A stretch of 64,000 bases of DNA. It comes from Candidatus Kapaibacterium sp. (lineage in GTDB: Bacteria; Bacteroidota; Ignavibacteria; Kapaibacteriales; UBA2268). A program made the position numbers and the translations under genes. Shown one piece after another: positions 1 through 64,000 of the stretch. Where the stretch lies: NCBI GenBank assembly GCA_026418625.1, contig JAOABA010000012.1, positions 1 through 64,000 on the forward strand. Direction: 5' to 3'. Position 1 is the first letter of the stretch. The number at the start of each line of letters is the position of its first letter. Under the pieces are notes generated by a model. That model saw only the letters and a list, made by a program, of their open reading frames with translations, was not told the DNA's origin and made no database searches.

Positions 1-104
1 GCATTCAAGTAATAATTACCGGACTCCTAACGATGTTTATAATGAGTTTTTCAACAATTAAATTTAATTCTTTTATCTTTGTCTACTAAATGGGGTCCAG
101 CTCA
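1..104 (+). mobile_element. Right end of an IS3-family-like insertion sequence
   Basis: The first 61 bases encode the last residues of a transposase (see next entry). About 17-40 bases after its stop comes a sequence ending GGGGTCCAGCTCA at position 104. IS3-family elements typically start TGA and end TCA with a G/C-rich terminal repeat, so 104 is read as the outer right end. The left end and most of the element lie outside the window. No target duplication can be checked here. Confidence 0.6.
2..61 (+). CDS. IS3-type transposase, C-terminal fragment (gene runs off the left edge)
   Basis: The frame starting at base 2 reads HSSNNYRTPNDVYNEFFNN and stops with TAA at 59-61. The pattern H-S-x(4)-Y-x-T-P-x-x-V-Y is the usual C-terminal signature of rve-type integrase/transposase ORFB proteins of the IS3/IS481 type. 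Only about 19 residues are visible, so the family is inferred from that motif and from the terminal-repeat-like sequence that follows. The catalytic DDE residues lie upstream of the window. Confidence 0.6.
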   Translation, partial: HSSNNYRTPNDVYNEFFNN

Positions 105-200
105 TTCTTATTCTATTATAAAAATTTACGTTTAAATAATACATTTCGATTTATTATATTGAAATTATAATACTTAACAAAGAATAAATTAAATTTAAAG

Positions 201-1877
201 ATGTTTAATAGGGAAATAAAAAACTATATTATTATAGCTTTTGCTGGGTTAATTCTATTTTTTCCTTTTCTTGGGAATGTTCATCTTTTTGATTGGGATG
301 AGATAAATTTCGCTGAGGCTGCCAGAGAAATGATATTAACCGGTGACTATCTGACTGTTCGGATTGATTATGAGCCTTTCCACGAAAAACCACCTCTCTT
401 TATCTGGTTTCAAGTCATTTCAATGAAAATATTTGGTGTTAATGAATTTGCAGCGAGGTTCCCAAATGCAGTGATAGGTTTGGTTACACTATTGATTTTG
501 TTTAATATCGGAAAGAAAATAATTAATTCAGATTTTGGGAAGCTTTGGGCGTTAGCTTATGTAGGTTCTTTGCTGCCACATTTTTATTTCAAAAGTGGAA
601 TAATTGACCCTACTTTTAACCTTTTTATGTTTTTAGCAGTTTATTATCTTTACCGCTATCACATTGGAAGCTTGAAATTGCCGGAGTCAAAAGGAAATCC
701 ATATTTAATGATTAGTCTTGCAGGTTTTTTCACAGCTTGTGCTGTTCTTACTAAAGGACCTGTTGGGCTTTTACTTCCAGCTTTAACTTTTTTAATATTT
801 ACCATAATTAAAAGAAAAGAACATATCATATCATTTTCTGCGGCTTTAATTTATGTTATTATATCAATTATTCCTTATCTTGTCTGGTATTTATCTGTCC
901 AATACTATTCCGGAGCAGGTTTATTTGATGATTTTATAGCTTATCATCTTAGGTTGCTAACCACGGGTGATGCTGGACATAGCGGACCGATATATTATCA
1001 TTTTGTAATATTGCTTATTGGGTGCTTCCCTGCTTCTTTCTTTTTTTTCAAGGGTTTACGCAAGGATGAACGTGATAGCATTTTCCAGACTGATTTCAAT
1101 CTTATCTTGTTAATTCTTTTGATGGTAGTTTTGGTTATTTTTTCAATTGTGAAGACAAAGATTATTCATTATTCTTCATTAAGTTATTTCCCGATTACTT
1201 TTTTTGCAGCAAGGGCAATGTTCAATATTGGAATACGAAATCACAAAACAGGGAAGTTATTAGCAATCGCTATTTCCGTAATTGGATTTTTATTAGCAAT
1301 AGCAATTGCTTTGTTTCCGATAGCATTGATGAATGTTGATTTATTTATTGATAAAGTAACGGATATTTTTACAAAAGCTATTCTCTCTACCAAAGTTGAA
1401 TGGCAAGGTTGGGAGTGGATTGTCGGGCTTAACTTGGCTATTTTCATCATTATTTATCTATATTATGAAATTGAGAAAAAACCTTTGAAGTCTTATTTGG
1501 CATTATTTGGCGGTGTTGCATTCACCATTTTTCTTATTTTACCCATTCTTGCTCCGAAGATTGACTTATATTTACAGTCGGCACCTAATGAATTTTATAA
1601 AAGCCTTCAAGGGAAGGAAGCTTATGTTCACGTGCTTGGTTACAAAAGTTATGCTCAATATTTCTATACAATGAAACCTTATCATCTTTCAACAAAATCA
1701 AAAAATATTAAAAAAGATGATTGGGAAAGCTGGTTGCTTGAGGGAAAAATAGACAAACCTGCTTATTTTGTTACTAATAACAAAAATTTGCAGAAATATT
1801 TAGACCGGCACCCCGATTTGAAATTGCTATATGAAAAAAATGGCTACGCTTTTCTAAAACGTGATAAACAAGAGTAA
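201..1877 (+). CDS. ArnT/PMT-type membrane glycosyltransferase
   Basis: This 558-residue protein is an integral-membrane glycosyltransferase of the dolichyl-phosphate-mannose mannosyltransferase/ArnT class (GT-C fold). These enzymes transfer a sugar from a polyprenyl-phosphate donor to protein or lipid A on the outer side of the inner membrane. Near the N-terminus, after a first membrane segment, is DWDEINFAEAAREM, carrying the acidic pair expected in the first periplasmic loop, and then EKPPLFIW, matching the family KPPL motif. About eleven hydrophobic segments follow, and then a soluble tail of about 100 residues. Length and topology fit the family. The acceptor cannot be told. It stands alone, about 100 bp after the insertion-sequence end. 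Confidence 0.85.
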   Translation: MFNREIKNYIIIAFAGLILFFPFLGNVHLFDWDEINFAEAAREMILTGDYLTVRIDYEPFHEKPPLFIWFQVISMKIFGVNEFAARFPNAVIGLVTLLILFNIGKKIINSDFGKLWALAYVGSLLPHFYFKSGIIDPTFNLFMFLAVYYLYRYHIGSLKLPESKGNPYLMISLAGFFTACAVLTKGPVGLLLPALTFLIFTIIKRKEHIISFSAALIYVIISIIPYLVWYLSVQYYSGAGLFDDFIAYHLRLLTTGDAGHSGPIYYHFVILLIGCFPASFFFFKGLRKDERDSIFQTDFNLILLILLMVVLVIFSIVKTKIIHYSSLSYFPITFFAARAMFNIGIRNHKTGKLLAIAISVIGFLLAIAIALFPIALMNVDLFIDKVTDIFTKAILSTKVEWQGWEWIVGLNLAIFIIIYLYYEIEKKPLKSYLALFGGVAFTIFLILPILAPKIDLYLQSAPNEFYKSLQGKEAYVHVLGYKSYAQYFYTMKPYHLSTKSKNIKKDDWESWLLEGKIDKPAYFVTNNKNLQKYLDRHPDLKLLYEKNGYAFLKRDKQE

Positions 1878-1919
1878 TAGATTAGAAAATTGACTTTTGA
1901 TATTAAACAGTAATTCTAA

Positions 1920-2574
1920 ACGAAGTAAAGGCTACATTACCCATTATTATTAAGCATCATTTAAACTCAGATAATGAAATTGGAGCTTAATAATTATTCT
2001 CAATACTTATGGTAGCAGTCATTCTGACGAACAAAGTGAGGAAGAATCCAGAACATCTCTTAAATAGATGCTTCACTTCGTTCAGCATGACTGTAAAATG
2101 TTGTTATTTCTCCAATAAATGATCAGGGTTAAATAGATGGTTTTCTATTTCACGCAGAGGACGCAAAGTATAATTTTTGAAGAAGCTCTGCAGCCTCTGC
2201 GAGATAAAATAACATTTTGCAAAGAATATCTAAAACTCGTATATACAAACACTATTTGATTAAGCCATAAAAAAATTGTTACTAATATGCGGTTAATTAT
2301 TTATTTTCATAATTATAAGTATGATGAAAAAATAAAACAAATATCTAAACTTTTAAATCTATAGTGATAAATACTACAAAAAATTAGTAAAAAACACTAC
2401 ATAATAATCATTATTTATACTACTTTTTTTTTTTTTTTTATTTACTTTTGACGGTCAAACAATTTTTATTTTTAAGTTATTTTTTTTGAAAATCCACAGT
2501 GAAATTATTTCAAGGAATATATTAAAATACAATATATTTTGGAAGGTTAAGATATATTTTCCAGAGGAGCTTTT
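1920..2574. other. Intergenic region with repeat fragments, a T16 run and a small palindrome
   Basis: No gene is seen in this stretch of about 700 bp. It holds two fragments of the dispersed repeat family (about 2018-2091 and 2151-2226), then very AT-rich DNA with a run of 16 T at 2424-2439. A perfect 13-base palindrome TTTGACGGTCAAA lies at 2447-2459, roughly 115 bp before the next start codon, and may be an operator. A purine-rich ribosome-binding site (GAGGAG) sits just before the ATG at 2575. Confidence 0.5.
2447..2459. promoter_or_regulatory. Perfect palindrome, possible operator
   Basis: TTTGAC-G-GTCAAA is a perfect inverted repeat of 6+1+6 bases. It lies 8 bases after a T16 run and upstream of the three-gene cluster starting at 2575. 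A protein-binding role is inferred only from symmetry and position. Confidence 0.3.
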
Positions 2575-3288
2575 ATGAAATTTTTATCAATTTTGTTATT
2601 TTCAATAATTTCATACTTATTATTTAACAACAATTGTTGTGATCCTCCAGTTGTTTGTTTGGAAATAAACCCACTATCCTGTCCAAATGCAAACTTAAAT
2701 AATTCATTATTAAAATTAGATGAACAAAGAATTACAAGGATGTGGATGAACATTTATGGTAATATTCAGAATTTTCAGGATGCTGATCATTATATACCGT
2801 ATGATTTTAAAAGTTCAAATGTTAATCATATAATATCAGCTGGATATGGAGAAACGGCTGTAAATCCTTCGAAATATGTTGAGGGGTATGAAATAAATTA
2901 TGGATTCTGGTCTAAGGATTCTTATAGATGTTATACATGGGCTGAAATGTTCAAATGGAAATATGGTCGGGATCCAACTCCAAGTGAATTAGAAAATTTA
3001 ACCTGCGAGATGGTTAAACAATGGTTCATTGAACGACATACAGTTCGAAGAAGTTGGCCATTACAAGATGATCCACCAAGAGACGTCAATTGTATTCAAC
3101 CACCAATTAAAAAGTATTGTGTAACACTAAATGATTTTAAATATGAATATCAAGGGTGGATTACATTTGCAAATGGGAAACAATGCAAATTGCAATCATT
3201 CTCATTGTTAAAATCAGCTTACGATGGATGTGCAAATCCTCATTATTATAAGATTAATATTGAAAAACCTTGTTCAGAATGTATATAA
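2575..3288 (+). CDS. Secreted Cys-rich protein of unknown function
   Basis: A 237-residue protein with an N-terminal hydrophobic signal sequence (MKFLSILLFSIISYLLF), then NNNCCDPPVVC and further cysteines to the C-terminus (ending CSECI). About fourteen cysteines suggest disulfide bonds after export, though the FNNNC sequence is a poor lipobox. I recognise no domain. It is followed after 20 bp by a lipoprotein and then by an Lgt-like membrane protein, suggesting a small envelope operon. The start is supported by a GAGGAG ribosome-binding site ending about 5 bases upstream. Confidence 0.6.
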   Translation: MKFLSILLFSIISYLLFNNNCCDPPVVCLEINPLSCPNANLNNSLLKLDEQRITRMWMNIYGNIQNFQDADHYIPYDFKSSNVNHIISAGYGETAVNPSKYVEGYEINYGFWSKDSYRCYTWAEMFKWKYGRDPTPSELENLTCEMVKQWFIERHTVRRSWPLQDDPPRDVNCIQPPIKKYCVTLNDFKYEYQGWITFANGKQCKLQSFSLLKSAYDGCANPHYYKINIEKPCSECI

Positions 3289-3308
3289 AAAAATTCAAGG
3301 AGTCAAAT

Positions 3309-4148
3309 ATGAAACGAACAATTATTTTAACAATAATCCTTTCAGTGATTTTATTTACTGCCTGTTCGGATAAGAGCACAGGACCAAATAAAAATCAAAT
3401 CCCAAGTATATATTATAACGGGAGTTATTATAGTATTGAAGAGTTAATCAATACATATAACAATGGAAATCTAACCGGAATAATTATGCTTATCAAAAAT
3501 AAGAGAAATGATATGGTAATGAATTTTTTTGATGGCGAATGGCACGAAATGACCTTTGATGGATATGAAACAGATGCTTATGCTGGAATGTTCAAACAGG
3601 ATTACTCACCATTAGATGTTGTCAGTATAGTAATAAATGCTACAACATTAAAGCAGTATACCCCCGGTGCATATAAAGTATTCGATCCATATTCACCAAT
3701 AGATATATTTTTTGGAGGAAACCAGAATAAATATCTAATAGATTCAGTTAATGGTTTTCCATCAGTTATTGATTCGGTAAGTTTTCCAGATGAAATAGTT
3801 ATCACAAACCTTAATCGTTATGATACAGTGAGTAAAAGTAATGATTTCGAAATATTATGGACTGGGGGAGGCAGCAATAGCAAAATTGAAATTGATTTTA
3901 GCAAAAATTTTACACTTCTGGATTCAATTACTCACGATAATACAGGAATTGGCTTTAGAATAATTCTTGATAACTCTTTGGGTTATACTTTTCCTAGTTT
4001 GTTTCTAAGAAACACCTGCGAATTAACAGGGAAATATGATTTGAAAGTAACTTGCTATACACCTGTATATAAAACCTTGTCAAATGGGAAGCAAATCTTA
4101 TTTATTGGCGTGTCGTCACATAGAATTACACTCAATCTCACAAATTGA
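3309..4148 (+). CDS. Predicted lipoprotein of unknown function
   Basis: The protein (279 residues) begins MKRTIILTIILSVILFTACSDKSTGPN. The LFTAC lipobox places the lipidated cysteine at about residue 19, followed by the linker CSDKSTGP common in lipoproteins of this group. The ATG at 3309 is preferred over an in-frame upstream start because it follows an AAGGAG ribosome-binding site and begins directly with the signal peptide. The rest looks beta-rich and soluble, with no recognised domain. It probably belongs to one operon with the secreted protein upstream and the Lgt-like protein downstream. Confidence 0.65.
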   Translation: MKRTIILTIILSVILFTACSDKSTGPNKNQIPSIYYNGSYYSIEELINTYNNGNLTGIIMLIKNKRNDMVMNFFDGEWHEMTFDGYETDAYAGMFKQDYSPLDVVSIVINATTLKQYTPGAYKVFDPYSPIDIFFGGNQNKYLIDSVNGFPSVIDSVSFPDEIVITNLNRYDTVSKSNDFEILWTGGGSNSKIEIDFSKNFTLLDSITHDNTGIGFRIILDNSLGYTFPSLFLRNTCELTGKYDLKVTCYTPVYKTLSNGKQILFIGVSSHRITLNLTN

Positions 4149-4166
4149 TAAATTTAATATATTAAT

Positions 4167-4853
4167 ATGAATATATTTAAAAGTCAGGGTGTTTTCCTTG
4201 TCTGTGGATATTTAATTTCATTGATGTATTTGTTCAAATTAGATAAAACTAAATTTTGGCAAAATTCACTATTTTATAATATTTTGATCATAATTGGGTT
4301 AGTCTGGGGTTCATTAACATATTCAATTATTTTTGAAAATTTCAACGGGAATTACTTTCAGTTTAATTCATTATTATTATCAATAAGCTCAGTATTCTTC
4401 ATTTATATCAGTTCTCTAATTTTTAATCAAAGAAAAATAATAACAATTATTAATTTATTGACAGTCCCATTTGCTTTAATGGCTTCTGTAGGTAAAATTG
4501 GTTGTTATGTAGCTGGTTGCTGTAAGGGTACAATTCCACTGATTTGTATTAATATTCCACTTCAATTATTTGAGGCACTTATCTTATTCTTAATCTTTCT
4601 TTTGTTGAGGGTTTACAGTCAAGATAAATATATTATTTTTATGATTTTATACTCAATATCAAGATTAATTTTTGAGTTTTATCGTGAGGATACAATCAAA
4701 TATTTTTTTGGTTTAAAAAGGACTGTTTTACTATCCTCTTTACTTTTGTTAACTTCGGTAATTATAATTAGCTTAAAATATAATGCAATTTTATTTAGCA
4801 AATTTACTCCAATCAAATTAATTAATACATTCAAAGGTTTTCTAATAAAATAG
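4167..4853 (+). CDS. Lgt-like prolipoprotein diacylglyceryl transferase family protein
   Basis: A 228-residue multi-pass membrane protein. Its mid-region motif GKIGCYVAGCCKG resembles the Lgt-family signature, in the Cys-containing form (GRxGCFxxGCCYG) known from Lgt-like paralogues. The end, SRLIFEFYRED, matches the conserved C-terminal part of Lgt, the enzyme that moves a diacylglyceryl group from phosphatidylglycerol to the lipobox cysteine. It is shorter than classical Lgt (about 260-290), lacks an obvious HGG motif, and has Lys where Lgt has Arg in the signature. It is therefore probably a paralogue with a narrower or different substrate. It lies 18 bp after a lipoprotein gene, a plausible substrate. 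Confidence 0.6.
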   Translation: MNIFKSQGVFLVCGYLISLMYLFKLDKTKFWQNSLFYNILIIIGLVWGSLTYSIIFENFNGNYFQFNSLLLSISSVFFIYISSLIFNQRKIITIINLLTVPFALMASVGKIGCYVAGCCKGTIPLICINIPLQLFEALILFLIFLLLRVYSQDKYIIFMILYSISRLIFEFYREDTIKYFFGLKRTVLLSSLLLLTSVIIISLKYNAILFSKFTPIKLINTFKGFLIK

Positions 4854-4984
4854 AGAACAAAAATTATGCTTCGCAAAATTTTAATATAATATTATAAATC
4901 AGGTAAATTATAATTTTGTTTATGATACTAGTAAAAGATATTTTGAAAAATCAATTATCTATTAAAATAAGCTTCATCAGTATA

Positions 4985-5045
4985 CAAGAGCTTGAAGAAG
5001 CTCTGCGGCCTCTGAGAGATAAAATAACACTAAAAGAAAACAAAG
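4985..5045. repeat. Fragment of the dispersed repeat family
   Basis: The sequence around GAAGAAGCTCTGCGGCCTCT continues GAGAGATAAAATAACA and nearly matches 2180-2215. It belongs to the same class of intergenic repeat as the longer blocks at 7.3-8.1, 26.3 and 29 kb. Confidence 0.6.
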
Positions 5046-5063
5046 TGTCTAAAAAATATTGAA

Positions 5064-6626
5064 CTAAAGAGGTATATTCCCGTGCTTTCGCTTCGGATTA
5101 GTATCCACTTTATTTTCAAGCAAATTGAAAGCTTCGATAAGAAGCTTTCTTGTAAACTTTGGTTCAATGACATCATCTATATAGCCATAAGAAGCGGCAA
5201 TATAGGGATTTGCAAATTTTTCATTGAATTCATTTACTAATTCTGCTTCGCGTTTTTCTGGTTCGGGCGAAGTTTCAATTTCCTTCTTGAAAATAATTTC
5301 AACTGCCCCTTTTGAACCCATAACAGCCAGTTCAGCTGTGGGCCAAGCATAATTCAAATCGCCTCTGATATGTTTACTGTTCATAACGTCGTAAGCTCCA
5401 CCATAGGCTTTTCGTGTTATCACGGTGATTTTAGGGACAGTTGCCTCACAGAAAGCATAAAGCAATTTTGCACCGTTTGTAATAATACCTCCCCACTCCT
5501 GATGAGCACCGGGCATAAAGCCGGGAACATCTTCCAAAACCAATAAAGGAATATTAAAAGCATCGCAGAATCGAACAAACCTTCCTGCTTTCTTCGATGA
5601 ATCAATATCGAGAACACCTGCAAGAACAGCTGGTTGATTTGCAACTACACCTATTGACCTGCCTCCCAAACGAATAAAACCAACAATAATATTCTGGGCA
5701 TAATCTTTATGGACTTCAAGAAATTCACCTTTGTCAGCCAATTCAATGATAATTTCTTTCATATCATAAGGTTGATTAGGGTTAGCAGGAATAATATATG
5801 TGAGTTTGTCACAGAGTCTATCGCTTGGGTCATCAGTTTGAATTAGAGGTGCTTCGTCGAGGTTGTTCGGTGGAAGATAGCTCATTAATTTTTTTGTTAT
5901 TTCTAATGCTTCCAAATCGTTTTCGGCAGTAAAGTGAGCAACACCACTTTTACTTGCGTGGACTTCGGCTCCTCCAAGTTGGTCGGAAGTTAAATCTTCG
6001 TGAGTAACGGTTTTAACAACCTTCGGACCAGTAACGAACATATAAGAAGTTTTCTTAACCATAATTATAAAATCTGTGATAGCGGGTGAGTAAACCGCAC
6101 CACCGGCACAGGGACCCATTATTACGGATATTTGGGGAATAACACCCGAACAAAGCGTATTTCTAAGGAAAATATCGGCATAGGCACCAAGCGAAATGAC
6201 GCCTTCCTGAACTCTTGCACCGCCGGAATCATTAAGTCCAATGACAGGGCAACCGTTTTTCAGAGCCATATCCATAATCTTGCAGATTTTTCTGCCATGC
6301 TCGGCAGCAAGGCTTCCACCAAGAACAGTGAAATCCTGAGAAAAGACAAATACTTTCTGTCCGTTCATATAGCCAAAGCCTGTAACAACTCCATCACCGA
6401 GATATACATTTTTATCCAAACCAAAATCGCTTGAATGATGATGGGCGAGCATATCAAGTTCTCTGAATGTATCTTTATCAAGCAAAAGGTCAATTCTTTC
6501 CCTAGCTGTAAGTTTATTTTTAGAATGCTGGTCATCAATACGCTTTTGACCGCCACCAATTTTTGCTTGAGCTTTTAATTCTCTTAATTTTTCAATTTTC
6601 TTATCAATAATTTCTTTATTTTCCAT
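5064..6626 (-). CDS. Acyl-CoA (propionyl/methylmalonyl-CoA) carboxyltransferase subunit
   Basis: This 520-residue crotonase-fold protein is the carboxyltransferase of a biotin-dependent acyl-CoA carboxylase, or of a methylmalonyl-CoA decarboxylase (PccB/MmdA family). It starts with [37 protein letters not shown], the usual N-terminal helix, and keeps [27 protein letters not shown] and [26 protein letters not shown], the oxyanion-hole and CoA-binding regions. Length is normal. It is followed 9 bp away, on the same strand, by its biotin-carrier gene, though carrier comes first in transcription. No biotin carboxylase subunit is in the window, so carboxylase versus decarboxylase cannot be decided. 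Confidence 0.9.
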
Positions 6627-6635
6627 AAATACACC

Positions 6636-7160
6636 TTATGATTCATTTATTATTTCCATTAATACAGTATCTTTTTCGACTGCTTTAGCTTCACTAACTT
6701 TAATAGAGCTTACAATTCCAGTGATTGGCGAGGTAATTGCGTTTTCCATTTTCATAGCTTCAATGATTAGTATTTTATCACCTTTGCTGACCACGTCTCC
6801 TTCGTTTACTAATATTTTTATTACCATACCGGGCATTGGGGCTTTGATGACAGCATGTCGTTTGCTATCAGTTCCTTCTGTTTGACTGAGGAACTTCTTT
6901 AGTAGTTTCTTAGTTTCATCAGTAATTTCAATTTCAAATGAAAATCCGTCTGCATTAATTGAACTTGGACCATCATCTCTTAAATCCAATTCAACCTGAA
7001 TAATCTTATTATTAACGACAAAAGAGAAAATGTTCTTGCCTAATTGTTTAAGTAGTTCAATTTTGTAGGGTTGGTCGTTCAGGTAAATAGTAGATTCGTC
7101 TTGTTTGTCAAACTTTGCTGCGTATTCATTATTGTTAATTGTAATAATCAAATCATCCAT
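6636..7160 (-). CDS. Biotin carboxyl carrier protein (acyl-CoA carboxylase/decarboxylase)
   Basis: A protein of about 174 residues whose C-terminal 70 residues form a biotinyl domain: APMPGMVIKILVNEGDVVSKGDKILIIEAMKMENAI. The lysine in EAMKMEN is the biotinylation site. The N-terminal part is a linker-like domain as in the gamma/carrier subunits of propionyl- and methylmalonyl-CoA enzymes. ATG at 7160 is chosen. A GTG six codons upstream (7178) is possible. It precedes the carboxyltransferase gene by 9 bp and clearly forms an operon with it. Confidence 0.85.
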   Translation of the reverse strand: MDDLIITINNNEYAAKFDKQDESTIYLNDQPYKIELLKQLGKNIFSFVVNNKIIQVELDLRDDGPSSINADGFSFEIEITDETKKLLKKFLSQTEGTDSKRHAVIKAPMPGMVIKILVNEGDVVSKGDKILIIEAMKMENAITSPITGIVSSIKVSEAKAVEKDTVLMEIINES

Positions 7161-7324
7161 AATTATTATATCTTTCACTATTAAATGATTATCATCACAA
7201 TTTAAGAAAAAATCATTAATTATGAATTGGAAAAAATATTGACAAACTAATTTATTTTGACTTTTCTATTTTAAGCAAAACAAGCAGAGAACTTTATATT
7301 TAAATAATAATTAAAATTCATTTA

Positions 7325-8110
7325 AGTAGTAATAAGTTCAAAACTTTAGAAAAATGAGGTTGTGTAAAAAGTATAAAAAGTGGTTTTTCTGTCACTCTGA
7401 ACGAAGTGAAGAGTCTATTACATTTCAATTATTTAAGAAAAATGGATACTTCGCTTTCGGCTCAGAAAGACTGGTTATTACATATACTCAAACTTTGCGA
7501 ACTCTGTTTATTCCTTTGCGGGCTCTGCGAGAAAAAAAGTTTCACGCAAAGATCGCAGAGAGTAATTACATAAATGTAAATAAATTGAATAGCCTCAGAG
7601 GTCGCAGAGAATTTTAATTTGAATTACTTACGGTATTTATTTTTATAAAAATAAGTTCAAAGCTTGAGAAAAATGAGATTGTGTAAAAAGTATAAAAAAT
7701 AGTTCTTTGTCACTCTGAACGAAGTGAAGAGTCCATTACATTTCAATTTTTTAAGAAAAATGGATTCTTCGCCTTCGGCTCAGAATAACGGCTTTTTACA
7801 CAGTCTCATGCACAGGAATGAAAGGGAAAAGGAGATTTCCGTATTCATGGCTGTGCAAAAACTAAAAAATAGTTCTTTGTCACTCTGAACGAAGTGAAGA
7901 GTCTATTACATTTCAATTATTTAAGAATAATGGATTCTTCGCCTTCGGCTCAGAAAGATTGGTTATTACATACACCCAAACTCTGCGAACTCTGTTTATT
8001 CCTTTGCGGGCTCTGCGAGAAAAAATTGAATTGATTAGGGTATATTAAGCACATTCTGAAAAAGGAAGTATGGATTAAACAAGTTTCTACTTTAATGGAT
8101 TTTTCGCCTT
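7325..8110 (+). repeat. Three mosaic copies of the dispersed intergenic repeat; no gene seen
   Basis: This stretch of nearly 1 kb between genes holds three related repeat blocks, at about 7325-7620, 7649-7815 and 7850-8030. Each contains GTCACTCTGAACGAAGTGAA, then TGGATTCTTCGCCTTCGGCT, and some continue into CTTTGCGGGCTCTGCGAGAA. Short open frames inside (such as CHSERSEESI) are translation artefacts of the repeat. Further copies occur at 2.0, 5.0, 26.3, 29.0 and 42.8 kb, some inverted. Confidence 0.8.
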
Positions 8111-8144
8111 CGGTTAAAAATGAAATTTATTAAGTTAGAGCTAA

Positions 8145-9668
8145 TCAGCTTTTAGAAAAATGTTGGATAACGGAATTGACAAGACCTTCAATCGAAAATG
8201 TTTCAGACATAATAATGTTTTTAATTTGATAATCTTCTAAAGTGGCTCTGGTTACTGGACCAATCGCAAAAACATTTGATTGATTAAGAAGTTTCAAAGC
8301 CTGATTTTTCCCAAATACATCAAAAAAATTGGTAACAGTCGAAGAACTTGTGAATAGATAAGCATCGGCTCCTTCGTTCATCAATTTTTCTTTTAATTTA
8401 TTATCGGGTAAATTTTTTTCAATTGAATAGACCTGAAGAGGCTCAGTATTTATACCGTTGTTAATTAATGAATCGAAAATGTAATCCTTTTGAAAATCAC
8501 CTTTAACTCTCAAAATTTTTTGATTATCCAAATTTTGAGAGTTTAAAAATTCATCAATAAAAACAGTTGATGTGAATGAAGAAGGAATAAAGTCTGCAAT
8601 CAAACCAAAATCTTTGAGTCTTGTGGCAGTTTCTTTTCCAATACAGGCGATTTTTGTGTTTGATAATGCACGGGCATCCATATTCTCTTTATTAAGCAAT
8701 TGAAAGAAATATCTCACACCGTTTTCGCTCGAAAAAATAACCCAATCGAAATTCTTTGATAATAAATCCTTTAGATTTTCAGATGGTTTATTTAGCTTGG
8801 TTTTGATAACGCTGAAATTGATGGCAATAGCACCATTTTGTTCAAGGATTTTGGTAAGAGAATGAGACTGATCTTCGGCTCTTGTGCATACTATCTTTTT
8901 GCCAAATAGAGGTTTACGTGAGAACCAATCAAGCTTATCGCTAAAAACAGCTGTTTCACCAATAATTGTAATTATAGGTGGTTTGATATTTTCTTTTTCG
9001 ACTAATTCAGGTAAATTTAACAAGCGGGAATTAAATTGCCGTTGAGATGGCAAAGTTGCATTTTGAACAATTATAGCGGGAGTTTCGGGGTTCATCCCAA
9101 GAGTAATTAATTTCTCGACGGTCCACTTTAAAGTTGAGGCTCCCATATAAATAACAAGGGTGGTATTTTTGAGTTTGGCAAGTAGTTCCCATTCTATCTG
9201 GCTTTCGTTTTTCTCAGGGCTTTCGTGTGCTGTAATGAATAAGCATTGTGTAACCATATTCCTATGAGTCAAAGGAGCACCAGAATATGCCGATGCACCA
9301 ATTCCGGCGGTTATTCCGGGTACTATCTCGAAATCAATACCTTCTTGATATAGGGCAAGGGCTTCCTCAGAACCTCTGCCGAAGATATAAGGATCTCCAC
9401 CTTTTAATCTTATAACGGTTTTATTTTTCTTGGCTTTTTCAATAAGAATCTTGATTATCTCTTCTTGTGGTATCGGATGTCTGTCTGCTTCTTTACCAAC
9501 AAAGATTAGCTCGGTATTTTCGGGGCAAAATTTAAGTAGGGTATCGTTTGCAAGTCTGTCATATAGCACTACCTCAGCTTTTTTCAATAATTCCAAGCCT
9601 TTAACGGTAATTAGTTCAGGATCACCCGGACCGGCACCAACCAAATATACTTTCCCTTTAATCTCCAT
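8145..9668 (-). CDS. Uroporphyrinogen-III C-methyltransferase / uroporphyrinogen-III synthase fusion (CobA-HemD)
   Basis: A bifunctional protein of about 507 residues. The first ~245 residues are the SAM-dependent uroporphyrinogen-III methyltransferase that makes precorrin-2: VYLVGAGPGDPELITVKG, VLYDRLAN, RLKGGDPYIFGRGSEEA and VPGITAGIGASAYSGAPLTHR. From about residue 250 (KPLFGKKIVCTRAEDQ) a uroporphyrinogen-III synthase (HemD) domain runs to the end. The pair therefore closes the tetrapyrrole ring and methylates it, feeding siroheme. ATG at 9668 directly follows the stop of the upstream gene. An in-frame ATG at 9677 overlapping that gene is also possible. Together with the upstream dehydrogenase it forms a siroheme operon. 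Confidence 0.9.
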   Translation of the reverse strand: MEIKGKVYLVGAGPGDPELITVKGLELLKKAEVVLYDRLANDTLLKFCPENTELIFVGKEADRHPIPQEEIIKILIEKAKKNKTVIRLKGGDPYIFGRGSEEALALYQEGIDFEIVPGITAGIGASAYSGAPLTHRNMVTQCLFITAHESPEKNESQIEWELLAKLKNTTLVIYMGASTLKWTVEKLITLGMNPETPAIIVQNATLPSQRQFNSRLLNLPELVEKENIKPPIITIIGETAVFSDKLDWFSRKPLFGKKIVCTRAEDQSHSLTKILEQNGAIAINFSVIKTKLNKPSENLKDLLSKNFDWVIFSSENGVRYFFQLLNKENMDARALSNTKIACIGKETATRLKDFGLIADFIPSSFTSTVFIDEFLNSQNLDNQKILRVKGDFQKDYIFDSLINNGINTEPLQVYSIEKNLPDNKLKEKLMNEGADAYLFTSSSTVTNFFDVFGKNQALKLLNQSNVFAIGPVTRATLEDYQIKNIIMSETFSIEGLVNSVIQHFSKS

Positions 9669-9669
9669 T

Positions 9670-10314
9670 TTATCCATCGCTAAGTTCATTAATGATTTCT
9701 TGTAGCTTTTCTTGAGCCGCAGAATAACCTTCATTACGGATTAAACTAACCCAGTCAATTGAAAGAAAAAGATCAAAATGAGCTTGGCGTGATTTTTCAT
9801 CAGGAAATCTGATGTCATTCATCAGGTAATTCCTCAAGTCCCTTGCTAATTCAGAGATGAATGTGTATTCTTCGGGTAATGTTTTGTTTATTTGCTCTTT
9901 TAGATATTTTACAAGGAAAGGTGAATTCCCTTGAGATGCTAATGAAAGGGTAAGAAAACCTCTCTTAATATTTGCCGGAACGATGAAATTGCATAAAACG
10001 GGAACATCTGCAACATTTAGAAGAATACCCAACTCGCTACATTCTTTTTCTATCATCAAATCAACATCTGAATCACCAGTCGAGGCAAAGACAAGGGAAT
10101 AATTTATTAAATCTCCATATTCATATTTTCTTTGAATAAGTTTCAACTGGTTATTTTTGATGATTTCTTCTAGTTCATCAATTACTTCTGGGGAAATAAT
10201 ATCGGGTTTGCATTCAAAATCTAATAAATTTTTGACTTTTCTGGTTGAAACCTTGCCACCACCAATAACAACTGCCTTAAATTTTGTTAGATCAATAAGT
10301 ATCGGAAAATACAT
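9670..10314 (-). CDS. Precorrin-2 dehydrogenase / sirohydrochlorin ferrochelatase (CysG N-terminal / Met8 type)
   Basis: This 214-residue protein starts MYFPILIDLTKFKAVVIGGGKVSTRKVKNLLDF, the NAD-binding GGGxVxxRK motif of the CysG N-terminal/Met8 family. These enzymes oxidise precorrin-2 to sirohydrochlorin and often insert iron to give siroheme. Later motifs LLNVADVPVLCNFIVPA and GFLTLSLASQGNSPFLVKYLK are typical of the family. Length is normal. It directly precedes, and nearly overlaps, the CobA-HemD fusion gene, so the window encodes the route from hydroxymethylbilane to siroheme. Confidence 0.9.
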   Translation of the reverse strand: MYFPILIDLTKFKAVVIGGGKVSTRKVKNLLDFECKPDIISPEVIDELEEIIKNNQLKLIQRKYEYGDLINYSLVFASTGDSDVDLMIEKECSELGILLNVADVPVLCNFIVPANIKRGFLTLSLASQGNSPFLVKYLKEQINKTLPEEYTFISELARDLRNYLMNDIRFPDEKSRQAHFDLFLSIDWVSLIRNEGYSAAQEKLQEIINELSDG

Positions 10315-10370
10315 TTATTTAGAATATCCTATGGAACGTGTAATACTATTACTTTCAATATTTTTTAAAC

Positions 10371-10418
10371 AAAGAAGGATGTTTGCTCTACTTAATTTTT
10401 TTTAAACATCCCTCTTTG
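10371..10418 (-). terminator. Hairpin between the ferritin-like gene and the siroheme operon
   Basis: Arms CAAAGAAGGATGTTT and AAACATCCCTCTTTG pair with one mismatch around an AT-rich loop. The hairpin lies after the stop of the leftward ferritin-like gene and before the siroheme genes. No clear U-run follows, so termination is probable rather than certain. Confidence 0.45.
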
Positions 10419-10430
10419 AAAACAATTAAA

Positions 10431-10913
10431 TTAACTCCAATTATCTCTAATTCCTCTATACTGGCTATCAGTCAGAATGAATTTCATTATACGGTTCATA
10501 TGATCTTTTTCAACTCTGATGATTTCATCCAGAATCTTTTCATCTTCGACAACATCCCTAATGCCAACATAGAATAGGACAGATTCCTTTTCAAAATCAT
10601 AAATTAATTTGAAAATTTCAGTTTTGGACATATTTTGGGATTTTTGAATAGGTTCGAAAAATCTGGATAAATCAACCCCTTGAAGAAATTCTCTGTCCAC
10701 TTCAGCCAAACTTAGTTTTAAATTGCTTGTTTTCTTGGCTAATTCCATAAAGAATAGCTTATGTTCAACTTCATCTCTTGCGAGACTCTCGAAAAGATCT
10801 TTCAAGTTCTCGTCATCAGAGAATTTTTTGGATAAATCAGCATAAGCTTTTGCCCCGAGATCTTCTGCTCTAACAGCAATATCCAAAACATCATTTATTG
10901 ATAAATCTTTCAT
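10431..10913 (-). CDS. Ferritin-like (rubrerythrin-type) diiron protein
   Basis: A 160-residue four-helix protein. AVRAEDLGAKAYADL, LARDEVEHKLFFMEL, FEKESVLFYVGI and IIRVEKDHMNRI supply the Glu and ExxH residues of a rubrerythrin/ferritin-like diiron site. No C-terminal rubredoxin domain is present. Likely roles are peroxide reduction or iron handling. The exact reaction is inferred from the fold. It lies 23 bp downstream of the hemerythrin-PAS gene on the same strand, consistent with a two-gene unit dealing with iron, oxygen or NO. Confidence 0.75.
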   Translation of the reverse strand: MKDLSINDVLDIAVRAEDLGAKAYADLSKKFSDDENLKDLFESLARDEVEHKLFFMELAKKTSNLKLSLAEVDREFLQGVDLSRFFEPIQKSQNMSKTEIFKLIYDFEKESVLFYVGIRDVVEDEKILDEIIRVEKDHMNRIMKFILTDSQYRGIRDNWS

Positions 10914-10936
10914 AATTAATCCTGAATAGTTAAAAA

Positions 10937-11881
10937 TTAATTTTCGTCAAGCAGTCTTTTTTCGCCTTCAATTTCTCTATAGGGTTTAATATCGTGAACC
11001 ATTTCAACGCAACCCTGATATTCGCCGGCACTATTTCTGACAGCATAATAAGAAATATGGACATATTTGTTTTCGAAATTAATCCAAAAAGTGGCAACAT
11101 CTCTCTTACCGGCTTTCATTTCTTCGATTATTTGGTTAACAAGATGAACACTTTTTTGAGGGTGGCATTGCTGAACTGTCCGACCAATTACGCTGAGACT
11201 TCTTGTAAAAATTTTCTCTCCATCCATTTTATTGTAGTATCTGACTCTGTCATCAGCGTCAACAAAGGATAGTTCAATTGGTAAAGCGTCAAGCATATTA
11301 TTGATAACTTCAGTGGAAAGAGAAGCGAGCAAATCAACTTTACCGCCGGATTCCTTTTCCATAGCGTCCAAAAGTGTGGAATACCTCAAATAAGCACCCT
11401 CGCCCAATGATTCTTTCTCAATTTTACGAAATTCAGCATTCAGGAAAATTTCATCATCAGGGGTTAGAATCCTTTTACCCATTGGATATAGAATATCATT
11501 TTCTTTCCAGATATGATTTTTTGTCAAATCAATATAGGAATTGATATTTGAATGGAAATCGGCTGGAATATTGCCCGAGGATGCCTCATCAAGCTGAGAT
11601 TTAATCAAATTAATAAATTTTCTTTCTTCTTCGTGTTCGAGAATCATTACCCCAACAGGTCCTGAAGGTGGCAAACCCCTTTCTAAAAGCAAAGGAAAAT
11701 ATACCTTTTCTTCCTTCATATTATGGCATAAATCACCATAATCCCAAAGAAAATCAAAAAGTGTTCTAAGAGCAGTAAAATTTATTTTAGTTTTTTTCTG
11801 TAGTTGTCTTTCTATTAAAACCAGAGCCTTCTCAATTAGAGAATGATCGCTCATTAAATTGCTAAGATATAATGATGTCAT
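10937..11881 (-). CDS. Hemerythrin-domain plus PAS-like domain sensor protein (DUF438-like)
   Basis: A 314-residue soluble protein. Residues 1-160 form a hemerythrin domain with the expected ligand pattern: H13, H53 and E57 (HNMKE), H83 (EHEEER), H123 and E127 (HIWKEND). Residues about 190-310 form a PAS-like domain of the DUF438 type: LPIELSFVDADDRVRYYNK, GRTVQQCHPQKSVHLVNQII, FWINFENKYVHISYYAVRNSAGEYQGCVEMVHDI. Such proteins are thought to sense or bind oxygen or NO. The role is inferred. It heads a unit with the ferritin-like gene. Confidence 0.8.
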   Translation of the reverse strand: MTSLYLSNLMSDHSLIEKALVLIERQLQKKTKINFTALRTLFDFLWDYGDLCHNMKEEKVYFPLLLERGLPPSGPVGVMILEHEEERKFINLIKSQLDEASSGNIPADFHSNINSYIDLTKNHIWKENDILYPMGKRILTPDDEIFLNAEFRKIEKESLGEGAYLRYSTLLDAMEKESGGKVDLLASLSTEVINNMLDALPIELSFVDADDRVRYYNKMDGEKIFTRSLSVIGRTVQQCHPQKSVHLVNQIIEEMKAGKRDVATFWINFENKYVHISYYAVRNSAGEYQGCVEMVHDIKPYREIEGEKRLLDEN

Positions 11882-11971
11882 TATAACCTATGTTTATAAT
11901 TTAACAAAAAGCTAAATCATAAATATATTGAAAAAAAATGGTAGTTAAAAGAAAAAAACCTTTTTTTGTGA

Positions 11972-12658
11972 TTATGAAATGTAGCTGAAAAATAAATCTT
12001 TATCAGCAAAATTTTCTAAAACAACCGAGGCTCCCATTTTGTTTAATAAGTCATTTCCATTACTGTCAATTCCAATGAAATCAATTCCGATTTCTTTTGT
12101 TGTTTTGAAATCCCAGATGCCATCACCGACATAGAATATTTTGTCAAATTTATCAGTTTTGTGTTTTAATTTTGCTTGATAAATTGTATCTTTGACGATA
12201 TCAATACGACTTGAAAATTTATCAGCGTGGGAGAATGGAATACCGTTCGGAATGATATTAATTTTCCTTAGTTTTATCATTGCAGAAAGCTTCCAGCTAC
12301 CAGTAGAAATTCCTACAACGAAATCATCTTTATTAATCAGGTCATTGAATATTTCTTTAGCACCTTGAATTTCTGTGAAAGCTTCTTTTTGGCTCTCGAA
12401 AGAGAAAATAAGCAGTTGATGAAAATGCTTTTTTATTTTTTCTATTTCTTTACTATCAGGATCCCTGTTAAATTTGGTTTTGAAAATTAGACGAGATAAT
12501 TCGATATCTGTCCCAGTAGTTTGATTTTTTAATTCCACCCATTCGTCTTCTGTTATGATTATGGAATATAAATCCTTGAAAGTTCTAAGTAAACAACCAT
12601 CATCAATTGATGTTGTATTTAACAAAGTTCCATCTATGTCAAAAATGATTAATTTCAT
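11972..12658 (-). CDS. HAD-superfamily phosphatase (phosphoglycolate-phosphatase-like)
   Basis: A 228-residue HAD hydrolase. Motif I is IIFDIDGTLLNT, with the nucleophile and acid/base aspartates. Motif II is VVGISTGSW. A conserved lysine follows in the cap-to-core region. Motif IV is FYVGDGIWDFKTTKEIGID. The helical cap between motifs I and II fits a small-molecule phosphatase. The substrate is unknown. Its ATG overlaps the stop of the upstream lipoprotein gene by 4 bases, so the two are translationally linked. Confidence 0.8.
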   Translation of the reverse strand: MKLIIFDIDGTLLNTTSIDDGCLLRTFKDLYSIIITEDEWVELKNQTTGTDIELSRLIFKTKFNRDPDSKEIEKIKKHFHQLLIFSFESQKEAFTEIQGAKEIFNDLINKDDFVVGISTGSWKLSAMIKLRKINIIPNGIPFSHADKFSSRIDIVKDTIYQAKLKHKTDKFDKIFYVGDGIWDFKTTKEIGIDFIGIDSNGNDLLNKMGASVVLENFADKDLFFSYIS

Positions 12659-13245
12659 TGAATTTGTTTATAAGATGAAAGGAAAGCCCTAAAATTGGGT
12701 AAATCGTTTTCAATAGTTTTCTTTGGTCCCACAGCTTTAAAGAAATAAGGACCATTGTTTGAAGGCACAATAGCAGCTACTGTCATATAATCCGGAGTTT
12801 CGGTAAAGTCTTGCGACATAGGGAAAGGTTTCTTTTTGTAAGTGCCGGAAATAAGGACAAACTTGATTTTACCATTTGCAAACTCTTCTGTTTTGAAATC
12901 ATCAGTCTTTGTAAATTCTGCTTTCCATCTGTCAATGTTTGCTTCAGCCATTTCGGGACGGTCGCCAAAATAAAAACCTAAGACTTTCACATTTTCATCC
13001 TCTTTAAGGGCATATTGAACAATTCTCATTTCGGAGGAAGGTTCTTCATTAATCCAATTTGAAGGGAGCCTCATCTGAAAATCAGCAATTTTTAGGATAG
13101 AATCATTTTGAAGGACAACTTGACCAAGTATTTCGTTCTCAATTTTCTTAGTTGCTTCAGCTTTTTTTTGAGCATCCTCTTCGGAATTTTTATTGCAAGA
13201 AATTATTAACAATGCAAATAATAAAAAAAAGTAATATTTCTTCAT
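12655..13245 (-). CDS. Predicted lipoprotein of unknown function
   Basis: A 196-residue protein beginning MKKYYFFLLFALLIISCNKNSEED. Lipobox LIISC places the lipidated cysteine at about residue 17. The mature part starts with a charged helical stretch and then a domain with FQMRLPSNWINEEPSSEMRIVQYAL, resembling the small lipoproteins whose core recalls PsbP/LpqN-like folds. I do not claim the match. It overlaps the following HAD phosphatase gene by 4 bases. Confidence 0.6.
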   Translation of the reverse strand: MKKYYFFLLFALLIISCNKNSEEDAQKKAEATKKIENEILGQVVLQNDSILKIADFQMRLPSNWINEEPSSEMRIVQYALKEDENVKVLGFYFGDRPEMAEANIDRWKAEFTKTDDFKTEEFANGKIKFVLISGTYKKKPFPMSQDFTETPDYMTVAAIVPSNNGPYFFKAVGPKKTIENDLPNFRAFLSSYKQIQ

Positions 13246-13312
13246 ATCTCTATTTTTTGATTAATAAAAAGAATATTTACGAAGTGAAGCTAAAAATATT
13301 GATAGTTTAAAC

Positions 13313-14287
13313 TTACTCGTAATTTTTTAATGTATTGTTTAATTTCAAATTTATTTCTTTTATTAGTTCAACAGGTTTGATGACAGTCATCACGTCACCC
13401 CAGCTTAAGATCCAAGAAATAAAATCAGTTGCAAGAGGAACTCTTAATTTCAATAACAAATCACCATTGCTCTCAAAAGTAAATTGCTGTGATTGGTGCC
13501 AAAATCTATTTAAGAAATAGTGTGAATATTCTGCTTTAATTCTTATCAAAACATTTTCTGGTCTTCCAAAGAACACACCAAAACGATTGATAGACCATTC
13601 TGTGAAATCAAATGGAGGAGTTGAACCAAAATCTTGTTTTAATTCATTTACTTCTTCAATCATTTGTAGTGCCAATGCAATATGAGAGTCGTGATGGGGG
13701 ACATAAGCAATTGTATAGATAGAACCTGCATAAGCAAATAATTTTACTAAGGAACAGACGAATTTATTAATTATCCCCTTATTTGATGTATTATAGCTGA
13801 CTTCAACCCATTTCTTTTTTGAAATAGCGTCAATAACCCTTCTAAGAATAGAATCGTGATGGAAGTAATTGTAATTTCCAATATTTTTATCCCAAAAAAG
13901 ATTTTCCAAGGAGAAAACATCTGCAGGGGCAATTCTTTCAAGTAATGATTTAAGACTCTTTAGTTCTTCTTCTATCATTGTTCCTTCAAATGTTTTCAAA
14001 TGAGCCTTTAATATATAAAATGAAAGAAGTTGGCTAGCGGAAACATTAAAAGGCATAGTATGAGAACGATAATCACGAGATATATAGTAATAAATTTCTC
14101 GCCCTTTTCTTTCTGATTCAAGAGCGGGTTCCATCTCCTGCAGGACTAATAGGTCTCGTTGAATAGTTCTTAATGAAACCTGACCGAACTCACTCGGTAT
14201 CATATCATAGAGGTCTTTAGAGGTATATTTTCTTCCCGAATAAAACTTTTTTAGGAAAAAAAACAATCTTTGACATTGATCAGCCAT
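13313..14287 (-). CDS. WYL-domain transcriptional regulator
   Basis: This protein of about 324 residues has an N-terminal winged HTH (QRLFFFLKKFYSGRKYTSKDLYDMI...VSLRTIQRDLLVLQEM) of the DeoR/YafY type, then a WYL region (ISKKKWVEVSYNTSNKG, VCSLVKLFAYAGSIYTIAYVPHHD). It ends with the C-terminal extension found in WYL regulators (VLIRIKAEYSHYFLNRFWHQSQQFTF). WYL domains bind ligands, sometimes nucleotides, and often regulate phage-defence or DNA-damage genes. ATG at 14287 is preferred over an upstream TTG at 14317. It is divergent from the ARPP-1-domain gene across about 90 bp, which it probably regulates. Confidence 0.8.
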   Translation of the reverse strand: MADQCQRLFFFLKKFYSGRKYTSKDLYDMIPSEFGQVSLRTIQRDLLVLQEMEPALESERKGREIYYYISRDYRSHTMPFNVSASQLLSFYILKAHLKTFEGTMIEEELKSLKSLLERIAPADVFSLENLFWDKNIGNYNYFHHDSILRRVIDAISKKKWVEVSYNTSNKGIINKFVCSLVKLFAYAGSIYTIAYVPHHDSHIALALQMIEEVNELKQDFGSTPPFDFTEWSINRFGVFFGRPENVLIRIKAEYSHYFLNRFWHQSQQFTFESNGDLLLKLRVPLATDFISWILSWGDVMTVIKPVELIKEINLKLNNTLKNYE

Positions 14288-14377
14288 ATTTTTTTTAAGA
14301 TTTTTTTGATACGACAATTATTGACGCACAAATATAGTAATTTTGTTTTGAAAGTAAAACATTTTAGGAGAAAAAAA

Positions 14378-15310
14378 ATGAATGAAACAACGCTCAATTT
14401 CTTCAATAGCTTAAGATTTGGAGAAGTTCAAACAAATGATAATTTATCTGTTATTCCTTTATATCAAAGTAATGGAAAGACGCTGAAATTTATCTCCCTT
14501 GATACAGCATTGAAAAAAGACTATGTCGAAATCAAGGAGGTTAATTCGTCAGGTTCGGTCCCTGATTTAATGTTAAGTAATTTGTCTGATTATTTAGTTT
14601 TTGTACCTCAAGGGGAAGAGTTGCTTGGTGCAAAGCAAAATAGAACTGTAAATACTTCTATTTTAGTTAATAAGAAGACAAATTTAACTATACCAGTGAG
14701 TTGCGTAGAAAGAGGAAGATGGAATTTTGTTTCTAATAAATTCACAACATCTGATTTCATGATTCCTTCTGAATTAAAAAAGAAGGGTTTATTTGCTGCA
14801 AATTATTCTTTAAAAAGGAATTTAGGTTTTCGAGCAGACCAAAGTGAAGTGTGGGATGAAATTGATCAGATTAGTCGAAAGGCTAAGGTTGTTTCAAGAA
14901 CTTCTGCTCTTTATGATGTCCATAAAAACTATGAAAAGAATTATGATAAGCTAATTAGTAAATTTAAGTTAATTCCAGAACAAAAAGGAATTATTGCGTT
15001 CATAAATGGAAAAATTCAGGGAATTGAATTTATATCAAGAAAGCCAGTCTTTAGAAAATACTATAAGAAAATATTGAAAAGCTTTGCTTTAAGCGCTATT
15101 CTTAATGATGAAAAAAATTTTGATATAAAACCTGACTTTTGCTTATCACAACTACAAGAAGAACTTGCTGTTATTAAGAAGAGTGAGTGGTCAAAATTTA
15201 AATCTATTGGATTAGGTTTTGATTATCGTTTAGACACACGTAAATCCGTCGGTAGTGTATTGGAAGTTGATAATAATGTTATATCTTTAAGTTATTACTG
15301 CGAGAATTAA
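14378..15310 (+). CDS. ARPP-1 domain protein
   Basis: This 310-residue protein is largely one ARPP-1-like domain. Diagnostic stretches are EVNSSGSVPDLMLSN, VPQGEELLGAKQNRTVNTSIL, LTIPVSCVERGRW and GIIAFINGKIQGIEFIS. ARPP-1 was defined computationally as a domain associated with ADP-ribosylglycohydrolase and rhodanese-phosphatase genes. To my knowledge no reaction has been shown. The start is ATG at 14378, with AGGAG 8 bases upstream. It ends in a strong terminator and is divergent from a WYL regulator. Function is unknown. A role linked to NAD/ADP-ribose or defence is only an inference from the family. Confidence 0.75.
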   Translation: MNETTLNFFNSLRFGEVQTNDNLSVIPLYQSNGKTLKFISLDTALKKDYVEIKEVNSSGSVPDLMLSNLSDYLVFVPQGEELLGAKQNRTVNTSILVNKKTNLTIPVSCVERGRWNFVSNKFTTSDFMIPSELKKKGLFAANYSLKRNLGFRADQSEVWDEIDQISRKAKVVSRTSALYDVHKNYEKNYDKLISKFKLIPEQKGIIAFINGKIQGIEFISRKPVFRKYYKKILKSFALSAILNDEKNFDIKPDFCLSQLQEELAVIKKSEWSKFKSIGLGFDYRLDTRKSVGSVLEVDNNVISLSYYCEN

Positions 15311-15357
15311 TTTTCCAATCGTTTTTTTTGTCTTTTAGTTTTTCTGTCAAAATACTT

Positions 15358-15402
15358 GGATGTTTTTCAAAAAAAATTAATTTGAAAAACATCCTTTTTT
15401 TT
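15358..15402 (+). terminator. Rho-independent terminator of the ARPP-1 gene
   Basis: A perfect 14-bp stem (GGATGTTTTTCAAA at 15358-15371, TTTGAAAAACATCC at 15381-15394) with a 9-base loop is followed by eight T. It lies 48 bases after the stop of the ARPP-1 gene and also faces the end of the leftward TatD-OMP frame. Confidence 0.85.
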
Positions 15403-15427
15403 ATTATTGAGTTATAAATTTAAAAAA

Positions 15428-16174
15428 CTATTGCCTATTAAAAGGATAAAATGTAACAACGATTCTGGGCAAAGAGAAGAAAGAAGTAACTCTTTGCTCA
15501 ACGAATTTAATATCATTGGGGTCGTTTGGGTTGAATATAACACCATAGGTATCGCTGACTGTCATATCAAAGCTAAGTCTCCATTCTGCTGCAAGTGTTA
15601 GCAATCCAACTCCTGTGAAAGGAATATTTAAATTAAATCCAATACCAGTATTGATGGCAAAGGAGCTGTTTTCTTTTTGTTTGTCAGTTCCTTCCCCGAA
15701 TTTATTGAAAATAATCGAGGGTCCTAATGTGCCAAAGAAATTTAGCCTGCTATTCGGATTAACATACCATTGAGTTCCTAATTCAATCACCTGATGAATA
15801 TTCGGTCCAAGCTGGTTTTTACTTTTTTCAACAATCTTTGTATTCTTTGAATAAACATATCCTAATTGAACTGACATAAATTCCCAAGGGAAAAAATTAA
15901 TCATTCCACCATAAAATAAAATTCCTTCATAAGAAACATCCCTTGTTCCTCTTGCTTCTTGGATTGATTGAACTATTGTATTTGTTCCCAAAAAACCCCC
16001 TATACCAAGAGATTTTTCATAAGGATTATAAACTTCTTCTTCTTCGCTGAAAATATCTTTGAAGCCACCTTCTTCGGTTTTGCTTGTCTGAGCAATTATA
16101 GGAAATGAGTAAAAAGTAAATAATAATAGCAGAACTACAATTTTAAATAAAGTTTTTGCATTTTTTGTTGTCAT
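15428..16174 (-). CDS. Predicted outer-membrane beta-barrel protein from an internal start within the TatD frame
   Basis: Starting at the in-frame ATG at 16174 gives a 248-residue protein with an ideal signal peptide: Lys-rich n-region (MTTKNAKTLFK), hydrophobic core (IVVLLLLFTFYSFPII) and an AQ cleavage site typical of this phylum. A GAGG sequence at 16186-16183 sits 8 bases before that ATG. The mature part has an acidic stretch (EEEEVYNPYEKS), then alternating strands with glycines and aromatics (GGFLGTNTIV, LFYGGMINFFPWEFMSVQLGYVYS, TLAAEWRLSFDM, PRIVVTFYPF), as in small outer-membrane barrels. The same codons serve as the TatD C-terminal helix and the signal-peptide n-region. Confidence 0.6.
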   Translation of the reverse strand: MTTKNAKTLFKIVVLLLLFTFYSFPIIAQTSKTEEGGFKDIFSEEEEVYNPYEKSLGIGGFLGTNTIVQSIQEARGTRDVSYEGILFYGGMINFFPWEFMSVQLGYVYSKNTKIVEKSKNQLGPNIHQVIELGTQWYVNPNSRLNFFGTLGPSIIFNKFGEGTDKQKENSSFAINTGIGFNLNIPFTGVGLLTLAAEWRLSFDMTVSDTYGVIFNPNDPNDIKFVEQRVTSFFSLPRIVVTFYPFNRQ

Positions 16175-16894
16175 CTTTATAACCTCATCTATTGATATCT
16201 TTTTTATTTCAGCAATTTTTTCAGCGATAAATTTGATAAAAGCAGGTTCATTTTTCTTGCCTCTATGCGGAACCGGTGCCATCCAAGGTGAATCAGTCTC
16301 AAGAAGAATTTTATCTAAGGGTGCCACAAGGACTGTTTCTTCTAAATTCGTTTTCTTAAAAGTAATATTGCCTGTGAATGAAACATTAAAACCTAAATCC
16401 AAGGCTTTCTCCAACTGTTCAGGATTTCCTGAAAAACAGTGCAAAACGCCTGTCAATGTTCCATCTTGCTCATCTTCAAGTATTGCAAAAATATCTTCAA
16501 AGGCATCTCTGTTATGGACAATAACAGGTAACTGGTATTTTTTTGCAAGTTTTAAATGTTCCCTAAATAGTTTTTTCTGCACTTCCGGTGGTGAAAAATC
16601 ATAGTAATAATCAAGTCCTATCTCGCCCACTGCAACTGGATTATGTTCATTAATTATTTGTTCAACAAGTTTTATAGCTTCTCCATTTACTTCATTTGAA
16701 TTGTGTGGGTGGATACCTATTCCAAAGCATAACTTCTCAGAACTATTTGCAACTTCGATTAGTTTATTAAAAGTTTTTGGTTCAATTGCAGGAATGATGA
16801 TTTTTTCAATGTTCGCTTCTTCTGCTCTTTTGAGAATATCATCACGAATATCATCGAAATCCTGAACATCAATATGTGCGTGAGTATCAATCAT
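15428..16894 (-). CDS. TatD-family metal-dependent hydrolase fused in frame to an outer-membrane beta-barrel protein
   Basis: Residues 1-251 are a complete TatD-type DNase/hydrolase: MIDTHAHID (metal-binding HxH), GIHPH, VAVGEIGLDYYYDFSPPEVQKKLFREHL, PVIVHNRDA, GVLHCFSG and LLETDSPWMAPVPHRGKKNEP. TatD proteins normally end just after the helix matching IDEVIKMTTKNAKTLF (residues 235-250). Here no stop follows. The frame continues into IVVLLLLFTFYSFPIIAQ and a ~220-residue beta-barrel-like domain ending TFYPFNRQ. Either a fusion protein is made, or translation restarts inside (next entry). It begins 6 bp after the peroxiredoxin stop on the same strand. Confidence 0.8.
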   Translation of the reverse strand: MIDTHAHIDVQDFDDIRDDILKRAEEANIEKIIIPAIEPKTFNKLIEVANSSEKLCFGIGIHPHNSNEVNGEAIKLVEQIINEHNPVAVGEIGLDYYYDFSPPEVQKKLFREHLKLAKKYQLPVIVHNRDAFEDIFAILEDEQDGTLTGVLHCFSGNPEQLEKALDLGFNVSFTGNITFKKTNLEETVLVAPLDKILLETDSPWMAPVPHRGKKNEPAFIKFIAEKIAEIKKISIDEVIKMTTKNAKTLFKIVVLLLLFTFYSFPIIAQTSKTEEGGFKDIFSEEEEVYNPYEKSLGIGGFLGTNTIVQSIQEARGTRDVSYEGILFYGGMINFFPWEFMSVQLGYVYSKNTKIVEKSKNQLGPNIHQVIELGTQWYVNPNSRLNFFGTLGPSIIFNKFGEGTDKQKENSSFAINTGIGFNLNIPFTGVGLLTLAAEWRLSFDMTVSDTYGVIFNPNDPNDIKFVEQRVTSFFSLPRIVVTFYPFNRQ

Positions 16895-16900
16895 TCGGTG

Positions 16901-17371
16901 TTATTTCTTCAATTCTTTGATTGCATTAATAACTTCTTCGACGTGACCATCCACCTTTACATTCGAGAATACTTTTCTGATAATTCCTTCATCATCAATG
17001 ATATAAGTAGTTCTGATAACCCCAAGATACTTTTTACCATACATTGATTTTTCGCCCATAATATCATAAGCGTTGCAAATTGTTTTATCGGGGTCAGCAA
17101 TCAAATGGAAATTTAAATTGAATTTGGTTTTAAAATTGTTATGAGATTTCAAGCTGTCGGGGCTGACACCAATAACTTCCACTCCTAATTTCGTAATTTC
17201 TTCCATATTATCCCTAAAACTGCAGGCTTCTTTGGTGCAGCCAGAAGTATTATCTTTTGGATAAAAATAGAGAACAAACCACTTGCCTTTTAAGTCCTTT
17301 AATGATATGGTTTTATTTTCATCAATTGCTCCTTCGAAATTAGGAGCTTTACCTCCAACATTTAGTGCCAT
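16901..17371 (-). CDS. bcp: Thioredoxin-dependent peroxiredoxin, BCP type
   Basis: This 156-residue thiol peroxidase reduces hydroperoxides using thioredoxin. It shows ISLKDLKGKWFVLYFYPKDNTSGCTKEACSFRDN, where the first Cys is the peroxidatic residue with the P-x3-T/S-x2-C context, and the second Cys, five residues on, is the resolving position of BCP enzymes. VEVIGVSPDSLKSHNNFKTKFNLNFHLIADPDKTI follows. Length is normal. It lies between dnaX and the TatD frame on the same strand with short spacers, so the three are probably co-transcribed. Confidence 0.9.
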   Translation of the reverse strand: MALNVGGKAPNFEGAIDENKTISLKDLKGKWFVLYFYPKDNTSGCTKEACSFRDNMEEITKLGVEVIGVSPDSLKSHNNFKTKFNLNFHLIADPDKTICNAYDIMGEKSMYGKKYLGVIRTTYIIDDEGIIRKVFSNVKVDGHVEEVINAIKELKK

Positions 17372-17394
17372 AATTCTAACCTAAAAAATTAAAA

Positions 17395-19230
17395 CTACAT
17401 TTTTCTTTGAATTTCTTTTGCTCCGAATAAGTCTTCCAATAAATTTTCTATTGGATGTTTATTTTCATTAGACTTATTTTTATTTAGAGAGCTTTTAGAC
17501 GTTTTTTCTTTGTTTTCCTTGTTTGACGTTTTTTTCCCTGTTGTCTTAGAAGGTATATTTTCTTTCGGAGCTTCTTCTTCTTCGTGAGTTTCAAATTTGT
17601 CAGGGGGACCGAGTAAAATTTTACACTTTATTTCCGCTCCATAAAATTCGTAAAGTGCACTGATTATTGAAAGTCTCTTTTTTTCTAAATTTTCAAGGGC
17701 AAAATTACTTACTACTTCAAAAATGATTTCAGAATCATAAAAAGTTGGGAGGACAAGGTTCTTGTTTGAAAGCATTGATAAACCGTTGTCTGAATTAGCA
17801 TATTTTTCTAAAAATTCTTCCCAGCCATCACTAATTTTGTCAGCTGAAATAGTATCCAAAATAACATTATTGTCGGATTTTGTTTCTTCTGCATCACTTA
17901 CCTCAAAATCATAAGTGGGCAAATTAATCGATTCTGATTCTTGTTTTTCTATTTCTAATGGTTCGCTGACAACTGCCTTACTATCAGAATCATCAGTCGT
18001 TTTATAGTTTACTTCTTCTTTTCTATCAGTTTTTTTTTCTGCTTCCTTATTGGCTTTAGGTGTGTCTTGTTTTGAAACAGGCAATCCTTTCAAGCTGCGA
18101 ATTTCTTGCAAAAGCTCTGAAATATCGAGGAGTGAGTCAAGTGAAGCCATTTGGACAAGGGCAACTTCGAACTTTATTCTTGGCTGAGGTGCAAATCTGA
18201 TTGATTGTTCGGTGGATGTTATTAAATTCAAGAGCCTTAGCAAGTCTGCTTTAGTAAACTTACTTGCTTCTTCTTCATATTTTTTTAGATAAGCAGTCGA
18301 ACCTTCAATTAATTTGCTTGAATTAGTCAATTTGACGGTCAGTAAGTTTCTGAAATGTTCAACCATACCTCCGAGGCACTCCTGAATGTCATATCCTTTG
18401 TTGACAGCTTCCTTTACAATTTCAAGCATTTCTTCGGGATTATGTTCGTAAATGGCTTTGCTTATTCTAAAGAAGAAATCGAGATCTACAAGGTGTAAAG
18501 CCTCGAGCAAAGTATCATAATTTATTTTATCACCACAAAAGGCTCGAACCTGATCAAAAATACTTTGAGCGTCTCTCATTGAACCATCGGCTTTTTTAGA
18601 AATAGCAATCAAAGACTCCTCGTCAATCTCCATTCCTTCTGATTTTGCTATGAACTCAATGTGTTTTTTTATTGTTTCAAGCTCCATCCTTTTGAATGAA
18701 TGTCTCTGACATCTGCTTAAAATAGTAGCTGGAACTTTATGTGGTTCTGTTGTTGCGAATACGAATAGCAAGTGAGGTGGTGGTTCTTCCAAAGTTTTCA
18801 GCAAAGCATTGAAAGCCGAAGTCGAGAGCATATGGACTTCGTCAATGATATACATTTTGTATTTGCCGTTCACTGGTGGATACTTCGCATTTTCTCGCAA
18901 TTTTCTAACGTCATCTACGCTATTATTTGAGGCACCGTCAATTTCAATAACATCAAGAGAGCGTCCCTCAATAATTGAAATGCAGGAGAGACATTCGTTG
19001 CAAGGTTCAAAATCTTTTGGATTGGAACAATTTAATGCTCTTGCTAATATTCGTGCTGTAGTAGTTTTTCCAACTCCCCGAGGTCCGCTGAAAAGATAAG
19101 CGTGATGAACTCTACCTGTTTGTATTGCATTTTTTAGTGTGACTGTGATATGGCTTTGCCCTACGACATCACCAAACTTTAATGGTCTCCATTTCCTCGC
19201 TGTAACAATAAAATTATTTTCGCTTTGCAT
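17395..19230 (-). CDS. dnaX: DNA polymerase III subunit gamma/tau
   Basis: The 611-residue clamp-loader ATPase loads the sliding clamp on DNA at the replication fork. Walker A is GPRGVGKTTTARILARAL. A zinc module (CSNPKDFEPCNECLSC) follows. Walker B is MYIIDEVHMLSTSAFNALLKTLEEPP, sensor 1 is FVFATTEPHKVPATILSRCQR, and the lid and collar domains follow to about residue 370. The C-terminal ~240 residues are a charged, low-complexity linker and a tau-like domain. No sign of a frameshift product was looked for in detail. It heads a leftward unit with peroxiredoxin and TatD. Confidence 0.93.
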   Translation of the reverse strand: MQSENNFIVTARKWRPLKFGDVVGQSHITVTLKNAIQTGRVHHAYLFSGPRGVGKTTTARILARALNCSNPKDFEPCNECLSCISIIEGRSLDVIEIDGASNNSVDDVRKLRENAKYPPVNGKYKMYIIDEVHMLSTSAFNALLKTLEEPPPHLLFVFATTEPHKVPATILSRCQRHSFKRMELETIKKHIEFIAKSEGMEIDEESLIAISKKADGSMRDAQSIFDQVRAFCGDKINYDTLLEALHLVDLDFFFRISKAIYEHNPEEMLEIVKEAVNKGYDIQECLGGMVEHFRNLLTVKLTNSSKLIEGSTAYLKKYEEEASKFTKADLLRLLNLITSTEQSIRFAPQPRIKFEVALVQMASLDSLLDISELLQEIRSLKGLPVSKQDTPKANKEAEKKTDRKEEVNYKTTDDSDSKAVVSEPLEIEKQESESINLPTYDFEVSDAEETKSDNNVILDTISADKISDGWEEFLEKYANSDNGLSMLSNKNLVLPTFYDSEIIFEVVSNFALENLEKKRLSIISALYEFYGAEIKCKILLGPPDKFETHEEEEAPKENIPSKTTGKKTSNKENKEKTSKSSLNKNKSNENKHPIENLLEDLFGAKEIQRKM

Positions 19231-19403
19231 TCGCTTTCAAATGAAATAATTGTAACTTTTTTTGACTTATTTTGTCAATATCTTAACAGTTTTTTTTAAT
19301 TTCTATTTTAATTTTTTCTAAAAAATTGAATTTAATGTAATAATTTTTTCTTTAAAAAATCTAACACAAATTTATGATAATAAAATTATTTAATAAGATA
19401 TTT

Positions 19404-22220
19404 ATGAAAAAGAGTTTGATAATTTTGCTTCTTGTTTTTAATTTTTCGTTTCTTTTGTCCTATGAAATTCAGGTCTTGGAGCCTGAACAAAAAATTGGGA
19501 GAGATAATCCAATTTTTTCGAACACTCTAATGATTAAATTCAGACAAAATTATTCATTAGAATTTATAAATAATTTTTTAAATAAAATTGAGGCACAAAA
19601 AATTGAAGCTTTTCTTAAGCCTGACAATAGTTTTACGATGAATCCACTTTACATAAATACCCAATCATTAGAAAATCAAAATTTAGAGGAAATAATTCTA
19701 AGAGAAGAGCCGTTACTCAGGTCATATTTTGTTCAATACAATAGCTCAAGAAAGCCGGAAGATATTTGTAAGGAATTGATTTCTTACACTGACATAGTTG
19801 AAGATGCTGAACCTGTTGTGAGTGACGAGTTGCTTGGGATTCCTAATGATGCAATGGCAGGTATGCAAACAATGCTTGGAACTATTAAAGCTTTCGATGC
19901 TTGGGATTATTTTCAGGGTGATTCAAATATTGTAATTGGAATTAGCGATGTAGGAATGTTGCAAGATCATATTGACCTAACCAATTCAATTGCTCCCAAT
20001 TATGCAGATACACCCAACGGAATTGATGATGATGGCAATGGTTTTGTTGATGACTATCGAGGTTGCAATTTAGCTTTTGTTGAGGATAATAGTTCTGCTG
20101 GTAATACATATCATTCTAATGATCACGGAACTAAAGCTGCAGGTATAGCCGGAGCAACATATAACAATCTTATAGGAATTGCTGGTGTTGGAGCAAAATG
20201 CAGAATTTTTCCAATAAAGATTGCACCAAAGAATAGCACAAATCTGTTATATAGTTATCGTTCAATTATTTACGCTGCTCAAAGAGGTTTGAAAGTTCTC
20301 AACTGTAGTTGGGGCAGGAATAAGAGACCTTCGGGGTTTGATATGGACATAATCAACTATGCTGTCAGTCGTGATGTTGCAATTGTCGCTTCCGGAGGAA
20401 ATAACGGCAATTCCGAAATTTTCTATCCTGCGGGGTATGAAGGTGTTCTTGGAGTAGGTGAAGTTGATCAATTTGATAGAATTACAGGGACTTCCAATTA
20501 TGGTTCTCACGTTAGAATAATGGCTCCGGGAACAGGAAATTGGGTAACTGATAATATAATAGATAGTTTCAGCCAGAATTTCGGTGGAACTTCAGCCGCT
20601 GCACCTGTTATTTCTGGTGCTGTAGCTTTCATTAGAGCAAAATATCCATACCTTAACGCTGTCCAAGCACTTGAATTTACAAGACTTTGCGTTGATGATA
20701 TTTCGGGAATAAATACATTTTTCGAAAGAACTATACCGGGGAGAATCAATTTGTTGAAAGCAATTGAAACAGAGCCGTTGAGTCTCTTTACTGCAAAACC
20801 AAAAAATATAATTTTCAAGCATACAGATGGCGAAATCTCGGATAGGTTTAATCCCGGTGATACTGCTGTTTTAATAATTAAAGCAAAGAATTATTTAGGT
20901 GAAGGTAAGAAGGTTGATTTTATGCTTAGCACCGTTGATGATGACTACAATTCTATTCAAATTATTAAAGACAAAGTAAGTATTGATTTGATACAAGCTG
21001 ATTCTGAATTTGAGATAAATTACTTTACTTTCAAAATAAATAAAAGCGAGACAAGAAAAATTTTCTTAAGAGTTGATATAACTAATGAATCAGGGTATAA
21101 AGACTTTTTCCTGATTCCTTTCTATCCTACAAACGAAATTACAACTTTTGAAAATGATGCCTTTAAATTTTCGATGGGAGACCGTGGGACAGTCGGTTTT
21201 GCAGGGAAGAGTCCAAATCTAAAAGGGGAGGGAGTTGTCCTAAAAGGATTAGGAAATCAAATCTGGAATGCGGGTTTCTATGCTACAGTTGGTGCATCAA
21301 AGTCAGTTAGTTCCCTTTGGGGGAATTCCCAAGGCAGTGATTTTGCATCGCTTAAGCCTTTTATGAAACCACAGAAAAATGTTTCAATATTTGATGATTC
21401 TTTTGCCTTTTCTTCTGATAGAATTGGTCTTGAAGTAAATCAGGAAGTGCTTTTGCCCGAAGGCAATTCAACAGTTGCTAAAATATTAGTAACTATTAAG
21501 AACACCAATGACTTCGACATAAATGATTTAGCTGCTGGCTATTATTTTGATTGGGATATAGGACCATCATCCGATAGTAACAAAGTCAGACTATTTACTG
21601 AAGCCATTCCAGAAATACCAAACTCTGAAAACATTACAGCCGAGTTAGTTCAATATGCAAGAGAGATTCCAATTTATTGTGGTTGTGCCTCATATTCCAC
21701 TAATGGAGTAGCACAGGCAGCCGGATTTAAAATGCCTGACACATTCACTTTGGAAAATCAGATTATGGCTTTAAATTCAGGAACTGCTTTCCAATTTCAG
21801 GGCATTAGTGATATCGGAACTGTAGTTGGGATGAAATTTCCCGGCACATTTCCTGCAAAAAGCACAAAGTCATTTGATTTCTTGTTCGGTTGTGCAAGAA
21901 ATATTCAAGAATTAGCCGCTCAATTTAGGAATAAAATATTATCCACAGAGAATTTTTATCCCACTTATGAGAATTTCGTTGAAATTTCACCATTACCTGC
22001 TCGGGATAGAATCAATCTAAAAATAAATTATGACTTATCAGATGATTTTAATATCAAGTTATTTGATTTAACGGGGAATTTATTGGAAAATAATCATTTG
22101 ATTAAGCTAACTGAAAACAAATATTCAATTGATGTTTCAAATCTAAATTCAGGAATTTATTTTATTCAAGTGATGTCAGGAAGCAGGAATTACTTCGATA
22201 AGGTAATTATTTTGAAATAG
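19404..22220 (+). CDS. Secreted subtilisin-family (S8) serine protease with T9SS sorting domain
   Basis: A protein of about 938 residues. A signal peptide (MKKSLIILLLVFNFSFLLS) is followed by a propeptide-like region and an S8 catalytic domain. Triad residues lie in GISDVGMLQDHIDL (Asp, DVG in place of the usual DTG), DHGTKAAGIAG (His) and GTSAAAPVISGAVAF (Ser), with NCSWG and ASGGNNGN around the oxyanion hole. Beta-rich domains follow, and the last ~80 residues (ISPLPARDRINLKI...SGIYFIQVMSGSRNYFDKVIILK) form a T9SS type A sorting domain. ATG at 19404 is preferred because it starts the signal peptide directly. It is monocistronic and divergent from dnaX. Confidence 0.88.
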   Translation: MKKSLIILLLVFNFSFLLSYEIQVLEPEQKIGRDNPIFSNTLMIKFRQNYSLEFINNFLNKIEAQKIEAFLKPDNSFTMNPLYINTQSLENQNLEEIILREEPLLRSYFVQYNSSRKPEDICKELISYTDIVEDAEPVVSDELLGIPNDAMAGMQTMLGTIKAFDAWDYFQGDSNIVIGISDVGMLQDHIDLTNSIAPNYADTPNGIDDDGNGFVDDYRGCNLAFVEDNSSAGNTYHSNDHGTKAAGIAGATYNNLIGIAGVGAKCRIFPIKIAPKNSTNLLYSYRSIIYAAQRGLKVLNCSWGRNKRPSGFDMDIINYAVSRDVAIVASGGNNGNSEIFYPAGYEGVLGVGEVDQFDRITGTSNYGSHVRIMAPGTGNWVTDNIIDSFSQNFGGTSAAAPVISGAVAFIRAKYPYLNAVQALEFTRLCVDDISGINTFFERTIPGRINLLKAIETEPLSLFTAKPKNIIFKHTDGEISDRFNPGDTAVLIIKAKNYLGEGKKVDFMLSTVDDDYNSIQIIKDKVSIDLIQADSEFEINYFTFKINKSETRKIFLRVDITNESGYKDFFLIPFYPTNEITTFENDAFKFSMGDRGTVGFAGKSPNLKGEGVVLKGLGNQIWNAGFYATVGASKSVSSLWGNSQGSDFASLKPFMKPQKNVSIFDDSFAFSSDRIGLEVNQEVLLPEGNSTVAKILVTIKNTNDFDINDLAAGYYFDWDIGPSSDSNKVRLFTEAIPEIPNSENITAELVQYAREIPIYCGCASYSTNGVAQAAGFKMPDTFTLENQIMALNSGTAFQFQGISDIGTVVGMKFPGTFPAKSTKSFDFLFGCARNIQELAAQFRNKILSTENFYPTYENFVEISPLPARDRINLKINYDLSDDFNIKLFDLTGNLLENNHLIKLTENKYSIDVSNLNSGIYFIQVMSGSRNYFDKVIILK

Positions 22221-22247
22221 TAAACCCAAAGATAGCTTAAATACAAA

Positions 22248-22514
22248 TTAGGATGAGTGAAAGACAGCTTGCTCGAGCCTGTCAATTCTTTTTTCGTGTT
22301 CAGCAATAATTTCGAGTCTATCTGCCAGTTTCATAACAGATAAACGAAGCTCACCTATAGCAAGATTAGTTTTAGCTTGATGTTCTTTTAGTTGTGCGAT
22401 GTCTAATTTCATCACATTGATGTCGTTCTTCATCTCATTGATGTCTTTACGCATTCCTCTTTGCTCATCAAGCATATCAGAAAGTATTTCAATTATTCTT
22501 TCATCTGAATTCAT
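22248..22514 (-). CDS. Small coiled-coil protein of unknown function
   Basis: An 88-residue, highly charged protein with heptad-like spacing throughout (MRKDINEMKNDINVMKLDIAQLKEHQAK...LADRLEIIAEHEKRIDRLEQAV). It has no signal peptide or membrane segment. Small coiled-coil proteins of this kind are common in this phylum and often accompany nuclease or toxin-antitoxin genes, but nothing of that sort is next to it. It converges on the subtilisin gene with 27 bp between stop codons. Function unknown. Confidence 0.6.
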   Translation of the reverse strand: MNSDERIIEILSDMLDEQRGMRKDINEMKNDINVMKLDIAQLKEHQAKTNLAIGELRLSVMKLADRLEIIAEHEKRIDRLEQAVFHSS

Positions 22515-22788
22515 TTTATCACCTAATAATATTAATTTAAGATGATAAATTAGTGAAAATATTGCAATATTAAAAGGAGTATCCTAAAGCTTCATTATAA
22601 ATAAAGGATTGAATAGGCAAATTTTGCTATAGGAATTCATTTGATAAAGAAATTTATGTAGGGATAGAATTTATTTTTTAAATAAATCAGCTTTTTACTT
22701 AAAATTAAATTATGATATTTTCAAATTACCAAATATTAAATTTATAAAAATATATCGAATTAATAATGCTGATTTTTTCTCAAAACGA
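22515..22788. other. AT-rich intergenic region, nothing recognised
   Basis: Between the coiled-coil gene and the hairpin that ends the propeller gene I see only AT-rich sequence. There is no repeat copy, RNA gene or credible small ORF. It presumably holds the promoter of the leftward coiled-coil gene. Confidence 0.4.
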
Positions 22789-22833
22789 AATCCCCTTCAC
22801 CATTTAAAATTATCAAAACAAGTGAAGGGGATT
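22789..22833 (-). terminator. Hairpin after the propeller/T9SS gene
   Basis: Arms AATCCCCTTCAC and GTGAAGGGGATT are perfect reverse complements separated by 21 bases, 8 bases past the stop of the leftward gene. Only a short T-rich stretch follows on that strand, so it may terminate or protect the mRNA end. Confidence 0.6.
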
Positions 22834-22840
22834 ATGTGTT

Positions 22841-25474
22841 TTATCTTATAACTAGTATAAGCTTAGTAATAATACCATTCGAAAAATTCAAACGGAGCAA
22901 ATAAATTCCTGATGACTGACTTCTTAGATTAATTATATGTTGATGCTGATTTTCAAGATTAGAATTATTAAACATTAGATCTCCATTTAAGTCATATAAA
23001 TCTAATGACCTTAAATAATCATCAGCAGGGTTCAATTCAATTAACAATGCATCAAGATTATTGTCATAAAATGCTTTGATATTATCATTATCTTTAAATT
23101 CAAAAACAGATATCGAGATATCTATTTTGAAATTGCCCTGACTTTGAACGTTAATTATTTCACCGTTGGTTTGAGTATCTTTGATTCTAATTCTGCAGTT
23201 ATCCGATTTGATATCTGGCACTGACCAGATATAGCTTTGGATGGTAGCATCAAGTTCTGTGCTGATTTCAGTCCAGTTCTCTCCGTTATCGGAAGTAAAA
23301 TATATTTTTATCTTTTGATTATCGCCGGAGAAAGACCAACGGATTTGATATGAACTTCCTGCTTTTATTGTCTCGCCTCCATTTGGCTGAATAATAGTCA
23401 GTTGTGGAGTAGATGACTGATAAATTTCAAACAGATTATCGCTTTCGTCAAAAATATCAGGATTTGTCTGATGACTAACTTTGACCAAGCAATATGTAGA
23501 TGGTGTTTCGGGGATAGTCCAATCAATACCAGAATCATCTGCATTGACGTTTTCCTTGATTAAAATCCAATTTACTCCGCTATTCGTAGAATATTCAATT
23601 TTGACTTTGTCAGCATTTGTGGCATTCCATTGAATTTTGTGAGAATCTCCAACTCTCCAGCGCTCACCACCATTGGGTTGAACTAAAATTATTTTTGGTG
23701 GTTGAGGTTTATATATTTCAAAAGGAGCGTCGCTTTGATCAAATTGGGCTGAATAAGTCTGATGACTAATTTTAACAAGGCAGTTTTTCGAAGGTGTTTC
23801 AGGCACAGTCCAATCAAAATTTGCATCAGAAGCATTTACATTTTCTTTAATTACAATCCAGTTTGTTCCTCCGTTTGTGGAATATTCAATTTTAATTTTT
23901 TCGATATTTGATGAAGCCCATTCAATTTTGTTTTTATCTCCAACCTTCCAAACCTCACCACCATTTGGACTTAAGACCTTGATAAAAGGTTGAGGATCGC
24001 TACCTTTGAAGTTTCCGCTTAAACTATATTTTGCTAAAAATATGTCCGAGCTACCAGCAGAATTTAATTTTTGTGTTTCATTCATTGTGTAGAAATCTGC
24101 TGCTCCGTAAAACCTGCCTGTTGTCTGAATATCGTTATTGTTGCTGATAAAAACACCAGTGGTGTTGTTCAAAAATGTTGTTGTTCCGGAAGTTCCGTGA
24201 CCATTTGCCCAAATAAACTTGCCATCTGAAGAATAATAAGCAACGAAACCATCGGTGGAATTTCCTGTAGCTTTTGGAGTCAGTTCATAAGTTCCATTTT
24301 GTGAGGGATCGAAGTCAGCCTTACCGCTAAAAAAACCTGAAATTGCAATATTATTATCAGATCCCACAGAAATTCGAGTAACTTGATCATCTCCGGTGCT
24401 GCCAATATTAAAAGCCCAGAGAAATGAACCTGATGGGGAGTATTTAGCAAGGAATCCGTCATACATTCCTTTCCAAGTTAATTGAGCCTGCCCATTAGGA
24501 TTAAAATTGACAGTTCCTGTGAAACTACCTGCTAAAATAATATTATCCTTCCCATCTAATTCCATTCCACCGTAAGACAAAAAATCAACACCATTACCAC
24601 CAAACTTAAATGCAAAATTCAATTCATTAAGAAAATCATAAGAAGCTATGAAAAAATCAGATGAGCCAGCGGATGAGAGATTATAAGATTTATCAGTGAC
24701 GTCAAAATCAACTGTATTTTCAAAATTGCCTGAAACAATTATATCTCCAGCGATAGTGGCTCTTATACCAGTTCCTTTGTCGATACCAGTTCCACCAAGA
24801 ATAAAACCTAAATTATAGTCTCCAAGTTCATTGTATGATGCAACAAAAATATCATAATTTTGATTGGTGCTTGTGAAAGTATCTTCGGAATCTTCGCCGT
24901 CTGTGCTGTCCATATCAATTTTGCCGGAGAAAAAGCCTGTTATATAAACATTTGCCAAAATATCAACAAATACATCTGTGGCTTCGTCATCCAAAGGTCC
25001 ACCAAAAGTAACTACCCATTGGAAATCACCGTCATAATTATATTTTGCAAGGAATACATCTTTACCACCTTTGCTTGTTTTGTTGGCAGTTTTAGTAGAA
25101 GGGTCAAAATCAACAGTGTTGCTAAAATAACCAACAATATAATAATTCCCCAAAAAATCAGCAAAAACCCTATTCGTCTCATCATCTCCTAATCCGCCAA
25201 TTGAAAACCCCCACACAAATTGACCATCGCTATTATATTTAACGAGATAAATATCTGTCTTTCCTCTCGAGGCGAAATTTTTTGCTTGTCCATTAGGATT
25301 GAAATTTACAGAATTATTGAAATAACCAGTTACTATTGAGCTACCTTCAAGATCGACCGCTATATCTCTACCGTAATCCTCACTTGTTCCACCAATTTTG
25401 AAAAGATTATTTGAATATAAACTGCTATTGAGAAATAATACCATTATAATCAAAAAAAGGAATCTAATTTTCAT
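22841..25474 (-). CDS. Secreted SBBP-type beta-propeller protein with three Ig-like repeats and T9SS sorting domain
   Basis: A protein of about 877 residues with a signal peptide (MKIRFLFLIIMVLFLNSSLYS). Residues ~20-500 repeat a unit of about 70 residues built on DIYLVKYNSDGQFVWGFSIGG / GNYYIVGYFSNTVDFDPS, the SBBP beta-propeller pattern. Three repeats of about 95 residues follow, each starting PNGGE and containing KIEYSTNGGTNWI and NCLVKISHQT, resembling fungal Kre9/Knh1-type Ig-like modules. The end is a T9SS type A sorting domain (LDLYDLNGDLMF...SGIYLLRLNFSNGIITKLILVI). ATG at 25474, preceded by AGGGGTG, is preferred. Likely a cell-surface or secreted protein. Ligand unknown. Confidence 0.8.
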   Translation of the reverse strand: MKIRFLFLIIMVLFLNSSLYSNNLFKIGGTSEDYGRDIAVDLEGSSIVTGYFNNSVNFNPNGQAKNFASRGKTDIYLVKYNSDGQFVWGFSIGGLGDDETNRVFADFLGNYYIVGYFSNTVDFDPSTKTANKTSKGGKDVFLAKYNYDGDFQWVVTFGGPLDDEATDVFVDILANVYITGFFSGKIDMDSTDGEDSEDTFTSTNQNYDIFVASYNELGDYNLGFILGGTGIDKGTGIRATIAGDIIVSGNFENTVDFDVTDKSYNLSSAGSSDFFIASYDFLNELNFAFKFGGNGVDFLSYGGMELDGKDNIILAGSFTGTVNFNPNGQAQLTWKGMYDGFLAKYSPSGSFLWAFNIGSTGDDQVTRISVGSDNNIAISGFFSGKADFDPSQNGTYELTPKATGNSTDGFVAYYSSDGKFIWANGHGTSGTTTFLNNTTGVFISNNNDIQTTGRFYGAADFYTMNETQKLNSAGSSDIFLAKYSLSGNFKGSDPQPFIKVLSPNGGEVWKVGDKNKIEWASSNIEKIKIEYSTNGGTNWIVIKENVNASDANFDWTVPETPSKNCLVKISHQTYSAQFDQSDAPFEIYKPQPPKIILVQPNGGERWRVGDSHKIQWNATNADKVKIEYSTNSGVNWILIKENVNADDSGIDWTIPETPSTYCLVKVSHQTNPDIFDESDNLFEIYQSSTPQLTIIQPNGGETIKAGSSYQIRWSFSGDNQKIKIYFTSDNGENWTEISTELDATIQSYIWSVPDIKSDNCRIRIKDTQTNGEIINVQSQGNFKIDISISVFEFKDNDNIKAFYDNNLDALLIELNPADDYLRSLDLYDLNGDLMFNNSNLENQHQHIINLRSQSSGIYLLRLNFSNGIITKLILVIR

Positions 25475-25578
25475 AAGCACCCCTAATAGTTTTTATATTT
25501 TTAATACTATGGAAAAAAACTGTTTATTTTTCAGATAAAACATCGTCAAAATAATTGATTAATTAATCAAAAACAAAT

Positions 25579-26016
25579 TTACTGAGGATTTTGCAAATTA
25601 AACATCCATTGAATACCATATTTATCTATGCAGCTGCCGTAATAAGCATTCCAGAAAGTATCCTGCAAATCCATTGTTATTGTGCCACCCTCTGATAGTG
25701 ATTTGAATAATTTAATTGCCTCTTCCTTATTTTCAGGTTCAATAAAAATATGTGTATTATTTCCCTGAACAAATGGAAAGCCCATTGATTCAGGGACATC
25801 ACTACCCATCAAAGAAAAATTATCAGTGATTGGCAGTTCTATGTGCATCACGAGATTTTTTTCATTTTCGGGGACAGGAGGCATTCCTTCCATTGCGGGA
25901 ACATCTCCGAAACGAAAGATACCATCTTTGAATTCACCTCCAAAAATGCTGCGGTAGAACATAAACGCTTCTTCGGTCTTTCCTGCGAAATTTAAATAAT
26001 TACATATTCTTTTCAT
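25579..26016 (-). CDS. VOC-family (PhnB-like glyoxalase-fold) protein
   Basis: A 145-residue protein of the vicinal-oxygen-chelate fold. It begins MKRICNYLNFAGKTEEAFMFYRSIFGGEF, the common start of PhnB-like members, and has NLVMHIELPITDNFSLMGSDVP, HIFIEPENKEEAIKLFKSLSEGGTI and FWNAYYGSCIDKYGIQWMFNL, the last matching the family's D-x-(F/Y)-G-x-x-W motif. These proteins are mostly of unknown substrate, and metal ligands are often incomplete. It stands alone and is likely cytosolic. Confidence 0.82.
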   Translation of the reverse strand: MKRICNYLNFAGKTEEAFMFYRSIFGGEFKDGIFRFGDVPAMEGMPPVPENEKNLVMHIELPITDNFSLMGSDVPESMGFPFVQGNNTHIFIEPENKEEAIKLFKSLSEGGTITMDLQDTFWNAYYGSCIDKYGIQWMFNLQNPQ

Positions 26017-26250
26017 AAAATCCTCATTTAAAAAGAAAAATTAGTCAACCCTAAATTACAAAATATTTCTGCTTGAATATCTTGTATTTAAATTTTCTCT
26101 AAAATTAAATTAACACTTAACATTTGAAAATGTTAGAATGACTATAAAGTTGATATAGTAGTATCTTTTATTAGATATTGAGAACAAACAGGGATGTTTG
26201 TCTTACTAAAAACAAATTCACTTTATCAGACACCTGCTTTCGAGTTTTCT

Positions 26251-26446
26251 TAAAAACAAAAAAAAATAGCTATTAGTCACTCTGAACGGAGTGAAGAGTC
26301 CATTACATTTCAATTATTTATGAAAAATGGATTCTTCGCCTTCAGCCCAGAAAGACTGGTTTTTACATATACTCATACTCTGCGAACTCTACTTATTCCT
26401 TTGCGGGCTCTGCGAGAAAAAAAGTTCACGCAAAGATCGCAGAGAG
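26251..26446 (+). repeat. Dispersed repeat, forward copy (left arm of an inverted pair)
   Basis: The block runs from TAAAAACAAAAAAAAATAGC, through GTCACTCTGAACGGAGTGAA and CTTTGCGGGCTCTGCGAGAA, to GATCGCAGAGAGA. A near-identical copy lies inverted at 29226-29421, so the two enclose the T9SS gene at 26698-28812. Repeat fragments continue to about 26585. Confidence 0.75.
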
Positions 26447-26697
26447 ATATAACTTTTATATCAACGAAATTAGACTATCCGCAGAGAACGCAGAGCTTTA
26501 AAATTAGATTTAATTTTAATGACTTAAATGATATGGATCCTTCGCCTTTGGCTCAGAAAGACTGGTTTTACACAACCTCCTATCAGTAGTTCAAGCATTC
26601 CTTCTTAAAAAAAAAATAAAATTATTGAAATTTTTTTGAGACTTTTTTACTTTTTATGTGTTTAATATAAAATAGATTGCAAAAATTAAGAAAGTTT

Positions 26698-28812
26698 ATG
26701 AAAAATTTGTTGACTATCATTTTAATTTTCATAAGTATTAATGCAAATACCTATGCTCAATCAATTGAATGGGTAAAATGTAGCGACAAATTCAACAATG
26801 AAAATTTGGTTTACTCAAAGGAATTTTTTCTTACTCCGAGTAATATAATTTTTACAAGAGATATTAAAAATGTTAGAGTTATTTGGTATAGTTCTGATGA
26901 AGGTCAAACTTGGAATGATTTATTCAAGGATAATAAAGAAAGATTTTTTCCTTCAAATTTTGTAGTTACCGAAGACAATACAATTTTTGCGACAACGGGT
27001 GAATCACTTCATAGATCTACTGATAATGGACTGACTTGGAGTCTATTTTTAATTTCTCATGGAGGAACAATAAATCAGTATGTTATTACTCCAGATAGAA
27101 AAATTGCAATCTTAACAAAAAGTAATTCCCTGATAGTAATTTATGATATGGATTCCAGACAGATTCTCAAGTCAATCAATCTTTTTGATACCCGATATTT
27201 AATGGTTTCGGGTAATGATATTTACATTATTACAAATTATAATACTCACGTTTTAAAAAACTATTCAGATAAGTTAATAACATTATCAAATTTTAGGCAA
27301 AAAGGGTATAATCTTGTAATAATTGATACTGTTTTTATCTTCAATCCGCAAACCACAAGTGATTTAAGGATATCTTATGATTATGGTTCAACTTGGGAAG
27401 AGTTAAAAATATATGATATTGACCTAAAAGATAGAATAAACGGAAATATGCTCAAAGACAGTCAGAAAAATCTCTATGTTTTTGTGGATTATGAAGGACT
27501 TTTTAAATCATCAGATTTAGGAAAAACTTGGAAAAAATGCCTTAATTTGAACAAAAAGTGTTTTAGGATTTATGTTAGTCCCAAAGATGAATTGTTATTG
27601 ATGCCCTATAATTCAGAACTTTTGCGTTCGAATGACAGGGGAGAAAGCTGGTATGAAATAAAATTGCCAAAACCAGAACCAAATGATTATGACATAGTTG
27701 ATTTAGCAAGCAACATAAGCGATAATATTTATATATTCAGGGAAGATAACTCTAGTTACATTTCTACTAATAAAGGTGAAGAATGGATTTATCAGGGAAG
27801 TTACAATATACCGTATCAAATCGCTATAAACGATAGTGGGGATATCTATCATCTTTATCGGGGTGGTGGGTTGGGAATAAAGTATTCAGGAACTAATGGA
27901 TTAATGCCGTCAAACAATGGATTAAACCATAACCTTAATACAATTTTTATCAGTAATAAAGAGGATTTATTGCTTTTAGGAACAATTTATGGTGGTATTT
28001 ATAGAAGCACAAGTAATGGGCTATTGTGGAGAAGGGTAACGAGCGATACTGCTATTTTCTCTGTTGAACACATACAAAGAGACACCAACGGAGATTACTA
28101 TGCAATTTCGATGGATGTAGGGCTATTGAAAAGCACTAACAAAGGCTATAAATGGACATTTGCTGCAAATAGCGAATTTTACAGCGATACTATAATTGAT
28201 TTTAAAATTAATAGTAAAGGTGATTTTTTTGTATTAAAGAATACAGGTGAACTGTTTTTTTCTTTGGAGAAGGGAGCTAACTGGGAAAAATTGGAACTTC
28301 CTTTGAACAACTTAAAAGCTAATTCCTTTGTTTTTTCTAAATCTAATGACATTTTTGTTGGAACTGATTACTATGGTGTTCTACGGTATAATTTCCAAAG
28401 CAAAAAATGGATAAATGAAACTTCGGGTTTGCAAAGTATGATGACAAGGTTTATCAGATCGGATAGCAGCGGCTATTTATATTGCTCAGTTCCCAAAAAA
28501 GGATTATATCGATCAAAGGAACCGGTTCAAGATATAACGTCAGTCAACGATGATAAAACTTTAAAAAGTGAAATTGCCATAAATCCAAACCCTGCGGGGG
28601 AATTTATAGAAATAAATTATAATGTAGAAACAGCTCTAAGACCTGTCTCTACTGGTGGAATAAATATCTACAACATACTTGGGGAGTGCGTATTATCAGA
28701 GAAAATTCATCCGATAACTCTGAGTTATCGGATGAATATCGAACATTTGCCATCAGGAATTTACTATGTCCGACTTGGTGATTGGGTGGGGAGCTTTGTC
28801 AAAATTGAATAG
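26698..28812 (+). CDS. Secreted beta-propeller (BNR/YCF48-like) protein with T9SS sorting domain
   Basis: A protein of about 704 residues. A signal peptide (MKNLLTIILIFISINANTYAQ) precedes repeated blades with BNR/Asp-box-like motifs such as SSDEGQTWNDLF, STDNGLTWSLF, SSDLGKTWKKC, SNDRGESWYEI, STNKGEEWIY and STNKGYKWTF. The C-terminus (IAINPNPAGEFIEINYN...INIYNILGECV...HLPSGIYYVRLGDWVGSFVKIE) is a T9SS type A sorting domain. It contains an in-frame DNA palindrome at 28705-28737. ATG at 26698 is preferred over an upstream TTG. Related propellers occur at 42.9 and 22.8 kb. Function unknown. Confidence 0.8.
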   Translation: MKNLLTIILIFISINANTYAQSIEWVKCSDKFNNENLVYSKEFFLTPSNIIFTRDIKNVRVIWYSSDEGQTWNDLFKDNKERFFPSNFVVTEDNTIFATTGESLHRSTDNGLTWSLFLISHGGTINQYVITPDRKIAILTKSNSLIVIYDMDSRQILKSINLFDTRYLMVSGNDIYIITNYNTHVLKNYSDKLITLSNFRQKGYNLVIIDTVFIFNPQTTSDLRISYDYGSTWEELKIYDIDLKDRINGNMLKDSQKNLYVFVDYEGLFKSSDLGKTWKKCLNLNKKCFRIYVSPKDELLLMPYNSELLRSNDRGESWYEIKLPKPEPNDYDIVDLASNISDNIYIFREDNSSYISTNKGEEWIYQGSYNIPYQIAINDSGDIYHLYRGGGLGIKYSGTNGLMPSNNGLNHNLNTIFISNKEDLLLLGTIYGGIYRSTSNGLLWRRVTSDTAIFSVEHIQRDTNGDYYAISMDVGLLKSTNKGYKWTFAANSEFYSDTIIDFKINSKGDFFVLKNTGELFFSLEKGANWEKLELPLNNLKANSFVFSKSNDIFVGTDYYGVLRYNFQSKKWINETSGLQSMMTRFIRSDSSGYLYCSVPKKGLYRSKEPVQDITSVNDDKTLKSEIAINPNPAGEFIEINYNVETALRPVSTGGINIYNILGECVLSEKIHPITLSYRMNIEHLPSGIYYVRLGDWVGSFVKIE
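28705..28737. repeat. Perfect 16-bp inverted repeat inside a sorting-domain coding region
   Basis: Arms ATTCATCCGATAACTC (28705-28720) and GAGTTATCGGATGAAT (28722-28737) flank a single T. It lies in frame and encodes HPITLSYRMNI, in a loop of the sorting domain that varies between proteins. A small palindromic element inserted in frame is one explanation. Confidence 0.7.
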
Positions 28813-28813
28813 T

Positions 28814-28834
28814 CACTACTTGCAAGTAGTGGAC
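28814..28834 (+). terminator. Palindromic hairpin at the end of the propeller gene
   Basis: CACTACTTG-CAAGTAGTG is a perfect 18-base palindrome directly after the TAG stop, extendable by AGT/ACT with one bulged base. No T-run follows, so a role as terminator is uncertain. It may be another repeat. Confidence 0.35.
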
Positions 28835-28859
28835 TACAGACAAAATAAACCAACATAAT

Positions 28860-29010
28860 ACCTTGGAACAGACGCCTCCGCTATTATTCTTAATTCCTGT
28901 GGATACAGGAATCTCTTCAAGCTACAGAGACTCCTGCCGCCGCAGGAGTGACGTTCTTAATTTAATTGTCATTCCTGTGCATGAGTCTGTGTAAGAACCA
29001 GTCTTTCTGA
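28860..29010. repeat. Extragenic palindromic repeat
   Basis: This stretch contains ATTCCTGTGGATACAGGAAT (inverted repeat with a short loop) and ACTCCTGCCGCCGCAGGAGT (8-bp arms), followed by GTCATTCCTGTGCATGAGTC. It resembles the palindromic extragenic elements common in many genomes. It abuts the inverted copies of the dispersed repeat. Confidence 0.55.
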
Positions 29011-29421
29011 GCCGAAGGCGAAGAATCCATAATACATAAGACATTGAATTTCGATAGACTCTTCACTTCGTTCAGAGTGACAAAAAAATTTTTTATACTT
29101 TTTACACAGCCTTATTTTTTCTCAAGCTTTGAACTTATTTTTATAAAAATAAATATCCTAAGTAATTCAAATTAAAATTCTCTGCGTCCTCTGAGGCTAT
29201 TCTATTTTTTTTATTTATTTAATTATTCTCTGCGTCCTCTGCGTGGAACTTTTTTTCTCGCAGAGCCCGCAAAGGAATAAACAGAGTTCGCAGAGTTTGA
29301 GTATATGTAAAAACCAGTCTTTCTGAGCCGAAGGCGAAGAATCCATTTTTCTTAAATAATTGAAATGTAATGGACTCTTCACTTCGTTTAGAGTGACAAA
29401 GACTATTTTTTTGTTTTTAAA
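29010..29421 (-). repeat. Dispersed repeat, inverted copies
   Basis: Two reverse-strand copies of the repeat family lie here (about 29000-29160 and 29226-29421). Read on the minus strand they give GTCACTCTAAACGAAGTGAA and CTTTGCGGGCTCTGCGAGAA. The second is the mirror of 26251-26446. No gene is seen in 28813-29512. Confidence 0.75.
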
Positions 29422-29512
29422 GGCAGGAATCTATAGTCAAGATTTAAAAGATTTTAGGCGAAATAAGCAACATTTCTGATTTATTTCTTATTTGTTAGGA
29501 ATCTTGTATCCG

Positions 29513-29887
29513 CTAATCCTTTTCAATGGTAATAAAAGCTACAGCATTTGTCTGAGTATGGGACAGTGAAACTTGAATTTTGTATTCTCCCCATTTTTGT
29601 AAAAGACCTCCATATAGAACAATGTTAGGTTTTCCATTAGACTGATTTACAACTCCTATTTCATTGAATTTAAAACCTTGAGTGATACCAGTTCCAATAG
29701 CTTTGCTAAAAGATTCCTTGGCGGCAAAGCGTGCAGCATAATGAAGAAATTTATTTTCATTAAATGATTCACAATATTCTTGCTCAACTTTTGTATAAAT
29801 CCTGTTGAGAAAGCGAGGACCGTATTTTTGAATAGCATCCTTAATACGCTCTACTTCGATTATATCAGTGCCAATACCGTAAATCAT
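29513..29887 (-). CDS. acpS: Holo-[acyl-carrier-protein] synthase
   Basis: This 124-residue enzyme transfers 4'-phosphopantetheine from CoA to apo-ACP, activating it for fatty-acid synthesis. It starts MIYGIGTDIIEVERIKDAI, with the metal-binding Asp of GTDI and the Glu of VERI. FAAKESFSKAIGTGI follows, with the second metal-binding Glu, then VSLSHTQTNAVAFITIE. Length is that of type I AcpS. It lies just downstream of a tRNA-Ala gene and its terminator. Confidence 0.93.
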   Translation of the reverse strand: MIYGIGTDIIEVERIKDAIQKYGPRFLNRIYTKVEQEYCESFNENKFLHYAARFAAKESFSKAIGTGITQGFKFNEIGVVNQSNGKPNIVLYGGLLQKWGEYKIQVSLSHTQTNAVAFITIEKD

Positions 29888-29903
29888 AAGATGTATTAGA
29901 TAT

Positions 29904-29929
29904 AAAAAAAATGGCTGATTTAATCAGCC
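29904..29929 (-). terminator. Rho-independent terminator of tRNA-Ala
   Basis: On the minus strand GGCTGAT-TAA-ATCAGCC is followed by A and eight T. It lies 9 bases after the 3' end of the tRNA-Ala gene and before the acpS start. Confidence 0.85.
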
Positions 29930-29938
29930 TTTTGATTG

Positions 29939-30011
29939 TGGACCTAAGGAGGCTCGAACTCCTAACCTCCAGAATGCAAATCTGGCGCTCTCCCAGTTGA
30001 GCTATAGGCCC
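29939..30011 (-). tRNA. tRNA-Ala (anticodon TGC)
   Basis: The 73-nt sequence folds into a standard cloverleaf with all stems paired: acceptor GGGCCTA/TAGGTCC with the G3-U70 wobble that marks tRNA-Ala, D-stem GCTC/GAGC, anticodon stem CCAGA/TCTGG with loop TTTGCAT, and T-arm AGGAG-TTCGAGC-CTCCT. The discriminator is A. CCA is not encoded. It follows tRNA-Ile on the same strand at a distance of 64 bp, without rRNA genes nearby. Confidence 0.95.
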
Positions 30012-30045
30012 CCCTCCTAAAAAAATTGTTAAATATTAACATTCA

Positions 30046-30070
30046 TTAAAAAAGCGATAACAATCGCTTT
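30046..30070 (-). terminator. Terminator-like hairpin between tRNA-Ile and tRNA-Ala
   Basis: On the minus strand AAAGCGAT-TGTT-ATCGCTTT is followed by further T, 5 bases after the tRNA-Ile 3' end. It would end a tRNA-Ile transcript before tRNA-Ala, unless it is a processing hairpin. Confidence 0.65.
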
Positions 30071-30075
30071 ATTTG

Positions 30076-30149
30076 TGGGCCCGAGTTGACTTGACCACCC
30101 GGCCTCACGCTTATCAGGCGTGCGTTCTAACCAGCTGAGCTACGGGCAC
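30076..30149 (-). tRNA. tRNA-Ile (anticodon GAT), possibly degenerate
   Basis: The 74-nt sequence has tRNA-Ile features: anticodon arm CACGC-CTGATAA-GCGTG fully paired, TAGCTCAGCTGGTTAGA D-region and discriminator A. However, three other stems each contain a mismatch: acceptor U2/C71, D-stem C11/A24 (GAAC instead of GAGC) and T-stem G51/A63. The T-loop reads GTCAAGT instead of TTCAAGT. It may be a decaying copy of an rRNA-operon tRNA-Ile, or simply a poor sequence. No 16S or 23S gene flanks it. Confidence 0.8.
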
Positions 30150-30266
30150 CCTTATTGCAATTTCCTTTTTTTAGTCAAAAAGGATTACAAAATTAAGAAA
30201 AAAATATTTTGGAAAAAAGAAATATTAAATAATTTTGAATTTATTACTAAAATTTTATCAAAGGAT

Positions 30267-33089
30267 TTAATTACCAGTCATTATTATACTGCCCCAGATA
30301 GATGGATTTTTTGTGTTTTTAGCCAAATTTTGTAGAGCTCTTCTAAAAGAATTCGGCCTGTCAAGACCTATACCAAAATTATTAGAAAAATCCTTGATAA
30401 AGTCAGTGATAATTTTGCTGTCAATTCTCCAAAGCGTCATAATAATAGATTTTACACCGGCAGAATGAAAAGCCTTTTGCAGACCGTATATTGATTCGTA
30501 ATTTTTTGAGTCTTTTAAATTAGTCTCTGAAAATGGAAAAATTACCAAAGCAGTATTTTCAAGATTTAGTTGACTAATTTCATATGGCGTAAGTAAACCA
30601 TCTTTTTGGTTATCCTGTAAATTTTGGAATGCTTTTCTTGCTCCTTTTAGGAGAATAAAGGCTCTCTGTAGAGGATTCTTTATAATACTTGCTTTACTTG
30701 TCGGGTTATATTCTTTCAATTTTTGAATGTCTTTTAAAAAAATCAAGTGTGTTCCAAATACTATTATGTGAGGATTTGAAATCTCGCTAATAGCCTCTTC
30801 TTTTGCTTTTTCACCAGAGTTAATAACCGGTTTTAAACCAAATTTTTTTAAAAAATCACCTAATTCTTCTGACATTTTGATTGAACTTTTAATATAAGGA
30901 ATTCCTTTGGTTATTAAATCATCGAAATTATAAGTAAGATTCTCATCTAATATGTTAGATAAATCATTTGATTTTGTTTCGCCAGCAATTGGTGAAGCAT
31001 CAAAATCTGGGTTAGCAAAGAATAATGCTACTTGATCCGGTGGAAAACTTGCTGAAAGATCTTGATTGAAAACATCTGAGGTGTTTGTTACCATTCTAAG
31101 ATCTATTTCATCAAGCAAATATTTATCATTCTCATAGTTTATAAAAATATTCGGGTTGATTTTATTAAAAATACCATCACCAGAAAAATAAACAATTTTT
31201 TTTCCTTCAATTTTTTTAGAGATGTCTCTCCAGTAATAATTATAAAGTTCTTTTAAAGTTCTTTCTATTTGAAAAGTATTAACTTTTTGTTTGAAACCGC
31301 TTTCAACGACTTCTCTATATTTATCAAAATAATCTGTTTCGAGTTTATTACTATTCTCAAACAAGACTAATTCTGGATTGCTCATTGTTTCCTTCGTTAC
31401 TATTAAAGCAGCATACTGTATCGCAGTATCACTTGGAGGATTGGTTTTTTGATTAAATCGAATTATTTCTATTGTAGCCTCGTTTTCACTAATTTTTTCT
31501 CTAATATCTTTCCAAGTTTTCCAAGTGGTATCAAACTGTTTTTTGAACTTAAAGGAATTTTTTGAGATAAAGCTTTCATAACCAGCAACAATTTTTCTCA
31601 AAGAATCAAGATTAACACCTGATTTTTTTGCAGATTCAATGTTCATCGAAAATTTGACTAATTGATTTTTGGAATCTAACCATTTATCATATACTTCCTT
31701 TATCTCTTTGGATTCAGATATTTGTTCTTTTCGTGTATTTAATAAAATCCCTTTGGTTGCAAGGCAAAAGTCATACATCTGCCCAGTAACTTCAGGAATA
31801 GTTTCGTAATATTTCAAAACGAATTGATAAAATTGATCAAGTTTATTTTTTTGTGTATTCCAGAAAGAAATTTTTTCATCCTCTTTCAAGAACGGAAAAT
31901 AGCTGTAAATCAAAAGCATTGTTCTTGAAAAAGCCTGTCCATAATAAATATTAGCATATTGAAAATTACCGGAGTTACTATATACTGAAGCTAAATCATA
32001 TAATGCATCAATTGAATTTGGATGGTTTGGTCCTAATGATTTAATATAAATATCCAATGCCCAAGACAATGACGGTTCTGCTTCTTGATATCTACCCATT
32101 TTATTATACAAAGAACCTAACATTGAAAGAGAACTCGCAAATGTTGGGTGCTCGCTACCTAACCTGAGCTTTATAATATCAGCTGCCTCTCTGAGCAATG
32201 GCTCTGCCTGCTCAAGCTTATTGCTATAAACATAAACACCAGCCAAATTATTAAGTGATACAGCATAATCAGGATGCTCACTACCTAAAAGTTTTTTATT
32301 GAGTTTTACAACTTCAATACCTAATTCTTCGGCTCTGTCCATCCTGTTTAAATGAAGATTAACCATTGCAAGATTACTTAATGCGGATAAGTATTGCCCG
32401 TTGTCTGTTCCAATACTTTTCGCAATAATATCAACAGCTTTCTGAAGCAAGGGTTCGGCATCATTATACTTTCCCAAGTAAATGTAGAGAGTTGCAAGAT
32501 TATTTACCAGTGTTCCATAACCAGCGTCACTTTCACCAACTTTTATTTTTTTAAGATTCATTGCTTGAACCATATAAGGTTCAGCTTCAGTATAACGACC
32601 TAACATCACATAAAGAGTAGCAAGGTTGTTTAGAGCTGAAGAATAATCATCGTGAGCCTCCCCAAAATTTTTCTTGAGAACCTCTGCTGTAAGTTTGTAT
32701 AATGTTTCGGCATCCCGATAATTGCTCATTTTTTTATATAGTTTTGCAAGATTTCCGAGAGAATAGACATAGTTAATACTTTTTTCTCCCTCAACTTTTT
32801 GTCTAAGAGCGCTATCCTGCCTTGCATAAATTATTGCTGACTGATAATTTCCTGTAAGATAATTTACATCATAATTGAATGTTAAAAGGTCAATATAATT
32901 TTTCGATTCTCTTCCTTCCGTTTGACCACATAAATTTAATGCTGATTCAGCAAAAGAACGAGCTTTTTGAAAATCAGAGTTATCAAAATAATATTGACTG
33001 CTATCCCTTAATTGAGTCCATTTTTGAGCATTTAGCAAAGGACTAAAAAAAATTATAAATATAAATAATAATAATATTTTTTTTATCAT
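30267..33089 (-). CDS. Secreted TPR-repeat protein with a CHAT-like domain lacking the catalytic Cys
   Basis: A protein of about 940 residues. A signal peptide (MIKKILLLFIFIIFFSPLLNAQ) is followed by about nine kinesin-light-chain-like TPRs of 42 residues (for example NLATLYVMLGRYTEAEPYMVQAMNLKK), a helical linker, and a C-terminal CHAT domain from about residue 560. CHAT peptidases (caspase-like) normally have ATHG and LSACxTGxG. Here the corresponding parts read VFGTHLIF and VIFPFSETNL, so His is kept but Cys is replaced by Ser. The end GLQKAFHSAGVKSIIMTLWRID..WGSIIMTG is typical. ATG at 33089 starts the signal peptide. It is divergent from a lipase-like T9SS protein. Confidence 0.8.
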   Translation of the reverse strand: MIKKILLLFIFIIFFSPLLNAQKWTQLRDSSQYYFDNSDFQKARSFAESALNLCGQTEGRESKNYIDLLTFNYDVNYLTGNYQSAIIYARQDSALRQKVEGEKSINYVYSLGNLAKLYKKMSNYRDAETLYKLTAEVLKKNFGEAHDDYSSALNNLATLYVMLGRYTEAEPYMVQAMNLKKIKVGESDAGYGTLVNNLATLYIYLGKYNDAEPLLQKAVDIIAKSIGTDNGQYLSALSNLAMVNLHLNRMDRAEELGIEVVKLNKKLLGSEHPDYAVSLNNLAGVYVYSNKLEQAEPLLREAADIIKLRLGSEHPTFASSLSMLGSLYNKMGRYQEAEPSLSWALDIYIKSLGPNHPNSIDALYDLASVYSNSGNFQYANIYYGQAFSRTMLLIYSYFPFLKEDEKISFWNTQKNKLDQFYQFVLKYYETIPEVTGQMYDFCLATKGILLNTRKEQISESKEIKEVYDKWLDSKNQLVKFSMNIESAKKSGVNLDSLRKIVAGYESFISKNSFKFKKQFDTTWKTWKDIREKISENEATIEIIRFNQKTNPPSDTAIQYAALIVTKETMSNPELVLFENSNKLETDYFDKYREVVESGFKQKVNTFQIERTLKELYNYYWRDISKKIEGKKIVYFSGDGIFNKINPNIFINYENDKYLLDEIDLRMVTNTSDVFNQDLSASFPPDQVALFFANPDFDASPIAGETKSNDLSNILDENLTYNFDDLITKGIPYIKSSIKMSEELGDFLKKFGLKPVINSGEKAKEEAISEISNPHIIVFGTHLIFLKDIQKLKEYNPTSKASIIKNPLQRAFILLKGARKAFQNLQDNQKDGLLTPYEISQLNLENTALVIFPFSETNLKDSKNYESIYGLQKAFHSAGVKSIIMTLWRIDSKIITDFIKDFSNNFGIGLDRPNSFRRALQNLAKNTKNPSIWGSIIMTGN

Positions 33090-33227
33090 AATAGAAACCT
33101 TAATCAAACACAACATAAAAACTAATAAGAAAGAATATTATTGAAAACACTTTAATTTAAAATTTGTTTTACCTAATTTCGTATTTTGATATACCAAAAT
33201 TAATTTTAAAATCAAACGAGGATTTTT

Positions 33228-35708
33228 ATGAAAACTTATTTCTACTGCTTAGTCTTACTGACAATAGCCATCAGTTCACTTCAAGCCCAGAAATTATCAT
33301 TTTATCACCAGCTGCAAAACATTAATGCTTTTAAGGATGGTTTCCATATTGCGACTTCAGATCAGGGAAACAAAGAAATTCCAAATATCTGTGCTGATGG
33401 ATCTGTTGCTACATTAATTCTTTATAGTCAATCCTCACCAATGTCGAGCAATTTTCGTTTAAAAATCAAAGAAGACTTACAAAATTACACTGAGCAATAC
33501 GGTCGAATAGAAAATTTACAATTCAAACAAAAAGAAAATCTTTTAATTGCAAAATACCGTCATCCTGTATTTATTACAAATGGAAAGACAGTCGATCAGT
33601 TAACTCTTCAAGTTTATAAGCCCGGACGGGGAAACGAGAGAGATACTATTGTCTATGAAACTTATATAAACATATTTAATGCACCTGTTTTAGCTTTAAC
33701 TTCCGTATTTGGAAAACCAGAATCATATTCAATGTTACTGCCGGCTATTCAAAAAATGTTATATCCTGATAAATCACCAAACGGAAACTATCCTAAAGAA
33801 GCTAAACAAGGTCTAATCTTTTTAGGCAACTTCGAAAACACTTCTGGAAGTCCATTCAAAGAAAATGAAAATATTATAAAAAGATTTATCAATGGAGTTA
33901 TTTTCTCTTTGAGAAAATCTGGATTTATAGCTGGAAAGGTTGATTTACTGACTCACGGAGTTTCGGGTTTACTTGCCAGACAGTGGATTCAGAGCAGAGA
34001 GTTTCAGAATAATATCAAAAGATTGATAACTATCAACACACCTCACTCTGGCACTCAATTAGCTGATCTTATATTATCTAGTCCTTTTTTTAATGCTGCT
34101 GAATATCCTATTCGAAGATTGTCAAATTATGACATAAGCGAGGGGGCAATCGAAAATATAAGCGTTAATTCGAAAGTATTAGCTGCCTTGAACAGAAGCA
34201 CAAGTCCAAATAAAGTTCCATCCCATACTATCAGCGGTGTTGACGAAGTTAATTTACTCGATGGTTATTTCGGAATGGCATTGATTGGTGTTGCAGGTCT
34301 TCTTCAAGGAAAATACAATTATCTTTATGACCGCTGTGAGAATCAGGATAAATACTGGCTTACTTGGCGAAGAATCAACCCCAAAAAATATAATGCTTTA
34401 CTTCCATATTATAATTATATGAAGGAAATGCTAATTGACTTTGATGATGCTCTTGGATACTATGTTCCACCAACAAAAATTTTAAATTTTATTTTTGATT
34501 ACCAACAAAGCGACGGATTTTCTGTGGCTCAGAGCCAGAATGGTGGCTTGCAGCAACCTTTTAACTATATTATGTATAGAATGCCTTACCATAAGGCTCT
34601 TTTTAACTATAGTTTAATTGAACATATTCCAGCACTTTTAGCTTCCGAATATAATTATAACTTTAGTAATGAAGGATTCAATCCCGAAGTTCTTAATACT
34701 AAAAAATTAGAGGAATTATTTTCTTTTATTCAAGGTCTTCATAATATTGAAATAAGCTTCATTGAAAAAAATGAAAATCCACATTCTATTGAAGCATTAG
34801 AGAACGAATCAGTAATAATTATGAGCCCTAAAGGCGGTGATACTTTTAAACCCGGTGAAACAGTTCAAATTGTTGTAAATCGCACCGACAGTGTTTCTGC
34901 TATTTGTGTAAGTGCAATAGCTCTTTCAGCACCTGATAATGGGACTTTTTCGAATTATACTACTCAAAAAACTGCAACATTCAATTATAAAGTTCCCGAT
35001 GAGGCTGTTGGTCCTGTTAAAATTCTTATTAGGGGTTATTTACCTGTAGCTGATACTAACGCTACTCCATACACAAAAGTTGATACTGTTACTATTAATA
35101 TTATTCCACAAGCTACTCTGAAAACAATTGAATTTGACAATGAAGCAATCAATATTGTAGAGGGTGAAAAAAGGGTATTAAGAGTATTTGGAAAATATTC
35201 AGATAATATAAAAAGAGATATTACTAATTTATTGACGAATTCTAATTTTAAGTCTGAAAAAAGTAATGTAGTTTCCCTTTCTAATAAGGTTGCTCAAGGT
35301 TTAAAATCTGGTGAATCTGAAGTAACAGTAACCTATAATTCACTTACTGCAGGAACATTATTTACTGTTATTTCCAAGCAAGATTTTGAAAATGCAGACA
35401 CAACCTTATCTGTTGAAGTCTTGAATGATAATTTAGACATTTTTAATAATATTTCTAATGTTTCAGTTTTCCCAAATCCCTCAAAAGGAAACATTAACCT
35501 TGAGTTTGAGCTTTTTAAACCTACCCATTGCAGTCTTAAAATAACTGACATTAACGGAAGATTAATTGATTTACCGATAGATGAATTTTTAGGTCAAGGA
35601 AAACATTCATACTCCATCAATCTTGAAAAACTGAATACAGGAGTTTATTTTTATTATTTTTCAGACGGCATTTCGACTATTAACGGAAAAATAAACTTAA
35701 TTAAGTAA
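33228..35708 (+). CDS. Secreted alpha/beta-hydrolase (lipase-like) protein with Ig-like domains and T9SS sorting domain
   Basis: An 826-residue protein with a signal peptide (MKTYFYCLVLLTIAISSLQAQ). Residues ~230-290 resemble the core of class I/PGAP1-like lipases: AGKVDLLTHGVSGLLARQWIQ...KRLITINTPHSGTQLADL. Where active members have GHSMGG, this one has THGVSG, so the nucleophile Ser appears to be Gly. An Ig-like region (SPKGGDTFKPGETVQIVV) and a BIG-type domain follow, then a T9SS type A sorting domain (VSVFPNPSKGNINLEFEL...NTGVYFYYFSDGISTINGKINLIK). It ends in a strong terminator and is divergent from the TPR-CHAT gene by about 140 bp. Confidence 0.75.
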   Translation: MKTYFYCLVLLTIAISSLQAQKLSFYHQLQNINAFKDGFHIATSDQGNKEIPNICADGSVATLILYSQSSPMSSNFRLKIKEDLQNYTEQYGRIENLQFKQKENLLIAKYRHPVFITNGKTVDQLTLQVYKPGRGNERDTIVYETYINIFNAPVLALTSVFGKPESYSMLLPAIQKMLYPDKSPNGNYPKEAKQGLIFLGNFENTSGSPFKENENIIKRFINGVIFSLRKSGFIAGKVDLLTHGVSGLLARQWIQSREFQNNIKRLITINTPHSGTQLADLILSSPFFNAAEYPIRRLSNYDISEGAIENISVNSKVLAALNRSTSPNKVPSHTISGVDEVNLLDGYFGMALIGVAGLLQGKYNYLYDRCENQDKYWLTWRRINPKKYNALLPYYNYMKEMLIDFDDALGYYVPPTKILNFIFDYQQSDGFSVAQSQNGGLQQPFNYIMYRMPYHKALFNYSLIEHIPALLASEYNYNFSNEGFNPEVLNTKKLEELFSFIQGLHNIEISFIEKNENPHSIEALENESVIIMSPKGGDTFKPGETVQIVVNRTDSVSAICVSAIALSAPDNGTFSNYTTQKTATFNYKVPDEAVGPVKILIRGYLPVADTNATPYTKVDTVTINIIPQATLKTIEFDNEAINIVEGEKRVLRVFGKYSDNIKRDITNLLTNSNFKSEKSNVVSLSNKVAQGLKSGESEVTVTYNSLTAGTLFTVISKQDFENADTTLSVEVLNDNLDIFNNISNVSVFPNPSKGNINLEFELFKPTHCSLKITDINGRLIDLPIDEFLGQGKHSYSINLEKLNTGVYFYYFSDGISTINGKINLIK

Positions 35709-35730
35709 TAATATTCATTTTATCACTTTA

Positions 35731-35767
35731 AAGCAGGAACTTTTGAATTAAAGTTCCTGCTTTTTTT
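35731..35767 (+). terminator. Rho-independent terminator
   Basis: Stem AGCAGGAACTTT / AAAGTTCCTGCT (12 bp, 6-base loop) followed by a run of T, 23 bases after the stop of the lipase-like gene. Confidence 0.88.
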
Positions 35768-35840
35768 GTTGAATTTCAAATTCTTACTGCATACTTACAT
35801 TTTTTGTTTTATTTTGCTTCTTTTTTTAGAACAAAAAATT

Positions 35841-36344
35841 TTGAAGCACGAAAAAGAAATAATTATTTATACAGATGGTGCTTGTCTTGGAAATCCCGGT
35901 CCGGGAGGGTATGCTGCAATTCTGTCATATCAAGGAAGAAAAAAGGAGATTTCCGGCGGCTATCGTATGACAACAAATAACAGGATGGAAATCAAAGCTG
36001 TCATAGAAGCTTTGAAAGCTATCAAATCACCTGAAAAATATAAAATCAAAATATTTACTGACTCCAGATTAATTGTGAATGCTTTCAACCTTGGTTGGTT
36101 AGAAAAATGGGAAACCAAGGGTTGGTTTCGAAAAGGAAGTGAAAAAGTCCAGAACAGTGACCTTTGGAAAGACTTAGTCAAACTTGCAAATGGTTTAAAC
36201 CTTGAAATAAATTGGGTAGAGGGACATTCAGGAATTACTGAAAATGAGCGATGTGATAAACTCTCAAAAGAGGAAGCATCGAGGTCAAATCTTCCACCAG
36301 ATATTAATTATGAGCAAGAAAAAGGATTGCAATTTTTTATTTAA
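35841..36344 (+). CDS. rnhA: Ribonuclease HI
   Basis: This enzyme of about 167 residues cleaves RNA in RNA/DNA hybrids. All catalytic acids are present: YTDGACLGNPGPGGYAAIL (Asp), TTNNRMEIKAVIEAL (Glu), IFTDSRLIVNAF (Asp) and GHSGITENERCDKLSKEEA (His and Asp). No ATG is suitably placed. A TTG at 35841 (KHEKEIIIYTDGAC follows) fits the normal family start, while the longer upstream open frame would add a spurious hydrophobic segment overlapping the preceding terminator. The start is therefore tentative. Confidence 0.9.
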   Translation: MKHEKEIIIYTDGACLGNPGPGGYAAILSYQGRKKEISGGYRMTTNNRMEIKAVIEALKAIKSPEKYKIKIFTDSRLIVNAFNLGWLEKWETKGWFRKGSEKVQNSDLWKDLVKLANGLNLEINWVEGHSGITENERCDKLSKEEASRSNLPPDINYEQEKGLQFFI

Positions 36345-36408
36345 ACAAAAAATGTGTGTAATTGAAAGTGGAGTAAATTTAACAGTAGTGTTGTAGTAAT
36401 TTCACAAA

Positions 36409-36846
36409 TTAGTAGTCTGATTTCCCTGATGGATTTGAATAGCTTATTTCTTTATTGTTTATATCATTGGAATTTTTGTAGCCGCAACAACGATTAACAA
36501 AATCTCTTAACTCTTCCTTCTCGCTGTTATTTAATTTGTTTAAAGTTTCTGAATTTAAAATTTCTGTATTAATGTCAGATGTCTGACTTTTTGACTTAGT
36601 AAAAGATGACAAATTGACATTCGCTGATGATTTACCAAATTGGATTCCGAAATATATGACATAAACTAAAGCTAATATGCCTATTGATTCAAGAAATGTG
36701 ATAGGATTAGTATCAAATAGATTTGTTATTCCTGTGTTCCAGGAAATCATTAAAACGATAGCAGATAAAGAAAGCAGCCCGCCAACAAAGACTATATAAA
36801 AAATTGAACGGGCTGCGATATTATTAAATAATTGAAATATTTTCAT
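36409..36846 (-). CDS. Small membrane protein of unknown function, downstream of an ECF sigma factor
   Basis: A 145-residue protein with two predicted membrane segments (about residues 14-36 and 48-66), then a polar Ser/Asn-rich tail containing EKEELRDFVNRCCGYKNSN. It begins 6 bp after the ECF sigma factor stop, so the two are co-transcribed. Position would suit an anti-sigma or sigma-linked membrane protein, but no anti-sigma motif is visible and function is unknown. Confidence 0.6.
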   Translation of the reverse strand: MKIFQLFNNIAARSIFYIVFVGGLLSLSAIVLMISWNTGITNLFDTNPITFLESIGILALVYVIYFGIQFGKSSANVNLSSFTKSKSQTSDINTEILNSETLNKLNNSEKEELRDFVNRCCGYKNSNDINNKEISYSNPSGKSDY

Positions 36847-36852
36847 TATACC

Positions 36853-37467
36853 CTAATTTTCGTTTAACGAGACATACAAGTCTTTTAAACGTTTTCGAAG
36901 ATGAAGCACGGCATATCTTTTTCTTGCCAGTAATGTATTTATATTAACGCCTGTATCTTCTGACATTTCCCTGAACGAGATACCTTCAAATTCGTTCTTA
37001 ACAAAGACTTCTCTTTGTTCGGGAGGAAGTTCAGCTAATCCAGCTTGTACCGACTCCCATATTGTTTTACGAATAAGATCGGATTCTGGTGTAGAAACTG
37101 CATCACCAAGAAAATTTTCGAAGGCATCAACACCATCTTCAGCCTGACCGGGTGTTTGCATATCGGAAAAAGTCTCTGCTCTTTTTTTCCTGTAAGAGTC
37201 AATAATCCTGTTTCGCACAGCCGTGAAAACCCACGAAGCAATATTCTCAATAGGCTTTTGCACATTAGCTGAAGCAGCTAAGACGTTAGTGAAGACATCC
37301 TGCAAAATATCTTCGGCTTCTTCCTGACTTCTAACTCTTTGGCGAATGAAGCCAAGAAATTTTTTTCTATCAGTCTTGAACAAATTCTCGATTTGCAAGG
37401 CTAAGTCCATAGATTCTCTCCTATTCATTGTTTGTAAATTATGACTATTTGTTTTCATCTTTTTCAT
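36853..37467 (-). CDS. ECF-type RNA polymerase sigma factor
   Basis: A 204-residue extracytoplasmic-function sigma factor. Region 2 is KKFLGFIRQRVRSQEEAEDILQDVFTNVLAAS...NIASWVFTAVRNRIIDSYRKKRAE. A linker of about 45 residues leads to region 4, ELPPEQREVFVKNEFEGISFREMSEDTGVNINTLLARKRYAVLHLRKRL, with its HTH. It directs RNA polymerase to a small regulon, often envelope-related. Several Met codons lie near the N-terminus (1, 4 and 14), and the first is taken. It is followed by the small membrane protein gene. Confidence 0.9.
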   Translation of the reverse strand: MKKMKTNSHNLQTMNRRESMDLALQIENLFKTDRKKFLGFIRQRVRSQEEAEDILQDVFTNVLAASANVQKPIENIASWVFTAVRNRIIDSYRKKRAETFSDMQTPGQAEDGVDAFENFLGDAVSTPESDLIRKTIWESVQAGLAELPPEQREVFVKNEFEGISFREMSEDTGVNINTLLARKRYAVLHLRKRLKDLYVSLNEN

Positions 37468-37668
37468 ATCCTTATATAGCAGATATTCTCTGCTTCTACA
37501 TAACTAATATTTCATAAATCATAGTATAAAATCTGTCATAAAACTCCGTTAAAATGTCATAATTCAAAACAATGAATTAAAAAATTTAAATTTTTGTTCA
37601 ATATCAATTCTTAAAACACAAAATTACAAAAAAAGTTACAAAATATTTTAGATATAACTAAATTTTTT

Positions 37669-39324
37669 TTAATCGAATTTCAACATAGGAATTTTTATGC
37701 CAAATTTTTTAGCATTATTAATTGCTCTCTCATATCCTGCATCACTATGTCTGATAATACCCATCATCGGGTCAAATGTTAGCACCCTTTTAAGTCTCAT
37801 TTCAGCTTCCTCAGTTCCATCTGCTACAACTACTACACCTGCGTGAAGTGATAATCCCATACCGACACCTCCACCGTGGTGGAAAGATACCCAAGAGGCT
37901 CCTCCGATAGCATTAAGAGCAAAATTAAAATAAACCCAATCAGCAATTGCATCTGACCCATCTAACATACTTTCCGTTTCGCGATAGGGAGATGCAACCG
38001 AACCACAATCAAGGTGATCACGTCCGATAACTATGGGAGCTTTTACTTCCCCTGATTTAACCATTTCGTTGAATAATAATCCGGCTTTCATCCTGTCGCC
38101 ATAACCCAACCAGCATATTCTTGCAGGTAAAGCCTGAAATCCAACATGCTTCTGAGCCTGCTTAATCCAGTTGTGCAGCGAAGTATCTTCTGGGAATAAC
38201 TCCATAATCCTCTTATCTGTTCGATAAATATCCTCGGGATCTCCCGACAGAGCTACCCATCTGAAAGGTCCCTTCCCATCACAAAACAGAGGTCTGATAT
38301 AAGCAGGAACGAACCCGGGAAAATCAAAAGCATTTGGAACGTTTCCGTATTCTTTTGCTATTCCCCTGATGTTATTTCCATAGTCGAATACCACTGCACC
38401 CTTCTTCTGAAATTCAAGCATTGCAATAACGTGAATAGCTATAGATTTATATGCTTCCTCGAGATATTTTTCAGGATTCTCAATCCTTAATTTATCAGCT
38501 TCCTCTTTTGAGTAATTTGCAGGATAATATCCGTTAAGCGGATCGTGTGCCGCAGTCTGGTCTGTCAAAATGTCAGGGACAATGCCTCTTTTAAGTATTT
38601 CTGGTAAAATTTCTGCTGCATTTCCAACCAAACCAACTGAACAAGCAGTTTTCTCATCAACATTTTTCCTTATTATTTCTAATGCTTCATCGAGGCTGCT
38701 TGTTTTCATTTGGCAATAGCCATCGTGAATTCTTTTATCAATTCTTTTTTCATCAATTTCAATTGTTAGAGAAGCAGCTCCGGCAAAATAGGCAGCGAGA
38801 GGCTGAGCTCCGCCCATTCCACCCATTCCGGCAGTTAATAAAAATCTTCCGTTTAGTGTTCCGCCAAAATGCTGTCTTGCAACTTCTGCAAAAGTTTCAT
38901 AAGTTCCCTGCAAAATTCCCTGAGTTCCTATATAAATCCAGCTACCGGCAGTCATTTGACCATACATAATCAAACCCATTTTGTCGAGTCTTCGAAATTC
39001 ATCCCAAGTCGCCCATTTTGGAACTAAGTTAGCGTTTGCTATGATTACTCTTGGTGCCAAACTGTAAGTTTGAACAACGCCAACTGGTTTCCCGGATTGA
39101 ACAAGCAAAGTTTCATCGGGATTCATATTCTTTAGCGTTTCGATAATGGCATCGTAGCACTCCCAATTTCTTGCAGCTTTTCCATATCCACCATAAACAA
39201 TTAAATCTTCAGGCTTTTCAGCGTTTTCCGGATCCAAATTGTGCTGAATCATTCTGTAAGCAGCTTCAATCTGCCAGTTTTTGCAAGTTAATTCAGTGCC
39301 TCTCGGAACTTTTACTGTTCTCAT
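37669..39324 (-). CDS. hutU: Urocanate hydratase
   Basis: This 551-residue NAD-dependent enzyme converts urocanate to imidazolone propionate, the second step of histidine degradation. Hallmarks are [88 protein letters not shown] and [18 protein letters not shown]. Length is normal. No other hut gene is in the window. A DUF971 gene lies 60 bp upstream on the same strand, and the two may share a transcript. Confidence 0.95.
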
Positions 39325-39384
39325 TTTAAATTCTCTTTGTCTATTAAATTTATTAGTTTTTTTTTAATTAATCATCGAAACAAT

Positions 39385-39738
39385 TTATTTATCCATCAAT
39401 TCATCTAATTGTTTCACAGATAATGAAAATTTTTCAAAAATTTCTCTTAGATTTTCCCAAGTATATATTCCCGTATTATGTCCATCCCCCCAAGTGGCTT
39501 GAATGGCATAATTCCCAACAGGCTCGAGGGACTTTAAATCATTTTTTCCGGGTGTCATCATCTGAAACATTGGCTTAGCAACTTGTTTTCCGGCAATTTC
39601 CTCACCTTTGCATAATGCACAGGGACATTCATTTCTGAATGTTTCAAGTTTAATTGTCCCACTGAATCCATCTTGCCATTCACAATATAATAAAAATGGT
39701 TTAGTCCGTCTTATAATTGTTGGTTTTAAATTTTTCAT
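39385..39738 (-). CDS. DUF971 / gamma-butyrobetaine-hydroxylase-like N-terminal domain protein
   Basis: A 117-residue single-domain protein: FLLYCEWQDGFSGTIKLETFRNECPCALCKGE and LEPVGNYAIQATWGDGHNTGIYTWENLREI are typical of DUF971. The CxxC (CPCALC) and the WxDGH motif suggest zinc or iron-sulfur-related binding, as in proteins linked to iron-sulfur assembly. The precise role is not established here. It is upstream of hutU. Confidence 0.85.
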   Translation of the reverse strand: MKNLKPTIIRRTKPFLLYCEWQDGFSGTIKLETFRNECPCALCKGEEIAGKQVAKPMFQMMTPGKNDLKSLEPVGNYAIQATWGDGHNTGIYTWENLREIFEKFSLSVKQLDELMDK

Positions 39739-39821
39739 TTTTAATTTTTAGTTTTACAGAACATCAAAATTACAAAAAAAAGATTAATTTGATATTCGTT
39801 CTTTAATGAATTTTTTATTTA

Positions 39822-40352
39822 GTGTATAATAAATATCAAATATTATCAAAAATAACTGCATTAATGCTGATAATAATGATCCCATTCAGCTTAAACGGAA
39901 TCATTGTTTTCAAGCATATTTGTAATTCTACAAATACAGTAAAATTCTATCTTTATGTGAATGAAAAATGCAGCGACGAAAAGGAAGATACCTGCTGTAA
40001 CGAAACTATTTCAAAACCCACTGAAGAATCTTGCTGCGAGGACACTCACTCTGATTGTGAATCTTCACATAAAAATTCAGAAATGAATAATATTTATAAG
40101 TCTGAAGATTGCTGCTTTGATGATTCACAAATTTTTTCAGTAAAGGCTGACCTACTTAACAAAGATAAAATTACAAAAATCTTTTATCAATCTGTATTTT
40201 ATTTACTTCACTATGAAAAAATAAAATCTGACACTGAAAACCTTTATTTGACAAAATCAGAAATTTTACTTTTTAGTCCTCCGACCTCAAAAATAATTTC
40301 ATTTATTGTTAGCCATTCATCAGATAAATCTTCTGACAGTTACCTTTCTTGA
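39822..40352 (+). CDS. Small secreted Cys-rich protein next to a TonB receptor (HYC_CC_PP-like)
   Basis: A 176-residue protein with an N-terminal hydrophobic segment, then HICN, several CC pairs (DTCCNE, ESCCED, EDCCFDD) and SPP near the C-terminus (LLFSPPTSKI). This order (H-x-C, CC, PP) resembles the small HYC_CC_PP proteins of Bacteroidota, which are frequently encoded just upstream of TonB-dependent receptors. The cysteines suggest metal binding, possibly copper. GTG at 39822 is used because it gives a charged n-region. ATG at 39864 is an alternative. The receptor follows about 70 bp downstream. Confidence 0.6.
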   Translation: MYNKYQILSKITALMLIIMIPFSLNGIIVFKHICNSTNTVKFYLYVNEKCSDEKEDTCCNETISKPTEESCCEDTHSDCESSHKNSEMNNIYKSEDCCFDDSQIFSVKADLLNKDKITKIFYQSVFYLLHYEKIKSDTENLYLTKSEILLFSPPTSKIISFIVSHSSDKSSDSYLS

Positions 40353-40421
40353 TAAATAAATCTTTAAAAATCCATATCGGAATTTTTGAATTTTCAATTA
40401 ATTTTTCAAGAAAGGAAAAAA

Positions 40422-42629
40422 ATGAAAACAATAACAAAAATATTTTTACTATTATTATATATTATCCCTTTAAATATATCTTTTGCAGAAGAGAAATTAA
40501 CCGGAATCGTTTACGGTATTGACACAGAGGGAAATAAAACAGTTCTTGTGAATGCTAATCTTTCTTGGTTGGGATCAAAAACTGGTGCTATTACTGACAA
40601 AGACGGAAAATTCTCTATTAATAAAATTCAGGGAAATTCAAATCTAATTGTCAGCTATACTGGTTTTAAGAGAGATACGATCAATGTTGATTTTAAAGCG
40701 GATTTCATCGAAATTACTCTCAAAGAAGACCTAAAAACCAAAGAAATCGAAGTAACAGCAAAACAACCTTCCCTTTTAATCTCTGAATCCGGAAGCGTTA
40801 AAACAGAAATAATAACCGAACGAGGTTTAAAAAAAGCGGCTTGCTGCAATCTTTCTGAAAGTTTCGTTACCAACCCTTCGGTTGATGTTTCTTATACAGA
40901 CGCCATCACCGGAGCCAAGCAAATCCAGCTTCTTGGTTTGCAAGGTTCTTATGTCCAATTACTTACTGAACAAATGCCCGATTTAAGGGGTTTAGCTTCG
41001 AGTTTTGGTCTTACTTATGTGCCGGGTCCGTGGATGGAATCAATCCAGCTTTCAAAAGGCACTTCATCTGTTGTCAATGGCTATGAGTCAATCACAGGAC
41101 AAATCAACGTAGAATACAAAAAACCTGCTCAAAGTGAAAAACTATATCTTAATTTTTATGCTGATCATTCGGCAAGGTTCGAAGGAAACGCTTATTCAGC
41201 ATATAGATTTAATCCAGATTTCAGCTCTATTCTGTTATTAAGTTCTAATTTACATCAAGTGAACCACGATTACAATTCAGATGGCTTTTTGGATAAGCCC
41301 TTAATCAAATATCTTAATCTCTCGAACCGCTGGGATTACACTTCTGGGGTTTGGGAATCCAAATTTGGCGTAGGAGCTATGCTCGAGGAAAGAAAATCAG
41401 GGCAGGTTAATTATTTCACTCAAAACAAACCCGATTTCTTTGGCAGTTTGATAAAAACTCAACGGTATGAAGCTTATGCCAAAAATGGTTTCATTCTTGA
41501 TGAAGAAGGAGAAACAACCATTGGAACAATCGTAAAATTCAATTATCATAATCAAAACTCAACATTTGGAAAAAATATTTATGACGGATTGCAAAAGACA
41601 TTTTACACAAATCTGCTCTATCAATCAGAATTAATTCATAATCTAGTAAAATATGTTGTCGGTTTTAGCTATACTTATGATAATTATTCCGAAAAACTTA
41701 ATTCAGACATTCTTGCGCGAAATGAATCTGTCCCGGGCGTATTCGGTGAGTTCAATATAATCCCAATCGAAAGTATGAACATACAAGCAGGTTTTCGAGC
41801 AGATTATCATAATCTTTTTGGAACATTTTTAACACCAAGACTACATATTAAATATGACCTTGATGACAACACTGTCATAAGAGGGTCATTCGGTAAGGGT
41901 TACCATATAGCTAATATTCTTGCTGAAAATATCGGACTGCTTTCATCCTCAAGAAGTTTTATTTTTCTCGAACAGCTTAAACCTGAAGAGGCCTGGAATT
42001 ATGGTTTAAACCTAAGCCATACATTCGAATTATTTGATACCGAATTTAATTTTAATGCAGAGTATTACAGAACCGTCTTTATTAATCAGGTGATAGTGGA
42101 CTTAGATCAAGATCCACAGAGTGTCTTTTTCTATAATCTGAAAGGTAAATCATATTCTAATTCATATCAATTTGATTTGACTTTTGAGCCGTTTTCGAAC
42201 TTCGAAGTTCTTACCGCTTTAAGAATCAATGATGTTATGACTACAATTAATAATGAGCTAACAAGAAAACCGATGGTAAGTGATTACAAAGCTTTGGTTA
42301 ATTTGGCATATTCTACCCCTGACGACGATTGGAAATTCGACTTAACTGCAGAATTAAACGGAAAAGGAAGGTTGCCAGATACCAAGAAAAATCCTGAAGA
42401 ATATCAGCTTGATGAGTATTATCCCGCTTTTGTCTTGTTCCACGGGCAGATAACAAAGACTATTGGATTATTGGAATTTTATTTGGGAGCCGAAAATATC
42501 TTCAATTACCGTCAGATGAACCCGATAATTGCTTATGACCAACCATTTAGTAAGTATTTCGATAGTTCAATTATCTGGGGTCCGGTAATGGGAAGAATGA
42601 TTTATATCGGGTTAAGATATGCTTTGTGA
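40422..42629 (+). CDS. TonB-dependent outer-membrane receptor, probably for copper or another metal
   Basis: A protein of about 735 residues: signal peptide, a carboxypeptidase-regulatory-like N-terminal beta-sandwich (AITDKDGKFSINKIQGNSNLIVSYTGFKRDTINV), a plug domain, and a 22-strand-type barrel ending SIIWGPVMGRMIYIGLRYAL with terminal aromatic context. The plug has KKAACCNLSESFVTNPSVDVSYTDAITGAKQIQLLGL. This ACCNLSESF-VDV motif marks a receptor subgroup of this phylum often linked to copper or other metals, and the CC pair mirrors the upstream Cys-rich protein. It ends in a strong terminator. The substrate is inferred. Confidence 0.8.
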   Translation: MKTITKIFLLLLYIIPLNISFAEEKLTGIVYGIDTEGNKTVLVNANLSWLGSKTGAITDKDGKFSINKIQGNSNLIVSYTGFKRDTINVDFKADFIEITLKEDLKTKEIEVTAKQPSLLISESGSVKTEIITERGLKKAACCNLSESFVTNPSVDVSYTDAITGAKQIQLLGLQGSYVQLLTEQMPDLRGLASSFGLTYVPGPWMESIQLSKGTSSVVNGYESITGQINVEYKKPAQSEKLYLNFYADHSARFEGNAYSAYRFNPDFSSILLLSSNLHQVNHDYNSDGFLDKPLIKYLNLSNRWDYTSGVWESKFGVGAMLEERKSGQVNYFTQNKPDFFGSLIKTQRYEAYAKNGFILDEEGETTIGTIVKFNYHNQNSTFGKNIYDGLQKTFYTNLLYQSELIHNLVKYVVGFSYTYDNYSEKLNSDILARNESVPGVFGEFNIIPIESMNIQAGFRADYHNLFGTFLTPRLHIKYDLDDNTVIRGSFGKGYHIANILAENIGLLSSSRSFIFLEQLKPEEAWNYGLNLSHTFELFDTEFNFNAEYYRTVFINQVIVDLDQDPQSVFFYNLKGKSYSNSYQFDLTFEPFSNFEVLTALRINDVMTTINNELTRKPMVSDYKALVNLAYSTPDDDWKFDLTAELNGKGRLPDTKKNPEEYQLDEYYPAFVLFHGQITKTIGLLEFYLGAENIFNYRQMNPIIAYDQPFSKYFDSSIIWGPVMGRMIYIGLRYAL

Positions 42630-42674
42630 ATTTTTTTATAAGTCTAGTAATTGATATTTTCATCAACTAATAAT

Positions 42675-42705
42675 AAAGCCGCCTTAGTTAATTAGGCGGC
42701 TTTTT
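42675..42705 (+). terminator. Rho-independent terminator of the TonB-receptor gene
   Basis: AAAGCCGCCT (42675-42684) pairs with AGGCGGCTTT (42694-42703) and is followed by T residues, 46 bases past the receptor stop. Confidence 0.85.
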
Positions 42706-42749
42706 ACATATTGATTTTTAACCAGATAGGATCAAATAATTTGATAATA

Positions 42750-42840
42750 TGCAATTATCATTTTGAGCCGTAGGCGAAATATCCCTTCAAAAACATAATG
42801 AATTCTTCCAAACTTCATTTGTCAGAATGACCAAAATAAT
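42750..42840 (-). repeat. Diverged fragment of the dispersed repeat
   Basis: The sequence around TTTTGAGCCGTAGGCGAAAT and then CAAACTTCATTTGTCAGAAT is a degraded inverted copy of the repeat found at 7.3-8.1, 26.3 and 29 kb. No gene lies in 42706-42897. Confidence 0.5.
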
Positions 42841-42897
42841 TTTATCTCACATATTCATTTTGTAATTATATGATTTATCTCGGTTTAAGAGAATAAA

Positions 42898-44112
42898 TCA
42901 AGGCATATATAATAATTTTCCCTGAGTGCTTTGATTATTGTTTATGATTCTAAAAAAGTAAGAACCAAAACTTAAATTTTGAGGTTGCCACTCAAATTGA
43001 TGTGTTCCGACTGATAAATATCCATCAAATAAATTATCAATCTTTCTTCCAAATATATCATAAATGATTAATGTGTAAGTCCCTGAATTTTCTATTGTTA
43101 GTTTAAATTTAACACTGTTATTAAATGGAATTGGAGATATAATTAATCGAAAATTATTTGAATTTAGCTCGTCATAACTATCTGCTATTTGTGTTTTATA
43201 TACTCCATTGGCTGTCCCTGCGTATATTATATCATCAATTCCAGAATTCAAACTAAATATATTTTTATTTTGAATATCTAATCCATCGCTATATTCTTTC
43301 CAGTTCTGCCCATAATCAATACTTCTATAAACTCCAGCTGATGTCCCCGCAAAAATACTCTTAGCTTTGGAAATAGTTATAGCTCTGATGACAGTCGTAC
43401 CAATACCATTATTCTGAGACGTCCAATTTTCACCGTTGTCGTTTGAAACATAAAAGCCGTCTTTAGCACATAAATAGAGCTTACCATTATCGTCAACAAC
43501 CATATCATATATATTATTTGTTGAAAATCCAACGCTTTTCCAGTTTTTTCCGTTATCATTTGTTTTATAGAGCCCATTATATTCAGTCCCTGCTAAGATA
43601 GAGCCATCTTTTGCTTTAATCACGGAATGAACATCTTTGTTATCCAACTTTAAATCAGTCCATTGCTGCCCTTTATCGGTTGATACAAAGACTGAGCCAT
43701 AGAACCATGTTCCTGCATAAATGTTCCCGTCCTGCGAAACATATACATCCAAAACATTTTTGTTTGTCAATCCATTATTCGATGCAACCCAATTCTGCCC
43801 ATCGTCAGTTGATTTGAAAATTCCAGTCCCGTTTAATCCAGCAAAGGCTGTTCCTTCAGAATTATATCTAATCACTTTAACCAATTTATCAGGCAGTCCC
43901 ATTGAGGCATTTGTCCAATTAGAACCATTAATATCCGACCTGAAAACCCCTTCACCATAAATACCCACCAAAATTTTGCCATTTTTTGGATTTATTGCTA
44001 TTGTCTCGACTATCCCAACCGGCAGAGAGTCAGTCTTAATCCATATCTGCGATGATGCAAAATTCAAACTCATTAAAATCAATGACAAGCAAAGAAGCAA
44101 TTTTATTCTCAT
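42898..44112 (-). CDS. Secreted beta-propeller (YCF48/BNR-like) protein with T9SS sorting domain
   Basis: A 404-residue protein: signal peptide (MRIKLLLCLSLILMSLNFASS), then about seven short blades with STDDGQNW, STDKGQQW, TNDNGKNW, SNDNGENW and SIDYGQNW, and repeated IYAGT or IFAGT. The last ~85 residues are a T9SS type A sorting domain (SPIPFNNSVKFKLTIENSGTYTLIIYDIFGRKIDNLF...GSYFFRIINNNQSTQGKLLYMP). It lies 30 bp downstream of the DUF1573 gene at the end of the chaperone-usher block and may be its last gene. Confidence 0.82.
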   Translation of the reverse strand: MRIKLLLCLSLILMSLNFASSQIWIKTDSLPVGIVETIAINPKNGKILVGIYGEGVFRSDINGSNWTNASMGLPDKLVKVIRYNSEGTAFAGLNGTGIFKSTDDGQNWVASNNGLTNKNVLDVYVSQDGNIYAGTWFYGSVFVSTDKGQQWTDLKLDNKDVHSVIKAKDGSILAGTEYNGLYKTNDNGKNWKSVGFSTNNIYDMVVDDNGKLYLCAKDGFYVSNDNGENWTSQNNGIGTTVIRAITISKAKSIFAGTSAGVYRSIDYGQNWKEYSDGLDIQNKNIFSLNSGIDDIIYAGTANGVYKTQIADSYDELNSNNFRLIISPIPFNNSVKFKLTIENSGTYTLIIYDIFGRKIDNLFDGYLSVGTHQFEWQPQNLSFGSYFFRIINNNQSTQGKLLYMP

Positions 44113-44142
44113 TTTTCCACTCCTAACATTCTAAATTATCAA

Positions 44143-44838
44143 TTATTTAACCATACCAAAACAGGAAATCTTAAGCTCAGAATATTCCTCGTAATCAACT
44201 TTTATTTGAATAGCACTATTGTAAAAGCCCGACTGCTTCGGTTTTGCAGATATCTTAAGTTCAAATTCTTCGCCTTCAGGAATATTTTTTCTGCCATCCT
44301 TTATGTTTACAACCTGACAGTCATCGGACAGCGGTTCGAAGCCGGAAAGATTTATTTCCCTTCCTGTATTGTTTATTATTATCACGCTTGTTGTATCAAC
44401 CCTGCCAACCTCCATATCTCCAAAACTTATGGCATTGCCGGGAATTAGCTCAATCGGATAAAAGACATCAGCTTCGAGCCTGAAAATCTTATCCTTGTTC
44501 ACAGGGTCGTTCGATGTTATTCTGACAGTCTTTGAAACCTTGTTGTGTGTCCCGGTAATTCTGAAAACTATCGGCAGATTTGCAGTATCGCCCGGATTAA
44601 GTTCGCTTTTGTCTAATTCTGCAGTTGTGCAACCACAAGCAGGCTTCACCTCGGAAATAATCAGCTTTTTATTTCCGGTATTTAGAATTTTTATTGTAGT
44701 AGTCAGAGGGTCTTTCTTGATGGAAACCCTACCCCAATTGTAAGTATCACCGCCAAGAATCTCAATCTTTGGCTGCGAAAAAGAAATATTTACCGAAAAA
44801 AAATAAATTATCAGGCACAAAAAAACTTTAATTTTCAT
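44143..44838 (-). CDS. Secreted DUF1573-domain protein
   Basis: A protein of about 231 residues starting MKIKVFLCLIIYFFSVNISFSQ (signal peptide). The first mature domain matches DUF1573: NWGRVSIKKDPLTTTIKILNTGNKKLIISEVKPACGCTTAELDKSELNPGDTANLPIVF, including the characteristic CGCT. A second similar Ig-like/MSP-type sandwich follows (INNTGREINLSGFEPLSDDCQVVN). Such beta-sandwiches recall the folds of chaperone-usher components, but the role is unknown. ATG at 44838 is chosen because it begins the signal peptide. It follows the usher gene by 57 bp. Confidence 0.75.
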   Translation of the reverse strand: MKIKVFLCLIIYFFSVNISFSQPKIEILGGDTYNWGRVSIKKDPLTTTIKILNTGNKKLIISEVKPACGCTTAELDKSELNPGDTANLPIVFRITGTHNKVSKTVRITSNDPVNKDKIFRLEADVFYPIELIPGNAISFGDMEVGRVDTTSVIIINNTGREINLSGFEPLSDDCQVVNIKDGRKNIPEGEEFELKISAKPKQSGFYNSAIQIKVDYEEYSELKISCFGMVK

Positions 44839-44895
44839 AATATCACCGTTTATAATAATTTCATTAATTGTCAGATAGTATATTTTTCTAAACAA

Positions 44896-47800
44896 CTATT
44901 CAATAATTTTTACTTCGACTCTGCGGTTTTTAGCACGTCCTTGAGCCGTTTTGTTATCGCCAACAGGATATAATGCTCCGTGACCTGATGAATAGAGCCT
45001 CGAAAGCGCTATTCCTTTCCTATAAAGATAATTTACAACTTCCTTTACTCTTTGCTCTGAAACTTTCATATTTTCTTCCATTGTGCCGAAATTGTCCGAA
45101 TGACCGTCTATTTGGGCTTTTGCATTAGGATTTTCAATCAGATATTTTGCTACTTTGTCCAATTCTTTTTGCATTGGAACGGACAGCCAAGTCCATTTTG
45201 ATTCCTTATAAAGCAGCAACACATTCGGAACTCCATCTTTCGAGTCAAACTTTGGTTCGGACAGTTTCTTAGTTGGTTTTCTATCATCAATCTTTCCGTT
45301 GCCATTTACGAGAGTATCAATTTTTATTTCTGCCTCGGGGACAATCGGGGTTGAAATAGTTTCGATAATAACTTTCTTTTTGCCCTTTTCTTTGCGGTCA
45401 AGCAGGACGAAATCAAGCCCTTCGATGAAATCTCCGGCTTTTGTGCTCTTCACTGTGAAACGCTTGATAGTATCTTGCTGATAAACGTCCAGAATGGCAC
45501 ATTGGAGCGAATCCACCCAAGCTAGATAATTTCCCGGCATCAATCCCATCTTGTAGAAACTACCATCAGAAAAAACCGGCTGCGTTTCGTGATAGCTTGA
45601 ATCCTCGCTCATAATATGAATCTTAACACCTGCCTGACCTTCCGTCTTCCCATCCCTTTCCCTCAGAACAGTCCCTTCGATAATGCCGGTTAGAAAACAA
45701 GGAATATTTATTGACTTAAATCTATTTGGTTCAGATATGAAAGAAAATTCAGTAATTTTAGGAACAATCATAGGATTTTTAATTGAGCTTTGTTCAATAG
45801 ATACATTATATTGCTCATAGGGGTATAAATTATTAAAATAGGTTGCCTTATCCTTAATTTTTTTTGATGCTCTGTTACCTTGAATATTAATTTTAACATT
45901 TTCGACAAAAGGTTCACCATCATCCAGATTGTTGTTATTATTTTCATCAATAAATAACCTAACTATTGCAGAATTTGTACCTAACGATCTATAAATAGGA
46001 TTAGTAACATTGAGATCCCAATTTTTTGAATCAATACCAATGATCCCATTAAGTGATTGTGAATAATTATAATATTCTCTTGACAATGTCAAATCTGAAC
46101 TACTTCGGAACAAATCAAAATCGATTCTTAAATTTAGTTGAAAAGATGTATGATTAAAAAAGAAGTCCTTGATATATCGTGCATTCAAAGAAGTATTATT
46201 ATTGATCCTTTGATCAAAACTTAATTGCAATTGATTAAATCTATTATCATCAACATCATAACTCAATCTTGAACCAAGTCTCGATGAACTAAAAAATTTT
46301 GATTTAAAAGGTGAGCTAATTGATATGCTAGTAGAAATAATATTATTTGTATAAATCCCTTGAGTCATATTATTAGATGAATTGTAATTATAATTAAGAT
46401 CTATGTTAATAGGATTATAACGAAAGGATAAACGAGCTGAAAAATAGTCATCAATTCTTTGATTATACCAAATCCTTCTGCCAGATAAGTTAATATAAAA
46501 CATAGAGTTAAATATTCTCGGTGAGTTTGTATTGAAAGATAACTCATAGTCGGAACCTGAATTATTGTAAATTGATTTTCCTTCAAATTTTGAAAATTTT
46601 AATTCATAATTACCTCTATCAAAGGGCCAGTAACGTAGTCTAATTGTGTTTGAATAATTATAATAAAAATCATAACTAAGATATAAGTTCTTCAAAATAG
46701 CTATAGACATACTATTAATAATATCAAGATTCGATAAACCTTCATATTTTTTAATACTTGTTGAGTTACTTAACCAATTAAAAATTCCTGCTGAAAATCT
46801 TCCTTCATACATCCTTCTATTAGTTATTTTTTTTGACTCTCCGATGTTTATAAAATATTTGAATTCACCCGGTTTCATAATTTCTGGTGGTATTTGTATA
46901 ATTGTCTGTTTACTTAAGTATTCACCCTTATCTCCGTAAAATCTTAGTTCATAATTAGAAAAACCATAATTGATTGGGATAGAAAATTGATAATACCCAT
47001 TAACATCAGTTAACATTTGGGAATATAAGAAACCATCTTTATATAACTCTACCTGCCAATTAGGTTTAATTCTATCCTCAATTGTAAAATTACTGAAAAA
47101 TGATGGGTAGCAATCTCTTTCATTCGTTATTTGAACACCAAAAAATTGTTCAGTTGGAATACTACTCATCCTTAAACTATTAGTTGAAATGTCTCCCAAG
47201 CTGACACTTCTCAGAAAATCATTATCGCCAATATAATACCTCCATTTACCTCTAAATTGATTAACGTTGTTTAGGTTTTTGTTCTGATAATAAATAGTAT
47301 GACCCAATGAAACATCGCCACCAAATATTTCAAAATCAAAATTTAGATTGGAATTTATTGATTGGTTGTTATTCTTATCAGTAGACCCTTTGATATTATA
47401 ATCTAATAAGCCGAAGCTGATAATGTTTCTGCTCCTATCAAAAAGTAGAGGGAAATTACTTTCACCATTTTCATTGTTATTTAAGAAATTATATTGCTTA
47501 CGTCTCTTATATGCGAGATAAATTGGTAATTCATCTTCTGTTTTTAACTTTGCGCTTAATTCTTTCATTGAAATCTCGATATTCCAATCGAAAATTTCTT
47601 TGAATACAGACGGCAGGGCGTAAACCTCTAACTCGTCAAATAAAATATCATTTATATCAAAGCTAAATCTTTTTTCATTTATTGATCCTTTTCCTTCCTT
47701 GAAACTTATAGTATATTTTTTTGACTGGTCAATATAAAAACCTTTTACAATAAAATTCTTATAGTCAACCTCATTATAAATTTTAAGGTAATTTAAGATT

Positions 47801-47961
47801 TCATAAAAAGGAAGGTATATTTGTTCCTGATAAAATTTTATTAATATGTCTCTCCTAAATGTTCCCTTGTAAATTAGCTTTACAACACCATCATTTATTC
47901 CATCAGGTAATTTAAATTCTCTTTCCTTCTGTCCAAAGACAGGTAAAAAAAAAATGAACAC
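44896..47961 (-). CDS. Usher-like outer-membrane protein with C-terminal OmpA domain
   Basis: A protein of about 1021 residues. The N-terminal ~140 residues (IYLPFYEILNYLKIYNEV, YALPSVFKEIF) resemble an usher N-domain. NWQVELYKDGFLYSQMLTDVNGYYQFSIPINYGFSNYELRFYGDKGE at residues ~310-360 is the usual usher middle segment. Long strand-rich barrel sequence follows, then DENNNNNLDDGEPFVENVKI (SdrD/Ig-like). The last ~105 residues are OmpA-like and peptidoglycan-binding (QIDGHSDN, SEQRVKEVVNYL, GRAKNRRVEVKI). The visible start is GTG at 47961, giving a short signal peptide without basic residues. A better start (GTG 47990) is in another frame across a T10 run. The chaperone gene precedes it. Confidence 0.72.
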   Translation of the reverse strand: MFIFFLPVFGQKEREFKLPDGINDGVVKLIYKGTFRRDILIKFYQEQIYLPFYEILNYLKIYNEVDYKNFIVKGFYIDQSKKYTISFKEGKGSINEKRFSFDINDILFDELEVYALPSVFKEIFDWNIEISMKELSAKLKTEDELPIYLAYKRRKQYNFLNNNENGESNFPLLFDRSRNIISFGLLDYNIKGSTDKNNNQSINSNLNFDFEIFGGDVSLGHTIYYQNKNLNNVNQFRGKWRYYIGDNDFLRSVSLGDISTNSLRMSSIPTEQFFGVQITNERDCYPSFFSNFTIEDRIKPNWQVELYKDGFLYSQMLTDVNGYYQFSIPINYGFSNYELRFYGDKGEYLSKQTIIQIPPEIMKPGEFKYFINIGESKKITNRRMYEGRFSAGIFNWLSNSTSIKKYEGLSNLDIINSMSIAILKNLYLSYDFYYNYSNTIRLRYWPFDRGNYELKFSKFEGKSIYNNSGSDYELSFNTNSPRIFNSMFYINLSGRRIWYNQRIDDYFSARLSFRYNPINIDLNYNYNSSNNMTQGIYTNNIISTSISISSPFKSKFFSSSRLGSRLSYDVDDNRFNQLQLSFDQRINNNTSLNARYIKDFFFNHTSFQLNLRIDFDLFRSSSDLTLSREYYNYSQSLNGIIGIDSKNWDLNVTNPIYRSLGTNSAIVRLFIDENNNNNLDDGEPFVENVKINIQGNRASKKIKDKATYFNNLYPYEQYNVSIEQSSIKNPMIVPKITEFSFISEPNRFKSINIPCFLTGIIEGTVLRERDGKTEGQAGVKIHIMSEDSSYHETQPVFSDGSFYKMGLMPGNYLAWVDSLQCAILDVYQQDTIKRFTVKSTKAGDFIEGLDFVLLDRKEKGKKKVIIETISTPIVPEAEIKIDTLVNGNGKIDDRKPTKKLSEPKFDSKDGVPNVLLLYKESKWTWLSVPMQKELDKVAKYLIENPNAKAQIDGHSDNFGTMEENMKVSEQRVKEVVNYLYRKGIALSRLYSSGHGALYPVGDNKTAQGRAKNRRVEVKIIE

Positions 47962-47990
47962 AAAAAAAATATAAATGCCTTTTTAACCAC
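47945..47990 (-). promoter_or_regulatory. T10 homopolymer in the usher signal-peptide region (possible frameshift or phase switch)
   Basis: On the minus strand, GTG at 47990, 9 bases after the chaperone stop, opens MVKKAFIFFLCSFFF, a good signal peptide in the wrong frame. A run of ten T (47954-47945) follows. Adding one T would join it to LPVFGQKEREF of the usher frame. A second run of eight T lies at 47969-47962. Confidence 0.6.
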
Positions 47991-47999
47991 TGATTTTTA

Positions 48000-48824
48000 T
48001 TAATCTATATTAAAGTAAATCTCTTGCTTTTTATCTTTAAAGGGTATTCTTCTTTCCTCCGGTATATCAGATCTATCGGTTGAATAAAAAAGCTCTATTT
48101 TATATCTTCCCGATTTAATTAAATTTCTGTCTATTGTAATTCTTTTTTTAGATTGTATGTAATAAGAAATTAATTCATCAGCGCCAACTACTTCTTTGCC
48201 TTTTTCATCAAAAATTTGATATTTAAGTTTTCCCCAAAAGGGTGAATTACCAAATTTACTAACATTAAATAAAAGTGAATAATTGTTTGAGTCTGATATG
48301 ATTTTTTCAAGTTCAAATGATATATCCGTTGTCAAATTTCCTTTTTGATAGAATATAGCTGATATCATTTTTGTCCTAAGAGATATAGAAGCTGAGACTT
48401 GCCCTTGATTTGTGGTATCTATTTGTTTTGAAAGAGGATTAGAGATAGCAGAAAATCTTGTAATATATGTTCCATCGGGTAAATCCGGTAGATTCAGTAA
48501 AAATACTCTTACTGTTTGCAGCTCATTTGGTGGAACAATAAGCTTAGGAGGAAAAATCTTTAGGAATCGTGCTAATGAATAATTAATTAAATTTGTGGTA
48601 TCATTATATATATCCATTCTATTACCTAAAGAATCATAACCAATGTAGCCAAATATAGCTTCCATAGCTATCTCTCTCAACTCGTTAGAAGTATTTTTTA
48701 TTGTTAGCTCTCCTGACCTTGTTCTGTTATCAATAAACAATGACGGTGGGTAAATACTTATCTGAGCATTTAAAGAAACAACCAAAGCAAAAAATATGTA
48801 AAATATAACGATATTTGTTTTCAT
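48000..48824 (-). CDS. PapD-like periplasmic chaperone (fimbrial chaperone family)
   Basis: A 274-residue protein with a signal peptide (MKTNIVIFYIFFALVVSLNAQ). The first Ig-like domain (ISIYPPSLFIDNRTRSGELTIKNTSNELREIAMEAIFGYI, then FLKIFPPKLIVPPNELQTVRVFLLNLPDLPDGTYITRFSAIS) fits the pattern of pilus chaperones: an edge strand of alternating hydrophobics before the conserved turn. A second domain follows. Such chaperones hold pilin subunits in the periplasm and pass them to the usher. It lies between pilin-like genes and the usher-like gene on the same strand. Confidence 0.72.
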   Translation of the reverse strand: MKTNIVIFYIFFALVVSLNAQISIYPPSLFIDNRTRSGELTIKNTSNELREIAMEAIFGYIGYDSLGNRMDIYNDTTNLINYSLARFLKIFPPKLIVPPNELQTVRVFLLNLPDLPDGTYITRFSAISNPLSKQIDTTNQGQVSASISLRTKMISAIFYQKGNLTTDISFELEKIISDSNNYSLLFNVSKFGNSPFWGKLKYQIFDEKGKEVVGADELISYYIQSKKRITIDRNLIKSGRYKIELFYSTDRSDIPEERRIPFKDKKQEIYFNID

Positions 48825-48895
48825 AATCTTTTTTTAACCAAATGTATTTTTTAATATCGTTAATTCATTTAAGAAGTTTAATGATAAAATTAATA

Positions 48896-48927
48896 ATTGG
48901 AACGACATAATAAAATGCCGTTCCAAT
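48896..48927 (-). terminator. Hairpin between pilin-like and chaperone genes
   Basis: ATTGGAACG and CGTTCCAAT form a perfect 9-bp stem with a 14-base loop, 22 bases past the second pilin-like stop, followed on the minus strand by an AT-rich stretch. It could partly end transcription so that pilins exceed chaperone and usher. Confidence 0.6.
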
Positions 48928-48949
48928 ATTTGTCAAATATGTTTTTCGA

Positions 48950-49456
48950 TCAGTAATCTATTAATTCTGCATTAATAGTTACATTAAATATCTTAATACC
49001 CGGTGCTATACCGGTAGCTGGTATTGTCAGCTTTGTAACCTTACACTTGAAGTGTGCTGCAGCATCACAACCTGTGCCATTTGGTAAAGTCACATTTTGT
49101 GTGATTTCAGTATTTGGGCTTAAATCAATGTAAACTCCTGTAGAATTTATTGACCATAAATAATCAATTTCTACTCCACTAATATTATCCACTGTTGTGG
49201 ATGAAACACTAAACTTCATTCCTGTTGCTCCTTCAAGCACAAACACTTGTTCATCCTCATCAAAGACAGTATATGTGCCTCCAGTGAAGAAATCACCTAA
49301 ATATACGCTTTCACCTTCAGGTCCTAAATAAGGCATACAGAACACATTCACTTCGTATTTGTTCGTTTCTTTTCCTTCGTAAGCTGGATCTCCTAACTGT
49401 GCCTTTGAAGTATATACCAAAGCCAACAATAAAATCAAAATAATTATCTTATTCAT
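48950..49456 (-). CDS. Secreted pilin-like subunit 2 (DUF4402-like)
   Basis: A 168-residue protein: signal peptide MNKIIILILLLALVYTSKAQ, then a single beta-sandwich-like domain with YLGDFFTGGTYTVFDEDEQVFVLEGATG, one Cys pair (CDAAAHFKC) and a final strand IKIFNVTINAELIDY ending in Tyr. It is clearly related to the next protein upstream: both have LGDFF, an FxLxGATG-type stretch and the xAEL(T/I)xY ending. The overall plan resembles DUF4402/fimbrial-type subunits. Assignment as a pilin rests mainly on its neighbours, the chaperone and usher. Confidence 0.65.
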   Translation of the reverse strand: MNKIIILILLLALVYTSKAQLGDPAYEGKETNKYEVNVFCMPYLGPEGESVYLGDFFTGGTYTVFDEDEQVFVLEGATGMKFSVSSTTVDNISGVEIDYLWSINSTGVYIDLSPNTEITQNVTLPNGTGCDAAAHFKCKVTKLTIPATGIAPGIKIFNVTINAELIDY

Positions 49457-49479
49457 AAATTATTTGAGTTTGTTAATAA

Positions 49480-49935
49480 TTAATAACTTGTTAGTTCTGC
49501 TTCAATGCCAACAGTAAGTGTTAAGTTACCAGTAGCTGTAAAATGAGCCTTTTTTAAAGTATACGTAAATGTCTTCTGAGCACCACAGGAACCAGTTATA
49601 TTTACTTCAGTTAGCTTTTCAAGCCATTTTCCATCATCAACTACAAATCCTGCTTCAGGTATTTCAATATATGTAATAGCAAATACTTGATCTGTACCTT
49701 CTGTAGCTCCACCTGTTAAAGTAAATGTCATACTTTCTGAACCTGTCCATTCCTGATTAATGAAGAAATCACCCAATACGATGTCAGTAGCTGGTGATAA
49801 TTCTGGTTGGCAAACAACATAAGCTTTGTAATCATTTGTGGCTTCATCTGACCAATCTAATTGACCAACTGCTTGTGCCCAAGCTGCTGTTCCGAAAAGA
49901 ACTAAAACTGCGAGAATTGCAAATAACTTTTTCAT
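49480..49935 (-). CDS. Secreted pilin-like subunit 1 (DUF4402-like)
   Basis: A protein of about 151 residues beginning MKKLFAILAVLVLFGTAAWAQ (signal peptide), with a strong AAAGGAG ribosome-binding site before ATG 49935. The mature domain has DIVLGDFFINQEWTGSESMTFTLTGGATEGTDQ, a Cys in ITGSCGAQK and the ending TGNLTLTVGIEAELTSY, similar to the following subunit. The strong ribosome-binding site and first position suit a major structural subunit. A nested stem-loop leader lies upstream at 50017-50151. Confidence 0.65.
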   Translation of the reverse strand: MKKLFAILAVLVLFGTAAWAQAVGQLDWSDEATNDYKAYVVCQPELSPATDIVLGDFFINQEWTGSESMTFTLTGGATEGTDQVFAITYIEIPEAGFVVDDGKWLEKLTEVNITGSCGAQKTFTYTLKKAHFTATGNLTLTVGIEAELTSY

Positions 49936-50016
49936 AATAAACTCCTTTGAAAAAAAATTAAACAAAAGTTAAAAAAAAGAAATAAAAGAACTTTTTTGCG
50001 TGCAGTGTTTTTTTGT

Positions 50017-50151
50017 CGTTATTTAATTTACCACTGCGGAAACCAAAAAAACCAGTATGCTTTTTTGATGAAGGCTCTAAGGGAATTAAGGGGAGTTACC
50101 GCACGAAATTCCTATTCATCAAAAATTGCATCAACCGATTTTCAAATAACG
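50017..50151 (-). promoter_or_regulatory. Structured region upstream of the pilin-like genes
   Basis: Two nested inverted repeats occur in this ~220-bp gap: outer CGTTATTT (50017-50024) / AAATAACG (50144-50151) and inner TTTTTGATGAA (50062-50072) / TTCATCAAAAA (50115-50125). The inner loop has further partly paired sequence. On the transcribed strand this could be a terminator for the gene before, or a 5' regulatory RNA. It matches no riboswitch class I know. Confidence 0.45.
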
Positions 50152-50188
50152 CTCTGACCTGCGGGTTGCCCCACAGATTCTAATCAGA

Positions 50189-51922
50189 CTATTTAACTAA
50201 AACAACTTTCTGGTTTAATGAAAAGTTTGTGCCGACTGCTCTAATGAGATAGATGCCCGACATCAAACCGTTCGAGTTAATTGTAATTTCGTTCCTGCCG
50301 GAGTTCAACATCCCGGAGAAAACATCAGAAACCTTTCTGCCCTGAACGTCATAAAGCGAAACCGTTACGAAATCCTTTTCGGGCAAGCTCAAATCGAACG
50401 AGGTCTCGGTTGTGAATGGATTTGGATATGCCTGAGTTTGCATAGCCTCTTCCGGTGCTTCGTCATAAGTGTAATAATGCCAATCCCCATCCTGCCTTGG
50501 GAATTCATCTCCGTTAATTGGATGATAGAATGATGTTCCATAGTTAGTATTAATCAGATAATAAACATCCTGCCATTTGTCAAGATTATTATAAACCATC
50601 ACATCGCCAAGGAAACCATTGAACTCGCAAGAATATGTACTTCCAATGCTATAATCATCGAACCTTGTCCTACAGGCACCTCCAACACCGTGATTGTCAA
50701 CATCCTTTGTAATACCCGAAAAATTCATAGCCGATGAAATCAAACGTGTTGAATTATAATACAGCATACCTCTGAATTTTTTGGAATCAGCATTATACTC
50801 CAGATGTGCCATAAGAAGATTTGGCATAGCAGTTGGCAAAGTAATCGAAGTATATCTCGATTCGAACCTATTCCACATACCGAAGAACAGAGATCCATTT
50901 TTGATGTAGATATTAAACCCGCTCAAAGGACCACCAAACTCTGCAAGAACTTGCCTTCCATCGCTCCAATAGGCTGGACCACCGTCCGGTGCTTCAGGTT
51001 TGAAAATTATCAGCAGGCTTTTATCAGTTTGATCTTCTTGTGGATCCCACTTATTATCATTAACCGATGTGATAATATCCTGAACATTATTATAAGGTAT
51101 TGTCATAATGTCGGAATAGCCATATTTATTAGCATCGCTGACAACAGTAAACCTTACTCCGGGAAGATATGTATTTGCCGGGCTTGGTCTTTGATACCAA
51201 TTACTTACAAAAGTTGGTTGCCTCTTCGAATCTTCCATAATTGCATCATCTTTGTCAAGTCCTGCGATATCATACCACTTTTTAAAAGGATTTAACTCAT
51301 TTTGTTTATCGTATTTCATATAATCAGGGTCAAGACGCAGAACGATTTCTTTGGAATAAATGCCGGGTGGAACAGCATCTCTAACTTTGTAAATATACCA
51401 ACTACCTGTATATTTGAATCCAAGATCGCAATACCACCTCTCAACTAATTGACCATTAAGATAAGTGTCAAAATAAAATTTTATCTTTTTCATTTCATTA
51501 GTTGGAGGATCCGTAAAGTGTAATTTGAATTCAATTTGCCAAGTAGTCGAATTTATATTATTTTTTATAATAGCTAATATATCACTATCATAAGTCTCAA
51601 CCCAACTTCCTTTTTTGGGATTTGTTGGTAGCTCTGTAACAACCTTCCAAGCTGTAACTTCAAATGGCTTCGTATTTGTAATATTATCTGCTTCGAACTT
51701 GCAGTTACCATCCAACCAATAAATCCTCATTTCGTTAAACGGATGTTGTTTTGAAATTGCTTCATTAACTGGACCGGGATTATCTTCCCACTGCTGAGTA
51801 AAAGGTTGAAGCCAACTATCTCCTTCCTCAGCTTCTCCAACAACTATCGCTGAAAAAAGCTGGAAAGAAAATAGGACAAAACCTAAAAATATTATTAATA
51901 AATGCTTCATTTTTTTTATCAT
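50189..51922 (-). CDS. Secreted T9SS protein with conserved lectin-like module (paralogue 1)
   Basis: A 577-residue protein with a signal peptide (MIKKMKHLLIIFLGFVLFSFQLFS). The middle (~residues 240-470) is a LamG-like module shared with the next two genes: YWSDGRQVLAEFGGPLSGFN, FFGMWNRFESRY, GVGGACRTRFDDYSIGSTYS and GFLGDVMVYNN. A T9SS type A sorting domain follows (QAYPNPFTTETSFDLSLPEKDFVTVSLYDVQGRKVSDVFSGML...LMSGIYLIRAVGTNFSLNQKVVLVK). An ATG four codons later is also possible. The N-terminal region is unknown. Probably surface-attached or secreted. It lies directly upstream of the fimbrial-like block. Confidence 0.78.
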   Translation of the reverse strand: MIKKMKHLLIIFLGFVLFSFQLFSAIVVGEAEEGDSWLQPFTQQWEDNPGPVNEAISKQHPFNEMRIYWLDGNCKFEADNITNTKPFEVTAWKVVTELPTNPKKGSWVETYDSDILAIIKNNINSTTWQIEFKLHFTDPPTNEMKKIKFYFDTYLNGQLVERWYCDLGFKYTGSWYIYKVRDAVPPGIYSKEIVLRLDPDYMKYDKQNELNPFKKWYDIAGLDKDDAIMEDSKRQPTFVSNWYQRPSPANTYLPGVRFTVVSDANKYGYSDIMTIPYNNVQDIITSVNDNKWDPQEDQTDKSLLIIFKPEAPDGGPAYWSDGRQVLAEFGGPLSGFNIYIKNGSLFFGMWNRFESRYTSITLPTAMPNLLMAHLEYNADSKKFRGMLYYNSTRLISSAMNFSGITKDVDNHGVGGACRTRFDDYSIGSTYSCEFNGFLGDVMVYNNLDKWQDVYYLINTNYGTSFYHPINGDEFPRQDGDWHYYTYDEAPEEAMQTQAYPNPFTTETSFDLSLPEKDFVTVSLYDVQGRKVSDVFSGMLNSGRNEITINSNGLMSGIYLIRAVGTNFSLNQKVVLVK

Positions 51923-52018
51923 TTGGTCTTTAATCAGTTAGTTTGTAAAAAAAGTTGCTTTAGTTGATTTACACATAGTCTGATTAACAACCTTAAAAAA
52001 ATAATGCGAAAAAATACT

Positions 52019-52093
52019 GGATAAAACACCCAAGGAATGAAAAAACCAATTGAGAAAAACGCATTTTGGAGCCTCCCCCGGGTGTTTTTATCC
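52019..52093 (-). terminator. Long stem-loop between two T9SS genes
   Basis: GGATAAAACACCC (52019-52031) pairs with GGGTGTTTTTATCC (52080-52093), with one bulged base, around a 48-base loop. It lies between the stop of the 736-residue protein gene and the start of the next gene. On the minus strand the stem is followed by AGTATTTTTT, so it can work as a terminator. Confidence 0.6.
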
Positions 52094-52133
52094 TATTAAC
52101 TATCAATTGAGAAATAACAAAAATTTGAGTTTT

Positions 52134-54344
52134 TTACTTTGTTAATACGACTTTGCAGGATTCATTGAATCCATCGCCTGTAACCCTGATGATATACATA
52201 CCATCAGAAAGATCCGAACCATCAATTTCGAAATCGTGTATGCCAGTTTTCATATCACCGGAAAATATTCTCTTTACTTTCTGGCCAATACCATTATATA
52301 AATCAACAGATATAGCCTTGTCCTCTGGCAAATAAACCGAGAAGCTTGTTTTATTCGAAAAAGGATTTGGATAAGCTGTAGCAATGGCAATTTTGCCGTC
52401 AATTATCTCTGAATTGTCAATTACATCCCAATCTGAAATCTTCGGTGCGATATTGAATGCTTCTTTATACTCAAAATTAGTCCCAAACTTATTGTTAATA
52501 TAAAGGTATAAATTGTATAAATAGTATTGATTGACATAATAGTCATCATCTCCTTGCCTTGAAAAGAATTTATTGAACAATAAAATCTCACCGATGGCAC
52601 CAGCAAAATGATCTGAATGAGTTGACCCAATGCTATAATCAGCATAGGCAGTCCTTGACGCACCACCAACGGCAATTTTTTCATTTGGGAAGTAGATATC
52701 TTTTGTTAAGCCTTGGAAAGTAACAAAATTAGAAAAAGTAGCATAAGGAGGTGCTGAGGGTCCGTCATTATATTTACTCACACCGACTCTAAATTTGTTA
52801 TTTACTTCATCAAATTCCAAAATTGCCATATAGACAGTATTTTTATCTAACGGATATAGGAAATTATCACCCGGTGGAGGATTATAAACCATAAACTTTC
52901 GCTCAAATCTATTCCACATCCCGAAGCAAACTTTTCCATTTGATATATAAACATTATAACCGGATAGGGGACCGCCTGCTTCGAAAATGCATTGTCTTCC
53001 ATCTGACCAATATGGTTTTGGATCTCCAGTAGAATTAATATTTGCCCCTGCTTTAAAAATAATAAACAGAGATTTATCTTTTGAGTTTGGTTTCCATTTA
53101 TCTGTCTCATCGGAGACAATTTCACCATCAATATCAGAGGTTACTAATATATCCGACAGACCATATTCAGTCGCTCCGTTCTTTTGTTCAAAAACAACAC
53201 CTCTTTTATTATTAGTAATTGGTGCAGATGCAAAAACACTTCCGGTTGTTGGTCTCATATTAGCGTTTATGGGGACTGCATCTTCTGCAGGAGTAGTCTT
53301 ATCCATCCATTTTTCAACATAAGTCCCAGTCCCGTTCATAACTAACTTGGTTAAATCAGAGGCGTCATACCATAAAACAAGATTATTCTCGTAAGGACCT
53401 GCCGCACCACAGCTTAACGGAGACATATTATTATTTTTATAAGAATTAAATAAATTGTCTGCTAAAGTTTGCGTAAATGGCTGATTGAATATTCCGAGCT
53501 CATCTATTAATCCATTCCACCAATATTGCTTTGCATCGTTTGGGCAAACTGTAACAGAACCGATATTAACATCCGCATCTTTAACTACAATTCCCTGATC
53601 ATCAATTCTTCGAAAAGTATGTCTGACCCAAGTTCCATTCCCGTCATCATCTTCATAAACCATTAAAAGATATTCATGTTCTGTGGCACTAATTTTCTTG
53701 TAGCTGGCAACCATAAAATACCATTTATTCTTTTGAATGAGAAACGTGGCTGGATTAGGGTCAATACAGCTAGCTGCTTCGCTATAAACCCAACAATTGT
53801 GACTCCAGCTATCATACCATGTTCCCCACATTATTAGACCATTGGCTCCATCCTTGATTTTAAGCTGATACTGTGTCCCAGAGTTACAATATCCTTTGGA
53901 AACTATTTGTCTGGTGTTTGTATTATCAACAAATGATTTTACCCAGACAGAAATAGTAAAGCCACCCCCATCGCTCATTGTAGCAGAATTAAAATTCAAT
54001 TTTTCTGGTTTCCCAAGATTAACATACCTTGCGCAGTTATCATTATCTACCCCCGAGCATGTTTCAGTAAATTTATAGTTCACGCACTGTTTGTTGATAC
54101 CTTCTACCCAAAGAGGTGGAGGTGCAGTTGGTGGAACTACGTATGGTGTAATTACAACTCCATTTGCTGCAGGTAGATACCCACTTACATCATCAGTCAG
54201 TGTTCCTTCGCAATAATCGAAGTTCCAATATCCAATCAAACTTCCACTTGGATAACTCAATCCTGTTGGAAAATTTGGTGGTGCGGCATTGGAAATAACC
54301 CACCCAAACATCATCATCGTAACCAGTATTAACATTTTTTTCAT
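52134..54344 (-). CDS. Secreted T9SS protein with LamG domain and conserved lectin-like module (paralogue 2)
   Basis: A 736-residue protein. A signal peptide (MKKMLILVTMMMFGWVISNAA) precedes a LamG/concanavalin-like domain (LIGYWNFDYCEGTLTDDVSGYLP...FTISVWVKSFVDN...WWNGLIDELGIFNQPFT) at about residues 30-310. The shared module follows (YWSDGRQCIFEAGGPLSGYN, CFGMWNRFERKF, VGGASRTAYADYSIGSTHS), and then a T9SS sorting domain (TAYPNPFSNKTSFSVYLPEDKAISVDLYNGIGQKVKRIFSGDM...DGMYIIRVTGDGFNESCKVVLTK). An AAGGAG-type site precedes ATG 54344. The substrate is probably a polysaccharide or surface glycan, by analogy only. Confidence 0.8.
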   Translation of the reverse strand: MKKMLILVTMMMFGWVISNAAPPNFPTGLSYPSGSLIGYWNFDYCEGTLTDDVSGYLPAANGVVITPYVVPPTAPPPLWVEGINKQCVNYKFTETCSGVDNDNCARYVNLGKPEKLNFNSATMSDGGGFTISVWVKSFVDNTNTRQIVSKGYCNSGTQYQLKIKDGANGLIMWGTWYDSWSHNCWVYSEAASCIDPNPATFLIQKNKWYFMVASYKKISATEHEYLLMVYEDDDGNGTWVRHTFRRIDDQGIVVKDADVNIGSVTVCPNDAKQYWWNGLIDELGIFNQPFTQTLADNLFNSYKNNNMSPLSCGAAGPYENNLVLWYDASDLTKLVMNGTGTYVEKWMDKTTPAEDAVPINANMRPTTGSVFASAPITNNKRGVVFEQKNGATEYGLSDILVTSDIDGEIVSDETDKWKPNSKDKSLFIIFKAGANINSTGDPKPYWSDGRQCIFEAGGPLSGYNVYISNGKVCFGMWNRFERKFMVYNPPPGDNFLYPLDKNTVYMAILEFDEVNNKFRVGVSKYNDGPSAPPYATFSNFVTFQGLTKDIYFPNEKIAVGGASRTAYADYSIGSTHSDHFAGAIGEILLFNKFFSRQGDDDYYVNQYYLYNLYLYINNKFGTNFEYKEAFNIAPKISDWDVIDNSEIIDGKIAIATAYPNPFSNKTSFSVYLPEDKAISVDLYNGIGQKVKRIFSGDMKTGIHDFEIDGSDLSDGMYIIRVTGDGFNESCKVVLTK

Positions 54345-54364
54345 TTTTTTCTCCTTTTTTTTAT

Positions 54365-54395
54365 GACTGCACCCCTTTTTTTCAGGGGTGCAGTC
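54365..54395 (-). terminator. Perfect hairpin between T9SS paralogue genes
   Basis: GACTGCACCCC and GGGGTGCAGTC form an 11-bp stem with a 9-base loop, 10 bases past the stop of the 1.1-kilo-residue protein gene. On the transcribed (minus) strand an A-rich stretch, not a T-run, follows, leading into the ribosome-binding site of the next gene. It may be an attenuator or mRNA-stability element. Confidence 0.6.
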
Positions 54396-54405
54396 TGTTA
54401 ATAAA

Positions 54406-57400
54406 TTATCTGTTTAAAATTACTTGGGTTGTTTGAGTGAACATTTCTCCGGCAACTTTGATGAAGTAAATGCCTGAGCTAAGTCCTGTGCCGTCAATTT
54501 CTATATCGTGGATGCCTTCGCCGAGCTTCCCTTTGAAGACATTCAAAACCTTTCTGCCCATCAAATCGAGCAATTCAACATTGACAAACTGCTCGCTTGT
54601 CAGATTCACACCAATGCTTGTCTTGTGCGAGAATGGATTAGGATAAGCAGAGCTGATGGCGTTATCGCCAGTTTTATCAATATCAGATATTACAATCCAA
54701 TCCTGTGTTGATATTCTGGGGCTTGTTCCGCTTGGAACTCCATATCTTGCAAAAAGGTAACTATTGACATCAGCCGCTTCAGTAAATTCACCTGAATAAA
54801 TAATAATATCACCAAGCAAACCATCAAATTCGTCCGAATAGGTGGAACCAACAGAATAATCATGATAACGTGTCCTTGCTGCACCACCGATTCCTGTTTT
54901 ATCCTCAGCATCCTGAGAAATTCCGGCAAATGATATTTCAGGACTTGGTGTTATTGTTGAACCATCACTTAAGACTGCTTGAAATTTTGTCCCGTCATAT
55001 TTCAAATAACCATAATAAGTTTTATTTGTTGAAAGTGGATAGAGAGAGCTGTTTTCAAGTATTGTGTATTTGCTTTCGAATCTGTTCCACATACCGAAGA
55101 CAAGTTTACCGGATACAATGTATAGATTATACCCCGAAAGTGGACCGCCTGCTTCAAATATACATTGGCGACCGTCTCGATAATAAACCGGAGGTTGGGC
55201 TTCAGCATCAACGGATGACCCTGTCTTGAATGTTACAAAAAGATTCTTTTTCTCTTTTGAGGGATGCCATTTGTCAATAGTGTTTTCAACATCTGTTGCA
55301 GTAATATTGCCATAGCGAGCAACTTCCATAACATCTGAAAAACCATATTTATTAACACCATAGTCAGACTCGAATTTTACCCAACCATCTGCGTAAATTG
55401 GTTGTCTATTTGGTGCGTTTTGAACAGCTTCTCGATTTCCGCAATCCATACTTAACCATTTTGAGAGCCTTTCGTCGCCGTGTCTTTTTGCATTTATTGA
55501 AGAGAGCCAAAGAGCGGGATCTCCCAAGTAATTGCCAAGCCAAGGATCATAGTCAACAAATCCAGAACTGGCTGATCCATAAGGGGTTGTATATGGATAA
55601 ACTGTAGGACCATTGCAATGTCCCCACCAGTTATATTCTGCATTGACATAATTTGATATATGTGAATTTGCAACTCCAGCAGGTACAGATGTTGGACCTG
55701 TAAAATTATTAAAGTTGATTTTATAAGTTGATGGATCAGCAATTTTGTTATAAGTGTTTGTTTTACCTATTAAAACGGCTACTCCCGGATAAGGAGTTCC
55801 CGGCTGAGATGGATTATAGGTTTTGTTAATATCTACAAACAGATTACCAAGAACATTTACATTTGTTGGTGTATTGTTATCTGAAATGTCTGTAGGTGAT
55901 ATATCAATACCGTAACCCCAAGCACCAGAAACTATATTATTAAATTCGTTATCAAGAATATAAACTTGATCAACAAATCCTTGAACTGCAATTCCAACAG
56001 CACCCCCAAGAGCTGTATTACTGATATTTTCAATTACATTCTTTTCGATTTTAATATTAGATATTGTTGAAGGACCATCTTCATAAATATGAATACCTTT
56101 TAGTGTAGCACTAGCAACAGATCCACTTACGCCTGTAATGATGTTGTTTTTTACTATTACATTACTTGCATTGATATATATAGCAGCATCAGAAGCTGTA
56201 AATGCAGGTGGATCAATCTTAAAGTTTTCTAATGTAACATTATTGGCAGTAATATCAACAGTCCCGGTTATTAGGGCGGTATTGGTCGGCGGATTTATAG
56301 CACGAACAGTCAAGCTCTTATTAATTGTAACGTTTTCATTATAAGTGCCATCATAAACTTCGATTGTATGCCCATTTAATGTTGAAGCATCGTTAATAGC
56401 GGGTTGAATCGCACAGAACCATTTTCCAGTATTGATATTTTGAACTAAGTTGGTATTTCCATTGCAACTACCGGGAACAGGTTGAAAACCGGGTGTACCG
56501 GGTTCATTATCAGTTCCGTTTGTTAGATAGGGTGCAATATTAACCAAACCTGAAACTCTGTTTTTAATAACACAGGGATCAGTAGTGCCCCACCAATTGC
56601 AACTCAAATTAGCTGGGTTTATTGAATTACTGGAAACAGAGCCTGTTATAAAGCTGTTTTTATTAAAGTTAACGTTTGAGACTGGTCCGCCGTTTAGTGG
56701 AGTCCCATTTTGTGAAGATGGAGTCTCCCAAATAATTAAATTTTGATAGTCTGTGCCTGAACCATCGTCAATATCGTTAAGATGGAAAACACAGTTTGTG
56801 ACTGTAACACCATCAATTGAATTAGAAGATTTATAGGTTCCTAAATTTATTGCTCTTCCAAAAGTCTCTGAAATTGTGCAGCCTGTAATATTGATATTTG
56901 AGCTAACCCAAAAATCTTCCCATAATTTAATTCCATACCTATGGTAGATTTCTAGTGTGCTATTAGGAGTTCCTGCTGTTGTAGCTGACTCACCGTTGCG
57001 CCACCAAGAGCTGTTACTAATGTTAGCGTTAGTTATTCTCTTTATTGAAAGTCCCCCTGCTCTATTTCGATTAAATGTGCATCCAGAAATAGTGAGATTG
57101 TTTACATTAATAAGCTCAAGACCATATCCGTTCATATCTCCATTACTACCATTTCTCAGAAAATAGGAGTTTGTAATGGTAACATTTTGAACTGTAACTG
57201 ATGGCCAATTAATTGAGAAACCCCAATACTTAGAATCAACAAATTTGCAATTATCTACCGAAATATTACTATAAGTGCCACCGCTTTCAAATAGAACGTT
57301 TCTTGCCTCAGCTTTCGAGACAATTACATCTTTCATGGTGATTCCATCAAATGAGCCTCCCGTCTCACCAAATCTGATAAAGAAGCCCGGTCCAGTTGCA

Positions 57401-57747
57401 CCATAAGGTTCTAATGTAAATCCTTGCAACCAGAATGATATGGGACTTGAAGTGCTATTTAAAACTTCCAACCCATTTGTTAGGTTTTGAACTTGAATTT
57501 TTGTTGACCCGCTACCGGCTCCAACAATTTTCAATGATTTATTCTGCACACTTAGTCCAGTCCATCCAAAATTGTTTTCAACATAAGTCCCCGATGCAAC
57601 GTGGATCTCATCACCACTATTTGCAGCGTTTATGGCTGCTTGAATTGTTGAGTATTGAGACGGGACATATAAAACTGCTCCCCACCCGTTACTTGAAAAA
57701 ATAGTTAATAAAACTAAAGATAAAATAATTGTGTAAACTTTTTTCAT
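54406..57747 (-). CDS. Secreted T9SS protein with right-handed beta-helix and conserved lectin-like module (paralogue 3)
   Basis: A protein of about 1113 residues. After the signal peptide (MKKVYTIILSLVLLTIFSSNGWG), residues ~30-730 form two parallel beta-helix (pectate-lyase-like) regions, starting VPSQYSTIQAAINAANSGDEIHVASGTYVEN and FCAIQPAINDASTLNGHTIEVYDGTYNEN, with many PbH1-type turns. The shared module follows (YYRDGRQCIFEAGGPLSGYN, VFGMWNRFESKY, GIGGAARTRYHDYSVGSTYS), then a T9SS sorting domain (SAYPNPFSHKTSIGVNLTSEQFVNVELLDLMGRKVLNVFKG...SSGIYFIKVAGEMFTQTTQVILN). ATG at 57747 is preferred. Its ribosome-binding site may be masked by a hairpin. Confidence 0.82.
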   Translation of the reverse strand: MKKVYTIILSLVLLTIFSSNGWGAVLYVPSQYSTIQAAINAANSGDEIHVASGTYVENNFGWTGLSVQNKSLKIVGAGSGSTKIQVQNLTNGLEVLNSTSSPISFWLQGFTLEPYGATGPGFFIRFGETGGSFDGITMKDVIVSKAEARNVLFESGGTYSNISVDNCKFVDSKYWGFSINWPSVTVQNVTITNSYFLRNGSNGDMNGYGLELINVNNLTISGCTFNRNRAGGLSIKRITNANISNSSWWRNGESATTAGTPNSTLEIYHRYGIKLWEDFWVSSNINITGCTISETFGRAINLGTYKSSNSIDGVTVTNCVFHLNDIDDGSGTDYQNLIIWETPSSQNGTPLNGGPVSNVNFNKNSFITGSVSSNSINPANLSCNWWGTTDPCVIKNRVSGLVNIAPYLTNGTDNEPGTPGFQPVPGSCNGNTNLVQNINTGKWFCAIQPAINDASTLNGHTIEVYDGTYNENVTINKSLTVRAINPPTNTALITGTVDITANNVTLENFKIDPPAFTASDAAIYINASNVIVKNNIITGVSGSVASATLKGIHIYEDGPSTISNIKIEKNVIENISNTALGGAVGIAVQGFVDQVYILDNEFNNIVSGAWGYGIDISPTDISDNNTPTNVNVLGNLFVDINKTYNPSQPGTPYPGVAVLIGKTNTYNKIADPSTYKINFNNFTGPTSVPAGVANSHISNYVNAEYNWWGHCNGPTVYPYTTPYGSASSGFVDYDPWLGNYLGDPALWLSSINAKRHGDERLSKWLSMDCGNREAVQNAPNRQPIYADGWVKFESDYGVNKYGFSDVMEVARYGNITATDVENTIDKWHPSKEKKNLFVTFKTGSSVDAEAQPPVYYRDGRQCIFEAGGPLSGYNLYIVSGKLVFGMWNRFESKYTILENSSLYPLSTNKTYYGYLKYDGTKFQAVLSDGSTITPSPEISFAGISQDAEDKTGIGGAARTRYHDYSVGSTYSDEFDGLLGDIIIYSGEFTEAADVNSYLFARYGVPSGTSPRISTQDWIVISDIDKTGDNAISSAYPNPFSHKTSIGVNLTSEQFVNVELLDLMGRKVLNVFKGKLGEGIHDIEIDGTGLSSGIYFIKVAGEMFTQTTQVILNR

Positions 57748-57816
57748 AAAAACCACCTTTTTTTTGTTTGCAAATAGTTACTTTTTTACCCGCTGCAAAA
57801 ATAGTTGGTGGTTTTT
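57748..57816 (-). promoter_or_regulatory. Inverted repeat covering the ribosome-binding site of the beta-helix gene
   Basis: On the minus strand AAAAACCACC (57816-57807) is the exact reverse complement of GGTGGTTTTT (57757-57748), which lies immediately before the ATG at 57747 and includes the AAGGTGG ribosome-binding site. The loop is 49 bases. Pairing in the mRNA would hide the site. Confidence 0.5.
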
Positions 57817-57818
57817 CA

Positions 57819-58226
57819 AAAGTAAATACCAATAAACACGTATTTTTTAAAAATACCAATAAACACGTATTTTTGATAAGTAAATCGTCAAAGTTATTGA
57901 AATATATAATGTCTCTGGTTGGAACTAAAATATTTATTTTGTTAAATTAAATCCGATATTTCTTTTTAGGTTGTTTTTATTTATTCTTCTTTTTTTCTGA
58001 TTATTTCAATTTTTTTTAGAAATAAAAGCTATGAATTATTAATAAAATCATAAAAATTTTTATGTTGGCAACTCTTTAATTCAAAAAATTTCCTTCGAAG
58101 ATTGTCCTAATCTGGATTTTAATACTATTTCGCTCATCAAAAAAATAAAAATTGCGGCTATAAATGAGTTTTATGTAAAAAAATTTAAACTTTTTTTAAA
58201 AATACGTGTTTTTTGGTATTTACTTT
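57819..58226. repeat. Three copies of a 27-bp operator-like element (two direct, one inverted)
   Basis: Copies lie at 57821-57847, 57848-57874 (tandem, 27-base period) and, inverted, at 58198-58224. The core reads AAATACCAATAAACACGTAT followed by TTTT. Copies 1 and 3 agree in 26 of 27 positions. Each contains AAATAC-N10-GTATTT, an inverted repeat typical of a dimeric regulator site. They sit between the divergent T9SS surface gene and the regulator cluster. Apart from these the gap of ~560 bp is AT-rich with no gene. Confidence 0.65.
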
Positions 58227-58313
58227 CATTAATATTCAGTTTATTTTTGCCGAAGTATTATAAAAGTAATTATTTAAAATTAAATAAACTATTAAATAAA
58301 ATATTTAGAAAGT

Positions 58314-58718
58314 TTGGAAACATCAGAATTAAATAGTGAAAGCATAAAAGTTTTTTATAAAGAAAGCGAATTAAACACTTTACCGCAAATGTTTACTAAT
58401 TTAATATACTCGATAAAGTTTTACTGTGATATCATACCTATCAATCTTTTGGAAATCATAACTGATAAGCTAAATATCAATATGGCTGATATTCATTGCC
58501 TGAATGAATCAGAAGTAAATGGTAATAATTGCTGTCAAGTTTTAAATCAGGCATTGAAAGAGCAATGTAAAGTTCGAACAATAGAAGTTTTGTGCGAAAT
58601 AAGAAAATTCTTCCTCCTTTTACATTTTTTTAGTATGACAAATACCGAAACTTGCATATTTTTTCTGAACCAAATAGAAAGCCTTCAGAATGAGGTTCTG
58701 AGAAATTGTAAGTATTAA
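58314..58718 (+). CDS. Small Cys-containing protein of unknown function
   Basis: A 134-residue, helix-rich protein with about nine cysteines (CLNESEVNGNNCCQVLNQALKEQCKVRTIEVLCEIRKFF). It has no signal peptide and no recognised domain. The only start giving full length is a TTG at 58314 with a weak purine-rich site. ATG at 58389 would give about 109 residues. It precedes the PAS/LuxR regulator by about 160 bp and follows the repeated operator-like elements, so it may belong to the same regulatory unit. Confidence 0.45.
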   Translation: METSELNSESIKVFYKESELNTLPQMFTNLIYSIKFYCDIIPINLLEIITDKLNINMADIHCLNESEVNGNNCCQVLNQALKEQCKVRTIEVLCEIRKFFLLLHFFSMTNTETCIFFLNQIESLQNEVLRNCKY

Positions 58719-58877
58719 TTTATTTCATTTTAAAAAAATGGAGGAAAATGGAGGTTTTTTTTTAAATATTCTCATTATATTTTACCAGTTGAAAATTTGA
58801 TTTATTGAGTTTTCAATTCCCAATGGTTCTTTAAGGTTACGAATTAAATATTTGTATATATATGAACAAAGGGTTTT

Positions 58878-60338
58878 ATGGAAAGCGTTGGTGAAATAAG
58901 TTTCGATTTTCTTGATACATTATCTGAGTCAATTGCGTTAATTAATCCTGAGAACAACAAAATAATTTATCTTAACAAATCATTTGATAATTTTTTATTA
59001 TTATTAAAACAACCTATTAAAATAAAGAGCCTTAGCGAATTGATTCGAGCATTAAACCCTGTTAACATAAGTTCATTAACAATTTTTATCCAAAGTAACC
59101 TTAATGAAAACAATGTTAATTTTATTCATTCCTTTAAAGCAGTCATTGAAAAAAGAATAGTAAACATTAATTTAAAAATGTTCCGGTCAGAATTCAATAA
59201 TTTAATTTATTTGTTTTTTGATCTTTCAAACACTAATCAGCGTAAGATTATTTCGTTAAAACCTGAGGATTTAGTCCAAGAATACAGTGAAATTGCAGAA
59301 AATAACTTTCATTGGGTGTGGGAAGTTGATGAGGAATGCCGTTATGTTAAGTCAAATTTTGCAGTTTTTGATATATTAGGATATCACCCTGACGAAATCA
59401 TTGGTAAAACACCATTTGAACTTATGCCTAAAAATGAAGCTGAAAGAGTTATTGAAGAATTTAAAATAATTGAAAATAACAAATTCACTATCACTAAGTT
59501 GATTAATACAAACATAAGTAAATCAGGCGAACTAATTAAGATTGAAACTTATGGTATTCCGATTTTCGACGAGTTAGGCAGATTTAAAGGATATAGAGGT
59601 ATTGATTTTATATCACTAAATAGCGTTAAAAATCAAACACTTAACAAAACAAGAGTTGATAAAACAAAAAGAAATCATAATTTTGAAAAGAAACATTTAT
59701 TAGTAATTGATGACCGAAGACTTACTTCAGATTTACTTTCTGAAGCTTTTCAAGATTATGGACAATATTCAATAAATACTATTTCATCTGTTAATGCTAA
59801 TGATATATATAGTGTTTTGAGTAAATACTCACCAGACTTAATCCTTTATTTTATCAACTTTCCTAAATTTAATGGATTAAATATATTAAAAAACATAGTT
59901 GCTAAATATCCTGCAATAAAGGTAGTTACAATTTCCGAATGCTCTCAACCCTTGATAATTCAAAAGATAATTAATTCCGATGTTCACGGCTGTATAACTG
60001 TTTTATCCTCAAAAGAAGAGCTAATTAAGTGCATAAATACAGTTCTGAGTGGATCAAAATATTATTGTGAAAACACAAAAGAGGTATTATCTTATCTTTT
60101 TTCTCAAAACGCCCACTCTTCATTTTCAACTTCGTTTGAACACCTAACTTCAAGAGAGCTTGAAATCCTCAGACTCATTGCTCTGCAAATGACAACAACT
60201 GAGATTGCCGAAAAACTATGTATAAGCAAAAGAACCGCCGAAACTCATAGGAAAAACCTATTAAAGAAACTTTGTGTAAAAAATAGTATAGGTTTAATAA
60301 AATTAGCTTTAGATAACAATTTGATTGAAATAAATTGA
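58878..60338 (+). CDS. PAS-PAS-pseudoreceiver-LuxR-type transcriptional regulator
   Basis: A 486-residue soluble protein. Residues ~5-120 are PAS-like (FLDTLSESIALINPENNKIIYLNKSFDNFL), residues ~135-250 a clear PAS (FHWVWEVDEECRYVKSNFAVFDILGYHPDEIIGKTPFELM...KIETYGIPIFDELGRFKGYRGIDF). Residues ~275-395 fold like a receiver (HLLVIDDRRLTSDLLSEAF) but the phosphoacceptor position is Phe (DLILYFINFP, usually DLxLLDxxMP). The C-terminal ~65 residues are a LuxR HTH (LTSRELEILRLIALQMTTTEIAEKLCISKRTAETHRKNLLKKL). Phosphorylation is unlikely. PAS ligands or partners probably control it. It may bind the repeated elements upstream. Confidence 0.82.
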   Translation: MESVGEISFDFLDTLSESIALINPENNKIIYLNKSFDNFLLLLKQPIKIKSLSELIRALNPVNISSLTIFIQSNLNENNVNFIHSFKAVIEKRIVNINLKMFRSEFNNLIYLFFDLSNTNQRKIISLKPEDLVQEYSEIAENNFHWVWEVDEECRYVKSNFAVFDILGYHPDEIIGKTPFELMPKNEAERVIEEFKIIENNKFTITKLINTNISKSGELIKIETYGIPIFDELGRFKGYRGIDFISLNSVKNQTLNKTRVDKTKRNHNFEKKHLLVIDDRRLTSDLLSEAFQDYGQYSINTISSVNANDIYSVLSKYSPDLILYFINFPKFNGLNILKNIVAKYPAIKVVTISECSQPLIIQKIINSDVHGCITVLSSKEELIKCINTVLSGSKYYCENTKEVLSYLFSQNAHSSFSTSFEHLTSRELEILRLIALQMTTTEIAEKLCISKRTAETHRKNLLKKLCVKNSIGLIKLALDNNLIEIN

Positions 60339-60567
60339 ATATTTCTGAAAATTATTCTAATAATTTTTTTTATTCAATAACAGAAACTTAGGCTTAAACA
60401 CAGATAACTAATAAGACATTTATAAATAAGCAAACTCTATTTAGCTTCAAATAGTTAAATGAATATTTTTACATTATCAATTCTACAAAATTGCTTAATT
60501 AATACCCAGTCAAAAAATTTATTTGACCAATTTATTTAAAATTTTTTAGATTTATTTGTGATAAGGA

Positions 60568-61392
60568 TTATTCGAATGGTCTGAATGCAACAATATGCTG
60601 CCTTATGTAATTCCTGAAGTCATTGAAAAATTGAATAATAACATTTTGGCTTTTATATTGATGATTAATAGGATAAGTATCATCATCCAAGCCATAACGA
60701 ATAGGTTTTTCATTTTTCGGTAAATAAGCCGTTCCAAAAATCCAATCCCAAATAGCAAGCTTTGTAGCAAAATTTTGTCCCGATCCTTTGTAAATGGCTG
60801 AATGGTGCCAGCGGTGCATTTCTGGTCCGTTGATTATATACTGAAGCCAACCTGACTTTACATTTATATTTGAATGAATATACATACCCCAAATAGCTGA
60901 TATAGTCCCCTTATAAAGAGCTACTTCAGGAGCTGCACCAAGAAGAATTATGGGAGCAAATTCAACGGTCTGATTTATCAATATTTCAAGTGAATGCGAA
61001 CGAGCCCCTGATAGCCAATCCACTTCGGGGGTTGAATGATGTGCTTCGTGAAGCCTCCATAGATATTTATTATTGTGCATCCAACGATGGAACAAGTAAA
61101 TGTATAAATCGTGGGTCACAACAAAAAAAACGACCTGTCCCCAAATAGGTAAACCGGAAATAACGTTTAATCTTGAGAAACCTGTTGAATTATCTATCCA
61201 TTGAATAAACCAAGTGATTAGAACCCCGAGAAGATAACTTTGGGCAATGCTATAAAAAATTAGATCATTCCAAAATCCTTCACGAAAAATTCTTTGATTT
61301 TTAGTATAAGGGAATATCCTTTCGAGTAAAACAAAAATTACTGCTGCTACTATGATTATCAGTAACGAAAAAAACTCAAGAGAAAACTTCAT
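60568..61392 (-). CDS. Sterol desaturase / fatty-acid hydroxylase family membrane protein
   Basis: A 274-residue membrane diiron oxygenase. The histidine boxes are present: HDLYIYLFHRWMH, LHEAHHSTPEVDW and MHRWHHS, plus an earlier histidine context, with about four membrane segments. Family members hydroxylate or desaturate lipids such as fatty acids, carotenoids or alkylglycerols. The substrate is unknown. It starts 9 bp downstream of the LysE-type exporter gene on the same strand and is probably co-transcribed with it. Confidence 0.87.
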   Translation of the reverse strand: MKFSLEFFSLLIIIVAAVIFVLLERIFPYTKNQRIFREGFWNDLIFYSIAQSYLLGVLITWFIQWIDNSTGFSRLNVISGLPIWGQVVFFVVTHDLYIYLFHRWMHNNKYLWRLHEAHHSTPEVDWLSGARSHSLEILINQTVEFAPIILLGAAPEVALYKGTISAIWGMYIHSNINVKSGWLQYIINGPEMHRWHHSAIYKGSGQNFATKLAIWDWIFGTAYLPKNEKPIRYGLDDDTYPINHQYKSQNVIIQFFNDFRNYIRQHIVAFRPFE

Positions 61393-61401
61393 AAGATATG
61401 A

Positions 61402-62121
61402 TTACAAAGCAAAGACAAACCTCAGAACTTCAGACCATTTGGTGATTTCGAGAACCCTATAACCTAAAATAGAGCCAAAACCAATCAATGTATAACCAGC
61501 GAATTTCTTAATTATAACAATGAATTTGTCTGACAATTTAGAACGATAATGAGTAAGAATTCTGATTAGGAAATAAATCCAAAGGAAGTTGCCAACTCCA
61601 AAACCTAATGCATAAGATATATTACCAATAGTAGTAAGTTCGATTAAACCTAATTTTTGGACATTAAGAGAAACATAAGCAAGAGATGGCATAAAAGTGG
61701 GGTTAGCAATATTTGCTAATGCAACAGCTAAACCAAAGAAGAATGACCCTCTATGGGCTAATTTGTCGAAAAATTTGACTTTCTTTGGCAAATTATTAGT
61801 TTGATCTACTATAGGATTCTTATGAGATTTGAGAGTTATGAAGCCGTAAATCATCATCCCTGCCACAACCGAAAGCTGAATAATTAGAGTAAGAAGAGGA
61901 TATTTGTCAGTAAAATCACCGAGAAGAGCCAGAGCCGCTGATGTTGCAAATACAGCTATCATACAATAGAAAAAATCAATTAATCCAGTTCCCAACCCTA
62001 CTTGATAACCGTGTTTGGCACCTTTTTCGAGACCTAACTTTAATGCAGTTACTGCTACCGGTCCGGGTGGCATAGCCATCACAAAACCGATTATCAAACC
62101 AGCAAGTAAAGATAGTATCAT
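61402..62121 (-). CDS. LysE-family amino-acid/metabolite exporter
   Basis: A 239-residue inner-membrane protein with six predicted helices. The N-terminal LAGLIIGFVMAMPPGPVAVTALKLGLEKGAKHGYQVGLGTGLID is the LysE/RhtB pattern (PGP then G-x-x-x-G repeats). The second half has an internally related segment (FFFGLAVALANIANPTFM). Such proteins export lysine, homoserine and related compounds. The substrate is not predictable here. It precedes the sterol-desaturase-family gene by 9 bp. Confidence 0.8.
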   Translation of the reverse strand: MILSLLAGLIIGFVMAMPPGPVAVTALKLGLEKGAKHGYQVGLGTGLIDFFYCMIAVFATSAALALLGDFTDKYPLLTLIIQLSVVAGMMIYGFITLKSHKNPIVDQTNNLPKKVKFFDKLAHRGSFFFGLAVALANIANPTFMPSLAYVSLNVQKLGLIELTTIGNISYALGFGVGNFLWIYFLIRILTHYRSKLSDKFIVIIKKFAGYTLIGFGSILGYRVLEITKWSEVLRFVFAL

Positions 62122-62231
62122 TTGCTTCCTCGCTTTTTGTCAAACATTCCATTATTTAATAAGTAACCACTCCTAATTTTACACATTCTATCTCATCATC
62201 CCAAAATTAAAAAAAACATTAACGCACGAAA

Positions 62232-62251
62232 GTGTGTAAAATTTTCCACAC
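62232..62251. promoter_or_regulatory. Palindrome upstream of the NrfD/DsrP gene
   Basis: GTGTGTAAAATTTTCCACAC is a near-perfect inverted repeat (9 of 10 pairs) centred on AAAATTTT. It lies in the ~350-bp gap between the divergent LysE and NrfD genes. The TGTG...CACA ends recall Crp/Fnr-type operators. A binding protein is not known. The rest of the gap is AT-rich with nothing else recognised. Confidence 0.45.
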
Positions 62252-62473
62252 AATTTATAAAAGTTTATTTAAATGACAAAATTTTCATCAAGAAAAATTA
62301 AAAAAAATTTATTTATTAATCATTTAGAATTAATAATGAAAAAATGAATTTTTTAAACTTTATAATAAAAACAAACATTTAGATTACAAATTGAACTTAT
62401 GATTTGAAAAATTTTTATTTTTTTTCGATTTATGGAAACTTGTTATTTATAAACAATTAAAAAGAGTTTTAAT

Positions 62474-63628
62474 ATGTTAGAAAATGCTTTTACCGGATCA
62501 AGAAATTATTGGTTATGGGTAATTTTTCTTTTGTTACTTATTGGAACCGGCACACTGTTTTATTTAAGGCAATTTGATTATGGTTTGGGTGTTACCGGAT
62601 TAAGCAGAGATGTCAGCTGGGGTTTCTATATTGCTCAATTTACTTTCCTTGTTGGTGTTGCCGCTTCAGCTGTTATGGTTGTTCTCCCTTATTACTTACA
62701 TCACACCAAAGAATTCGCAAAAATTACAATTTTGGGTGAATTTCTTGCCATCGGTGCCGTAATAATGTGTATGACATTCATCTTTGTGGATATGGGACAA
62801 CCATTGAGAATAATGAATGTATTTTTCCATCCTACACCAAATTCGATGATGTTCTGGGATTCTGTTTCTTTAATGGGTTATCTGGTGTTAAATGTCATTA
62901 TTAGTATTGTTACTCTCGATGCAGAAAAGAAGGGAATTTATCCACCCAAATGGATTAAGCCGGTGATAATATTTTCAATCCCGTGGGCAGTCAGTATTCA
63001 TACAGTAACAGCATTTTTATACTCTGGACTTGCAGCAAGACCATTCTGGATGTCAGCTATAATGGCTCCAAGATTTCTTGCCACAGCCTTTGCGGCTGGT
63101 CCGGCTCTTTTAATTATTTTGTGCTTATTATTAAGAAGACTAACCAATTTTGATACAGGCAAAGGTCCCATACAAAAGCTAGCAGTAATAGCAACTTATG
63201 CGATGATTCTGAATGTATTCTTCCTTTTGATGGAGCTTTTCACTGCCTTTTACAGCGGTATTCACGAACACGCACTTCATTTTCAGTTTCTATATGTCGG
63301 ACTTGACGGAAATTACTCCCTTGTTCCTTGGATGTGGGCTTCAATAATACTCGCAGCTATATCATTAGTTTTATTGATTGTCAAAAAATATCGAGAAAAT
63401 GAAAAAATCCTGCTTTTTGCTTGTATTGCAGTCTTTCTATCAATTTGGATTGATAAGGGGCTTGGGTTAATCGTAGCTGGATTTACCCCATCTCCTTTGG
63501 GAAAAGTTGTTCCATATTGGCCCACATTTACTGAAATAATGATTTCAATCGGTATTTGGGCTCTTGGAATGCTAATTATCACTGCCCTATACAAAATTGC
63601 TCTATCTGTCCGTAGGCAATTGAAATAA
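62474..63628 (+). CDS. NrfD/PsrC-family membrane quinone-interacting subunit (DsrP-like)
   Basis: A 384-residue protein with about ten membrane helices. The start GSRNYWLWVIFLLLLIGTGTLFYLRQFDYGLGVTGLSRDVSWGFYIAQFTFLVGVAASAVMVVLPYYLH matches the DsrP-type NrfD subunit, and FVDMGQPLRIMNVFFHPTPNSMMFWDS and ARPFWMSAIMAPRFLATAFAAGPALLI are also family hallmarks. These subunits exchange electrons between the quinone pool and partner iron-sulfur proteins, often in sulfur or sulfite metabolism. No iron-sulfur partner is in the window. A flavoprotein gene follows 4 bp downstream and extends past the edge. Confidence 0.85.
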   Translation: MLENAFTGSRNYWLWVIFLLLLIGTGTLFYLRQFDYGLGVTGLSRDVSWGFYIAQFTFLVGVAASAVMVVLPYYLHHTKEFAKITILGEFLAIGAVIMCMTFIFVDMGQPLRIMNVFFHPTPNSMMFWDSVSLMGYLVLNVIISIVTLDAEKKGIYPPKWIKPVIIFSIPWAVSIHTVTAFLYSGLAARPFWMSAIMAPRFLATAFAAGPALLIILCLLLRRLTNFDTGKGPIQKLAVIATYAMILNVFFLLMELFTAFYSGIHEHALHFQFLYVGLDGNYSLVPWMWASIILAAISLVLLIVKKYRENEKILLFACIAVFLSIWIDKGLGLIVAGFTPSPLGKVVPYWPTFTEIMISIGIWALGMLIITALYKIALSVRRQLK

Positions 63629-63632
63629 TAAT

Positions 63633-64000
63633 ATGAAAAAAGTTGTTATAATCGGTGGTATGGCAACTGGTTGCAAAACCGCAGCCAGACTAAAAAGATT
63701 ACGCCCAGATTTTCAGGTAACTATCTTAGAAAAACTTCCATTTGTCTCTTTTAGCACTTGCGGTATGCCATTCTTTGCCTCTGGTGATATAGATGACTTT
63801 AATGATTTAATCAAAACACCTTGGGGAAAACTGAGAGATGCTGAATTTTTTAAGTCAACAAAGGGAATTGATGTTCTAACACAAACAGAAGTCACAGAGG
63901 TTGATTTCAATCACAAAATAGTAAAATATACTAATACAAAAACTTCTGAAACCAATACATTAGATTATGATTACCTTGTTATAGCTACAGGCGCTAAAAC
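63633..64000 (+). CDS. CoA-disulfide-reductase-type FAD/NAD(P) oxidoreductase, N-terminal part (runs off the right edge)
   Basis: The visible ~122 residues begin MKKVVIIGGMATGCKTAARLKRLRPDFQVTILEK, an FAD-binding Rossmann motif. SFSTCGMPFFASGDID has the single redox Cys of the CoA-disulfide reductase/NADH:polysulfide oxidoreductase group, in place of the CxxxxC of other disulfide reductases. YDYLVIATGAK is the second FAD motif. These enzymes reduce CoA disulfides, persulfides or polysulfides. Spacing of 4 bp from the NrfD/DsrP gene points to a shared sulfur-redox operon. The C-terminal domain, possibly with rhodanese, is not visible. Confidence 0.85.
   Translation, partial: MKKVVIIGGMATGCKTAARLKRLRPDFQVTILEKLPFVSFSTCGMPFFASGDIDDFNDLIKTPWGKLRDAEFFKSTKGIDVLTQTEVTEVDFNHKIVKYTNTKTSETNTLDYDYLVIATGAK

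Follow-up and report, generated by a model that had tools for sequence, protein, structure and literature searches.

A predicted chaperone-usher locus in Candidatus Kapaibacterium whose usher carries an OmpA-type domain

Five genes on one strand

The window, the 64,000-nt stretch of DNA analyzed here, carries five open reading frames of a putative fimbrial locus, all on the minus strand and in the order that an earlier sequence-only reading had given them: two pilin-like subunits, a chaperone, an usher, and a DUF1573 protein. The pilin, chaperone, and usher genes are adjacent and in the same orientation, and they are predicted to form one operon. The features, with the evidence for each, are as follows.

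49480..49935, minus: pilin-like subunit 1, secreted; opens at ATG, carries signal peptide ...GTAAWAQA, and has Y as the last residue of its C-terminal beta-strand
48950..49456, minus: secreted pilin-like subunit 2; related to subunit 1 (phmmer); linked to DUF4402-type pilins (profile comparison)
48896..48927, minus: strong RNA hairpin after pilin 2 and before the chaperone gene; stem of 13 pairs followed by a U-rich tail, terminator-like
48000..48824, minus: PapD-like periplasmic chaperone, 274 aa, two Ig domains (AF2, Foldseek, conservation)
44896..47961, minus: predicted usher of the outer membrane, 1021 aa, ending in an OmpA domain (AF2, Foldseek, hhalign)
47945..47969, minus: two homopolymer runs, T10 and T8, where the usher gene starts; signal-peptide-like start upstream in another frame
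47527..47898, minus: periplasmic N-domain of the usher, about residues 22-145 (DSSP of predicted model)
46030..47421, minus: beta-barrel of the usher (residues 181-644), 24 strands in all, 6 before the plug and 18 after it (DSSP strand list)
46891..47100, minus: usher plug domain, about residues 288-357, ...WQVELYKDG..GYYQFSIPINYG... (model; hhalign alignment to the FimD plug region)
45397..45984, minus: two usher C-terminal beta domains, about residues 660-855 (model; CarboxypepD_reg-like matches)
44896..45186, minus: OmpA peptidoglycan-binding domain, residues 926-1021 (PF00691; disordered linker 858-920 ahead)
43226..45786, minus: segment 77% DNA-identical to a same-genus locus (blastn; conflicting trees)
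44143..44838, minus: DUF1573 protein, co-oriented, downstream (PF07610; phmmer match to L002 only)

The hairpin (MFE -18 kcal/mol, z = -5.83, with none of 200 shuffles equally stable) is possibly a partial terminator that raises pilin over usher mRNA. How well is this arrangement kept elsewhere? The usher family is present in 54 of the 247 Bacteroidota genomes sampled, and the search for conserved neighbors that the sequence-only reading had proposed covered 56 distinct loci and places a chaperone upstream of the usher in 50 of them, five of the six exceptions being cut at a contig start. The pilin-chaperone-usher gene order is also that of E. coli fim, the operon compared.

Usher, chaperone, and pilins

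Direct searches recover little. Single-sequence searches of Pfam and NCBIfam gave nothing usable for the window's chaperone, usher core, or pilins, and the usher, PapD, and DUF4402 HMM searches suggested earlier did not recognize the window's proteins. The usher profile PF00577 left the window usher unmatched in a search of its own genome. Across the 247 Bacteroidota genomes it produced two matches below its cut-off (22.1 and 18.7 bits vs 27.1), and these, its sole signals, fall within members of the window's usher family. Such a cut-off marks how sensitive a profile is and is no biological criterion. Searches of PDB sequences with the usher-core and chaperone profiles, and with a single distant chaperone, came back empty, making a comparison of folds necessary.

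The AF2 model of the usher (pLDDT 78.5, pTM 0.54), with strands assigned by DSSP, has an N-domain, 24 barrel strands with a plug after strand 6, and C-domains, which is the domain order of the E. coli Fim and Pap ushers. Foldseek matches it to FimD at 1.0e-30 and PapC at 4.6e-22; every one of its 18 top-ranked PDB matches is a FimD or PapC structure (E 1e-30 to 8e-16), and the next match stands at 1.5e-7. With hhalign, the core of the usher family aligns to E. coli FimD/YehB/ElfC at 96.6% probability, compared with 0.1% for a TonB-type barrel control. By its predicted fold, then, the 1021-aa protein is unambiguously an usher of the FimD/PapC type, as the sequence-only reading had proposed, with both barrel and plug in the model. 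Unlike the Fim and Pap ushers, it stays below the Pfam cut-offs and shares with them only about 12% identity in the fold alignment. Of 25 family members, 17 have CarboxypepD_reg-like matches in the C-terminal beta domains.

The chaperone model (pLDDT 88.7) is that of a two-domain PapD-fold chaperone with a donor strand. Among its Foldseek matches are CfaA (8.7e-10), YadV, EcpB, PapD, and CsuC; the fold is shared with E. coli Fim/Pap, and the matches include chaperones of the archaic (Csu, CupE) and alternative (Ecp, CFA/I) systems. Pro92, which by our own placement corresponds to the invariant proline used as a criterion for chaperone-usher chaperones (PMC4654587), is kept in 24 of 24 sequences. 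Donor-strand positions 143, 145, 147, and 149 are hydrophobic in 24, 22, 24, and 23 of the 24, and the residues between them in only 2, 4, and 8. Arg123 in strand F1 (21 of 24) may correspond to the conserved F1 Arg of non-classical chaperones (PMC4654587), which holds the carboxylate of the subunit, but it lies two residues off the EYRSH-type position in L035/L100-L104. The window chaperone falls below the PF00345 (PapD_N) cut-off of 23; that cut-off is passed by three more distant chaperones of the same usher family, L102, L103, and L104 (24.7, 27.7, and 29.0), which together with the fold supports the PapD-like label given to it. Independently of the folds, profile comparison and distant members tie both usher and chaperone to the classical families.

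The two subunits are, as had been claimed, secreted and related to each other (phmmer 1.2e-6 and 9.1e-7; 27% identity). Pilin profile A10, to which subunit 1 itself belongs, matches subunit 1 in the genome at 6.5e-32. In sister loci, 13 of 34 pilin-like genes match DUF4402, down to 6.7e-28, and hhalign connects the window-type pilin profile to these DUF4402-type pilins at 97.9% probability, agreeing with the pilus-type subunits of the sequence-only reading. Compared with the PDB, the DUF4402 group matches the archaic pilin CsuA/B best, though weakly (E 0.14), and by sequence the window subunits are weakly tied to known pilins. We found no mention of DUF4402 in the open-access papers searched; the family gains a likely role as a pilin family.

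A predicted wall-binding tail on the usher

What lies behind the usher's C-terminal beta domains? The protein ends in a complete OmpA domain, as first noted from the sequence (PF00691, residues 931-1013, 57.1 bits vs a cut-off of 27.2), preceded by a linker, residues 858-920, that is disordered in the AF2 model (pLDDT<50). D956 and R971 match the Asp/Arg pair with which OmpA-type domains bind diaminopimelate (PMC5974059), with a spacing of 15 as in Asp271/Arg286. The PF00691 fold and this pair are those of OmpA/Pal-type anchors; the difference is that here an usher precedes the domain, joined to it by the disordered linker. Every OmpA tail examined keeps R971, and D956 is replaced in a single one, by Glu. 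From the domain and its ligand residues, the tail is predicted to bind peptidoglycan.

Within the window's usher family the tail is found on 17 distinct proteins that come from separate assemblies, and the fusion is therefore not an assembly artifact. Its spread across genomes, which the sequence-only reading had asked about, is confined to a single clade, related ushers being SPOR-tailed or tail-less; the OmpA tail has a single origin, within the window's own usher family. SPOR domains also bind peptidoglycan. They are found on ushers of separate branches (the SPOR labels of L096, L098, L099, and L101, marginal or below cut-off, were not relied on), and other lineages have no tail. Among cultured relatives, Fodinibius salsisoli (L055) is tail-less and a Balneolaceae isolate has a SPOR tail. 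Many related ushers do without a tail, so the system itself does not depend on an anchor. In relatives, different wall-binding tails were acquired at this position, which suggests a firmer hold on these pili than on those of E. coli.

Has such a fusion been described before? The sequence-only reading knew of none, and our searches of open-access papers turned up neither Bacteroidota chaperone-usher pili nor an usher-OmpA or usher-SPOR fusion, which is weak evidence of absence. Open-access accounts of chaperone-usher distribution do not name Bacteroidota, and for the archaic class the phyla given are Proteobacteria, Cyanobacteria, and Deinococcus-Thermus (PMC4654587, PMC10104325). The Bacteroidota host here lies outside that range and also sets the window system apart from Fim and Pap. 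One precedent is a P-usher of Pseudomonas aeruginosa, CupB3 (Ruer et al. 2008, as cited by PMC4793230), in which, as that citing source summarizes it, a chaperone-usher component likewise has an extra fused domain, there a type V translocator domain and here a peptidoglycan-binding one.

The proposed pilus and its alternatives

Folds, domain order, the conserved gene pair, and the conserved ligand residues were all computed here, and on this basis the locus probably encodes a divergent chaperone-usher pilus whose usher doubles as a peptidoglycan anchor. Fibre formation, wall binding, and load bearing would proceed as follows. (i) The pilin-like subunits would reach the periplasm via Sec, where the PapD-like chaperone would cap them by lending its G1 strand. 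(ii) The usher N-domain would take up the chaperone-subunit complexes, and the subunits would polymerize by donor-strand exchange and exit via the 24-strand barrel once the plug moves. (iii) The OmpA domain, on its flexible linker of about 60 residues and in the periplasm where the usher C-domains lie, would bind the diaminopimelate of peptidoglycan, so that the cell wall, and not just the outer membrane, would take up the fibre load.

Must the tail bear load? It may instead place the usher, with the OmpA or SPOR domain steering or spacing it relative to the wall, for instance toward growth sites or against lateral diffusion. SPOR domains go to denuded septal glycans, differing kinds of tail may mean targeting, and many relatives manage without one; OmpA-type domains, however, serve elsewhere as general peptidoglycan tethers, and we consider a purely placing role possible but on the unlikely side. 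The present data fit both roles of the tail.

Another difficulty concerns the start of the usher gene. The reading frame begins at GTG with a short, uncharged leader (MFIFFLPVFGQ), and just upstream, across the T8 and T10 runs, another frame offers a better signal-peptide start (VVKKAFIFFLCSFFF...). The start in the assembly is doubtful, as slippage, an assembly error, and a real GTG start all fit. Might the window copy therefore be silent, broken by phase switching, decay, or assembly error, with a second chaperone-usher pair in the same genome (G000:C10) doing the work? This is rather improbable, since the full 1021-aa frame is open and conserved and does have its GTG start and short leader. 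A homopolymer phase switch shared across the family was also rejected, since related loci inspected at the usher start showed no such runs.

A shade less probable still is that the usher exports short or monomeric surface subunits as a coat. The subunits are highly diverse in number and sequence from locus to locus, and no tip adhesin was identified, with nothing like the FimH of the Fim system seen. A donor-strand chaperone with a plugged 24-strand usher is nonetheless a polymerizing apparatus in characterized cases, and CsuA/B, weak match though it is, ranks first for the DUF4402 group. Finally, the best single Foldseek match of the chaperone, the Enterococcus protein WxLIP (1.6e-10), might suggest a WxLIP-like Ig protein beside an unrelated barrel, but most of the top 50 matches are PapD-type chaperones, the usher fold is unambiguous, and the gene order is kept in 50 loci, leaving this idea close to refuted.

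The locus would bring chaperone-usher pili to Bacteroidota, a phylum outside those that the open-access accounts name, and the ushers there are fused to two unrelated kinds of peptidoglycan-binding domain. We lean slightly toward a broader view in which Bacteroidota hold a separate, deep chaperone-usher lineage with DUF4402-type subunits, its ushers repeatedly given peptidoglycan-binding tails (OmpA once, SPOR elsewhere) and its wall-anchored ushers a class of their own. How an outer-membrane pore holding a long fibre resists being pulled out is a mechanical question that can now be tested by deleting a single domain.

The DUF1573 protein belongs to a more local history. Its presence had been read correctly (PF07610, 87.5 bits), but it is not a conserved part of the locus: it adjoins the usher only in the window and in one same-genus genome, and a place among the core components was rejected. 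Being shared only with the same-genus locus, it is probably outside the core system. The 77% DNA-identical segment spans the C-terminal part of the usher, DUF1573, and a propeller gene, and blastn found no DNA match to the same-genus locus upstream of it. The trees conflict, the window usher's barrel pairing with one genome and its tail with the same-genus genome; judged by these comparisons, the window usher is a recombinant with its junction near residue 725.

Gene order and the predicted usher fold

The sequence-only reading proposed a chaperone-usher-like locus, and its open reading frames are borne out in the order claimed, all on the minus strand. From the first gene transcribed:

49480-49935, minus: first pilin-like protein, from ATG
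48950-49456, minus: second pilin-like protein
48896-48927: strong hairpin between the second pilin-like gene and the chaperone gene, with a 13-pair stem and a U-rich tail (z -5.83)
48000-48824, minus: chaperone
47945-47969: two homopolymer runs of T (T10, T8) where the usher gene begins
44896-47961, minus: usher with an OmpA domain
44143-44838, minus: DUF1573 protein, from ATG
42898-44112, minus: propeller protein with a T9SS-type tail slightly under the cut-off

The two small secreted proteins are indeed related to each other, and the usher does end in an OmpA domain (57.1 bits; cut-off 27.2). The usher profile search proposed as a check failed, PF00577 having no match in the window's genome. 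The chaperone, usher core, and pilins have no relevant match among Pfam or NCBIfam models, and profiles of the chaperone and usher core found none in a PDB sequence search. The case therefore rests on relatives and structure. Upstream, at 50189-57756, three T9SS-sorted, mutually related proteins stand in a row (phmmer 1.4e-64, 1.1e-57).

Does the usher fold like one? FimD and PapC have a 24-strand barrel with a plug after strand 6. An AlphaFold2 model made solely from the window protein and relatives from related loci (pLDDT 78.5, pTM 0.54) predicts the same arrangement, with 6 strands (residues 181-279), the plug (288-357), and 18 further strands (367-644). An N-domain precedes the barrel; two beta domains follow to residue 855, then a disordered stretch (858-920) and the OmpA domain as the C-terminal end. 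In a Foldseek search of the PDB, FimD or PapC structures take every one of the best 18 places (E between 1.0e-30 and 7.9e-16), and the next match has an E of 1.5e-7. Profile-profile alignment of the core with E. coli FimD, YehB, and ElfC gave 96.6% probability over 518 columns, against 0.1% for a control, a TonB-type barrel from the same window; single sequences scored lower (FimD alone 18.2%, EcpC 2.9%). The usher start as given is doubtful: the T10 and T8 runs, absent from relatives, leave a signal-peptide-like start in a different frame from the usher, and most relatives' ushers have continuous leaders.

Chaperone and subunits

The chaperone model (pLDDT 88.7) agrees with the PapD-like assignment, matching CfaA (8.7e-10), YadV (7.2e-9), EcpB (1.8e-8), PapD (3.1e-8), and CsuC (5.4e-8). 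Its profile aligns with FimC, EcpB, YehC, and ElfD at 90.8%, and three distant chaperones that belong with this usher family, L102-L104, score above the PapD_N cut-off. One proline is invariant throughout the chaperone superfamily, and one strand-F1 arginine typifies the archaic and alternative chaperones (PMC4654587). Pro92, invariant in 24/24 chaperones, would be that proline by its position in the model; Arg123, in strand F1 of the model, is kept in 21/24, its register shifted by two residues between sub-groups, so that the chaperone is given no one class. Along the putative donor strand, residues 143, 145, 147, and 149 are hydrophobic in 24, 22, 24, and 23 of the 24 and the intervening 144, 146, and 148 in only 2, 4, and 8, an alternation that looks as it should. 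The top structural match of the model is a Gram-positive WxLIP protein (1.6e-10), and 5/24 chaperones match WxLIP_PGBD; WxL-interacting proteins and the chaperones of ushers may thus be linked at depth.

What of the subunits? DUF4402 is matched by 13/34 genes upstream of chaperones (best 6.7e-28). Pilins of the window type have no direct match to any family; their profile aligns with the DUF4402 group at 97.9% probability over almost the full length, signal peptide included. The top PDB match of the DUF4402 profile is the archaic pilin CsuA/B (E 0.14 over 130 residues), a resemblance that is suggestive only. The hairpin could reduce how much chaperone and usher is expressed compared with the pilins. 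The genome holds a third pilin-like gene (L112, G000:C22:62406-62984; 1.9e-14), with one TAA within the matched stretch.

Distribution and predicted wall-binding tails

Usher homologues occur in the same genus, family, and order and further out, with named records from Candidatus Kapabacteria, Ignavibacteria, and Balneolales, one of them the isolate Fodinibius salsisoli. The usher-core profile matches 54/247 Bacteroidota genomes (27/122 genera), a few matches being partial or weak, and 58/245 genomes (35/130 genera) within the window's class. PF00577 has two matches in the 247 genomes, both sub-cut-off and each within a member of this usher family. The usher has a conserved neighbour, with a chaperone directly upstream on the same strand in 50/56 distinct ushers; 5 of the 6 others are truncated by the contig start. 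One to several small secreted proteins lie upstream of the chaperone at relatives' loci. A second such pair of chaperone and usher lies on another contig, C10, of the window's genome.

The OmpA fusion recurs in other genomes, on 17 distinct ushers in the tree, which group in one clade (SH-aLRT 100) where the tail appears to have been lost once (L013); ushers of order-level relatives and some others end without any tail. Acinetobacter OmpA binds diaminopimelate through Asp271 and Arg286 (PMC5974059). The corresponding D956 and R971 have the same spacing of 15; R971 is kept in every tail aligned and D956 in all except L031 (Glu). Balneolaceae-type and certain other ushers end instead in a SPOR domain (L090 3.2e-9, L091 1e-6, L092 2.4e-14, L093 2.7e-12, L094 1.3e-11, L105 9.8e-10, L108 8.6e-17, L061 3.5e-18). 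SPOR domains bind peptidoglycan. These ushers branch apart from the OmpA clade, in a tree that is weak in its deep branches and has L105 on a long one. That a single usher family carries wall-binding domains of two unrelated kinds at its C-terminus argues for a common need. Balneolales L052, L062, L063, and L095 end in TPR-like repeats, not a wall-binding domain.

How might the system work? By analogy with the family, subunits would be exported by Sec, capped by the chaperone, joined by donor-strand exchange, and passed through the usher. Topology would place the OmpA tail in the periplasm, on a linker sufficient to reach the wall; the fibres, wall binding by the tail, and load on the wall are likewise predicted. 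The folds, gene order, conserved chaperone-usher pair, and conserved ligand residues are computed results. Published chaperone-usher systems span Proteobacteria, Cyanobacteria, and Deinococcus-Thermus (PMC4654587, PMC10104325). Our search of the open-access literature found no report of them in Bacteroidota and no usher fused to OmpA or SPOR. The P-usher, cited in PMC4793230, is a precedent in that a chaperone-usher component is part of a fusion.

A mosaic usher gene

Against the same-genus usher, residues 1-750 of the window usher show 17-52% identity per 50-residue block and residues 751-1021 show 66-95%. DNA similarity to the same-genus locus runs from 45786 through the DUF1573 gene into the propeller gene:

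43226-45786: segment similar in DNA comparison to 3101-5649 of the relative's locus L044, with the recombination junction inside the usher gene

The tree of residues 22-640 groups the window with another relative, G005 (support 100), and that of residues 757-1021 with the same-genus genome (support 100). By these comparisons the usher gene is recombinant, with the barrel of one lineage and a tail and downstream genes common to the same genus. The identity drop and conflicting trees thus suggest a mobile cassette; in this one comparison, chaperone and barrel, perhaps with the pilins, appear to move while the tail and downstream genes stay.
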